Part shown: piece by piece, positions 1 through 43,475 of the stretch
How the letters are laid out: the number at the start of each line of letters is the position of its first letter
Position numbering within the stretch: position 1 is the first letter of the stretch
NCBI GenBank assembly: GCA_029261965.1
Contig: JAJDAH010000377.1
Coordinates: 1-43,475 of the forward strand
From: Polyangiaceae bacterium
Lineage (GTDB): Bacteria; Myxococcota_A; Polyangia; Polyangiales; Polyangiaceae
Length of the DNA stretch: 43,475 bases
Reading direction: 5' to 3'
The notes under the pieces: generated by a model
What the model saw: the letters and a program-made list of their open reading frames with translations, nothing else
Databases searched by the model: none
What the model was told of the DNA's origin: nothing
Position numbers and translations under genes: made by a program

Positions 1-775
1 CGACGACGGATTCCTGAAGCTGGGCGATACGCGTTTCGAACGGCAACACGGCGACGGGGGACAGCGATCCCTGCTGGCGCCGAATCTCCGCCTCACGGTA
101 CTGCTGTGACGCGAGAGCCAGCGCGCCTCGCTCAATCTGTACGGCGCGGCTCGTGTACCAGAGGTCCCAGTAGGTCAGGAGCAGATCGCGCACCATCTCG
201 CTCGCGACGCGATCTTTGGTCTTGCCCGCAAACACTTGGTTGACGCGCGCGACGCGTAGCTCGAGCTCGTTGACTCGCCTTCCGGCGCCACGAAGCAACG
301 GCTGCGTCACGAACGCCCGCGACGACATCTCGTAGCCCGCACCCGAGGAGTCGGAGCCGAGAGCGGCGCTCTCGCGACTGATGCTGAACCTCTCGCCCTG
401 AAGCCGAACACCCGCGCTCGTGCCTAGTGGAAACGTGCGCCGCAGCTCGGTGCCAACGGCGTACGACTGCGCTCGCGTGTTCGTGACCGAGCCATCGGCG
501 GCCAGGCTCGGCGAGACGTTTCGTGTATAGCCCCCATCGACCTGCCAGATGTACGGATACCGACCGGTTTCGGCCTGGCGCGTCACCGCCGCCTGTCGTT
601 CCGACAGAACCGCCGATCGAAATGTCGGGTTGTGCCGCACCGCGATGCGCAGAGCCTCGTCGGGGGTGAGCGTGCTCCTTGAGGCATCCCCATCTTGCGG
701 CTCCGCGCCGCGCGCTGCGACAGGCGAGCCCAACACGGAGAGAACAACGAGAAAACTTGGGATCCGTCTACTCAT
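1..775 (-). CDS. TolC-family outer-membrane efflux channel, N-terminal part (runs off left edge)
   Basis: Translating the minus strand from the ATG at 775 gives an open frame of about 258 residues that continues past the window edge. It opens with a signal peptide (MSRRIPSFLVVLSVLGSPVA) and then the first heptad-like region of an outer membrane efflux protein, including LTPDEALRIAVRHNPTFRSA, which matches the usual start of TolC domains. Later it shows alternating beta-strand-like and helical stretches, for example VTQPLLRGAGRRVNELELRV and LTYWDLWYTSRAVQIERGAL. The start codon overlaps the end of the permease gene by 8 bases (ATGAGTAG), so the two are very likely translationally coupled. It would form the outer-membrane exit duct of the adjoining MacAB-like pump. 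The substrate cannot be read from sequence. Confidence 0.85.
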   Translation of the reverse strand, partial: MSRRIPSFLVVLSVLGSPVAARGAEPQDGDASRSTLTPDEALRIAVRHNPTFRSAVLSERQAAVTRQAETGRYPYIWQVDGGYTRNVSPSLAADGSVTNTRAQSYAVGTELRRTFPLGTSAGVRLQGERFSISRESAALGSDSSGAGYEMSSRAFVTQPLLRGAGRRVNELELRVARVNQVFAGKTKDRVASEMVRDLLLTYWDLWYTSRAVQIERGALALASQQYREAEIRRQQGSLSPVAVLPFETRIAQLQESVV

Positions 776-1973
776 GACGCAGTGCCTCGATGGGGTTCAA
801 GTGCGCGGCTTTGCGCGCCGGGAGATAGCCGAAACCAATTCCGACCACCGCTGAGAACACGAAGGCGCCGACCATGACTTCCGGCGCCACGACGAATGGC
901 AGCTCCAACACGCGCGAAGCACCGTAGGAGAGACCCACCCCCGTGCCGATTCCGATGATCCCCCCCAGGGTCGACAGCACGACGGCTTCGACCAGGAACT
1001 GCAGGAGCACCTCGCTGGCGAGGGCGCCGATGGCCAAGCGAGTGCCGATTTCGCGCGTGCGCTCGGTGACGCTCACCAACATGATGTTCATGATGCCGAT
1101 GCCTCCGACGAGCAGGCTCACCGCCGCGATGCCGCCGAGAAGAGACGTCAGCGATGTCGTGACGGCACTCATGGCGTCGGCTATCTCCTGCACGTTGCGA
1201 ACGTTGAAGTCGTCGGTCGCCCCCCTTTGAACCCCACGCCGTTCACGCATCAACGCTTCGATTTGCGCCTGCAGTACTTCCAGCGACTGACCTTCGTTCG
1301 CTTTGATGTTGATCGAGTCGATGTTCGGTTCCCCGGCAACGCGCCGCTGGACGGCGAGCATGGGCATCAACACGACGTCGTCCTGATCACCGAACGCCGC
1401 CGCCCCCTTGGACTCGAGGACCCCCACCACCTGACACGACACGCGTCCGACGCGGATGCGCTCACCGATGGGATCGGCGTCAGCGAACAGGTTTTGCTCG
1501 ACGGTCGTGCCGAGGATGCAGACCGGTGATCCGATCGCGGTTTCCGCCTCGGAGAACAGGCGCCCAGTTCCGAGACTGTACCCTCTCACCTCGAGGTATT
1601 GGTTCGTCGTCCCGGTGACGCTCGTCGAAACGTTCTCGTTGCCGAACACGATTGTCGCTTGCGTCGAGCTCGTTGGAGCGACTGCGCTTATCCCCGGCAC
1701 CTCGTTCTCGATGGCGCTCACGTCTGCCGCCTCGAATCCCTTCGCGCCCTGTCGCATGCCTCCGCGGCGCTGGGCACCCGGGCGCAGCATCAGCACGTTT
1801 TCTCCGAGCGCCCCGACACTCTCGGTAACTTGCCGAGTCGCGCCCTTGCCGATCGTCACCATCGTGATGACTGCACCCACGCCGATGACGATGCCCAGCA
1901 TCGTCAGAAACGACCGCATGGTGTTCCGCCGCACTTCCCTCAAGGCCATCATGAACGTCACCAAGAGCATCAT
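768..1973 (-). CDS. MacB-like ABC transporter permease (FtsX domain)
   Basis: This 401-residue inner-membrane protein has the MacB/FtsX layout. One membrane helix lies near residues 20-42 after a basic N-terminus (ALREVRRNTMRSFLTMLGIV), followed by a periplasmic MacB_PCD-type domain to about residue 265. Three more helices follow near 275-300, 325-350 and 360-385, including the typical GGIGIMNIMLVSVTERTREI. In Escherichia coli MacB the ATPase is fused to the permease; here it is a separate gene just upstream, as in many LolCDE/MacB-like systems. The ATG overlaps the ATPase stop by 4 bases. It most likely works as a dimer that moves periplasmic substrates toward the TolC-like channel. The family is certain; the substrate is unknown. 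Confidence 0.93.
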   Translation of the reverse strand: MMLLVTFMMALREVRRNTMRSFLTMLGIVIGVGAVITMVTIGKGATRQVTESVGALGENVLMLRPGAQRRGGMRQGAKGFEAADVSAIENEVPGISAVAPTSSTQATIVFGNENVSTSVTGTTNQYLEVRGYSLGTGRLFSEAETAIGSPVCILGTTVEQNLFADADPIGERIRVGRVSCQVVGVLESKGAAAFGDQDDVVLMPMLAVQRRVAGEPNIDSINIKANEGQSLEVLQAQIEALMRERRGVQRGATDDFNVRNVQEIADAMSAVTTSLTSLLGGIAAVSLLVGGIGIMNIMLVSVTERTREIGTRLAIGALASEVLLQFLVEAVVLSTLGGIIGIGTGVGLSYGASRVLELPFVVAPEVMVGAFVFSAVVGIGFGYLPARKAAHLNPIEALRHE

Positions 1974-2686
1974 GCCGACACCTCTTGGGGCTCACCGTGC
2001 GAGAGGATGTTGCCGTCGTGGAACGTCACGGTGCGCGTCCCGTATTCCGCCATGTCGGACTCGTGGGTGACCATGACGATGGTGATGCCTCGTTCGCGGT
2101 TCAGCGAGACCAACAGCTCCATGATCTCGCGGCTCCTCGCCGAATCGAGGTTTCCAGTCGGCTCGTCGGCGAGCAGGAGCGCGGGCTCGGTCACCAGCGC
2201 ACGAGCGATGGCAACCCGCTGCATCTGGCCACCCGACATCTCGCCGGAAGTGTGCCCGGCACGGTCGGCGAGGCCGACGAGGGTGAGTGCATGCATCGCG
2301 CGTTCTCGCCGGTCCGCGCGCCGGACTCGCCGGTAAACCAGCGGTAGCTCGACGTTTTCGAGCGCCGTCGTCCGGGCCAGCAAGTTGAACCCTTGAAACA
2401 CGAACCCGATGAAGTGACGCCGCAAAAGCGCCCGCTGATCCTGGCTCAGCCGACTGACGTCGACGCCCCGAAAGAAGTAGCTCCCACCGGTTGGAACGTC
2501 GAGACAGCCGATGATGTTCATGCACGTGGACTTGCCGGAGCCGCTCGGGCCCATGACGCTGACGAACTCGCGCTCGCGAATCACCAGGTCGACGCTGTCG
2601 AGCGCCTTCACCAGACTCTCGCCGTGTCCGTAGAACTTCTGCACTCCGTGAAACCTCACGACGCTGCGTGCCGGGTCGTCAGTCAC
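1970..2686 (-). CDS. MacB-like ABC transporter ATP-binding protein
   Basis: This 238-residue nucleotide-binding subunit shows a Walker A motif GPSGSGKST near residue 47, the Q-loop in FVFQGFNLLARTT, the ABC signature SGGQMQRVAIARAL, a Walker B LLLADEPTGNLDS and the switch histidine in MVTHESDMA. The GNLDS extension after Walker B is typical of the MacB/LolD/FtsE group rather than of importers. The gene overlaps the adaptor gene upstream by 8 bases and the permease gene downstream by 4 bases, so all are surely one transcript. It would power the permease at 768-1973 from the cytoplasmic side. No key residue is missing. Confidence 0.95.
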   Translation of the reverse strand: MTDDPARSVVRFHGVQKFYGHGESLVKALDSVDLVIREREFVSVMGPSGSGKSTCMNIIGCLDVPTGGSYFFRGVDVSRLSQDQRALLRRHFIGFVFQGFNLLARTTALENVELPLVYRRVRRADRRERAMHALTLVGLADRAGHTSGEMSGGQMQRVAIARALVTEPALLLADEPTGNLDSARSREIMELLVSLNRERGITIVMVTHESDMAEYGTRTVTFHDGNILSHGEPQEVSA

Positions 2687-4052
2687 TCTTGGTCTCGGCG
2701 AGGTTGATGACGACCGGAGCGCCTTCTTTCAAATCGGATCCCAGAATCTGAGTCCGTGTTCCGTCGGTCACGCCCACGTTCACGCGGACCCGTTTCAGCT
2801 CGTGCCCTTCGAGCACGAATAGGCCTTTGCGAATCGGCCCGCCCCCGGTTTTTTCGTCCCTCCCGCCGGCGCTACCGCTCGGCTTGGCACCGCCCCCGCG
2901 GGCACTATCGGTCGGCCTGGCACCGCCGCGGCGCTTCGATCCGCCACCTCTCACTCGAGGTTTCATGATCGCCGCCACTCCTGCGCCGGCCTTTGGCTCC
3001 TTTTCGCCGCTGGGTGGACGGAAACGGAGTGCTGCGTTCGGTACCAACAGCGCGCCTTCGACTTGCTCGACGACCACGGTCGCCGTCGCCGTCATTCCGG
3101 GGCGGAGCAGCCGCTCGGTGTTGTCGACCTCGAGCCAGGCCTCGTAGGTCACGACCGACGCGCCCTCGGTCGGCAGGTTCTTGACCGCGAGCACTTTGGA
3201 CTCGAAGGTCTTGTTGGGGAAGGCGTCGACCTTGAACGTGGCTCGCTGCCCCTCCCGAACCTTGCCGACATCCGCCTCGTCGATGGCCACTTCCAACCGC
3301 ATCGACTTCAAGTCCGTGGCGAGCTTGAACAAGACTGGCGTCTGGAGCCCCGAGGTCACCGTCTGCCCCGGCTCGACGGTGCGTTCGAGCACGATGCCCG
3401 TGATGGGCGACTTGACGACGGCCTTGGCCAAATCCGATCTCGCTGCCATCAAGGATGCCGACGCCGACCGCGACTGCGCCTGCGCGCCTGCAACACTCGC
3501 GACAGCTCGCGCATGACTTGCTTGCGCCGCCTCGAGCGCTTGATCGGATTCCAGCTCGTTTTCGTGAAGCCCGCGGATGCGTTTCAGGACGAGCCTCGTC
3601 TCCGTGGCGTTCGCCTTGGCGGTCTTCAGCGTGGCGTACGCCGATGCGAGCTGTGCCTCGGCCTGATCGACCCGCGCATCGTACTGCGCCGTGTCGATTC
3701 TCACGAGCACGTCGTCCTTCTGGACATGCCCGTTGAAGTCGGCGTTGACCTCGAGCACCCGCCCCGTGATTTCGCACCCGACTTCGACCAGGTTGAGAGC
3801 TTCGAGCGTTCCGGTTGCGGTGACGATGACCTGCAGCCCGCCGCGTTCTACCGGCACCGTTTGATACATCGAGGCCGGCGTGGGCTCGGGTCGCGTCCTC
3901 CAGTACACCACGCCAGCCGCCGACGCCGACGCCAGCGCGGCCAGCGCGATAATGCGTCGTATCCACTTGCGACGCCGCGCCGCGGGATCCTTGCCGATCG
4001 CTCGAGCGACTTCGGGATCGGCGTTCGAGAAGGGCGAATCGTCGTCGGACAT
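2679..4052 (-). CDS. MacA-like periplasmic adaptor (HlyD/RND-type membrane fusion protein)
   Basis: I start the gene at the ATG at 4052 (457 residues) because the open frame upstream to 4541 runs through cysteine synthase and transposase debris. The N-terminus is cytoplasmic and acidic (MSDDDSPFSNADPEVARAIG), followed by a basic stretch and one membrane anchor near residues 35-52. The lipoyl/barrel-sandwich hybrid half (VEVGCEITGRVLEVNADFNG), an alpha-hairpin of about 90 residues, the second lipoyl half (KSPITGIVLERTVEPGQTVT) and a beta-barrel domain follow. Before the last membrane-proximal segment lies an unusual Gly/Arg/Ser/Lys-rich insert of about 55 residues, roughly 360-415. The protein would link the inner-membrane pump to the TolC-like channel. 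No clear Shine-Dalgarno site precedes the ATG, and the promoter presumably lies inside the debris upstream. Confidence 0.88.
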   Translation of the reverse strand: MSDDDSPFSNADPEVARAIGKDPAARRRKWIRRIIALAALASASAAGVVYWRTRPEPTPASMYQTVPVERGGLQVIVTATGTLEALNLVEVGCEITGRVLEVNADFNGHVQKDDVLVRIDTAQYDARVDQAEAQLASAYATLKTAKANATETRLVLKRIRGLHENELESDQALEAAQASHARAVASVAGAQAQSRSASASLMAARSDLAKAVVKSPITGIVLERTVEPGQTVTSGLQTPVLFKLATDLKSMRLEVAIDEADVGKVREGQRATFKVDAFPNKTFESKVLAVKNLPTEGASVVTYEAWLEVDNTERLLRPGMTATATVVVEQVEGALLVPNAALRFRPPSGEKEPKAGAGVAAIMKPRVRGGGSKRRGGARPTDSARGGGAKPSGSAGGRDEKTGGGPIRKGLFVLEGHELKRVRVNVGVTDGTRTQILGSDLKEGAPVVINLAETKSD

Positions 4053-4084
4053 CGGCGTTGCGACTCTGACGCCGGCGCCGGCAA

Positions 4085-4310
4085 GAATCCTATGGGGAGC
4101 TTCAACAATCGCGATTTCGGCCCTCCGGCCGGGCGGCGAGGCGGTAGCCGAGTCCAAGAAGTCGCGCGGCGCGAGGCCGAGCTTTTCGAGGAGGTTGTCC
4201 GGCTTGGCGACGACGATTTTGGTGTTCGGCGGCAGACGACGGCGAAACCGATGCCAGTGTTGCCACTGGTCGCTTCGATCACGGTCTGCCCCGGCTGCAG
4301 CTCGCAGATG
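4085..4310 (-). pseudogene. Cysteine synthase fragment (minus-strand part)
   Basis: Read on the minus strand, about 4290-4230 encodes QPGQTVIEATSGNTGIGFAV, which matches the PLP-phosphate-binding TSGNTGI motif of cysteine synthase/O-acetylserine sulfhydrylase (normally near residue 70). After a frame change near 4230, PPNTKIVVAKPDN resembles the later PxTxIVxxEPDN segment of the same family, normally more than 100 residues further on. The sequence between the two has been lost. The rest of the frame toward 4085 (LLEKLGLAPRDFLDSATA) I do not recognise. There is no start codon in context and no full domain, so this is debris rather than a working gene. A matching C-terminal fragment lies on the opposite strand at 4652-4849. 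Confidence 0.65.
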
Positions 4311-4625
4311 GCCGTCGACACGCCTGCCCAGCTCGGCCTCGACGAGCCGGGCCTCGCCGCTTGTTACGCCGCCGCCGCCCAAGGCGTCTTGGTCAGCAGC
4401 GACCGAGCCGGTCAGCCCTCGCTCCGGCTTCTCGTCCCGCGCGAGCCGCCCTCGGTGCCCGAGCCGGACTCCGACCCACACGAGCCGGCGCGCGGATGGC
4501 ACACTCGAGCTCACCTTCAAGAGCATCTGGAAGGACGGCACGCGCGCCCTCGTCCTCGAGCCGCACGATCTCTTGGTCCGCTTGGTCGCCGCGGTGCCCC
4601 CGCCCCGGTTTCATCCGCTGAGATG
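4305..4625 (+). pseudogene. IS91-type (Y2) transposase relic
   Basis: Two plus-strand pieces in different frames resemble the C-terminal part of IS91-family Y2 transposases. The first (about 4310-4440) reads EPGLAACYAAAAQGVLVSSD followed by RAGQPSLRLL. The second (about 4483-4615) reads DGTLELTFKSIWKDGTRALV then LEPHDLLVRLVAAVPPPRFH, the family's well conserved tail region. The HUH catalytic domain is absent, and the stretch between the pieces, normally carrying the cysteine/histidine-rich core, is missing. No element ends were identified. The piece sits exactly between the two cysteine synthase fragments, so it probably marks the insertion that broke that gene. The assignment is from remembered family motifs. 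Confidence 0.6.
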
Positions 4626-4651
4626 GGCGTGGCCGACGGCGTTCCGCTGGA

Positions 4652-4849
4652 AAGCCACCCGAGTTCGGTTCGCATCCCATTCAGGGCTGGAACCGGGACT
4701 TCGTCCCCAAGCTCGCCGAAGACGCCCGCTCACTCATCGATGAGCTCGTCCCCGAGGCTGGTGCGGAGGCCGTACGGCTGGCGCGGCAGCTCGCTCAGCG
4801 TGAAGGGATCTTCAGCGGCATTTCCGGTGGCGGCGACTCAGGTCTCGTC
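4652..4849 (+). pseudogene. Cysteine synthase fragment (plus-strand, C-terminal part)
   Basis: The plus-strand frame through 4682 encodes PPEFGSHPIQGWNRDFVPKL, then a segment ending ARQLAQREGIFSGISGGGDS. This closely follows the C-terminal third of cysteine synthases, with the conserved QGW-x-x-DF-P motif and the substrate-loop signature EGIF-x-GxSGG. There is no start codon in frame, and it breaks off at the end of the lipoprotein gene at 4838. It is on the opposite strand to the fragment at 4085-4310, which carries earlier parts of the same protein. Both therefore probably descend from one gene that suffered an inversion and deletions. Confidence 0.65.
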
Positions 4850-5701
4850 GCACGCGCAGGCGCCGGCCGCCACGCACTCGGGGGGCTGCGGATCGGTCAC
4901 GCAGCAGACCTCACCGGTAGCGCAAACCGTGCCGCCACACTCGACGCCGGGTCCAGCCGTCGTCGTCGGTGGCCCGTCGATGCTGCTGAAGCAGCGGAAC
5001 AGGTAATCGGGCAACGCCCCGGCGGCTGTCGTCGCGCCACACATGTTCAGGGGGTTGGTGCAGTCGGCGTCCGAATGGCACATCTCGAAGAAGCTCGTGC
5101 CCGAGGTGTCGCAGTCGCTGCTGCACTCGAACTGGTCGTACACGCTGCCGGTGAACCGACCGCAGCAGACTTCGCCCGTGGCGCAGTCCTCGGGCCCGTC
5201 GCAGGGCGCTTCGAACGTGAGCGTGCACGCGCTGCCGGGTGGGGTCACCGTGCCGGTGCACGCCTGCTGGGCGACGCCCACGAGATCGCCCGGAAGGCAG
5301 CCCAGCACCAAGGTCGGGTCGAGCGCGCCACAAAACCCCTCGGGCGTGCAGCAGCCTTCGAGCGTGACGTCGCCGAAGGTCGTCGTCGGACACGCCGAGT
5401 CTTTCGAGCCCGCGCCGTCGCCGGAGTAACATTCTCCGTCCAGGTAAGGGGCGCTGTTCGCGCACTCGTCGCTGGCGGTGCAGCACTGGGTGATGCCCTG
5501 CTCGACCACCGAGGCGGGGAGCCCGGGGCACGATCGCCCGCCGCACACGACCTGCCCCGGCTCGCCGGCGCTGCCGCTCGAGCCGCTCGTCCCGCCCGAT
5601 CCATCGGCCGCGCTCGTGTCGTCGCCACAAGCGCTGAAGCCAACGGCTGCGGCAACCACCACGGATACGAACGCTGCGGGACTGAAGGACCTGGTTTTCA
5701 T
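4838..5701 (-). CDS. Cysteine-rich lipoprotein, unknown function
   Basis: The ATG at 5701 gives 287 residues beginning MKTRSFSPAAFVSVVVAAAV, with a lipobox-like VGFSAC, so the product is probably lipidated. A short Gly/Ser linker follows, then about 230 residues with roughly 28 cysteines spaced like small disulfide-knit modules. Recurring phrases such as CGGRSCPG, GEVCCG, GEVCCVTDPQ and CCTPEGFCG suggest at least four related units. An internal stretch CHSDADCTNPLNMCG is like short Cys-rich repeats common in myxobacterial secreted proteins. I do not recognise a named domain. The frame extends upstream to 5827, but that part has no signal-like N-terminus. The 3' end abuts the cysteine synthase fragment. 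Confidence 0.8.
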   Translation of the reverse strand: MKTRSFSPAAFVSVVVAAAVGFSACGDDTSAADGSGGTSGSSGSAGEPGQVVCGGRSCPGLPASVVEQGITQCCTASDECANSAPYLDGECYSGDGAGSKDSACPTTTFGDVTLEGCCTPEGFCGALDPTLVLGCLPGDLVGVAQQACTGTVTPPGSACTLTFEAPCDGPEDCATGEVCCGRFTGSVYDQFECSSDCDTSGTSFFEMCHSDADCTNPLNMCGATTAAGALPDYLFRCFSSIDGPPTTTAGPGVECGGTVCATGEVCCVTDPQPPECVAAGACACDET

Positions 5702-5970
5702 AGCGCACCTTCTCGGTTCTCTAGGGGGCAGGGCCCGAAGACGTACTACCACGCCGCTGGCCCGCCTCGCCCATGCAGATGTATCCCGCAGCTCGCCAGA
5801 CCGAGCACGACCATGCGGTCCAAGCATTCGCGACGTGGCCGTAAGGAATCACAGATCGTCGGGTCGGGTTGTTTGAGTACAAGTGACCAAAGTGCTTACT
5901 GCAAGCGCTTCGTCTCTTCCACTGCGCCCTCCTTCCTGGTACGAGGATCCGTTATTGAGAGGTGGGTGTC

Positions 5971-7740
5971 ATGCGACGTACAGCAACTTGGGTACTGGTT
6001 GGATCGATGGTCTGCGGCGTTACCGCGTGCGGCGGCGGCGGTAGCGATGGCACTGGGGGCTCGGCTGGGTCAGACGCCAGCTCGGCGGGCGGAACCGGTG
6101 GAGGCACCGGCGGAACCGGTGGAGGCACTGGCGGAACCGGTGGAGGCGCTAGCGGAACCGGGGGCACTGCCGGAACCGGGGGCTCGGCGGGCATGTCGGC
6201 CGGCGGCGCAGCAGGCACGGCAGGCAGTAGTGGATCAGGCGGCTCCGCGGGCAGCGGAACCGGTGGCACGGCGGGAAGCGCTGGGACGGCTGGCGCCGCC
6301 GGAAACGCCGGAACGAGTGGGGCCGCGGGAAGCTCCGGAACAGGTGGCGGCGCGGGTGCGGACGCCGGCACGGATTCCGGTGCTACCGATGCCGGTGCCG
6401 ACTCGTCGACGGACGGGGGCTCGTCCCAGGCGACCTGTCGCGTCTACTTCGGTGGAAAGCTGAACGATGGTGGCAACGGCCCAGCGCTGGAGTCCGCGTA
6501 CCTCGATCCGGGCGGTTCGCCCGTCGTCGTCGGCCCGGGAGTCATCCTGGGCGACGTCGCGCCGGACGGAACATCGATCGCGGTGAGCACTTTGGGCGTG
6601 TCCGTCGTGGACGGCAGCGTGGCGTTCACGAGAAGCTTGCTCGAAACCGATTCGGTCTACGCCAACGCCGGTGCGGCGCTCGATCCGAATTTGGATCAAG
6701 TCTACTGGTCGGTTCAGTACTCCCCCGACGGAAAATGGATCGCCTACGTCACGAATACCGCGGTGGATCAGGACTTCAGGCTCTTCGTCGTTCCCGCCGG
6801 CGGCGGCGCCGTGAGACGGCTCAGCCTGCCGGCCCCAGCACCGTCGACAGATGACGGTGTCCTGACCGTCAAGTGGATGCCGGGCGCGTCGAATACCTCG
6901 GCGGTCGTCTCCTGGATCGTTCGCGATACGGCCGATTCCGGCGAGCTCTACACCGCCGACGTCGTGCCGGTGACGCCTGTCGTCTCGACGGTCATCGGTG
7001 TCAGCGATCCGGGCGGTCCCTCGTTCGATGGCGTCGAGGGTGCCCTGGTCAATGGCGCTCCCAAGATACTGTTCCTGTACGCGCCCGACGGTGGGGGACA
7101 AATCACGCTCATGCAAGCCGACTACGACGGCTCGAATCGCGTCCCCGTTCAGGGGACGACCGGGCTCGTGAACAACGTCGGCCCGGCAGACATCGTTGCG
7201 TTCGGCGTCTCTCGTGACGGGACCAAGTTGGCGTACGCCGCCGACGCGACGACGGACTTCCTGTACCAGGTTTTCGTGAAGGACCTCAGCGACGCGAGTG
7301 CACCGGTGCAGGTATCCAACGTGTCGACGCTGGCTCCAGCCGCCAACGAGCCACGGGGTCCCGCGGCGTCATATCCGATGGTGTGGAGCCCAGATGGAAC
7401 CAAGATCGCCTTCCTAGCCGATTGGAACCTCGGCGGAACGACGACCGACAACCAGTGGGCCGCCTACATCGTGCCGAGCAGCGGCCAGGGCGGAACGCGC
7501 CTCGTGGAGTTGGCCGCCGTCGGGAGCAACGCCCCCAACGTGCAACCGGGTCTGAAGGCTTTCGCCTGGTGTGCGGATTCCGCGACGCTTTTCCTGCGTG
7601 GCGCCTACGCCAATGCGACGCAAGCGCAGCTGTTCGGCGTGACGGACTTCGTGACCCAGGATCAGAACGCAGCCGCGGTGAGGCTGTTCGAGCCAGTAGC
7701 GGCGGACGGCCTCGTCACCGGGCTCGACGTGGTCGAGTAG
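5971..7740 (+). CDS. Lipoprotein with Gly-rich linker and WD40-like (PD40/TolB-type) beta-propeller
   Basis: I start at the ATG at 5971, which has GAGGTG about 7 bases upstream; a GTG at 5962 would also be in frame. The 589-residue product begins with a lipoprotein signal (VCGVTACGGGG) and a Gly/Ser/Ala/Thr linker to about residue 145, encoded in part by a 21-bp tandem repeat. The remaining 440 residues carry TolB-type propeller blades: YSPDGKWIAYVTN, GVSRDGTKLAYAAD and WSPDGTKIAFLADWN. It probably sits on the cell surface or periplasmic face of a membrane, where such propellers bind partners. No enzyme motif was seen. Its neighbours give no pathway. Confidence 0.88.
   Translation: MRRTATWVLVGSMVCGVTACGGGGSDGTGGSAGSDASSAGGTGGGTGGTGGGTGGTGGGASGTGGTAGTGGSAGMSAGGAAGTAGSSGSGGSAGSGTGGTAGSAGTAGAAGNAGTSGAAGSSGTGGGAGADAGTDSGATDAGADSSTDGGSSQATCRVYFGGKLNDGGNGPALESAYLDPGGSPVVVGPGVILGDVAPDGTSIAVSTLGVSVVDGSVAFTRSLLETDSVYANAGAALDPNLDQVYWSVQYSPDGKWIAYVTNTAVDQDFRLFVVPAGGGAVRRLSLPAPAPSTDDGVLTVKWMPGASNTSAVVSWIVRDTADSGELYTADVVPVTPVVSTVIGVSDPGGPSFDGVEGALVNGAPKILFLYAPDGGGQITLMQADYDGSNRVPVQGTTGLVNNVGPADIVAFGVSRDGTKLAYAADATTDFLYQVFVKDLSDASAPVQVSNVSTLAPAANEPRGPAASYPMVWSPDGTKIAFLADWNLGGTTTDNQWAAYIVPSSGQGGTRLVELAAVGSNAPNVQPGLKAFAWCADSATLFLRGAYANATQAQLFGVTDFVTQDQNAAAVRLFEPVAADGLVTGLDVVE
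6088..6150 (+). repeat. 21-bp tandem repeat, 3 units, in the lipoprotein linker
   Basis: Three consecutive 21-bp units (6088, 6109, 6130) each encode Gly-Gly-Thr-Gly-Gly-Gly-Thr or a one-residue variant. Units 1 and 2 differ only at the last base. The reading frame is kept, so copy-number change would lengthen or shorten the linker without breaking the protein. Confidence 0.9.
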
Positions 7741-8321
7741 GCAATTCCAGAGACCCGAGACACAGAGGATCTGTCGTTGCCCCCGGAGTGGCGTTCGGGG
7801 TTGTCGACCAAGCGCGAGTGTCTAGCGCGTACGAGCCGAGAGCAGATGCTCGACCATCAGTTGCTCTGGAAACAGGGCCCCATCGCGTCTTCATCGTCGG
7901 GGCAGAGTCGGTCGCGTTCGAAGGAGATGTCGCTCTCGTCGGGGCGCAGCTCAGTCAGGTAGCTGGGATCAGCGGATCAGGATCGGCGTTCGTATTCGAG
8001 GGCGTGCCGCGCTGAGACGACGGTCACAAGCACCAACTACCCAGAAAAGGCAAGCCGCCGTCGTGGTCACGTCGTGAAGTACCGCCGGCGCATCGGTGGG
8101 AAGTAGCCCGCAATTGCCCGACATCTCAATCACTCGTCGACAACACCGCCGTGCGGATGTTTTCGCCCCACGGCCCCCAAGCTCTGCTTGCAGGCGGTTG
8201 AAGACTTCTTAGAACGCCTCGAGTCGACCAAGACTCAGCTCCGAGAGCTCGGAAGGGAAGGGGAATTGCTCGAGCGAACGAGCAATCCGGCGAGAACGTG
8301 CGCCGCGCGCCTCGGTTCACT
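7741..8321. other. 580-base stretch without a convincing gene
   Basis: Neither strand holds a start-to-stop frame with a recognisable domain. The only coding-like piece is on the minus strand at 7857-7976, 39 codons ending in TGA, with an acidic tail (ELRPDESDISFERDRLCPDD) and strong G/C third positions. An in-frame stop lies directly upstream of it at 7977 and no start codon is evident, so it may be the end of a decayed gene. No hairpin terminator stood out after the stop at 7740. Confidence 0.4.
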
Positions 8322-8936
8322 TCACCTCTGCGCACCGACGGCAAAGCGGAACGAAAAGTCGAGGAAGCCGCCGGCGACGACACCGCTTCGTCCACCAGCT
8401 CCCCACATCGGCTGCACGTAAGGCGAGATCCCCAACTGGAAGTCGAACGCCTTGCCTGGTCGCGGGAAGTCGATGCCGGCATAGGCGCCGAGCGTGGGGC
8501 CAGCGGCGAAGAAGCTCTCGGTTCGGCCGGGTCCGCTCGCTTCGGACCGGTAGTCCGGACCGTAGTGTAGCCCCACACCGACCAACGGCCCTCCCACCCA
8601 ATCGAGCTTCCCTTCGCGCGGAGTGCGGAAGAGCAACGCCACCGATGGGTCGAGCTGCAGCATTTCACTATTCGCGGCGAACAGGATGGGCCGCATGACC
8701 GGGAGGTCGAAGTGCAGCGAGATCCGCGTCGCCGCCTCGGTCTCGACGAAGAACGAGATGTCGCCTGCAGGCCCCCCGCGTGTTCCCGCAGGCGTGGCGA
8801 CACACATGCGAATGTTGTCGAATCTGCCTCCTCCCCGCACTTTGGGTCCGATGAACGTGCTCGGATGATCCGCTGTTCGGTCAGGCTCCACCGGGGGCGC
8901 CTCGACGGTGAGCGCAGCGAGCAAGGGCAATATCAC
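8322..8936 (-). CDS. Putative outer-membrane/periplasmic beta-barrel-like protein
   Basis: The GTG at 8936 is preceded by AAAGGA at a proper distance, and the product is 204 residues. The N-terminus (MILPLLAALTVEA) is a short signal-like stretch. The body alternates strand-like segments rich in Gly, Phe and Tyr: SFFVETEAATRISLHFDLPV, PLVGVGLHYGPDYRS, AAGPTLGAYAGIDF and GGFLDFSFRFAVG. The pattern and the aromatic final strand fit small outer-membrane beta-barrel proteins, but the last residues (GAQR) do not end in the usual aromatic. I do not recognise a family. A frame on the same strand at 8126-8803 is a shadow of this gene. Confidence 0.7.
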   Translation of the reverse strand: MILPLLAALTVEAPPVEPDRTADHPSTFIGPKVRGGGRFDNIRMCVATPAGTRGGPAGDISFFVETEAATRISLHFDLPVMRPILFAANSEMLQLDPSVALLFRTPREGKLDWVGGPLVGVGLHYGPDYRSEASGPGRTESFFAAGPTLGAYAGIDFPRPGKAFDFQLGISPYVQPMWGAGGRSGVVAGGFLDFSFRFAVGAQR

Positions 8937-9039
8937 GGGGTTTCCTTTCGACGGCTTGGCTCTCTTGAGTGAGAGCCAAGCGAGCCAAGAAAGGGTTCGC
9001 CACGTGAATTGGGAAGAATGTGCGCGTGCGTTGAGGTTG

Positions 9040-9390
9040 GCGCGGGGTGAAGACAGAATCGCTGACGAGCTTCAGCTCGGACGACCCGCACACAATACCG
9101 TACTTCGCATTCCGAAGTTCCTAGCTGAAGTTCGCCGTGGATCCTCGGCGCCCCCCACGTCGGGTTTTCCATGACCGTCGGGAGAGCCAAACCCAGAGGA
9201 CGCGATCTGCCGGACGTAGCTTCGGGCGCTTCGACGTTCGCTGGTGGATCGCGAGCTGCTGGTGCAGGGCGACGATCTCGAGTGCCTGATCGCCCCCAGA
9301 TTTGAACAGAGATCGGATCGCCGTCGGAACAGAGACGAACAGGTCGAGCATCGCGGGCACCTCTCGGTGCTCGGCGAAAATGGTCAAGCA
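9040..9390 (-). pseudogene. Relic of an integrase-type IS transposase
   Basis: On the minus strand, 9387-9180 reads EIVALHQQLAIHQRTSKRPK then LRPADRVLWVWLSR, close to the N-terminal region of DDE integrase-type transposases common in high-GC genomes. After a frame change near 9185, ENPTWGAPRIHGELQLG continues the family's HTH segment, which normally reads NPxWGxxRIxGEL. The catalytic DDE core is missing and the sequence degrades before 9040. No terminal inverted repeats were found. It lies between the barrel-like protein gene and the sulfotransferase gene. Bases 8937-9040 and 9391-9424 hold nothing recognisable. Confidence 0.65.
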
Positions 9391-9424
9391 TTTCCAGCCA
9401 GGTCACCTTTTGGCGAAGGACAGG

Positions 9425-10204
9425 TCAGGCAGACACCCAAGCCGAGTCACTCTCGTATCCGAGGCTGATGAGCAGGCCGCCAGCGATCTCGTCGAAACGC
9501 TCGCGTTCTGCGAGGGTCCACGCTGGCCAGCGCGGAGAGAGTTTGTCGTTCGACGCTTCAGCAGTGAACGACGAGTTGATTGGCGCTTTCGAGCGGATGA
9601 GCTCGACCGACTTCGGCTCGAACGTTTCGCCGAGGAAACTGTAGAGTTTTTTCAGCGCCGCTTCGGTGTTCGCGACGACGTCCTCGTAGCGTAACGTGTG
9701 GGTTCGGTCGGTCCCCGCCGTTCGGGCAAACTCGAGGGCTGCGTTCGTGTAGTCCCGCCAAGTGCAGCAGGCGTCGTCGTGTTCGACGGGATTCACGAAA
9801 TGGCGGAGCGAGTGCACGACCTGTCGACCGTCACGAATCAGGACGAGAAAAATCGCGTTCGGAAACAAGAGCGCGATGTCGCCGAGATGTTTTGCATATC
9901 CCGGCGTTTGCTCGACCCATCTGAGCCCGCCGGAACGGTCGGAGTAGAGCGAGTTGATGCCGTGTCCGACGTGTTTCACGAACTCCGCTTGAGATACGTC
10001 GAGCCCCGACAGCCAGTGAAACTGTCCTCGGCTCGAGCCGAGGGCATGCGTTTGCCGTAGCGAGCTCACCAGGGAAACCAGGTAGTCGCTCTCGGGGCCA
10101 CCCCAGAGCCCAGGGTGCTGCCGCAACGCCCACTGCAACATGCTCGTCCCGGATCGGGGCGCACCCACCACGAAAATCGGGCTATCGCAGACGTCGATCT
10201 TCAC
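9425..10204 (-). CDS. Sulfotransferase family protein
   Basis: This 259-residue protein starts MKIDVCDSPIFVVGAPRSGT. The GAPRSGTSML loop at about residues 14-23 is the PAPS 5'-phosphosulfate-binding motif of the Sulfotransf_3 group. A second conserved region, FLVLIRDGRQVVHSLRHF (about 120-137), carries the 3'-phosphate-binding arginine and serine. No signal peptide or membrane segment is present, so it is probably cytoplasmic. It would transfer sulfate to a hydroxyl or amine of an unknown acceptor. The next gene upstream on the same strand, 100 bases away, is a methyltransferase-kinase fusion. The two may tailor one small molecule or glycan; this is inference from proximity. Confidence 0.88.
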   Translation of the reverse strand: MKIDVCDSPIFVVGAPRSGTSMLQWALRQHPGLWGGPESDYLVSLVSSLRQTHALGSSRGQFHWLSGLDVSQAEFVKHVGHGINSLYSDRSGGLRWVEQTPGYAKHLGDIALLFPNAIFLVLIRDGRQVVHSLRHFVNPVEHDDACCTWRDYTNAALEFARTAGTDRTHTLRYEDVVANTEAALKKLYSFLGETFEPKSVELIRSKAPINSSFTAEASNDKLSPRWPAWTLAERERFDEIAGGLLISLGYESDSAWVSA

Positions 10205-10303
10205 GCTTTGACGTCACCCATTCGGTGCGCGCGGGTCGAAACGCCGCCAACGGCAACGCAGATGGCCTTTGCGAATTCCCTTCGCGACGTTTGAGACGCG
10301 ACA

Positions 10304-11929
10304 CTAGTCACCAGCTCTGTCTGCACGCGGAAGCGCCTGTCCATACTCCATGAGCGTTTTCAGCCCGCGAACGTGTCGCGCCACCAGCTCTTCGAGGTTG
10401 GGGTCCGGGTGCTCGGCCAGCCGAGCGGAGGTGGCTGCCAGCCACCCCAAGACCCAGTGCACGCCGAAAAGGACGTCATCCTGGCTTGGCGGTCCCGCTC
10501 CGGGGATCTCTTTCTCGGCGAGATCCAGATAGCGCTGCACGTCGTCTTTGCTCGCACCGAGGGCAGCCAAGATGAAGAGAACGTCGGTGTAGGGCGATCC
10601 CACGAGAAAGTTGTCGAGATCGACGACGCGCGTCGAGCCATCGACCTCGAGCACGTTGGAGCTGTTGAGATCACCGTGGCAGATCCTCTGGTGCTTTTTC
10701 GGGTCGAGTGTCCTCGCCACGTCGATCCAGTGGTCGATTCGCTCTCGGTCGACGGAGAGCACACTTCCGCAACGGCTTGCCAGCGCTCTCATTTGTTCGG
10801 GGTTCAGAGCGCGAGACATCGAGGTCTCTCCGAGTCGCTTCGCGAGGTCCTCGGGAACCCGGGCGAGCTGCTTGGAGACCTCCAGCGCGATGTGAATTCG
10901 CGTTTCCAACGAGAGTCGAGGTGGTGGCGGCGCCGTGACCGGTGGATCGTCGAGCCATTCGAACACCATGATTCGTTCGCCCTCGGCGCCCTGGTGGACG
11001 TATTCACCGTTTCTTTCGAGAGGGAGCGCCAACGGACCGTCGGTTGCGCCGTGAAGCGCCGCGAACAGCTCGCCTAGCAGCTTCGGATCCACATCGTTCA
11101 GACTACTTTCCGGGGCGGGGCGTTTGGCCACGTAGCAGCGCTCCCGTCCTTCGAGAAAAACGCAGTTTCCCCGACCCCAGGGGAGTGGCATCTCCAGGCC
11201 GGTCAGATCCGGGAACGACGAGAGTAACGCGCCGCTGGTCTTTTTTCCGGTCGCGGTGACGAGCGCGCGGACCGACGGGCCGTCGGTGCCGGCGTAGGAC
11301 ATGAACTGACGGATCTCGACGCTCCGAAAATATCGGCAGAGCTCCTTGAGAATCAGCGAGGAATCGTAGCTCTCGGCGGTCAGCTTGGTTTGAGCTCGAA
11401 TCGAAGGCTCGTCCGCGTTCCAAGGAAACTCGATGAAGAGCCGCTCCCGCGTCAGTTGTGCGAGCTTCGCGATCGCTTGCGGAATCGGAGTTCCCTGCGA
11501 GACGACCCAATGAATGACCTCGAAGAAGAACACGACGTCGGCTCGATCGAGCTCGGGATCGATGTCCGAAAACCCTTTTCGCTCAGCCGTGACGGGTAAC
11601 CCGTTTTGCGCGAGCGACGCGCGGAGCTCCTCGATGAACGCTGGCGTCACGTCGTAGGACCGCACGCTAGCCGCGCCGAGTTTCGCAGCGATAAACGAGA
11701 GGTGTCCGGTGTGACAACCGATATCCAGCACGTGCCTGCCCGAGAGCTCCTGCGCGGTGAATCCCGTCTCGCGCATTCTCCGTGCCGTCGATTCGTTGAG
11801 CGGAGCCAGGGTCTTCGGATCGAAGTGCGAATACGAGCACTTCGGCCGGTCGCGCTTGGACCCTTTCTCGGGCGTCACTGCTCGCTCGGTCACGGTGTTC
11901 TTGTCAGAGGTCATGCGATGGGGCGACAT
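10304..11929 (-). CDS. Methyltransferase-phosphotransferase (APH-like kinase) fusion
   Basis: The product is about 541 residues from the ATG at 11929; an ATG at 11914 is equally possible, since neither has a clear ribosome site. Residues about 45-200 form a class I SAM-dependent methyltransferase with motif I LDIGCHTGHLSFIAAKLGA and a downstream acidic SYDV. Residues about 245-530 resemble aminoglycoside/choline-kinase-like phosphotransferases. They include the catalytic loop ICHGDLNSSNVL and the metal-binding VVDLDNFLVGSPY. The kinase part keeps the catalytic Asp and Asn and the later Asp. With the neighbouring sulfotransferase, three transfer chemistries (methyl, phosphate, sulfate) are encoded side by side. 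The acceptor cannot be inferred. It could be one enzyme acting twice or a kinase domain reused for binding. Confidence 0.83.
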   Translation of the reverse strand: MSPHRMTSDKNTVTERAVTPEKGSKRDRPKCSYSHFDPKTLAPLNESTARRMRETGFTAQELSGRHVLDIGCHTGHLSFIAAKLGAASVRSYDVTPAFIEELRASLAQNGLPVTAERKGFSDIDPELDRADVVFFFEVIHWVVSQGTPIPQAIAKLAQLTRERLFIEFPWNADEPSIRAQTKLTAESYDSSLILKELCRYFRSVEIRQFMSYAGTDGPSVRALVTATGKKTSGALLSSFPDLTGLEMPLPWGRGNCVFLEGRERCYVAKRPAPESSLNDVDPKLLGELFAALHGATDGPLALPLERNGEYVHQGAEGERIMVFEWLDDPPVTAPPPPRLSLETRIHIALEVSKQLARVPEDLAKRLGETSMSRALNPEQMRALASRCGSVLSVDRERIDHWIDVARTLDPKKHQRICHGDLNSSNVLEVDGSTRVVDLDNFLVGSPYTDVLFILAALGASKDDVQRYLDLAEKEIPGAGPPSQDDVLFGVHWVLGWLAATSARLAEHPDPNLEELVARHVRGLKTLMEYGQALPRADRAGD

Positions 11930-12060
11930 CGTAGCCGCTACCCAAGAAAGATGGGGAGGGCCGCAGCCTACGACATTTTCGATGCGCCCTAGTGCCCGCT
12001 TATCGAAGGCAGGAAACTTGGTCCTCGGGGCTCCGGCGCACAAGTCTGTCATTACACAAG

Positions 12061-13746
12061 ATGGCGTCACGCTGGGCTTGGGCAGCAGTCATTCTCGTGG
12101 GGGGCATCGGTGCTACCGCTGCCGTGCTCGCGTCTACGGGTGTGCGGATCCCGATGCTCGGCGGACCGAGCGAAGCGGCGCCCTCCGCGGTCGAGGTAGT
12201 GACCGCGAGCGCCGAGCCCGACCCGGTCGCGGAGCCGCCCGCATCCGAGCCGAGCGCGACGACGAAAAAGACGGGCCCCGAGTCGCCGTGTCCTCCGGAA
12301 ATGGCGCTCATCCAGCAGAAGTTCTGCGTCGACAAGTGGGAAGCCAGCCTCGTCGACGAGGATGGGGAGCCGCATTCGCCCTACCACCGCGTGCGTCTGA
12401 AAAAGGTCAAAGCGGTGAGTCGCCCAGGCGTCGTGCCGCAGGCGTACATCAATCATGACCAAGCGAACGCGGCTTGCAAGCGCTCTGGCAAGCGCCTCTG
12501 CTCGAGCACGCAATGGACTCAGGCCTGCGGTGGTTCGGGACGCTATCCGCGCGCCCTGCCTTACGGCGACAAGCTGAAGAAGAAAGCGTGCAACATCAAC
12601 TCGCCGATGCATCCGACGGCGAAGCTCTACAACGAGAACCGCCACGACTCGAAGTCGTTGAACGATCCCAAGCTCAACCAGGTGCCGGGCACGGTGGCCA
12701 AGACCGGGGAGTTCAGCGAATGTGTCACGCCCGAGGGCGTGGCCGACATGCACGGCAACCTGCTGGAATGGGCGCGTAGCGACAAATCGCGACCCTACCT
12801 GCTCGGGGGCTACTACCTCGATGGCATCAAGCACGGCAACGGCTGCTACTACGTGACCGACGGCCACGACTCGAACTATCACGACTTCACTACGGGGTTT
12901 CGATGCTGCCTCTCGCCGGAACCGGCGAAGCTCGCGGCTTACGTCGCCCAGGTGACGCCCCCGCCCGAGCCGAAAAAGCGAGAGCCGCGGCCCGACGGTC
13001 AGATCCCGCGCGATCCCGAAGGCATGCGGGGGTTCTTCGACCCGCGAGGGAAATTGCCCGACGTGCAGCCGCTGCCGTATCAACCCGCCGGCGCCGCGTG
13101 CCCGGTCGACATGGTGCACGTCAAGGGGCTTCGCTGCTCGAAGCCAGTACAGCGCTGCCTCGAATGGCTTCCGCCCGAGCGTCGCCATCGAAAGAAGATT
13201 TCTTGCAAGGAGTTTGCGAAGCCCGTCGAATGCAAGGGAAGCCGCGCAGCGATGGACTATTGCATCGACCGTTACGAGTTCACGGCCGACGGGTACGACT
13301 ACCCGCTGACCTCGGTGAACTGGCGCGAAGCCGAGAATCTATGCGCCAAGATGGACAAGCAGCTCTGTCGCGAACGCGAATGGGAATTCGCGTGTGAAGG
13401 CCCCGAAGCTCTACCCTATCCTTACGGCTACGTTCGTGACGGCAAGAAATGCAATCACGACCTTCCCGAGATCGAGCTCGTCACCTCCCCCGACAACTTC
13501 ATCGACCATCGCGTCAAGGCTGACGCGCTTCCGGGCTGCGTGAGCCCTTTCGGGGTGTACAACATGGTTGGGAACGTCGACGAGTGGACGACCCGCGACG
13601 GCGGTGGCTCGCAGCGCGCGATCCTCCGGAGCGGCTGGTGGCTTCGGGGGCGAAACCGATGCCGTGCCGCCACCGCCAACCACGGCGAGAACTACGGCAG
13701 CATGCAGACCGGGTTTCGGTGCTGCAAACCGTCGCGCAAGAAGTGA
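12061..13746 (+). CDS. Membrane-anchored protein with two FGE-sulfatase (SUMF1-like) domains
   Basis: The ATG at 12061 gives 561 residues. One membrane segment (AWAAVILVGGIGATAAVLAS) follows the start, then an Ala/Pro/Glu/Ser-rich linker to about residue 75. Two formylglycine-generating-enzyme-like folds follow, near 78-290 and 415-558. Each has the conserved blocks FCVDKWEASL / YCIDRYEF, CKRSGKRLCSSTQW / CAKMDKQLCREREWEFAC, MHGNLLEWA / MVGNVDEWTT and a final GFRCC. The copper-binding cysteine pair of true FGE enzymes (a CxxxxC near the end) is not visible in either copy. These are therefore probably binding or structural modules, as in many SUMF1-like proteins, rather than sulfatase activators. 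The gene is divergent from the methyltransferase-kinase gene. Confidence 0.87.
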   Translation: MASRWAWAAVILVGGIGATAAVLASTGVRIPMLGGPSEAAPSAVEVVTASAEPDPVAEPPASEPSATTKKTGPESPCPPEMALIQQKFCVDKWEASLVDEDGEPHSPYHRVRLKKVKAVSRPGVVPQAYINHDQANAACKRSGKRLCSSTQWTQACGGSGRYPRALPYGDKLKKKACNINSPMHPTAKLYNENRHDSKSLNDPKLNQVPGTVAKTGEFSECVTPEGVADMHGNLLEWARSDKSRPYLLGGYYLDGIKHGNGCYYVTDGHDSNYHDFTTGFRCCLSPEPAKLAAYVAQVTPPPEPKKREPRPDGQIPRDPEGMRGFFDPRGKLPDVQPLPYQPAGAACPVDMVHVKGLRCSKPVQRCLEWLPPERRHRKKISCKEFAKPVECKGSRAAMDYCIDRYEFTADGYDYPLTSVNWREAENLCAKMDKQLCREREWEFACEGPEALPYPYGYVRDGKKCNHDLPEIELVTSPDNFIDHRVKADALPGCVSPFGVYNMVGNVDEWTTRDGGGSQRAILRSGWWLRGRNRCRAATANHGENYGSMQTGFRCCKPSRKK

Positions 13747-13765
13747 GGCCTAGCCAGGGCCGATC

Positions 13766-14299
13766 TCAGCTCGCGGTTGCACACTGCACACGGGCACACT
13801 CCGCGGGCTCGTCGGAGCCGTCGGTGCAGTCTTCTTCGAGGTCGCACCGGTAATCGGCGGGCACGGATTGTCCGTTGTCGCACGTGAACGACGTCGGACC
13901 GCCGCAGTCCCGCTCGTCCGAGCCGTCGGCGCAATCCTCGTCGCCGTCGCACAGGAACGCGTCGGAAACGCTTTGTCCGTCATCGCAACGGAAGTTCCTG
14001 CGTCGATCGAGGCATCCGAACAAACAGCTCTCGAGGGAAGACGGAGGTCCGTCGCCGCAGTAGGTCGTCTCGAGGGCGGCGCAGCTCGCGCGGGCGACGC
14101 AGGCAAACGCGCAGGCGTCGACCAGCGTGGGCCTAGCGGGACAGGTCAGCACGCCGTTGTCGATGAGCTTGCACTCGACCAGCTTCATTCGGCCGACGTC
14201 ACAGCTCGCGCCTGGGGTGCCATCATCCCCGCAACTGACCACGGCAAGCACCGCCAACGAGGCGGGCCCAACCAGTCGCTTGGTCAGCGAGTCGGTCAC
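13766..14299 (-). CDS. Lipoprotein with two LDL-receptor class A domains
   Basis: The GTG at 14299 gives 177 residues. The N-terminus has a hydrophobic stretch and lipobox-like LAVVSC, so the mature protein is probably lipid-anchored. Residues about 30-95 hold eight or more cysteines of an unknown Cys-rich region. Two LDL-receptor class A repeats follow: one with FRCDDGQSVSDAFLCDGDED then CADGSDERDC, the other with FTCDNGQSVPADYRC then EDCTDGSDE. Each has six cysteines and the acidic calcium-binding SDE cluster. Such repeats are frequent in animals and rarer in bacteria, with known cases in myxobacteria. The gene is convergent with the double FGE-fold gene, whose stop is 20 bases away. Confidence 0.87.
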   Translation of the reverse strand: MTDSLTKRLVGPASLAVLAVVSCGDDGTPGASCDVGRMKLVECKLIDNGVLTCPARPTLVDACAFACVARASCAALETTYCGDGPPSSLESCLFGCLDRRRNFRCDDGQSVSDAFLCDGDEDCADGSDERDCGGPTSFTCDNGQSVPADYRCDLEEDCTDGSDEPAECARVQCATAS

Positions 14300-14391
14300 C
14301 GGAACCTGAGGCTACCACGTGTCTCCACTTTGCCAGAGTGGCGACTTTGCCCAGAGCGTCGAGGCCTGACTATGATTCGCCATTCCGCCGT

Positions 14392-14748
14392 ATGGCTACC
14401 GACGCCAACACCGTCTACCAAGACAGTCCGCCGACGGCGCTGCTCATCGCGGTGCCGCAGCCGCTCGATGAAGTCTGCCTCAAGGCCGCCTCGATAGCTG
14501 GGGCGCTGCGCGTCGAGTCCTGCAAGGCGGGAGACGCCCCGACCGTCGCGTCGACGGCTCGTCCGTTTGCCATCATCATCGCCGAGGCAGTATACGAGTT
14601 CGACCCAGATGAGTTCGAGGCGTTGGCGCGGGACGTCGGCGGTACGCTCATCCGCCTGCCCGAACGCAACATGAGCGAAGAGCAATGGGTGGACTGGCTG
14701 GTGCCGCCGCTCGAGGCGGCCTATCGGCGCAGCCTGATGGCCAAGTAG
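14392..14748 (+). CDS. Small protein, unknown function
   Basis: The ATG at 14392 gives 118 residues beginning MATDANTVYQDSPPTALLIA. The frame is open upstream to a GTG at 14338, but that extension reads like non-coding sequence. No signal peptide or domain is recognised. Hydrophobic beta-like segments (TALLIAVPQPLDEVCLK, FAIIIAEAVYEF) and acidic helices suggest a small soluble alpha/beta fold. The C-terminus is WLVPPLEAAYRRSLMAK. The next gene starts 16 bases downstream on the same strand, so the two may share a transcript. Confidence 0.65.
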   Translation: MATDANTVYQDSPPTALLIAVPQPLDEVCLKAASIAGALRVESCKAGDAPTVASTARPFAIIIAEAVYEFDPDEFEALARDVGGTLIRLPERNMSEEQWVDWLVPPLEAAYRRSLMAK

Positions 14749-14764
14749 CTCGCGTCCATGAGCC

Positions 14765-15331
14765 ATGGGTAGCATCGACGTTCAAACCATTCTCGCGGTG
14801 CTTCTCGCCGTCGCAGCCGTGATCATGTTCACGCGCACGGGCTGGCAAGGCAAGAGTGCTGCGTGGCAGGAGATCGCCGACAAACACGAGGGCAAACTCA
14901 CCGTTGCCGGATTCATTCCGCCCCCGACGATGAAGCTCGAAACCGTGATCGACGGCGTGGCGATCCGTGCGGTCTTTGCGTTTCCCCCCGATCCCCGTCT
15001 GACGGTGGTGTCCGCACCCTACGTCGACGGGGAAGGAGCGAGGTACTCACTTCGCACGCGGAGCGATGAAAAAAAGGACGCGGGCGTTTCTGTGGACGAA
15101 GAGCTCGACGAGAAGTTCGTCGCCGAGGGGGACGCCGCCTTGCTTCGCGAGCTCTGGTCCCCGGAGCGCCGCGCGATGTTGCTGTCGCTGGTGGGGAGCG
15201 ACGTCAACACGGCCGAAATCGAAGCGGACGGCAAGAGCGTGAAGCTCGAGCGCGTCGGGCTTCTCGACACGAAAGAAACTCTCGGTGCCGCCGTGGACCT
15301 CGTGGTGGGGCTCGCGAAGTCGACCCGCTGA
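14765..15331 (+). CDS. Membrane-anchored protein, unknown function
   Basis: This 188-residue protein has one N-terminal membrane helix (DVQTILAVLLAVAAVIMFTR) and then a soluble domain that would lie in the cytoplasm or periplasm. The domain alternates strands with a charged middle (RTRSDEKKDAGVSVDEELDE) and shows no enzyme motif that I know. Lys/Glu content is high between residues 95 and 165. It follows the small gene at 14392-14748 with a 16-base gap. Bases 15332-15426, before the desaturase end, are G/C-rich with a CCGCCGGCGG palindrome but no T-run, so no clear terminator is claimed. Confidence 0.7.
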   Translation: MGSIDVQTILAVLLAVAAVIMFTRTGWQGKSAAWQEIADKHEGKLTVAGFIPPPTMKLETVIDGVAIRAVFAFPPDPRLTVVSAPYVDGEGARYSLRTRSDEKKDAGVSVDEELDEKFVAEGDAALLRELWSPERRAMLLSLVGSDVNTAEIEADGKSVKLERVGLLDTKETLGAAVDLVVGLAKSTR

Positions 15332-15426
15332 GTCGTGAAACGCGCTCCGCCCCCCCGCCGGCGGTCGAGGCGCCGAGTGCTACCCAGATCAACGAGACGG
15401 GGGCAAAGGCGCCGTGGCCTGACCGC

Positions 15427-16416
15427 TCAAGTTCCGAAGGGCAGCAGGGTGCCCTGCTTCTTCGGCGCGTCGTCTTCTTTGCTCTTGCTCGTTGCCAGTT
15501 TCAGCACCTGCCAGTAGCTCGTGGCGACTTCTGCTCGGTCGAGCACGCCGGCCTCACCGAGTAGGCGGTGCACCTTGGGGAGATTGTAGTGCGGCACGTA
15601 CATGTAGAGATGATGTTCGAGGTGATAGTTGACGTGATGCGGCGCGATCAAAAACCGTAGCCAGAACGGAGCGAGCGTCGTGCGCGTCTGACGGAGCTCG
15701 TCTTCGGTGTCTCCGACCACGGCGTGCTCGGCGATGCTGCGCAGGCGCATCACGAACGAGTACCCGGTCAGCGCGGGGAGCCACCACAACAGGAAAAAGG
15801 CTTCGGGGTGGCCCGCGGCGGTCAGGGCTCCGAGCATGACGCCGTTGGTGATCAGGAACCCCTTCTGGTTCTTGACGAAGGTCGCCGCTACCGTGTGGAG
15901 CGGCACGCCGCCGAGACCGTTGCCTTTGGGGCTGAGACCAGCGGAAAGGCGCGCGATCATCACGTAGCGCCGATAGCCGGTGCGACCGCTGAGATCGCGG
16001 AACACTTTGCGCCACATGCTTCGTTTCGTGATCGGAAACGGGGTGGCGAGACTCCGGTCCGGATCGGCGTCGGTCCACGTGTTCTTGTGATGTTGGACGT
16101 GGATCTGCCGGTAAACGTCCATGCTCAGCATCAGCGGGTACGCCGTCAGCCAGCGGCCCACGATGTCGTTGTACTTGCTGCTCTTGAGCAGCAGCCGGTG
16201 CGCCCCTTCGTGCATCAGAATCGCGATACCCAGGTGGCGGCCACTCACGACGAGCCAACCAACGGCGAAAGTCAGCACGCTCGGGCGCCAGCAATAGAGC
16301 GCCATCGACGCCGCGATCCAGCCCCAGCTCCAAGCGATGGCGGCGAGCCCACGCCAGCTCTGAACTCGACCGAGCTCCTTGAGTTTTTCTTTTTCGATGT
16401 ACTTTGCGGCGCTCAT
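15427..16416 (-). CDS. Membrane fatty acid desaturase
   Basis: The product is 329 residues with the three histidine clusters of the membrane-bound desaturase/hydroxylase superfamily: HEGAH (residues 69-73), HVQHH (106-110) and HHVNYHLEHH (260-269). Hydrophobic stretches before box 1 and between boxes 2 and 3 give about four membrane helices. The three clusters would bind a di-iron centre that inserts a double bond, or a hydroxyl, into an acyl chain. It probably sits in the cytoplasmic membrane. The ATG overlaps the upstream regulator stop (TAATG), so translation is coupled. Fatty acid desaturase is the best call; a carotenoid or sterol-type relative is less likely. Confidence 0.9.
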   Translation of the reverse strand: MSAAKYIEKEKLKELGRVQSWRGLAAIAWSWGWIAASMALYCWRPSVLTFAVGWLVVSGRHLGIAILMHEGAHRLLLKSSKYNDIVGRWLTAYPLMLSMDVYRQIHVQHHKNTWTDADPDRSLATPFPITKRSMWRKVFRDLSGRTGYRRYVMIARLSAGLSPKGNGLGGVPLHTVAATFVKNQKGFLITNGVMLGALTAAGHPEAFFLLWWLPALTGYSFVMRLRSIAEHAVVGDTEDELRQTRTTLAPFWLRFLIAPHHVNYHLEHHLYMYVPHYNLPKVHRLLGEAGVLDRAEVATSYWQVLKLATSKSKEDDAPKKQGTLLPFGT

Positions 16417-17249
16417 TAGGCGTTCCCCGTGGCGATGCTCGACGCCGGCGTCGATGCCGTGTCGCGTTCCGCCTGAAAAAGTCGACTCCAGAGCCGTCGG
16501 CCCTGAAGATCGTAACGGATCATGGTTTCAGTCAGCGTCGAGCGGTCCCGGCAGGGTGCAATTTGCTCCGGAAGCAGCGGATCGGTGGCGAGCACGCGAA
16601 TCGCGTCGCCCCCGAGCAGAAAGGTTTCCACCAGCGCTTGCTCGAGCGGCATGCGTTCGACCTTGGCGGAGCTTCGGCGCAGGCTCGCGAGCTGATCCTT
16701 GTAAGACCTGCTGAGCTTCTTGGTGTCGTAGAGTTTCGAGCACCAGCGCTTGCCGAGCGCCGGGGAAAAATCGTCGCCCACGAAGTGTTCCGCTTCGGGC
16801 TCGAGTCCCAGAGTTTCGAGCTTGTTGCGGATGCTGTCGCAAGAATCGGCGAGGTTGTTCGGGCGAACGAAGAGACCGTCGAGTCCTTCACGGAAGCCGA
16901 GCATGCCGAGGGCGCGCACGCTGTGGTTTCGTTCGGTGCGGTTCGCGCCGCGCGCGAGCCACACGACGAGCCAATCGCCACGCCACGCTCGGACTCGTTT
17001 TTCGCCGCTGCGCCAGTCCTCGATGTGCTCGGCGAGGGCGGTCGTGCCAGGCGCGAGCTGGTACCAGCCACGCTCGTCGCTTTCGACCATTGCTTTTCGC
17101 ACGAGGCGCGCAACAGCGACGCGCATGGCGTTTTTCTTGATTCCGAACAGAACGCCGAAGCTGAGCAGCATACGGATTGGAATCGCGCGGGGTTTGGCGA
17201 CGCGCAGCAGGTCGAGCACGAGCGTTTTTGGAGACACCCGACGAGGCAT
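16416..17249 (-). CDS. PaaX-family transcriptional regulator
   Basis: This 277-residue protein starts MPRRVSPKTLVLDLLRVAKP, with a winged-helix N-terminal domain (about residues 1-85, basic recognition region KKNAMRVAVARLVRKAM). A PaaX-like central and C-terminal domain follows, with a central block RAWRGDWLVVWL at about 85-100 and a C-terminal region near 190-250. PaaX of Escherichia coli represses phenylacetate catabolism and responds to phenylacetyl-CoA. Here the partner is a desaturase, so an acyl-CoA effector is a fair guess but unproven. The start is immediately preceded by a perfect inverted repeat at 17255-17297, which suggests autoregulation of the whole operon. Confidence 0.85.
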   Translation of the reverse strand: MPRRVSPKTLVLDLLRVAKPRAIPIRMLLSFGVLFGIKKNAMRVAVARLVRKAMVESDERGWYQLAPGTTALAEHIEDWRSGEKRVRAWRGDWLVVWLARGANRTERNHSVRALGMLGFREGLDGLFVRPNNLADSCDSIRNKLETLGLEPEAEHFVGDDFSPALGKRWCSKLYDTKKLSRSYKDQLASLRRSSAKVERMPLEQALVETFLLGGDAIRVLATDPLLPEQIAPCRDRSTLTETMIRYDLQGRRLWSRLFQAERDTASTPASSIATGNA

Positions 17250-17254
17250 GACCA

Positions 17255-17297
17255 GATATTACGATCAAATACGAAATGCGCAAGTCAACGTAATATC
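17255..17297. promoter_or_regulatory. Inverted repeat, candidate operator for the PaaX-type regulator
   Basis: GATATTACG (17255-17263) and CGTAATATC (17289-17297) form a perfect 9-bp inverted repeat with a 25-base spacer, 6 to 48 bases upstream of the regulator ATG at 17249. A further ATTACG half-site occurs near 17353. The A/T-rich arms stand out in G/C-rich surroundings. The placement over the probable promoter fits a repressor site; the protein that binds is inferred, not shown. Confidence 0.65.
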
Positions 17298-17475
17298 CAT
17301 GCCAGCGCAATCAGCCAAAAAACAGCTCTTGTGCGCCGGAAGGCCTGGAATCATTACGTTTTCTTGCGAGATCCGTTCGCAGACGTAAGGTCCGACTCGG
17401 CGAGAAATTTCTCCGGCGACGGCGGTATCGCCCGATGGCCTACCTTCGACCGGGCGCCGCGACGTCGGGTCCCGT

Positions 17476-19173
17476 ATGGGGTTGCCGATGAGGGTTGCCG
17501 CGTTGGGTGTCGCCACGGTGCTGCTCGTGCTCGGCGGTTGCAGCGACGCCGGCGGCGGCGGACCATCGGCGTTCGGCGGCGCGGGAGGCGAGGAGGGCGG
17601 AAGCGAGGGGGGCGGTGGCGGCACGGGCGCCACCGGAGGACTCGCCACTGGCGGCGCGATGTCGACCGGGGGCAGTTCTGGCAGCGGCGGCGCGTCGACG
17701 GGCGGAACGTCCGGCACAGGTGGTGGTCCCGCTACCGGTGGTGCTTCGGGCTCGGGTGGCGCATCGGGTAGCGGCGGGACGAGCACTGGAGGTGGTCCTT
17801 CCACCGGTGGCTCGTCGGGAGCTGGAGGCGCCGGCGGCGTTTCCGGCTCCGGTGGTGGTGCGGGCCTCGGCGGCGCGACCGTCGTCGTCACCCCGACCGA
17901 GATCGACGACTTGCTCGCGAACCCGGGCATCGGTCACCGAACCTTCGGCGTGCCCGCGGCCCTTGACGGCAACATCCCAAACGGGGTGCCGACCACCGAC
18001 TTTTATCACCGCTACGAGTGGCGAGACTTCGAGCCGTCCTCCGGTAGCTACGACTTTTCGCGCATCGACGCCGACATCGCGGCCGCTCGCCAGTCGAATC
18101 AGAAGCTGTCGTTCCGAATCATGCCGTTCACGCCGTTTCGCGGGGGGCCGGATTGGCTCAGAAACGCCGGCGCCGCCGGAACCATGGCGGCGATGGAGGG
18201 CCAAAACACGCCCGTGTGGGTGCCACACCTGCAAGACTCTCTAGTGAAGACGGCGGTGCAAAACGCCATCGGCGCCCTGGGCGCTCGCTACGATTCGAAC
18301 CCCGACGTCGGTTACATCGACGTTTCTTTTTGGGGCATGTACGGCGAGTGGCACATCTCCACGTCGATCACGAACCCGAACGTGCTCCTACCTGCCACCA
18401 CGGACATCAACGCCGTCGTCGATTGGCACGTGGCCGCGTTCCCGAGTCACCCGCTCGTCGCCGGCATCAGCGCCGACCGACCTTCGGGCGCGGATCCCCA
18501 AGCGGCGGCGTACGCCGTTGGCCGCGGTGTCGGGCTGTTCTTCGATTGCTGGGGCGACTACGGCGCGGGTTGGAACCACATGGAGGATGGTTATCCGGTC
18601 TGGATCCCCCTCGACAGCGCGGAGGAGGCTTGGAAAACCGGCCCCATCAATCTCGAGACCTGTGGGACCCCGAGCGGGTGGGGCGTCGGCGTCGGCCCGC
18701 TTGCGTTTCAGTGGGCGCTCGACAACCACGCGAGCATGGTTCACATCAAGTCCACGCCGATGCCGACAGCGTGGCTGACGTCGTACCAGGACATGATTCG
18801 CCGCCTCGGATATCGGCTCGTCATCCGTGAGATCGAGCACGACGAGAACGTTTCTTCTGGTGGCACGATCGCTGCTCGAATCGAGCTCGACAACGTCGGC
18901 GTGGCGCCGAGCTACTACGGCCACGAGATCGCGCTCCTCTTGAAGCAGGGCCAGACCGAAGTCGTCGTTCGCACCGGGGAGAGCATTCGCGGAAAGATGC
19001 CAGGGCTTCACTCGCTCACCGTGTCCGGCACGGTGGGCCCGCTGTCGTTGGGCATTCACGAGCTCGCCGTGGGTGTGATCGATCCAGCGACCGCGTCTCC
19101 GGTCGTTCGACTCGCTATTTCGGGCCGCGACCCCGCGGGGTGGTACCCGATCGGGTCGGTCGAGGTTCTCTGA
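17476..19173 (+). CDS. Lipoprotein with Gly-rich linker and DUF4832-like glycosidase-fold domain
   Basis: The ATG at 17476 gives 565 residues (an ATG at 17488 is also possible). A lipoprotein signal ends at VLGGCSD, and a Gly/Ser/Thr linker runs to about residue 130. The domain beyond starts LLANPGIGHRTFGVPAALDG and has strand-loop blocks seen in DUF4832/DUF4874 proteins, which adopt a TIM-barrel glycoside-hydrolase-like fold. These blocks include YHRYEWRDFEPSSGSYDFSR, YIDVSFWGMYGEWHIS and ALDNHASMVHIKSTPM. The acid-rich GMYGEWH block could carry a catalytic glutamate. A C-terminal beta-sandwich-like region ends the protein. The cargo is probably outside the cell membrane. The substrate is unknown, and the family call is from remembered motifs. 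Confidence 0.75.
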   Translation: MGLPMRVAALGVATVLLVLGGCSDAGGGGPSAFGGAGGEEGGSEGGGGGTGATGGLATGGAMSTGGSSGSGGASTGGTSGTGGGPATGGASGSGGASGSGGTSTGGGPSTGGSSGAGGAGGVSGSGGGAGLGGATVVVTPTEIDDLLANPGIGHRTFGVPAALDGNIPNGVPTTDFYHRYEWRDFEPSSGSYDFSRIDADIAAARQSNQKLSFRIMPFTPFRGGPDWLRNAGAAGTMAAMEGQNTPVWVPHLQDSLVKTAVQNAIGALGARYDSNPDVGYIDVSFWGMYGEWHISTSITNPNVLLPATTDINAVVDWHVAAFPSHPLVAGISADRPSGADPQAAAYAVGRGVGLFFDCWGDYGAGWNHMEDGYPVWIPLDSAEEAWKTGPINLETCGTPSGWGVGVGPLAFQWALDNHASMVHIKSTPMPTAWLTSYQDMIRRLGYRLVIREIEHDENVSSGGTIAARIELDNVGVAPSYYGHEIALLLKQGQTEVVVRTGESIRGKMPGLHSLTVSGTVGPLSLGIHELAVGVIDPATASPVVRLAISGRDPAGWYPIGSVEVL

Positions 19174-19180
19174 GCGCCCC

Positions 19181-20689
19181 CTAGGGAACGACGTAGATCG
19201 CGTTGGAGTAGATCCAGGGAAATTCGTTGTCGGCGAGGTCGCTGAAATTTTTCAGAAACTCGCGGAGGTGCCTCGGCACCATGCGGATGTCGGCACGATA
19301 GGCGCCGGGCTCGGTGAGGGCGACGCTGATGCGGGACTCGCTCGATTCGACTTCGGACCAGCCACCTTCCACGGCCTTGAGCAGGCGAACGGTGATGGTT
19401 GGTTGCTCGGCGTCGGGATCGAGACCACGAATCGTCGGTGCGGCCAGCTCGATGTTCATGCCGACCTGGGCTTCGCCGCCCATTTCGACGACGTTCATCC
19501 CGTCGGTGGCGTGAAAGTCGAACCCTTCGGCGAAGCCGAGATACTCGAAGACACCGTAGAGGCGTGCCGCGCCGGCGGCCTCCTTCAAGTGTGAGTCGTC
19601 CCAGCTACCGTCGGCCTCCGGGCGCACCAAAAGGTGATTCGAGAACCAGCTCATCATGCGCCGGTAGCTGTCGACCCGTTCGTTGTCCGGCAAGAGCTGC
19701 GGGAACACGTTTCGGTGCGAGTCGGTGCCGAAGGTCGTGAAGTACCTGCCGCCCCGCGCGAGGACCGTGCCCCAAGTGTCTCGGTAGAGCGGATCTTCCC
19801 GGTGGATGGGCAAGAAGATCAGGTCGGAGTGTGGGAGCTCTTCGGGCGTCGGCAATAACGCGAGCAGCCCGATGGCGGCCTCGAACGCCTCGTCGAGGAA
19901 GAAGTTCGCGTGAAGGTTGTACATCTCGAAGCCGTCGAGCGGCGTATTGAGAATGTCGTCGGGCGTCCAACTTTCGGTGTGCGCGGTAATCACGAGCGCG
20001 CCAGCGTCGTGCATCGACTGGATCGCGGCGGCCGCGCCAGGATCTTGCCGCTGCACGGCTCCGTAGATGCTCGAGCGCTCGGCGAGATCGCTCGAGACGT
20101 GCCGCTCGAGCCCGATCGGGGTGGAGAACGTCGCCTCCATTCCTGCCATGACCATCAACGCGTTTCCGTCCGAGCACGCGGCACGGTTTGCCACGGGATT
20201 GCCCCCGCGCATCACGAGCTCGTCGCCCCGGTCGCTACGGTAGAGCAGAACCTCGGGGAACTCGGTGTCCGAGAAGCTGTCTCGGTGATCGGTGAAGAAA
20301 ATGAAATCATGACGGACGAGGCACATGTCGCGGCGCAGATCCTCGAAGCACTCCGCGTTGATGTCGCCGTTCGGGTCGCGCGGCTCGCCGTCGCACGCAT
20401 CGTGAGAGTAGGGCGAGTGGGCGTGGATCAAGCCTCGGAGATCGAGTAAGCCGCGCGGCGCGCCATCGCCGATCGAGTCGAGCGCGGTGCCCGGACCCCA
20501 CGCCGGCATGCTGCCGCCGCTTCCCGCGCCGCCGCCGGCACCAGCCATCGACGATCCGGCCGCGCCCGCTTGACCTTGGCCTGCGGTGCCGCCCGAGCCT
20601 CCGGTCGCGGCGTCGTTTTTAGCGCTATCCGAGCAGCCGAAGAACGTGAGCGAGAGAAGCAGGGTAGGGAGGTGCCGAAGCGAAGTCAT
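19181..20689 (-). CDS. Lipoprotein with PHP-like metal-dependent hydrolase domain
   Basis: The 502-residue product has a lipoprotein signal (LLLSLTFFGCSDSAKN), a Gly/Ala/Ser linker to about residue 65 and then a metallohydrolase-like domain. Histidine/aspartate blocks match the PHP layout: DLRGLIHAHSPYSHDACDG near residues 82-100, FIFFTDHRDSFSD, LVITAHTESWTPD and FTTFGTDSHRNV. These could bind two or three metal ions. A C-terminal beta-strand-rich region of about 110 residues follows, ending PWIYSNAIYVVP. The phosphoesterase activity typical of PHP proteins is plausible but not demonstrated. The gene is convergent with the DUF4832-like gene, with stops 8 bases apart. Confidence 0.78.
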   Translation of the reverse strand: MTSLRHLPTLLLSLTFFGCSDSAKNDAATGGSGGTAGQGQAGAAGSSMAGAGGGAGSGGSMPAWGPGTALDSIGDGAPRGLLDLRGLIHAHSPYSHDACDGEPRDPNGDINAECFEDLRRDMCLVRHDFIFFTDHRDSFSDTEFPEVLLYRSDRGDELVMRGGNPVANRAACSDGNALMVMAGMEATFSTPIGLERHVSSDLAERSSIYGAVQRQDPGAAAAIQSMHDAGALVITAHTESWTPDDILNTPLDGFEMYNLHANFFLDEAFEAAIGLLALLPTPEELPHSDLIFLPIHREDPLYRDTWGTVLARGGRYFTTFGTDSHRNVFPQLLPDNERVDSYRRMMSWFSNHLLVRPEADGSWDDSHLKEAAGAARLYGVFEYLGFAEGFDFHATDGMNVVEMGGEAQVGMNIELAAPTIRGLDPDAEQPTITVRLLKAVEGGWSEVESSESRISVALTEPGAYRADIRMVPRHLREFLKNFSDLADNEFPWIYSNAIYVVP

Positions 20690-20732
20690 GTGGTCGATTC
20701 TAGCACTGACGACGGACGGCGATCCGGCCCGC

Positions 20733-21356
20733 CTACCGGTTGGCCGCCGGGCAGGCGACCTCGTCCCCGCCGTCGCAGGCTCTTTTGTAGAGGCGGCGCG
20801 CCTTGGTGGGGTTTTTGGCGACGCCGACGCCCTGGAGGTACAGCGAGCCGAGGTTGGTGCACGCCTTGAAGTACTTCGCGTCGCAGGCCTTTTCGTAGAA
20901 CTCCGCGGCGACCTTCGGTTTTGGGGGGGTCAGCTGTTTTTCGTTCACGACGCCGACGTTGAAGCACGCCGGCGGGCGACCGCCCGCGCAGGCCTTCTCG
21001 AAAAGTCCGAGGGCGCGCGGCACGTCCTTTCCGACACCGCTTCCCGCCAGGTACATCGTGCCGAGGTTGCTGCAGCCCGGCATGCTGCCGAGATCGCAGG
21101 CGCGCTGATAGGACTGTGTCGCGGCTTCAGGGCTCTTGGTCGTTCCCTTGCCGTATTCGTAGGCCTCGCCCAGCGTGTTGCAGCTGCCCGCGTGCCCGGC
21201 CCGGCATTGTTTGTCGCAATCGGCAAAATCGCTCACCTGGCACGCATGGGCGCCCTCGGGTGCAGCGCCGAGCACCTTCTCCGGCGATTTGTTTTTTCCT
21301 TTGCAGGCCAAGAGCGCGGCGAGCACGACAGCGAGGACGGTGAGGCTTCGATTCAC
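20733..21356 (-). CDS. Lipoprotein with cysteine-containing Sel1 repeats
   Basis: I start at the GTG at 21356 (207 residues), which begins a clean lipoprotein signal VNRSLTVLAVVLAALLAC; an ATG at 21404 would overlap the neighbouring gene. The mature part has four Sel1-type TPR-like repeats of about 35 residues, each with a pair of cysteines: GSCNTLGEAYEYGKGT, PGCSNLGTMYLAGSGVGKD, PACFNVGVVNEK and KACTNLGSLYLQGVGVAKN. The cysteine pattern (AC...LG.xY...A...ACDxG) is that of secreted Hcp-type proteins stabilised by disulfides. It is probably a periplasmic or surface scaffold protein. No catalytic residues were seen. Confidence 0.85.
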   Translation of the reverse strand: MNRSLTVLAVVLAALLACKGKNKSPEKVLGAAPEGAHACQVSDFADCDKQCRAGHAGSCNTLGEAYEYGKGTTKSPEAATQSYQRACDLGSMPGCSNLGTMYLAGSGVGKDVPRALGLFEKACAGGRPPACFNVGVVNEKQLTPPKPKVAAEFYEKACDAKYFKACTNLGSLYLQGVGVAKNPTKARRLYKRACDGGDEVACPAANR

Positions 21357-21375
21357 GAGGCCGAATCTACCGCAC

Positions 21376-22830
21376 TCAGCTCTTCTGACGGCGGCGAACG
21401 ACACCGAAGCGTTCGGCCTTGGATTCCGCCTGCGTCTTCGGCTTCGGCTTCGGCTTCGACGTCGTCGTGTCTTCCCCCGGAGCTGCGGCGCGAGAGGCGG
21501 GGGTTATCACCGGCTCGGGGCCGGTGATCTTACCGAGCCGCGGAGCATTCGCCGGCGGCGCTGGGAGCGGCGAGGTGTCCCGTTCGACCTGGGCCGCCTC
21601 GGAGGCGCTTTCTGCCGTGGGCACGCTCGGCGGGGGAGCTGGTTCTGGTTCCGGTTGTGCCGGCGGCAGGCCGAGTTTTTTGCGAAAGACGTCCCCCAGG
21701 CTACCGAGACCCTCTTTGCTCGTGCTGGCGCCGCCTTCGGCGAACTTGGCGTAGTTCTGTCGCTCTTCGACGTCTTCGACCTTGGTGGCGCTGAAGGTGA
21801 GCTTGCCGCTGCTCGATTCACGTCGAGCGAGCACCACGCGAATTTCTTTCCCGACCTCGAAGTGGCGACGATGGTCGCTTCCTGGCGGCAGCCCCAGCTC
21901 GCGCATCGGCACGAGACCCTCTCCACGTTTCGTCTGGACGAACACTCCGAACGGGGCGAGCTTGGTGACCTTGGCCGACAAAACCTCGTCGGGTTTCGGT
22001 GCCGGTGCTTTCTTTTCCGTGGCCCGGTCGCGCATGCTGAGCCGAACCCGGGCTCCCTTGTCACTGGGTTCGATACCGAGCACTCGAACGCCGACTCGAT
22101 CGCCAGCGCTGACGACATCCTCTACTCGATCGACACGGCCGCTCGTCAGCTCGGAGATGTGAATCAGCCCCTCGAGTCCTCCGAGATCGACGAACGCACC
22201 GTACTTCTGAACCGTGGTGACGGTTCCCTCGACGTCCATGCCTTCCCGCAGAGTCTCCAAGAGTTCGCGACCTCGGTTCCCGCGCTCGGCTTCGAGCTCG
22301 GCTCGGCGAGAGACGATGATCGACCGGCCGCCGTCTTTGATCTCGAGCACGCGAAATCGATGGTTGGCGCCGACGAACTCGTCGAGATTGCCGACCGAGC
22401 CGACGTCGAGATGCGACGCCGGGCAAAAGGCGCGCACGCCGCCCACCTCGACTTCGACTCCCCCTTTGACGGCCTTGCTGATCGTCCCGTCCACGGGGAG
22501 GCCAGCGTCGTACGCGGCCTGAAGCGCCGCAGAATCGGCCCCGTGTTTACCGAGGGCGGTGACGAGAAGCGGACCGTCGTCGGCGTCCGCGTCCGCCACC
22601 GTGGCGGTGACGCGGTCGCCGACGGCCACGCGAACCTTCCCGCTCGCGTCGGCGAGCTCGGCGCGGTCGATGCGTGCCTCACGACGCGCCCCGACGTCCA
22701 CGAAGACGCTGTCGGCGCTGATTTGCAGGATCGTGCCCTGGATCACCTCGCCGTTGTTGAGCCGTTTGCCGGCTCGCCCTCCGCTCGTCGGGTCACCCTC
22801 CATGAGGGAGGCAAAATCGTCTTTGGACAT
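21376..22830 (-). CDS. Four-S1-domain RNA-binding protein
   Basis: The ATG at 22830 gives 484 residues starting MSKDDFASLMEG; the longer open frame to 23103 is not coding-like. Four S1 domains lie near residues 27-92, 111-175, 198-268 and 282-350. The third has the most canonical sequence (QKYGAFVDLGGLEGLIHISE). The tail from about 360 is rich in Pro, Ala, Lys and Ser and ends in KPKPKPKTQ and basic residues. The layout resembles a short ribosomal protein S1-type protein, with four domains instead of the six of Escherichia coli S1. It could act in translation initiation or RNA metabolism. I give no symbol, because paralogues of rpsA are common in this phylum. Confidence 0.88.
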   Translation of the reverse strand: MSKDDFASLMEGDPTSGGRAGKRLNNGEVIQGTILQISADSVFVDVGARREARIDRAELADASGKVRVAVGDRVTATVADADADDGPLLVTALGKHGADSAALQAAYDAGLPVDGTISKAVKGGVEVEVGGVRAFCPASHLDVGSVGNLDEFVGANHRFRVLEIKDGGRSIIVSRRAELEAERGNRGRELLETLREGMDVEGTVTTVQKYGAFVDLGGLEGLIHISELTSGRVDRVEDVVSAGDRVGVRVLGIEPSDKGARVRLSMRDRATEKKAPAPKPDEVLSAKVTKLAPFGVFVQTKRGEGLVPMRELGLPPGSDHRRHFEVGKEIRVVLARRESSSGKLTFSATKVEDVEERQNYAKFAEGGASTSKEGLGSLGDVFRKKLGLPPAQPEPEPAPPPSVPTAESASEAAQVERDTSPLPAPPANAPRLGKITGPEPVITPASRAAAPGEDTTTSKPKPKPKTQAESKAERFGVVRRRQKS

Positions 22831-22961
22831 CGTGACTCGACCGGAGCATCGAACACATCGACTGTCGGGCACAAGGCCGGGCGCGCGCCCACTCGCGGCT
22901 CTCCGACCGTTTCTTGCGCCAGAGCTTGCCAGCGGCGGTCCGAGTGCCCACATTGGTGGGG

Positions 22962-23318
22962 ATGAAACGTGGATCTGTGCTGCTGCTCGCCCTCGGGATG
23001 GCGGTGCCAACCGTCGCCGGCGCCGAAGTAGGTGCGGGGGATTTCGAGCTCCGCCCCATGGACGGCGACAAGAAGCCTCACCAGAACCCCGAGTGCATCT
23101 CATTCACCGCTCAGGCCGTCTACGGCGTCGGTTACGATCACGTCGTGCACATCGACAACGACTGCAAGAAGCGTTCGCGGTGCGACGTCAGCACCGACGT
23201 GAACCCCGATAAAATCACCGTCGTGATCGAGCCAAAAAAGAGTGCGGACGTGGTCACGTTCCGTGGATCGCCGGCGCGAGAGTTCACGGCAACCGTCATC
23301 TGTCACCTCGAAGGTTGA
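22962..23318 (+). CDS. Small secreted protein, unknown function
   Basis: The ATG at 22962 gives 118 residues. The N-terminus MKRGSVLLLALGMAVPTVAG is a classical signal peptide with a probable cut after AGA. The mature part of about 95 residues contains four cysteines (ECISF, DNDCKKRSRCD, VICHLEG) and a lysine-rich middle, with strands that could form a small disulfide-bonded beta fold. I do not recognise the family. Its stop codon overlaps the start of the next gene (TGATG), so the two are translated together. Confidence 0.75.
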   Translation: MKRGSVLLLALGMAVPTVAGAEVGAGDFELRPMDGDKKPHQNPECISFTAQAVYGVGYDHVVHIDNDCKKRSRCDVSTDVNPDKITVVIEPKKSADVVTFRGSPAREFTATVICHLEG

Positions 23319-24418
23319 TGGCGGGCGCGCGCCCAGACCGCGATAGCGAACAGCTCACCGCCGATCTCGAACGCGCGCTCGTCCGCGCGCTCCGGGGACA
23401 GTACGAAGAGCTCAACGCCACGTTTTTCCGCGAGCGCTTGCGGCGACCTGTGATCGAGCTCGCCGACACGACCGCGAGGTTCGGGCAGTGGTCGCACGAA
23501 ACTCGCACGCTCGAAATCTCTCGGGTCGCCCTTCTCGAACACGGCTGGGGTGTCGTCGTCGAGGTGCTCAAACACGAAATGGCGCACCAGTTCGTCGACG
23601 AGGTCCTCGAATGCCGCGACGAGTCCGCCCACGGACCCGAGTTCCGCCGGGTGTGCGCCGAGCGCGGGTTCGATGCGCGCGCGACGGGGGTGCCGGCGGC
23701 GGCGCCAGTCGACGACCATCGCACGCGCATGCTCGAACGGATCTCGAAGCTCCTGGCCCTCGCCGAGAGCCCGAATTTGAACGAGGCGCAATCCGCCATG
23801 AACGCCGCCCAGCGGCTCATGCTCAAGCACAACATCGAGTCGGTGACCGATGGCGCGCGCAACGACTACGGTTTTCGACATCTCGGGAAACCCACCGGTC
23901 GCGTCGAGGAGTGGGCCCGCGTGCTGGCGGTCATCGTTGGCGACCACTTCTTCGTCGAAGCCATCTGGGTTCCCGTTTGGCGACCACTCGAGGGAAAACG
24001 AGGAAGCGTGCTCGAGATCTGCGGGGCCGGCGAGAATCTCGACATTGCCGAATACGTTCACTCGTTCTTGTGTGCCACGGCGGATCGACTGTGGCGCGAG
24101 TACAAGAAGGAAACGCGTACGCGGTCGAACCGCGACCGCAGGAGCTTCCTCGCCGGGGTCATGACCGGCTTTCGCGAGAAGCTCGACGCCCAACGCATCA
24201 AGAGCAAAGAGCAAGGATTGCTTTGGGTAGGAGACGCCGAACTGCGAGGCTTCTTTCGCCGGAGACACCCCTACGTTCGAACCACCCGCCACACCGGCAA
24301 GCGCCGCAACGAAGCCCACGCCGATGGACGGGCCGCCGGGAGAAACATCGTGCTTCGTCGCGGTGTGGACGGCAGCGAAGGGCGGGCCCCTGCCTTGCTA
24401 CCGCGGGGGCGCGGGTGA
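23318..24418 (+). CDS. SprT-like zinc-metallopeptidase-like protein with DUF2786
   Basis: The ATG at 23318 overlaps the upstream stop and gives 366 residues. Residues about 60-115 hold a SprT-type zinc-binding segment: LKHEMAHQFVDEV, with HEMAH at residues 86-90, followed by ESAHGPEFRRVC carrying the third histidine. From about residue 130 a DUF2786 segment begins (MLERISKLLALAESPNLNEA, then SAMNAAQRLMLKHNIE). The same order is known in other bacteria. The C-terminal 60 residues are arginine-rich. SprT proteins include DNA-protein cross-link proteases, but this protein's substrate is not known. No signal peptide is present, so it is probably cytoplasmic. Confidence 0.85.
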   Translation: MAGARPDRDSEQLTADLERALVRALRGQYEELNATFFRERLRRPVIELADTTARFGQWSHETRTLEISRVALLEHGWGVVVEVLKHEMAHQFVDEVLECRDESAHGPEFRRVCAERGFDARATGVPAAAPVDDHRTRMLERISKLLALAESPNLNEAQSAMNAAQRLMLKHNIESVTDGARNDYGFRHLGKPTGRVEEWARVLAVIVGDHFFVEAIWVPVWRPLEGKRGSVLEICGAGENLDIAEYVHSFLCATADRLWREYKKETRTRSNRDRRSFLAGVMTGFREKLDAQRIKSKEQGLLWVGDAELRGFFRRRHPYVRTTRHTGKRRNEAHADGRAAGRNIVLRRGVDGSEGRAPALLPRGRG

Positions 24419-24459
24419 GAACGCGCGCGGCTCAGGCGAGCGGCTGAGTAGAGTCAGAG

Positions 24460-24882
24460 TTACTTGCGCAGACTCGGCGGCGGCGGTCGGTCGGGGATGA
24501 GCGCGCTGCTCTTGAGCTGAAGCGCGCCGCTCTTGCTGTCTTCCACGATCTTGTCGCGCTCGTCGTTGCTGTAGCCCAGAAGGAGAGCCAGATCACCGAG
24601 CAACTTCTTTTCCGCGTCTGCTTCGTTCTCGTCGGCGCGTGTGAGCAATGCCGCGTTGCCGAGCAGTAGCTCTTTCTCTTCGGCGTTGAGGTCACTCAGC
24701 GGAATGTCATCGAGGCTGCGCTTCTCTTTTGCCCAGTCGCGAAGCTCGGTCGACTCGCCGTCGTTGGCGTCGAACCCTTGCAGCATCGCGTCGATGACCT
24801 TGCTCTCGGAATCTTCGACGGTTCCGTCCACCCAAGCGACGGCGATAAGCGACTTGACGACGTTCTTTTCACCCGGAGTCAT
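24460..24882 (-). CDS. TerB-like protein
   Basis: This 140-residue protein is all-helical with a TerB-type core. It begins MTPGEKNVVKSLIAVAWVDG, followed by TVEDSESKVIDAML, where an acidic cluster after the first long helix resembles the metal-binding EDxE-type site of TerB/DUF533 proteins. Further acidic helices follow, as does a proline-rich tail ending in SLRK. TerB proteins belong to tellurite-resistance and membrane-stress systems. No other ter gene is nearby, so a stress role is only a guess. No signal peptide is seen. Confidence 0.75.
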   Translation of the reverse strand: MTPGEKNVVKSLIAVAWVDGTVEDSESKVIDAMLQGFDANDGESTELRDWAKEKRSLDDIPLSDLNAEEKELLLGNAALLTRADENEADAEKKLLGDLALLLGYSNDERDKIVEDSKSGALQLKSSALIPDRPPPPSLRK

Positions 24883-24936
24883 GATGACAAGAGGATACCC
24901 CGGGCCCTGGCACCGAGCGCAACGAGCAACGTTTGC

Positions 24937-25866
24937 TCAGTAGCGCGGGACGGTGTCGTCGACCTCGGTCGACCAAGCGTCGATGCCGCCGACCAGGTTG
25001 TACACGTTCTTGAAACCGACCGAGAGAAAGTGCTCCGCCGCCGCCTGGCTGCGTCCGCCATGGTGGCAGTGGAAAATCAACGGGGTTTCCTTGTCGAGAC
25101 CCTCGATCCGCGTGGACGCGGCCTCGTCGAGGTGGCGGGCGCCTGTGATCTTGGCTTTTTCCCGCTCCTCGGGCGTTCGCACGTCGTAGAGTTCGAGTTC
25201 CTTGCCGGCGCTCAGCTTTTCTTGGAGCTCCGTGGCCATCATCTGACGGACTTTGGGCGGCTCGTTCGGATTGTCGATCTTGAACGCCGGCCCCTGCGGC
25301 GTCTTCACGAAGTCGATTTTGACGCCGTTGGCGCGCCTGGCGCTGGTGCGACTGAGCACGATGGTGAGGCCGTTGCTTTCCACGCGCATGTCGCTGGGGT
25401 TGCTCGGGCCGACGCTGAGGTCGTTGTTGAACTGGGCGTCGATTTCGAGGCGGATGAACTCGCTGTCTCCCTGAAGTGCCCCTTCGAGCGCGCCGGCAGC
25501 CGTGTCACTCAGCTCGATCTTCGGAGGCTCGATTTCGACGGGCTCAGCCCCGAGCTTCTTTTCGAGATCGCCGTTGGCAAACATTTCGGTGATGATGTCG
25601 CAGCCGCCGACGAATTCACCGTCGATGTAGAGCTGCGGCACCGTCGGCCACGACGAGTACTCCTTGATGCCCTGACGCACCGACGGATCCTCGAGCACGT
25701 TCACCGTCGTGTATTCCGAAATGAACTCCTCGAGCAGGCTGACCACCTTCGCAGAGAACCCGCACTGGGGCGCCATGCGCGTACCTTTCATGAACAGCAC
25801 GACCTTGTCGCTCTTGACCGTTTGTTCCAGTTGCTCTTTGAGGGCGGATTCCATGGGAGGATCCAT
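24937..25866 (-). CDS. Monothiol glutaredoxin / A-type carrier-like / rhodanese fusion
   Basis: I start at the ATG at 25866 (309 residues); a TTG at 25890 would put a palindrome inside the gene. Residues about 10-107 are a monothiol glutaredoxin with CGFS (Cys35) and TVPQLYIDGEFVGGCD. Residues about 117-207 resemble an A-type Fe-S carrier (IELSDTAAGALEGAL, GVKIDFVKTPQGPAFKIDNP) but lack all three usual cysteines. Residues about 210-309 are a rhodanese domain with DVRTPEEREKAKITGARH and the active-site loop CHHGGRS (Cys267). Grx domains of this type bind a shared 2Fe-2S cluster with glutathione. The whole points to iron-sulfur or sulfur transfer in the cytoplasm. A perfect inverted repeat lies directly upstream. 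Confidence 0.9.
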   Translation of the reverse strand: MDPPMESALKEQLEQTVKSDKVVLFMKGTRMAPQCGFSAKVVSLLEEFISEYTTVNVLEDPSVRQGIKEYSSWPTVPQLYIDGEFVGGCDIITEMFANGDLEKKLGAEPVEIEPPKIELSDTAAGALEGALQGDSEFIRLEIDAQFNNDLSVGPSNPSDMRVESNGLTIVLSRTSARRANGVKIDFVKTPQGPAFKIDNPNEPPKVRQMMATELQEKLSAGKELELYDVRTPEEREKAKITGARHLDEAASTRIEGLDKETPLIFHCHHGGRSQAAAEHFLSVGFKNVYNLVGGIDAWSTEVDDTVPRY

Positions 25867-25892
25867 GGTTGACGTAACGTAACCTGTCAACC
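25867..25892. promoter_or_regulatory. Inverted repeat GGTTGAC-N12-GTCAACC between divergent genes
   Basis: GGTTGAC (25867-25873) and GTCAACC (25886-25892) are perfect 7-bp inverted arms around a 12-base spacer. The spacer holds two GTAAC units. It abuts the fusion gene start at 25866 and lies 40 bases upstream of the divergent thioesterase start at 25932, so one protein could control both. The binding protein is unknown. Confidence 0.5.
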
Positions 25893-25931
25893 GGCCCCCC
25901 GAAGAGGCTAGATAAACGCCCCGAGGACCCG

Positions 25932-26399
25932 ATGACCGACTCCAACGACGCAGATAAGCTCAATTTCCACGGCCGGGGATGGCTCCGGGAAATGGGGGTG
26001 CGCTTCGTCAGCGCTAGCGGGGACCGCGTGGAGGTCGAGTGGGAAGTCGAGGACAAACACCGGCAACCATACGGAATAGTGCACGGCGGGGTTCACTGCG
26101 GCGTCATCGAGTCCATGTGCTCGGTGGGGGCCGCCCTGGCCGCCGCGCCGCGCGGACAGAACGTCGTCGGCCTCGAGAACAACACCAGCTTCATCCGCGC
26201 CGTGCGCTCCGGCACCCTTCGGGGAGAGGCGACACCACTGACTCGGGGAAGAAAAACCCACGTCTGGAGCGCCACGATCCGCGACGAGGAAAATCGTGTA
26301 GTCGCTACCGGGCGCGTGCGGCTGCTCTGTCTCGACGCCGAGGAGGCGTTGGCGGGGCGCGAGGTCGACAGCCCCGCCCGGCATCAACAGAAGGACTGA
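25932..26399 (+). CDS. Hotdog-fold thioesterase (PaaI-like)
   Basis: This 155-residue protein has the hotdog thioesterase layout. A central helix block YGIVHGGVHCGVIESMCSVG (about residues 47-66) contains HGG and a Glu at the position of the catalytic acidic residue of PaaI-type enzymes. Strands such as VVGLENNTSFIRAVRSG and VVATGRVRLLC follow. It would hydrolyse an acyl-CoA or aromatic acyl-CoA thioester in the cytoplasm. The gene is divergent from the glutaredoxin fusion; its context does not define the substrate. It is slightly longer than the usual 140 residues because of an unordered tail (EVDSPARHQQKD). Confidence 0.87.
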   Translation: MTDSNDADKLNFHGRGWLREMGVRFVSASGDRVEVEWEVEDKHRQPYGIVHGGVHCGVIESMCSVGAALAAAPRGQNVVGLENNTSFIRAVRSGTLRGEATPLTRGRKTHVWSATIRDEENRVVATGRVRLLCLDAEEALAGREVDSPARHQQKD

Positions 26400-26422
26400 G
26401 CGGGGCGAGGGAAGCTCGGCGT

Positions 26423-27370
26423 TCAGCCGTTTCCGTTCATCCAGGCCCAGGTTCGAGCGAGGCCGCTCTCGAGCGGCGTCGTCGCGCGCCAACCCAGCTG
26501 CTCTTCGATTCGCCGAACGTCGCCGACGCGCGAGCTTCCGGCAGTCCAGTCCGCAGGCTCGCTGCACTTCTTCGCCTTTTTTCCGCTCACGTCGATCATC
26601 ACGTCGAGCAGCTCGTTCACCGTCGTCTTGCGCCCCGAGCCGACGTTGAGGGTGAGCCCCGTGCGCTCTGCGGTGGCCGCCAGCATCGTGGCCTCTACGA
26701 CGTCGTCCACATACACGTAGTCGAGCGACTGCCGTCCGTCGCCGTAGACCGTGGGAGGCAGACCCGCCCGCAGTCGCTCGAAGTTCTTGATGATGACCGA
26801 CTTGTATCCCATGCCGGCGAACTGCTTCGGACCGTAGACGAACAGGTAGCGAAGCACGTTCGCTTCGAGCCCGTTCTGGGCGAGGTGCCAAAGCAAGTGC
26901 TCGCCGGCGAGCTTGCTGATGCCGTACACGGTCCTCGGCTCGGGGACTTCGGTCTCGACGTAGGGCCCGCCGTTCGTCCGGCCGTAGGCGTAGAGCGAGC
27001 TGGAGAAAACAACGCGGCGAACCTTCGACTCGGCGGCGGCGGCGAACAGCGCGTGGGTGCCCTTGATGTTGGCGTCCATGACGGCTGCCGGAGAGTCCTT
27101 CGACTGGTTGTGCTTCTCGGCGGCCAGGTGAAAGACCACATCGGCGCCGTCGAGGTGCCGAGCGAGGGCCGCGTCGTCTTTCGAGCCAAAACAGTGCTCG
27201 ACGACCTCGACGCGGTCCGAGTCGGCGAGGTTGGCCGGATCGCCATAACGCAAGCTGTCGAGCACGAGCACGCGCGCCACGCCGGCTTTCAGCAAGCCCG
27301 AAACCAGGTGCGAACCGATGAACCCGGCCCCACCGGTCACCACCACCACCGACTCGTCGAGCGTCGCCAT
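26423..27370 (-). CDS. NAD-dependent sugar-nucleotide epimerase/dehydratase (SDR family)
   Basis: I start at the ATG at 27370 (315 residues, MATLDESVVVVTGGAGFIGS); a GTG at 27418 would add 16 residues of disordered type. The Rossmann nucleotide-binding TGGAGFIGSHL lies near residues 11-21. The catalytic residues are in FSSSLYAYG and YGISKLAGEH (YxxxK). An extended SDR domain follows with VYGDGRQSLDYVYVDDVVEA. The length and motifs fit UDP-glucose 4-epimerase or a related dehydratase or epimerase. The substrate cannot be fixed. It is likely cytoplasmic and feeds polysaccharide or lipopolysaccharide synthesis. It is divergent from the ArsR-methyltransferase gene. Confidence 0.9.
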   Translation of the reverse strand: MATLDESVVVVTGGAGFIGSHLVSGLLKAGVARVLVLDSLRYGDPANLADSDRVEVVEHCFGSKDDAALARHLDGADVVFHLAAEKHNQSKDSPAAVMDANIKGTHALFAAAAESKVRRVVFSSSLYAYGRTNGGPYVETEVPEPRTVYGISKLAGEHLLWHLAQNGLEANVLRYLFVYGPKQFAGMGYKSVIIKNFERLRAGLPPTVYGDGRQSLDYVYVDDVVEATMLAATAERTGLTLNVGSGRKTTVNELLDVMIDVSGKKAKKCSEPADWTAGSSRVGDVRRIEEQLGWRATTPLESGLARTWAWMNGNG

Positions 27371-27444
27371 TCGAGGGCGCTCATCATCGCTCGGATCGGA
27401 GGCCGTGCTGGAAGGCACATTTTTGCGATGGTGTAAGTGTCTGT

Positions 27445-27506
27445 AATAACGTTGTTATTGGCAGTAGAAGGCTCGCGGCGGAGATTTCTATCTGTCTATC
27501 AGGATA
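27445..27506. promoter_or_regulatory. Two palindromes upstream of the ArsR-methyltransferase/metH operon
   Basis: AATAAC-GTT-GTTATT (27445-27459) is a perfect 6-bp inverted repeat with a 3-base centre, 67 bases upstream of the start at 27526. A smaller one, TATC-AG-GATA (27497-27506), lies 20 bases upstream of the start. Both are A/T-rich within G/C-rich DNA and sit in the only intergenic region between the divergent epimerase gene and this operon. They fit an autoregulatory site for the ArsR-type protein encoded next, but no binding has been shown. Confidence 0.5.
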
Positions 27507-27525
27507 AACGGATTATAGTTTCTGG

Positions 27526-28461
27526 ATGGCTGGGCTCGACGCTGCCCTGGATGTTCTTCACCTGTTTGGCGATCCCTCGCGGGTGCGGCTGATGGCGCTC
27601 CTGTCGCGAGAAGAGCTGGCGGTGGCGGAGCTCGTGAGCATCACTGGGCTCGCGCAGTCGCGAGTATCGACGCACCTGGGCAAGCTCCGCGACGCCGGGA
27701 TCCTTCGTGACCGCCGGGTCGGAGCGTCGACCTTCTACACCGCGAGCGACGGCGTCATGCCCGAGCAGGCCCGCAAGCTCTGGTCGCTGCTGGAAAGCGA
27801 CGTCGTCGATCCCGTGCTCGAGGAAGACGGTCGACGCTGTGACGAGCTGTTGCACGCTCGCGATGGCGCGACCTCATGGCCCGACACGGTGGCGGGTCAA
27901 ATGGAGCGCCACTATTCGCCGGGGCGAACGTGGGAAGCGACCGCGCGGGGCCTGCTCGGTTTCGTGCGATTGGGCGACGTGCTCGACGTCGGATCCGGCG
28001 ACGGCGCGATTACGCAGCTCTTCGCGCCAAGAGCGAAGACGGTGACGTGCGTCGATCGAAGCGAGCGAATGATCTCCGCCGCAAAGAAACGACTCGACCA
28101 TTTTTCGCACGTGAAATATCGAGTGGGCGACATGCAGGAACTCCCATCCGATGACGGCGCGTTCGACGAGGTGATCATGCATCACGTGCTCACGTATTCC
28201 CCCGCGCCCGCCCGCGCCGTCGAAGAGGCCGCCCGCGTGCTGAGACCGGGAGGCCGACTGAGCTTGGTGACGCTCAAGGAACACGCCCATCGCGAGATCA
28301 CGGCGCAGTACAGCCACCTGCAGCCCGGCTTTTCGCTCGGCGCCCTCACTGGATGGATCGCAGGTGCCGCTCTCGACGTGGAGTTTTGTGAGGTGACGTC
28401 TCGAGAACGGCGCAAGCCGTACTTCGAGGTCATCACCGCTTTTGCAAGGAGATCCTCGTAA
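27526..28461 (+). CDS. ArsR-family regulator fused to a SAM-dependent methyltransferase (SahR-like)
   Basis: The 311-residue protein has a winged-helix DNA-binding domain near residues 5-85 ([20 protein letters not shown], then [20 protein letters not shown]). The metal-sensing cysteines of arsenic sensors are not evident in the recognition region. A class I methyltransferase domain occupies about 125-310, with motif [21 protein letters not shown] and an acidic end of strand 2 (CVDRS). This architecture is known from ArsR-type regulators of the methionine/SAH cycle (SahR group) in several proteobacterial lineages. It is joined to metH by a 2-base gap. It probably senses S-adenosylhomocysteine or SAM and regulates this operon; that is inference. 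Confidence 0.87.
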
Positions 28462-28463
28462 TC

Positions 28464-32144
<3,681 letters not shown>

Positions 32145-32279
32145 TAGCTCAGCCCGTCGGAATGCTTTTCGAGCTGAAGAGGCTCGGCGTCGTCGTGCAA
32201 GACCCCGCTGTCGGTCGTTTGCACCCCCGTTCTCGTCGAGCGACAATGACGAATCGCCTTGTCGGAACCGCCTCTGCCG

Positions 32280-32601
32280 ATGTCGCAGCTCGAGCCCGGT
32301 AACTGGCTGGATCGCTACGAGCTCGGTTGCCCGATCGCCACGGGTGGCATGGCGAGCGTGTGGGTGGCGCGGCTCAAGGGGAGTCGCGGCTTCGAGAATT
32401 TCGTCGCGGTCAAAACGATTCGCGCGGAGCACGCTTCGGACGAGGCGTTCGTCAACATGTTCCTCGACGAGGCCGAACTCGTCGCCCTCCGGATCGCGCC
32501 GCCAAAAAGCCCGCCCGAAACCCCGCCCCAAGGCCGTTTCCCCCGAAACGAGCAGAACCACGACCGAGGACATGACCGACGTGTTCGGTAGCCGGCGTTA
32601 G
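32280..32601 (+). pseudogene. Ser/Thr protein kinase relic with internal deletion
   Basis: From the ATG at 32280 the frame encodes an N-lobe of a bacterial Ser/Thr kinase: the glycine-rich loop LGCPIATGGMASVWVARL, the lysine strand FVAVKTIRAEH and the start of helix C (FLDEAELVA). After about residue 72 the sequence leaves the kinase fold. In another frame it joins a Lys/Pro-rich tail ending SRTTTEDMTDVFGSRR and a stop at 32601. The remaining frame reads AAKKPARNPAPR. The catalytic HRD and DFG regions are gone. The most economical reading is a large deletion joining the start of the kinase to its C-terminal tail, plus a frameshift. Such kinase genes are typical of Myxococcota. Confidence 0.75.
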
Positions 32602-32625
32602 GTGTCGGGGCTTGCACGACCACCG

Positions 32626-32661
32626 GCTCGACTACCCGCTCGATTGCCCGCTCGATTGCCC
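32626..32661 (+). repeat. 12-bp tandem repeat, 3 units
   Basis: GCTCGACTACCC is followed by two identical GCTCGATTGCCC units, just after the kinase relic and about 48 bases upstream of the next gene start. It is non-coding as far as can be seen. Its role, if any, is unknown. Confidence 0.85.
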
Positions 32662-32708
32662 GCATGGGGCTGGTCCGCCGGCTCTCATGGCCCCATGAAG
32701 ATGAGCCG

Positions 32709-33422
32709 ATGAGCAGCTTCGACGCCTTCGACCCCCGCGCGCAACGTCGTCGGCGTCGTCGGCTGATGTTGCTGTTGGCGCCGGTCGGTGCGTTCTTCGT
32801 TTTGCACGTCATCGGATCGGCATTCAGTCCGACCCTGTTGGTGAGGGAGCCGCTACTGCTCGTCGGCATGTCGCCCCTTTGGCGGCACATGGTGCTGGCG
32901 TCGCCGAGCCTCGATGCCTTGCCGTTCTACTTGGTCGCCATCGGTCGGCTCTTCGCCATCGATCCCTTCATGTATCAAGTGGGTCGAGAGTTCGGTCAAG
33001 ACGCCGTCGAGTGGATGAAACGTCGGGCCGGAAAGCGCCTTGGCCGGCTCGTCGATTGGGGCGAGAAGGTGTTCGGGAGGTGGGCGATCCCGACGCTCTT
33101 CTTCGCGCCCGGCGCATTCGTGTGCTTGCTCGCCGGCGTATCGAAGATGAACCGCGTCCTGTTCGTCGTAGTGAATCTGGCCGGCACGTTCATGTGGGTT
33201 TCCATCGTTCGGGTTTTTGGCAGTCAGTTCGAGGGACCCATCACCGTCGTCCGAGTGTTCATCGAGGCCAACCTGCTGCTCTTGACGGGGGCGTCGGTGG
33301 TCATCGTCGTGGTGAGCACCTGGCTCCAGAGGCGCAAGATGCGTCTCGCCGAGAACCGGGCGGCTGACGGGACCATTCCCGTAGCTTCGAAAGTAGAGCC
33401 CGCGGACGAAACCGCTCGGTAG
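32709..33422 (+). CDS. Multi-pass membrane protein, DedA/VTT-like
   Basis: The ATG at 32709 gives 237 residues starting MSSFDAFDPRAQRRRRRRLM. The earlier in-frame ATG at 32664 only adds poor-quality residues. Hydrophobic segments lie near 20-40, 60-85, 135-155, 160-180 and 195-215. The middle region (ALPTLF-type FFAPGAFVCLLAGVSKMNRV and LAGTFMWVSIVRVFG) resembles the VTT/DedA re-entrant region of SNARE-associated proteins. The C-terminus is a basic cytoplasmic tail. DedA proteins are lipid-transport membrane proteins. The call is from partial resemblance, so it may belong to another family. The gene is convergent with the L,D-transpeptidase gene. Confidence 0.6.
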   Translation: MSSFDAFDPRAQRRRRRRLMLLLAPVGAFFVLHVIGSAFSPTLLVREPLLLVGMSPLWRHMVLASPSLDALPFYLVAIGRLFAIDPFMYQVGREFGQDAVEWMKRRAGKRLGRLVDWGEKVFGRWAIPTLFFAPGAFVCLLAGVSKMNRVLFVVVNLAGTFMWVSIVRVFGSQFEGPITVVRVFIEANLLLLTGASVVIVVVSTWLQRRKMRLAENRAADGTIPVASKVEPADETAR

Positions 33423-33424
33423 CG

Positions 33425-34966
33425 CTATCGATGGACGACGAGGGTGGTCGCGGATTCTTCCTTCGGAACCCAACGCACGCCGTGCCAACCCGCGGGCACG
33501 CGCGGGCCGGTGAACTCGTAGAGCCATTTCCCGTCGATGGGGGACACGTTGATGCACCCGGCGCTCTTCTTGTCGCCCCAATCGTCGTGCCAGTAGGCCG
33601 AGTGCAGTGCGTGGTGCGATGTGAAGTTCTGCGTCCACGGTACGTCGGAGTGGATGAACTCGTAAGGCGCTACCATCGTCGCGGTCGCGAACTTTCCGGT
33701 GATCCGGAACGTCCCGACGGGGGTGGACGCGGTGTCGATGGGCGGTTTCCCTCGCTCGGGCATGCCGCCGCGGCCGGGTGAAATCAGCGTCGTGTACACG
33801 GGCTCGATGCCCTCGTAGGCGATGAGCCAGCCGCCGTAGATGCTGACTTCGAGCCAAGTGCGGGCCTTGTCCGGCGCGGCGACGTCTGCCGAGACGAATC
33901 GCGGCGCGCTCGTCGCGGCCTCGGGGACTACGGCGTCGTCGGCGGCGATCCACCCTCCCGCGTCACGAGTCTCTAGAAACCTTCGCCCGTCGATCGCGGT
34001 CTCGACCCCAGTGAGCTCGACCCAGCTCAGCCGTTCGAACTTTTCGTCGGTTTTCTCGATGCCTCCAGGCACGCGCCGGTATTTCGATCGGCCTTCACCG
34101 CGAAAAAACGCGAGCGGGAGCGAGGCGTCGCGACCGAGCTCGACGCCTCGAAACGTGACCTTCTCGTACGCCTCGACACGTTTTTTGGGGACCCAGACGT
34201 AGTCCGCTGTCAGCAGCCACGACCGACCATCAAGCTCGACTTCGTGCGACCACGCGACCGTGGACTTCGGTTTGATTTCTTTTCGTCCCTCTCGAAGCGT
34301 CCTCGGCAGGGTAGGTAGAAGCGTGAGCTCGGGATCCGGCGGGCTCATTCGTCGGTGCAAGCCCTGCGACTCGCCGTAGCGATGCGGCCACGGCGTATCG
34401 AGGCGTGGCGCGAAGTTTCTGAGCTTCGCCAGCACGGGATCCTTCTTGTCGGTGGTGGCGTTTTCTCCGTCGACGCAGACGAAGCCTCTCGGCTCCACGG
34501 CGTACCAACTCCCCGTGCAGCCTTGACCGGGCCGAGGTGTCGCGTCACGGAGCGGCACCGAGCCGCCCACCCACAGAAATCCGATCCAACTGAGCCGAGT
34601 GCTCGGAGTCGGGCGAACCCAAACGAACCGAGTCTTGGCGTAGACACGCGGCGAATGGTGCTCGGCTCGGGGTCGCCGCGGGGTCTGGGGACGCGCGCGG
34701 GGTGGCGAGTCCGCTGGCGGGTTCTCGGAGATGACGACCGCGGCGTTCGTTTCAGCGAGTGTCGAAGCGCCGGCCGGTGCGCCTGCCTCCGTCTCCGTCT
34801 CCGTCTCCGTCTCCGTCTCCGTCTCCGTCTCCGGGGCCGCCGGCGCTGGTGGGACGGCGGTCGGCTCACTCGGGGCGACGACTTCTTTGCCGGAACAACC
34901 GGCCAGCAGGGCGCAAGCGCCGAAGGGGAACGCCGTTTTGGCCAGAAACGCTCTCGGGAGCTTCAT
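33425..34966 (-). CDS. L,D-transpeptidase (YkuD) lipoprotein
   Basis: The 513-residue product starts MKLPRAFLAKTAFPFGACAL, with lipobox-like LLAGCSGK. An acidic ETETET linker (7 ET units, then EAGAPAGA) follows, and then a proline/arginine-rich stretch. A middle region (about 110-365) contains repeated Trp-rich SH3-like modules. The YkuD domain lies in about 375-500. It carries HSAYWHDDWGDKKSAGCINV, with the catalytic Cys in SAGC and His in the upstream HSAYWHD, and then a conserved SPIDGKWLY. It probably cross-links or attaches lipoproteins to peptidoglycan from the periplasm. The length of the region before the catalytic domain exceeds that of simple YkuD proteins. Confidence 0.9.
   Translation of the reverse strand: MKLPRAFLAKTAFPFGACALLAGCSGKEVVAPSEPTAVPPAPAAPETETETETETETETEAGAPAGASTLAETNAAVVISENPPADSPPRARPQTPRRPRAEHHSPRVYAKTRFVWVRPTPSTRLSWIGFLWVGGSVPLRDATPRPGQGCTGSWYAVEPRGFVCVDGENATTDKKDPVLAKLRNFAPRLDTPWPHRYGESQGLHRRMSPPDPELTLLPTLPRTLREGRKEIKPKSTVAWSHEVELDGRSWLLTADYVWVPKKRVEAYEKVTFRGVELGRDASLPLAFFRGEGRSKYRRVPGGIEKTDEKFERLSWVELTGVETAIDGRRFLETRDAGGWIAADDAVVPEAATSAPRFVSADVAAPDKARTWLEVSIYGGWLIAYEGIEPVYTTLISPGRGGMPERGKPPIDTASTPVGTFRITGKFATATMVAPYEFIHSDVPWTQNFTSHHALHSAYWHDDWGDKKSAGCINVSPIDGKWLYEFTGPRVPAGWHGVRWVPKEESATTLVVHR
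34791..34832. repeat. Hexanucleotide tandem repeat (GTCTCC)7 coding the ET linker
   Basis: Seven perfect GTCTCC units on the plus strand encode seven Glu-Thr pairs of the transpeptidase linker on the minus strand. Changes of whole units keep the reading frame, so copy number may vary between strains. Confidence 0.95.
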
Positions 34967-35019
34967 TTGCGCTACCGGAAGCCTAGCGCGGCGGGTGTTC
35001 TCTGGGAAAGATTGGGCCG

Positions 35020-35700
35020 GTGACCACGGCCCCTGACACCGAAGCCGAGCTCGTCGCTCGCGCAGATGCGATGAGCGGCAAGAGTCTGGGCGAGCTAGCC
35101 CAGGAGCTCTCCGTCGACGTGCCGAAAGATTTTAGGCGCAACAAGGGTTGGGTTGGCACGCTCATCGAGCGAGTCCTCGGTGCGACAGCGGGGTCCCGCG
35201 ACGAGCCCGACTTCGTCGAGCTCGGGGTCGAGCTCAAGACTCTCCCTCTCGACGCTCGCGGCACGCCGCGGGAATCGACCTTCGTCTGCACCATCGCGCT
35301 CGACGAGGTGGGGGATCTCGAGTGGGAGCAGTCACGGGTCAGAAGAAAGCTCGCGCGGGTCCTGTGGGTTCCGGTCCAAGCGGATCCGGCACTCGCCGTT
35401 TCCGAGCGGCGGGTCGGCACTTCACTCTTGTGGAGTCCGAGTGAAGCCGAAGAGGCCGCGCTCCGTTTCGACTGGGAGGAGCTCACGGGCACCATCGGTC
35501 GCGGCGACGTCGAGGATCTCAGAGGCCACCTCGGTCGTTTTCTCCAGATCCGACCTAAAGCCGCCGATTCTCACGCTCGACGACGTGGCTTCGATCGAGA
35601 CGGAGCCAGCTTTCAAACGCTTCCACGCGGGTTTTACCTCCGGGCGACGTTCACGGCGCGGCTTTTGTCCGACCTAGTACCGCCTCAGGCCGCCCCCTAG
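35020..35700 (+). CDS. mutH: MutH-family DNA mismatch-repair endonuclease
   Basis: The GTG at 35020 gives 226 residues, close to the 229 of Escherichia coli MutH. The active site is intact and spaced exactly as in that protein: Glu50, Asp64, Glu71 and Lys73, in GTLIERVL and DFVELGVELKTLP, match E56-D70-E77-K79 (spacing 14, 7, 2). The rest follows the MutH/Sau3AI nuclease fold. MutH nicks hemimethylated GATC DNA during mismatch repair, directed by MutL. MutH is best known from Gammaproteobacteria with Dam methylation. Its presence here suggests horizontal transfer or a wider distribution. No mutS, mutL or dam is in the window. Confidence 0.9.
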   Translation: MTTAPDTEAELVARADAMSGKSLGELAQELSVDVPKDFRRNKGWVGTLIERVLGATAGSRDEPDFVELGVELKTLPLDARGTPRESTFVCTIALDEVGDLEWEQSRVRRKLARVLWVPVQADPALAVSERRVGTSLLWSPSEAEEAALRFDWEELTGTIGRGDVEDLRGHLGRFLQIRPKAADSHARRRGFDRDGASFQTLPRGFYLRATFTARLLSDLVPPQAAP

Positions 35701-35787
35701 CAGAGTGTCGAAACGACCTGCACCAGAAGAAAAACCCGAGCGGGCACGGTGGCGGGAGACGCCCGGCGTCCCTAGACTAATGGGGTC

Positions 35788-36687
35788 GTGATCAAGCTGA
35801 AGCCCCGACATTTGCCGTTTCAGCTCAGTTTCATGACGATGACCGTCGCTGCCGCTTTGATCATCACGCCGGCGCTCGGCTTGCTCGCACAGCGTCTCTA
35901 CGACGAAGAGGAGCTCATCCGTCTCAAGACCGAGGCGGTGGACTCACGCATTCGAGCCGACATGGCCGAGCGCGGGTGGCTCTGCCCGAGCGAAGGGCCT
36001 GCCGCGGCTCACGCCATGGCACTTCAGTCGGGGCACGGCGTCGAAATTCTTCGTCCCCAGGTCGCGTTCCGAGTGCCGTTGTCGACCGGGGTTCTGGCGG
36101 CTCGGCCACCGACGGGCGCGCAGGTCATGGTCGCGAGCAAGCTGCTTCGCGAGGAGCTCGGCCGGTACCCAACGACCTTCCTTCGTGACTCGCGGCTACG
36201 CCGAGTTCTCTTGTGCGACGATCTCTACGAGAGCAATCGAGAGATCCCGTCGATGCCGAACTACTTGAGCACGCTAGTGCTCGATGTCGACGCCCCCGAG
36301 GAGTACTTGCGCCGGTTGGTGCATCACGAGGTCTATCACTTCGCAGACTTCGCCGACGACCAGGAGGTCAAGCGCGACGATCGCTGGGCGAAGCTCAACG
36401 ATAACTGGTTCGTCTACGGAAACGGCGGCCGCGCCATGCGCGATCCGCGCTCCGGCGATCTGACCGGCGACCTGCCCGGGTTTCTCAGCCAATACGCGAC
36501 GAGCGCGGTGGAAGAGGACAAGGCCGAGGTGTTCGCTTTCATGATGGTGGAGCCTGAGCGAGTCGCGGAGATTGCCGGACGCGACCCCGTGGTCGCTCGG
36601 AAGGTGCGGGCGATGAAGGACCGGCTCGAGGCTCTCTCGCCAGTGATGGGTGAGGAGTTTTGGCATCGACAGCGTTTGACGCTGTGA
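35788..36687 (+). CDS. Membrane-anchored zinc-metallopeptidase-like protein
   Basis: The GTG at 35788 gives 299 residues. The N-terminus has one membrane helix (LSFMTMTVAAALIITPALGL), after which the protein would face the periplasm. A zinc-binding HExxH motif occurs as RLVHHEVYHFAD (HEVYH near residue 180). About 70 residues later EEDKAEVFAFMM offers a third, acidic ligand. This pattern matches secreted putative zinc-binding metallopeptidases of unknown substrate. The gene stands alone, 87 bases after mutH. Proteolysis is likely but not shown. Confidence 0.75.
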   Translation: MIKLKPRHLPFQLSFMTMTVAAALIITPALGLLAQRLYDEEELIRLKTEAVDSRIRADMAERGWLCPSEGPAAAHAMALQSGHGVEILRPQVAFRVPLSTGVLAARPPTGAQVMVASKLLREELGRYPTTFLRDSRLRRVLLCDDLYESNREIPSMPNYLSTLVLDVDAPEEYLRRLVHHEVYHFADFADDQEVKRDDRWAKLNDNWFVYGNGGRAMRDPRSGDLTGDLPGFLSQYATSAVEEDKAEVFAFMMVEPERVAEIAGRDPVVARKVRAMKDRLEALSPVMGEEFWHRQRLTL

Positions 36688-36707
36688 TGCCCTCCGAGCG
36701 ACGTTTC

Positions 36708-36737
36708 GTTTACTTGTAAACGTGACTTGTTAACGGC
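36708..36737. promoter_or_regulatory. Palindrome and tandem half-sites upstream of the acyl-CoA operon
   Basis: GTTTAC-TT-GTAAAC (36708-36721) is a perfect 6-bp inverted repeat. A 13-base unit beginning ACTTGT(A/T)AACG is repeated at 36712 and 36725, and TGTAAACG occurs again at 36819-36826, about 60 bases upstream of the gene start at 36885. Such clustered sites suit a TetR- or MerR-type regulator of fatty acid degradation, but none is encoded in the window. Confidence 0.55.
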
Positions 36738-36884
36738 CTTCAATGCCTGATTGCCGCTAGCTATTGACCTGCTTCCCCTTTTCTTGGCAGATCGACACGG
36801 TGCGTCGTGCTGTAAAGCTGTAAACGACCGACACCACCCTCACGTGTCCCACGCATTGTCCATCAAACTCGATTCGGAGGAGTC

Positions 36885-38237
36885 ATGCTCGCTGCGACCA
36901 CAGGCACCCCTGTCGCTCGGGGGTCAACCAAGATGACGAGCGATCGGAAGATCGAGCACGTCGTCGTTCTCGGAGCCAACGGGGCGATGGGCTACGGCGG
37001 AGCGGCGCTTTTCACGACGGCGATCCCCAAAGTCACGTTCTTGGCCCGCACCCGGGACAAGGCGCAGGCCGGTTTGGACGCGGCGATCAAGCAGGTTCGC
37101 TCGGGCACCGTCGCCGATCGGTCGGCGATCGGATCCTACGGCGAAGACTTCGACGAAGCGGTCTCGAAGGCCGATCTCATCTACGAAGCGGTCACCGAGG
37201 ACCTCACTCTCAAGAACGAATACTTCGAGAGGATCGACAAGGTCCGGCGCCCGGACTCGATCGTCACGACCGTGACGTCGGGGCTGTCGATCAACAAGCT
37301 GGCCGAAGGGCGAAGCGAGTCCTTCCAGAAGAACTTCCTCGGGCTGCACTTTTTCAATCCTCCGAACGTGATCGTGGGTACCGAGCTCATCGCGGGGGAC
37401 AAGACCGATCCGGCGATTGTGGACTTCGTCGAGCGCTTGGCGACCCGAGAGCTCGGTCGAGTCATCATTCGCACCGCGGACACCCCCGGATTCGCTGGCA
37501 ACCGCGTGGGCTTCAAGGTGCTGAACGAGGTTGCGCAGCTCGCGGAGAGTTACGGACCTCTGCTGATGGATCGCATCGTCGGTCCCTACACGGGTCGCGC
37601 CCTGGCGCCGCTCGCCACGGTCGACCTCGTTGGCTGGGACATTCACCGCGCGATCGTCGACAACATTCACGACCTCGCCCCAGACGAAGTCCACGACACC
37701 CTCGCGCTGCCGGGCTTCATGCAGCGCCTCATCGAAGCGGGCACCCTCGGAAACAAGACCGGCGGTGGCTTCTTCAAGACCGAAAATAAGAAGGCGCTCG
37801 TCCTCGATCCGAAGAGCGGCAACTACAGCCCCGCCAGTGAGATCAAGCTGCCCGACCTCGGTTTCATCGACGACATCGCGTACCTGCACAGCGTCGGCCT
37901 GTACGAGGAAGCCATGGCGGCGTTCGTCGCCGCCGAGGGTGACGAAGCGGCCATCGCCAAGAAGGTCATCGCTGGGTACATCAGCTACGCGTTCCACCGC
38001 GCGGGCGAAGTGACCGAGACGATCACGGGTATCGATCTCATCATGGGCTACGGCTTCAATTGGGCGCCGCCAAGCGTGTTGGTCGACACGATCGGTCTCG
38101 GGCCGACAGTGAAAATGATCGATGACGCCGGGGTGCCGGTGCCCAAGATCCTCCTCGAAGCGCAAAAGAGCGGTCGCGAAGAGCCGTTTTTCAATCAACC
38201 CGAAGTCAATGTCGGAAAGTTCTTCGTTGCCGGCTGA
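36885..38237 (+). CDS. 3-hydroxyacyl-CoA dehydrogenase (NAD-binding)
   Basis: This 450-residue protein has a good ribosome site (GGAGG) 8 bases before the ATG. Its Rossmann segment is [18 protein letters not shown] near residues 25-42. The catalytic-domain motifs are [20 protein letters not shown] (near 150) and the conserved [12 protein letters not shown] (near 198). A C-terminal repeat of the dehydrogenase C-domain follows. It lacks an enoyl-CoA hydratase half, so it is not a full FadB/FadJ-type fusion. It would oxidise 3-hydroxyacyl-CoA to the 3-ketoacyl-CoA using NAD. Thiolase follows 19 bases after its stop, giving consecutive steps of beta-oxidation. Confidence 0.93.
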
Positions 38238-38256
38238 AGAGCGAGAAAGGAACGCC

Positions 38257-39486
38257 ATGAGTAAGGACGTCTACGTGCTCGGGGGCTACCAAACCGATTT
38301 CGCGCGCAACTGGACGAAGGAGAAGAAGCACTTCCTCGCGATGATGCGCGAGGCAGTGCTCGGTGGGCTCGAGCGCACCGGCATCGAGCCGAGCGAAATC
38401 GAGGTGGCGCACGTCGGCAACTTCGCCGCGGAGCTCTATTGCATGCAGGGTCACCTCGGCGCGTTTTTCGTCGAAATCGACCCCGCCTTCAGTGGCATCC
38501 CTACGGGCCGTCACGAAGCGGCGTGCGCGTCGGGCAGCATCGCGCTTCTCGCCGCATCCGCGGAAATCGAAGCTGGCCGCTACGATCTGGCGTGCGTCGT
38601 CGGCATCGAGCAGATGAAGACGGTCAACGCCGCCAAGGGAGGGGACTTCCTCGGCACGGCGGCTTGGTACGATCGTGAAGCCAAAGGCATCGACTTCCCG
38701 TTCCCCAAGCTCTTCGGGAAGCTCGGCGACGAGTACGACAAGCGCTACGGGCTCAAGGACGAGTACCTCGCTGGCATCTCCACGGTGAACTACGCGAACG
38801 CGAAGCACAATCCGAACGCCCAGACCCGCACCTGGTACATGAACAAGGGCCACGCCCTGTGCCGCAACGAGCACAACGCCGAGGTCGGCGGTCGCATTCG
38901 CATTGCGGACTGCTCCCAAGTCACCGACGGCGCCGCCGCGATTTTTGTCGCCAGCGCGGACTACGCCAAGAAGTGGGCTGCGCGCCGAGGCGTCGGGCTC
39001 GACGACATTCCGCGCATCAAGGGATGGGGCCACCACACCGCGCGGCTTCGTTTCGTCGACAAGGTCGCCGAGAGCAAGGACGACGAGTACGTGCTGCCGC
39101 ACGTTCGCTCCACAATCACCGACGCGTGGGAGCGCGCGGGCATCGCTGACGTCGCCGGGATCGACGCGATCGAGACGCACGACTGCTTCACCACGAGTGA
39201 ATACATGGCGATCGATCACTTCGGCATCACCAAACCCGGTGAGAGCTGGAAAGCCGTCGACGAAGGCTGGATCGAACTCGGCGGCAAGCACCCGATCAAC
39301 CCGAGCGGCGGATTGATCGGCGCCGGACACCCCGTCGGCTGCACCGGCGTCCGCCAGGTGCTCGATGCGCACCACCAGGTGAAGGACAGCGCCGGCGACC
39401 TCCAGGTCAAAGGTGCCAAGAACGTGCAGACGCTCAACATCGGTGGAAGCGGCACGACGAGCGTCAGCTTCATCGTGGGTGTCTGA
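38257..39486 (+). CDS. Thiolase (acetyl-CoA acyltransferase-like)
   Basis: The ATG at 38257 gives 409 residues, with a GAAAGG site upstream. The thiolase active-site cysteine is in [16 protein letters not shown] (near residue 89). The second half carries [17 protein letters not shown] with a catalytic His and the C-terminal [17 protein letters not shown] with the final Cys/His. The extra helical insert near 115-180 ([14 protein letters not shown]) resembles SCP-x-like thiolases. It would cleave the 3-ketoacyl-CoA made by the dehydrogenase upstream, releasing acetyl-CoA. The exact chain-length preference is unknown. Confidence 0.93.
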
Positions 39487-39514
39487 GCCGCACGGGGTGC
39501 GGTAGACGCACCTC

Positions 39515-41692
39515 GTGACGAAGGACGGGTCCTTACCCAGCCGCCCGAGCACGCTGGGGCTCTGGATCGCCACGTCCTTCGTGGGAGCGTTGCTCGTTTT
39601 CGTGGTGCAGCCGATCGCCGGCAAGGTGCTCTTGCCCGGGTTCGGCGGCACGCCGACCGTGTGGACCACGTGCGTCCTGTTCTTTCAGCTCGTGCTGCTC
39701 GCCGCCTACGGCTACGTGCACGTCACCAAGACCTGGCTCGGCGTGCGTCGACAAGCGGTGCTTCAGCTCGCATTGATGCTCGTCGGTGTCGCTTGCTTGC
39801 CGGCGTGGCTCCGGTTCGAAATCCCCGCGGACGCCTCCGCCACCGGCTCGCTCGGCATTGTCGGGATCCTCGCGCAGACCCTCGGGGCGCCGTTCTTTCT
39901 GCTCGCCAGCACCGCGCCCCTCGTTCAGACCTGGCTGGTCCGCACCCGCGGCCGGACGGGCGTCGATCCCTATCCGCTCTACGCGGCCAGCAACGCCGGG
40001 AGCCTTCTCGCCCTGCTGTCGTATCCGTTGATCGTGGAGCCATCGCTCGGGCTCGGGGCGCAGCGCCAAGCGTGGGCGGTCGGCTATGGGATCTGGATCG
40101 TCTTGGTCGGAGCGTGCGCGTGGTGGCTACGGCGCGGCGACGCCCCTCCGGCCGAGGAGCACGCCGCCACGCCACCTTTGCGCTGGTCGACCCGATTTTC
40201 TTGGGTCGCGCTCGCGTTCGTGCCCTCGTCGCTCATGCTGGGGGTGACGAGCTACGTCACGACCGACGTGGCCCCCGTGCCGCTGCTCTGGGTGGCCCCG
40301 CTCGGCATCTATCTGGCGAGCTTCATCGTCGTGTTCGCGCGCGGAGGATTTCCCGGCCACGCGGTGATTTGCCGGACGCTGCCCGTCGTCTTGCTCCCGG
40401 TTTTACCCGCATTGATTTTCGATGTGAGCCGGCCGCTCACGATCGTCGTCGTCGTGCACTTCATCGCTCTCGGCTGGGCTTGCCTCGCCTTCCACGGCGA
40501 GATCGCCCGCACCAGGCCGCCGCCGGCTCGCCTCACCGAGCTCTACGTGTGGCTCGCCGTCGGCGGGGCGCTGGGCGGCGCGTTCAACGTCGCGGCGCCC
40601 TGGCTATTCGACGATCTCGTCGAATATCCGCTGACCCTCGTCCTCGCGGCGCTCGTGCTGCCGCGAGCCGCCTCCGGCGAACGACGCCTGCCGAGCCGGT
40701 GGCACTTCGCGCTCGGCTCGGCCGCCGCGCTCGGGCTGTTCGCTCTCGAATCCGTCAACCCCATAAACGACTCTCGCATCGGCTACGGGCCGTTCGCCCT
40801 GCTCGTCGTCGTGTTCGTTTTCGGCCACCGTCGGCCGCGCATCCTCGGGGGGCTCTTGGCGGTGCTTCTCGTCGTTGGTGTTTCGTTCGACCGGCGCGCA
40901 CGAGCGGCTACACATCGAGAGCGGAGCTTCTACGCGGCGTACCGGGTGTCGAACGACGAGGCGCGGAACCTCAGGCTGCTGGTGCACGGCAACACCGTGC
41001 ACGGAGCGGAGAGCTTCGACGCTCGCTATCGCGATTGGGGTCTGCCGTACTTCATTCCGGACAGCCCCATCGGACGGCTTCTTCGCTCCGAGGGCCCTCG
41101 TCGAGCAGAGCCGCTCGCTGTGCTCGGGCTAGGCGTCGGCGCGCTTGCCCCCTACGTGGCGCCGGGCCAAAGGGCGACCTTCTACGAAGTCGACCCGGTC
41201 GCGGCGAGGATCGCCAAGCAACACTTCACCGCGCTCTCACGTTGTCCCGGAGAGTGCAACGTGATCGTCGGCGACGGCCGCCTCGAGATCGCCAAGGCCG
41301 AGGACGGCGCCTACGGTGTCATCGTCGTCGACGCGTTCTTGTCCGGCTCGATCCCGACGCACCTCTACAATCGCGAGGCCGTCGCGCTCTACTTCCGAAA
41401 GCTCAGGCCCGGTGGGCTCGTCGTGTTCAACGTCAGCAACCGCTACCTCGACTTGAAACCCATGTTGGCCGCCATCGCCCGCGACCTCGACTTGGCCGCC
41501 GCTTTCGAGGCCCACGCTCCCACGGCGCAACAACGCCAGGAGCTGTTCGCTTCGAGAACCACGTGGGTGGTCATGGCTCGCCAACGTGACGAGCTCGCCC
41601 TGCTCGGATGGCGAGAGCTCGTGGCGGACGCGTCGACGAGAGCCTGGACGGACGAATATTCGAACGTGCTTGGCCTCTATGCAGAGCGCTGA
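39515..41692 (+). CDS. Fused membrane domain and spermidine synthase-like methyltransferase-fold protein
   Basis: The GTG at 39515 gives 725 residues. About the first 460 residues hold ten to twelve hydrophobic segments of a MFS/permease-like type. The last 220 resemble spermidine synthases: GLGVGALAPYVAPGQRATFY with EVDPVAARIAKQHF, then VIVGDGRLEIAK and VIVVDAFLSG. Such fused membrane/polyamine-synthase-fold proteins are widespread and mostly uncharacterised. The nucleotide-binding Asp of the synthase core is visible, but the polyamine-binding acidic pair cannot be judged. A role in polyamine or lipid metabolism is plausible. It follows the thiolase by 28 bases, perhaps in one transcript. 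Confidence 0.85.
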   Translation: MTKDGSLPSRPSTLGLWIATSFVGALLVFVVQPIAGKVLLPGFGGTPTVWTTCVLFFQLVLLAAYGYVHVTKTWLGVRRQAVLQLALMLVGVACLPAWLRFEIPADASATGSLGIVGILAQTLGAPFFLLASTAPLVQTWLVRTRGRTGVDPYPLYAASNAGSLLALLSYPLIVEPSLGLGAQRQAWAVGYGIWIVLVGACAWWLRRGDAPPAEEHAATPPLRWSTRFSWVALAFVPSSLMLGVTSYVTTDVAPVPLLWVAPLGIYLASFIVVFARGGFPGHAVICRTLPVVLLPVLPALIFDVSRPLTIVVVVHFIALGWACLAFHGEIARTRPPPARLTELYVWLAVGGALGGAFNVAAPWLFDDLVEYPLTLVLAALVLPRAASGERRLPSRWHFALGSAAALGLFALESVNPINDSRIGYGPFALLVVVFVFGHRRPRILGGLLAVLLVVGVSFDRRARAATHRERSFYAAYRVSNDEARNLRLLVHGNTVHGAESFDARYRDWGLPYFIPDSPIGRLLRSEGPRRAEPLAVLGLGVGALAPYVAPGQRATFYEVDPVAARIAKQHFTALSRCPGECNVIVGDGRLEIAKAEDGAYGVIVVDAFLSGSIPTHLYNREAVALYFRKLRPGGLVVFNVSNRYLDLKPMLAAIARDLDLAAAFEAHAPTAQQRQELFASRTTWVVMARQRDELALLGWRELVADASTRAWTDEYSNVLGLYAER

Positions 41693-41746
41693 CGCCGCTG
41701 CTTTTTGCGAGCAGTGCGTCTTCCAGCGACGAGCCGTGTGCGCGCT

Positions 41747-43204
41747 TCAGGGCCCCACGTGTTCGGCCACCCCGTTGATGAAGTCGCCGACGAACTGTGA
41801 CAGCGGCTTCGGATTCACCGAGGCGTCGTAGAACCGTGGTCGCCAAACGTGTTGGTGAAAAGCGATGTTGGCTCCGCCGATGAAGTAGGTGGAGAAGCGC
41901 CCTGTGCCACCGAAGCGATTTCGCAACGTGTTGAGTCCCGCCTCGTAAGGTGCCGCCTCCATGTAGACGTTGGGCGTGATTTGCCCGACGGTGATGAAGA
42001 TGGGGTCGGCAGTTTCGTAGGTCGAGCAGTTCGAGAGTCCACTCGAAAAGAAGAGCCGAATGACTTCGTCGTGCATGCTCGAGATGAGGGCGACCCGGCT
42101 GTTCGGGTGTTTGGCGAGAAGAAAATCCGCGAGATTGAGGATCCCGCCACCGTCGGCGTTGAAACAGTCGACGCAGTCCGGCGGGAGCGTCGCGTCGAGC
42201 CCCCACTGCTCGCGCCAACGTTTCTGCATGCAAGTCGGCATGAACTCGTCCTCGAAGGGCGGTCCGGAATCCATCAGCACGTCCATTCGCACGTCCCCGA
42301 AGGCATCCTGAATCATGCTGGCGTTCAGCGCGGCACCGAAGGAGCCGGCGCTCGTGCCGTTGAGCAGCACGTAGTCGATGCTGTCCGCGAAGGTGGGCAC
42401 GAGGTGACCGATGAAGGTGCGCATGTTGAGGTGGCCGACGAACTGCTGCGGAGTTGCCAGCCCGGGCACGGTCACGTTCGACCGCGTCCCACCGTGCACG
42501 TCACCCGTGCAATACGGCACGTAGACGATGTTCCAGTCTTTGACTGGGTTTTGGGGATTGTCGACGTCGAAGATCCCACTCGGGACGCCGAGGTCGAACA
42601 CGCCGGGTTGTTGCCGAAGGGGCGCGACGCCGAGCGCAGAGCCGAGCACGGTCTGACCGTCGCCCGAGATCACCTGATTGACGTTCGCCGGGTTGTAGTT
42701 GCAGAAACCGGGGCTCGAGCACGCGCCGCCGCCCTCCATGTAGATCATGAGGTTCTTGGAGTCGGCGTAGCGAACGTAGAAACCCGTGGGCGACGCGTCT
42801 CGGCACAACGCGCCTTCGATTTCGTACCAAACCCATCCCAGCGGCGGAGGTGGGTCGAGCGGCGTTCCGCCGGTCGGATCGAGCGGCGCGAGCATGGGTG
42901 GCGCAAGATTGATGAATTCGGGCAGGCTGTTTGGAGGGCCGTTCGGAGCGGGACCTTCGGCGCCACCCCCGCCCGCTCCACCCGCCGCCGTGGCGCCGCC
43001 AGTCCCCCCGCCAGTCCCGCCCGCTGCGGCGCCACCGGCGCCGGGCGCACCGCCAGTACTCGGGAGCATCGAACCTCCGGTGCCCATGCCGCCCGCCCCG
43101 AAGAAGTTTTCACGAGGCCCGGTCGCGCCGTTTCCCGATCCGCAGTGGATCGATCCGACCGCGACGAGAGCGAGCAAGAGTGTCGAGACGAGCCTGTACC
43201 CCAT
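41747..43204 (-). CDS. Pectinacetylesterase-like lipoprotein
   Basis: The ATG at 43204 gives 485 residues. A lipoprotein signal ends GSIHCGSG, and a Gly/Ala linker spans about residues 35-85. The remainder is a pectinacetylesterase (PAE)/Notum-type alpha/beta hydrolase. It has KNLMIYMEGGGACSSPGFCN, the nucleophile in NGTSAGSFG (Ser near residue 285), the acid in SSMHDEV and the histidine in IGGANIAFHQHVW. Other PAE landmarks are VPYCTGDVHGGT and MDSGPPF. It probably removes acyl groups from a polysaccharide or a protein outside the cell membrane. The open frame to 43288 adds no credible signal. Confidence 0.9.
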   Translation of the reverse strand: MGYRLVSTLLLALVAVGSIHCGSGNGATGPRENFFGAGGMGTGGSMLPSTGGAPGAGGAAAGGTGGGTGGATAAGGAGGGGAEGPAPNGPPNSLPEFINLAPPMLAPLDPTGGTPLDPPPPLGWVWYEIEGALCRDASPTGFYVRYADSKNLMIYMEGGGACSSPGFCNYNPANVNQVISGDGQTVLGSALGVAPLRQQPGVFDLGVPSGIFDVDNPQNPVKDWNIVYVPYCTGDVHGGTRSNVTVPGLATPQQFVGHLNMRTFIGHLVPTFADSIDYVLLNGTSAGSFGAALNASMIQDAFGDVRMDVLMDSGPPFEDEFMPTCMQKRWREQWGLDATLPPDCVDCFNADGGGILNLADFLLAKHPNSRVALISSMHDEVIRLFFSSGLSNCSTYETADPIFITVGQITPNVYMEAAPYEAGLNTLRNRFGGTGRFSTYFIGGANIAFHQHVWRPRFYDASVNPKPLSQFVGDFINGVAEHVGP

Positions 43205-43349
43205 AGTCTTTTGTGCAACGCAAGAACCACACCACCGCAATTTTCCGCGGCGCCCGCGTCGTTGCGCGTGCTTGCGCTGTCGGCGCACCGATCAGCTGTT
43301 CGCGCGACGAACACCCGAGCATTCACGCCGTGCAGCAGCGAGGGCGTGC

Positions 43350-43475
43350 TCAGTGCTTCGTTCGGATCGAGGGCCGCTGGCGTCGAAATGTGAGCAAACC
43401 CACCAGCGCGAGCAAGAAGTGCCAACTCGGTGCCGAAGACCGTGGCGTGCCCGCAGCGTGACATCCGCCGGTGCT
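43350..43475 (-). CDS. C-terminal end of a MYXO-CTERM-like protein (gene enters from the right edge)
   Basis: Reading the minus strand from 43475 in the frame of the edge gives 41 codons to a TGA at 43350. The peptide has GGC near its start, an Ala/Pro/Ser spacer, a hydrophobic helix (FLLALVGLLTF) and the basic end RRQR, then SIRTKH. A Gly-Cys followed by a membrane helix and arginines is the MYXO-CTERM pattern for anchoring surface proteins in Myxococcota. The extra seven residues after the arginines are longer than usual. The body of the protein lies outside the window. Bases 43205-43349 hold no gene I can support. Confidence 0.65.
   Translation of the reverse strand, partial: STGGCHAAGTPRSSAPSWHFLLALVGLLTFRRQRPSIRTKH

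Follow-up and report, generated by a model that had tools for sequence, protein, structure and literature searches.

A single protein encoded in the 43,475-nucleotide stretch of Polyangiaceae DNA analysed here (the window) joins a class I methyltransferase (MT) to an APH-type kinase and probably (about 0.6), by analogy with known terminators, acts as a two-step methyl-phosphate capping enzyme for a surface glycan. We infer the activities, the acceptor and the order of the steps from the domains and motifs, the gene pair, the split homologues found in ABC-exported glycan clusters, and a fold search in which the terminator WbdD ranked first, and the role of the adjacent sulfotransferase is derived in the same way. 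Capping at the chain end determines how long bacterial surface glycans become and governs their export; MT-kinase terminators have been proven in only a few systems. If the reading is correct, the fusion and its relatives, which occur in Myxococcota and in a MAG titled Planctomycetota, would represent a third architecture, and methyl-phosphate caps would have been assembled on several occasions with different kinases. The sulfotransferase partner additionally raises the question of doubly charged caps versus a pseudo-enzyme that reads the cap.

The first-pass annotation had proposed that the MT and kinase domains are fused and that a sulfotransferase with an intact PAPS loop follows on the same strand, and both proposals held (Table 1). 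The fusion matched the Pfam families Methyltransf_25 (E 2e-10) and then APH (E 9.9e-12), both above the curated cut-offs, and the catalytic motifs are intact in both domains, with VLDIGCHTGHLSF and CHGDLNSSNVL...VVDLDN present; in the numbering of the 541-aa protein, the catalytic Asp of HGDL is D420 and the Asp of the DIGC motif is D69. The open reading frame spans positions 10304–12070, but the ATG at 11929 is a better start than the GTG at 12070 because the longer version would overrun the divergent plus-strand gene. That neighbor (11992–13746) has a hydrophobic N terminus and two stretches matching the FGE-sulfatase family (PF03781, E 1.9e-25). A frameshift artefact as the source of the fusion was judged unlikely, since the junction lies in one continuous reading frame in which the kinase homology resumes, and no start codon for a separate kinase was found in the other two frames around it; the linker contains an A6 run. 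Foreign codon usage was also considered and discarded, as the GC3 of the fusion and the sulfotransferase gene (0.73–0.77) falls inside the range of their neighbors. No terminator-like site was detected on the minus strand inside the gap between the two genes, and it is plausible that they form one operon.

Table 1 Positions in the window of the fusion gene, its domains and the adjoining sulfotransferase gene
Feature	Position	Strand	Details
MT-APH kinase fusion	10304..11929	-	541 aa, ATG at 11929; 588 aa if upstream GTG at 12070
MT domain	11250..11860	-	N-terminal family-specific motif CSYSHFDPKTLAPLN, motif I VLDIGCHTG, FEVIHW/EFPW motifs
APH-type kinase domain	10304..11230	-	WGRGN loop, VAK lysine, HGDLNSSN catalytic loop, DLDN metal site
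Intergenic gap, fusion/sulfotransferase	10205..10303	-	99 bp
Sulfotransfer_3 protein	9425..10204	-	259 aa; 99 bp downstream of fusion; Pfam E 2e-29; GAPRSGTS PAPS loop intact; RDGRQVVHS motif

Two characterized terminators are the closest points of comparison. WbdD, which has an ePK-like kinase, caps the Escherichia coli O9a O-antigen with methyl phosphate (PMC3482155), and Klebsiella O7 ORF6 combines an MT with an AmiN-like kinase and is a proven methyl-phosphate terminator of which the D441A mutant is inactive (PMC11231755). Like WbdD (E. coli O9a/K. pneumoniae O3), the fusion has an N-terminal class I MT directly joined to a kinase in one chain, and by analogy only it would phosphorylate first and then methylate the phosphate. 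Unlike the 708-aa WbdD, whose C-terminal coiled coil recruits the polymerase, the 541-aa fusion has no coiled coil, its kinase fold occupying the last 308 residues (1–302 aligned to 4ocu), and its kinase, judged by Pfam and a low-confidence model, appears to be APH-type rather than ePK-like. Further, WbdD is encoded within an O-antigen cluster, whereas the fusion has no local cluster, the pairs of its relatives lie in ABC-exported glycan clusters, and the fusion adjoins a sulfotransferase. The N-terminal half of K. pneumoniae O7 ORF6 has the same succession of an MT and an APH-like (AmiN-like) kinase with a catalytic Asp, but ORF6 also carries a CBM-like domain, a coiled coil and GT2 modules. 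No CBM-like domain was found in the fusion by Pfam or in the predicted structure, and 541 aa leaves no room for one. Compared by description, the ORF6 kinase is not recognisable by sequence, unlike the window kinase (Pfam APH, E 1e-11). The fusion may thus work like the methyl-phosphate terminators without being a WbdD, given the missing coiled coil and the apparently different kinase type. The first-pass annotation had left the need for both domains unexplained, for which the known two-step logic, in which a phosphate is added and then itself methylated, provides a rationale; it had also called the combination of three chemistries unusual, but the MT-kinase pair has these two precedents, from both of which the fusion differs in its sulfotransferase partner.

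In the AlphaFold2 model of the fusion, the mean pLDDT was 58 (about 80 for the MT and 50 for the kinase), and a kinase-only model reached 59. When the whole fusion was compared with the PDB by Foldseek, all five WbdD entries ranked first (E 1e-10 to 1e-7) with alignments of 465–564 columns spanning both domains, and the methylphosphate capping enzyme MePCE came sixth. The kinase half of this predicted match is weak because of the low model confidence. Kinase-only matches were throughout APH, choline, homoserine and N-acetylhexosamine kinases, AmiN among them, with 4ocu as the best (Z 11.0, rmsd 4.6, 275 aligned), and WbdD was absent both from this list and from the results of sequence searches against the PDB. 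The fold comparison, which had been set beforehand as the test of the kinase assignment, thus agreed with the Pfam profile in placing this part among the APH/choline/sugar kinases, albeit through a low-confidence model, and the window kinase appears to resemble the AmiN-like kinase of the O7 terminator more than the ePK-like kinase of WbdD.

For the MT alone, the VIA-align Z-scores tied with those of many unrelated O-, N- and C-methyltransferases; MePCE was among the best matches, but neither it nor WbdD stood out by Z. Since the single-domain lists do not favor WbdD, the resemblance derives from the two-domain Foldseek result together with the gene context. The tied scores also suit a different explanation, namely that the MT and the kinase modify different positions of one glycan by sugar O-methylation and sugar phosphorylation and make no methyl-phosphate product, and O-methyl sugars and phosphorylated sugars are indeed both common in bacterial glycans. 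We consider this distinctly unlikely, as MePCE, a phosphate methylator, is among the best MT matches and the fused or overlapping layout parallels that of the two characterized methyl-phosphate terminators.

The MT-kinase family is very rare, and three genomes are known to contain it. The kinase was present in 2 of the 379 genomes from the phylum of the window, and the MT in 1 of 318 genomes from its class and 1 of 392 from the phylum of the second relative. An alignment- and pattern-based scan of 84,980 species, limited in its sensitivity, returned two loci; scanning genome contigs with single-sequence queries gave no match, and no relatives were found in the viral contigs, plasmids and phages scanned. 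Most matches from the first search for relatives were dismissed as unrelated methyltransferases that aligned only around motif I. The two relatives are the Deltaproteobacteria MAG OFTM73 (Myxococcota; G140, loci L031, L035 and L046) and the MAG titled Planctomycetota (G592, locus L045), with identities to the window protein of 45–47% for the MT and 27–31% for the kinase, and the HGDL..SN catalytic loop and D.DN metal site are retained in every member found. The search for two-domain homologues therefore recovered the pairing in two further genomes but not the fusion itself, as MT and kinase are separate, adjacent and overlapping genes in both. Such an arrangement in two distant genomes links the MT and the kinase with or without fusion, and because the MT stop codon overlaps the kinase start in L031 (ATGCAAGATGA), the fusion in the window is easily derived from a split pair of this kind.

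Both relatives carry the pair in polysaccharide clusters with GT4/GT2 enzymes, sugar-nucleotide genes and Wzm/Wzt-type ABC exporters. The order in L045 is a GT4-GT2 fusion, a sulfotransferase-like gene, the MT, the kinase, more glycosyltransferases, another MT, an exporter permease (assigned by eye, as Pfam gave no match) and a Wzt-type ATPase. A single stretch in G140 encodes a GT4, a DegT, the MT, the kinase and a GT2, and about 20 kb away on the same contig lie a Wzt-type ATPase and a GT4-GT2 fusion that shares 53% identity with its L045 counterpart and is directly followed by a sulfotransferase-like gene. G140 also contains another copy of the kinase gene, which lacks a neighboring MT and is surrounded by genes for an ABC-2 permease, two GT4 enzymes, a UDP-GlcNAc 2-epimerase, another sulfotransferase and a sugar-phosphate transferase. 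A Pfam scan of the open reading frames found no glycan genes within the 43-kb window, but elsewhere in the same genome there are a locus with an ABC-2 permease, a Wzt-like ATPase and a GT4, and a cluster of several glycosyltransferases, one of which shares 42–43% identity with the GT2 part of the GT4-GT2 fusion in L045. ABC-exported glycans are plausible in this phylum, since the O-antigen of Myxococcus xanthus is made by an ABC-transporter pathway (PMC7484181).

The isolation of the window pair from glycan genes, and the fact that APH-type kinases act mostly on small molecules, would also fit the tailoring of a secondary metabolite or lipid head group, in which a diffusible product is phosphorylated, methylated and also decorated by the sulfotransferase. 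One precedent for such a product is the methyl-phosphate ester guanitoxin, for which the kinase and the methyltransferase are separate enzymes. The kinase has a weak similarity to GntI (E 3e-4), and a nearby gene (15427–16416, minus strand) encodes a member of the fatty-acid desaturase family that scores 117 bits to GntB (cut-off 380). Every GntI and GntB score is, however, far under the curated cut-offs, neither PKS, NRPS nor other guanitoxin-type genes were found among the scanned open reading frames of the window, and both relatives are located in polysaccharide clusters. We therefore regard small-molecule tailoring as unlikely, and a guanitoxin-like reading, having been weighed, is retained as a weak rival only.

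In each of the three genomes, the MT-kinase pair comes with the sulfotransferase or a homologue of it, which directly adjoins the pair in the window and in L045 and in G140 lies on the same contig at a distance of 21 kb. The link suggested by the first-pass annotation is real in the genomes found, although a sample of three is too small to establish the trio as a rule. The idea that three chemistries act together is only half supported. While the window protein keeps both the PAPS 5′-loop and the 3′-phosphate motif, the loop reads GAPCSDAA in the L045 protein (9056–9847) and GSPCSDAS in that of G140 (L067 17130–17876). These two proteins are 56% identical, CSD replaces RSG in both, and the loop Arg and Gly are thus absent; they could be a conserved pseudo-enzyme or have a changed donor. 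Because the canonical loop is lost in both relatives, sulfate chemistry as a general feature of the conserved partner seems doubtful from the motifs.

The altered loops would also suit a bifunctional MT-kinase that merely sits beside an unrelated sulfotransferase and shares no pathway with it, as would the abundance of such genes, with about 12 Sulfotransfer_3 loci in the genome of the window. These include a paralogue on contig C475 (L048 9701–10555, minus strand) that is 53% identical to the window protein and also has GAPRSGTS. Its neighbors are radical SAM/SPASM, TPR, GMC oxidoreductase and DegT genes, and the contig ends there. Chance is nevertheless highly improbable as an explanation. 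In a tree built against the other sulfotransferases from the same genomes, the window protein, the C475 paralogue and the L045 and G140 partners form one group (support 84/89), so homologues from one subgroup accompany the pair in 3/3 genomes, and direct adjacency in two genomes by chance has an estimated probability well under 1 in 1000. A sulfotransferase is also paired with an ABC-exported glycan in the sulfated capsule clusters of Cobetia, for which the part of the description available to us mentions no MT-kinase terminator (PMC11766843).

In the capping mechanism that we favor, the APH-type kinase would phosphorylate a hydroxyl group on the terminal sugar of a surface polysaccharide or glycolipid, after which the MT would methylate that phosphate. 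The resulting methyl-phosphate cap would stop growth or mark the chain, as with WbdD and the N-terminal half of O7 ORF6. The adjacent sulfotransferase would most likely act on the same glycan, either by adding sulfate, in keeping with its intact PAPS loop, or, as the altered homologues hint, by binding to this glycan or to the cap. Cap recognition in O9a-type systems is the task of a C-terminal carbohydrate-binding domain on the exporter ATPase. The Wzt-like ATPases of the relatives are about 300 aa long and best match types without this domain, so the reading of the cap, if there is any, must differ from the O9a type, and we speculate that the sulfotransferase-like protein with the altered donor site is a candidate cap reader. 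A broader proposal, which we hold only tentatively and think rather doubtful, is that the APH-type kinase, the phosphate MT and the sulfotransferase-like protein constitute a conserved three-protein module that, unlike WbdD and O7 ORF6, would place methyl phosphate and sulfate on the same glycan end, with the sulfotransferase in some lineages serving as a non-catalytic cap reader in place of the missing carbohydrate-binding domain of the exporter ATPase.

Several other genes of the window were noted for their domain contents. A minus-strand gene at 13766–14299 encodes two LDL-receptor class A repeats (PF00057, E 2.6e-15), a domain known mostly from animals, and another at 24937–25890 encodes a 317-aa fusion of glutaredoxin, Fe-S biosynthesis and rhodanese domains. 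On the plus strand, an ArsR-type HTH-methyltransferase fusion (27526–28461) is directly followed by a B12-dependent methionine synthase (28464–32144), and a Pectinacetylesterase/Notum-type protein (PF03283, E 7e-19) is encoded at 41747–43288 on the minus strand.
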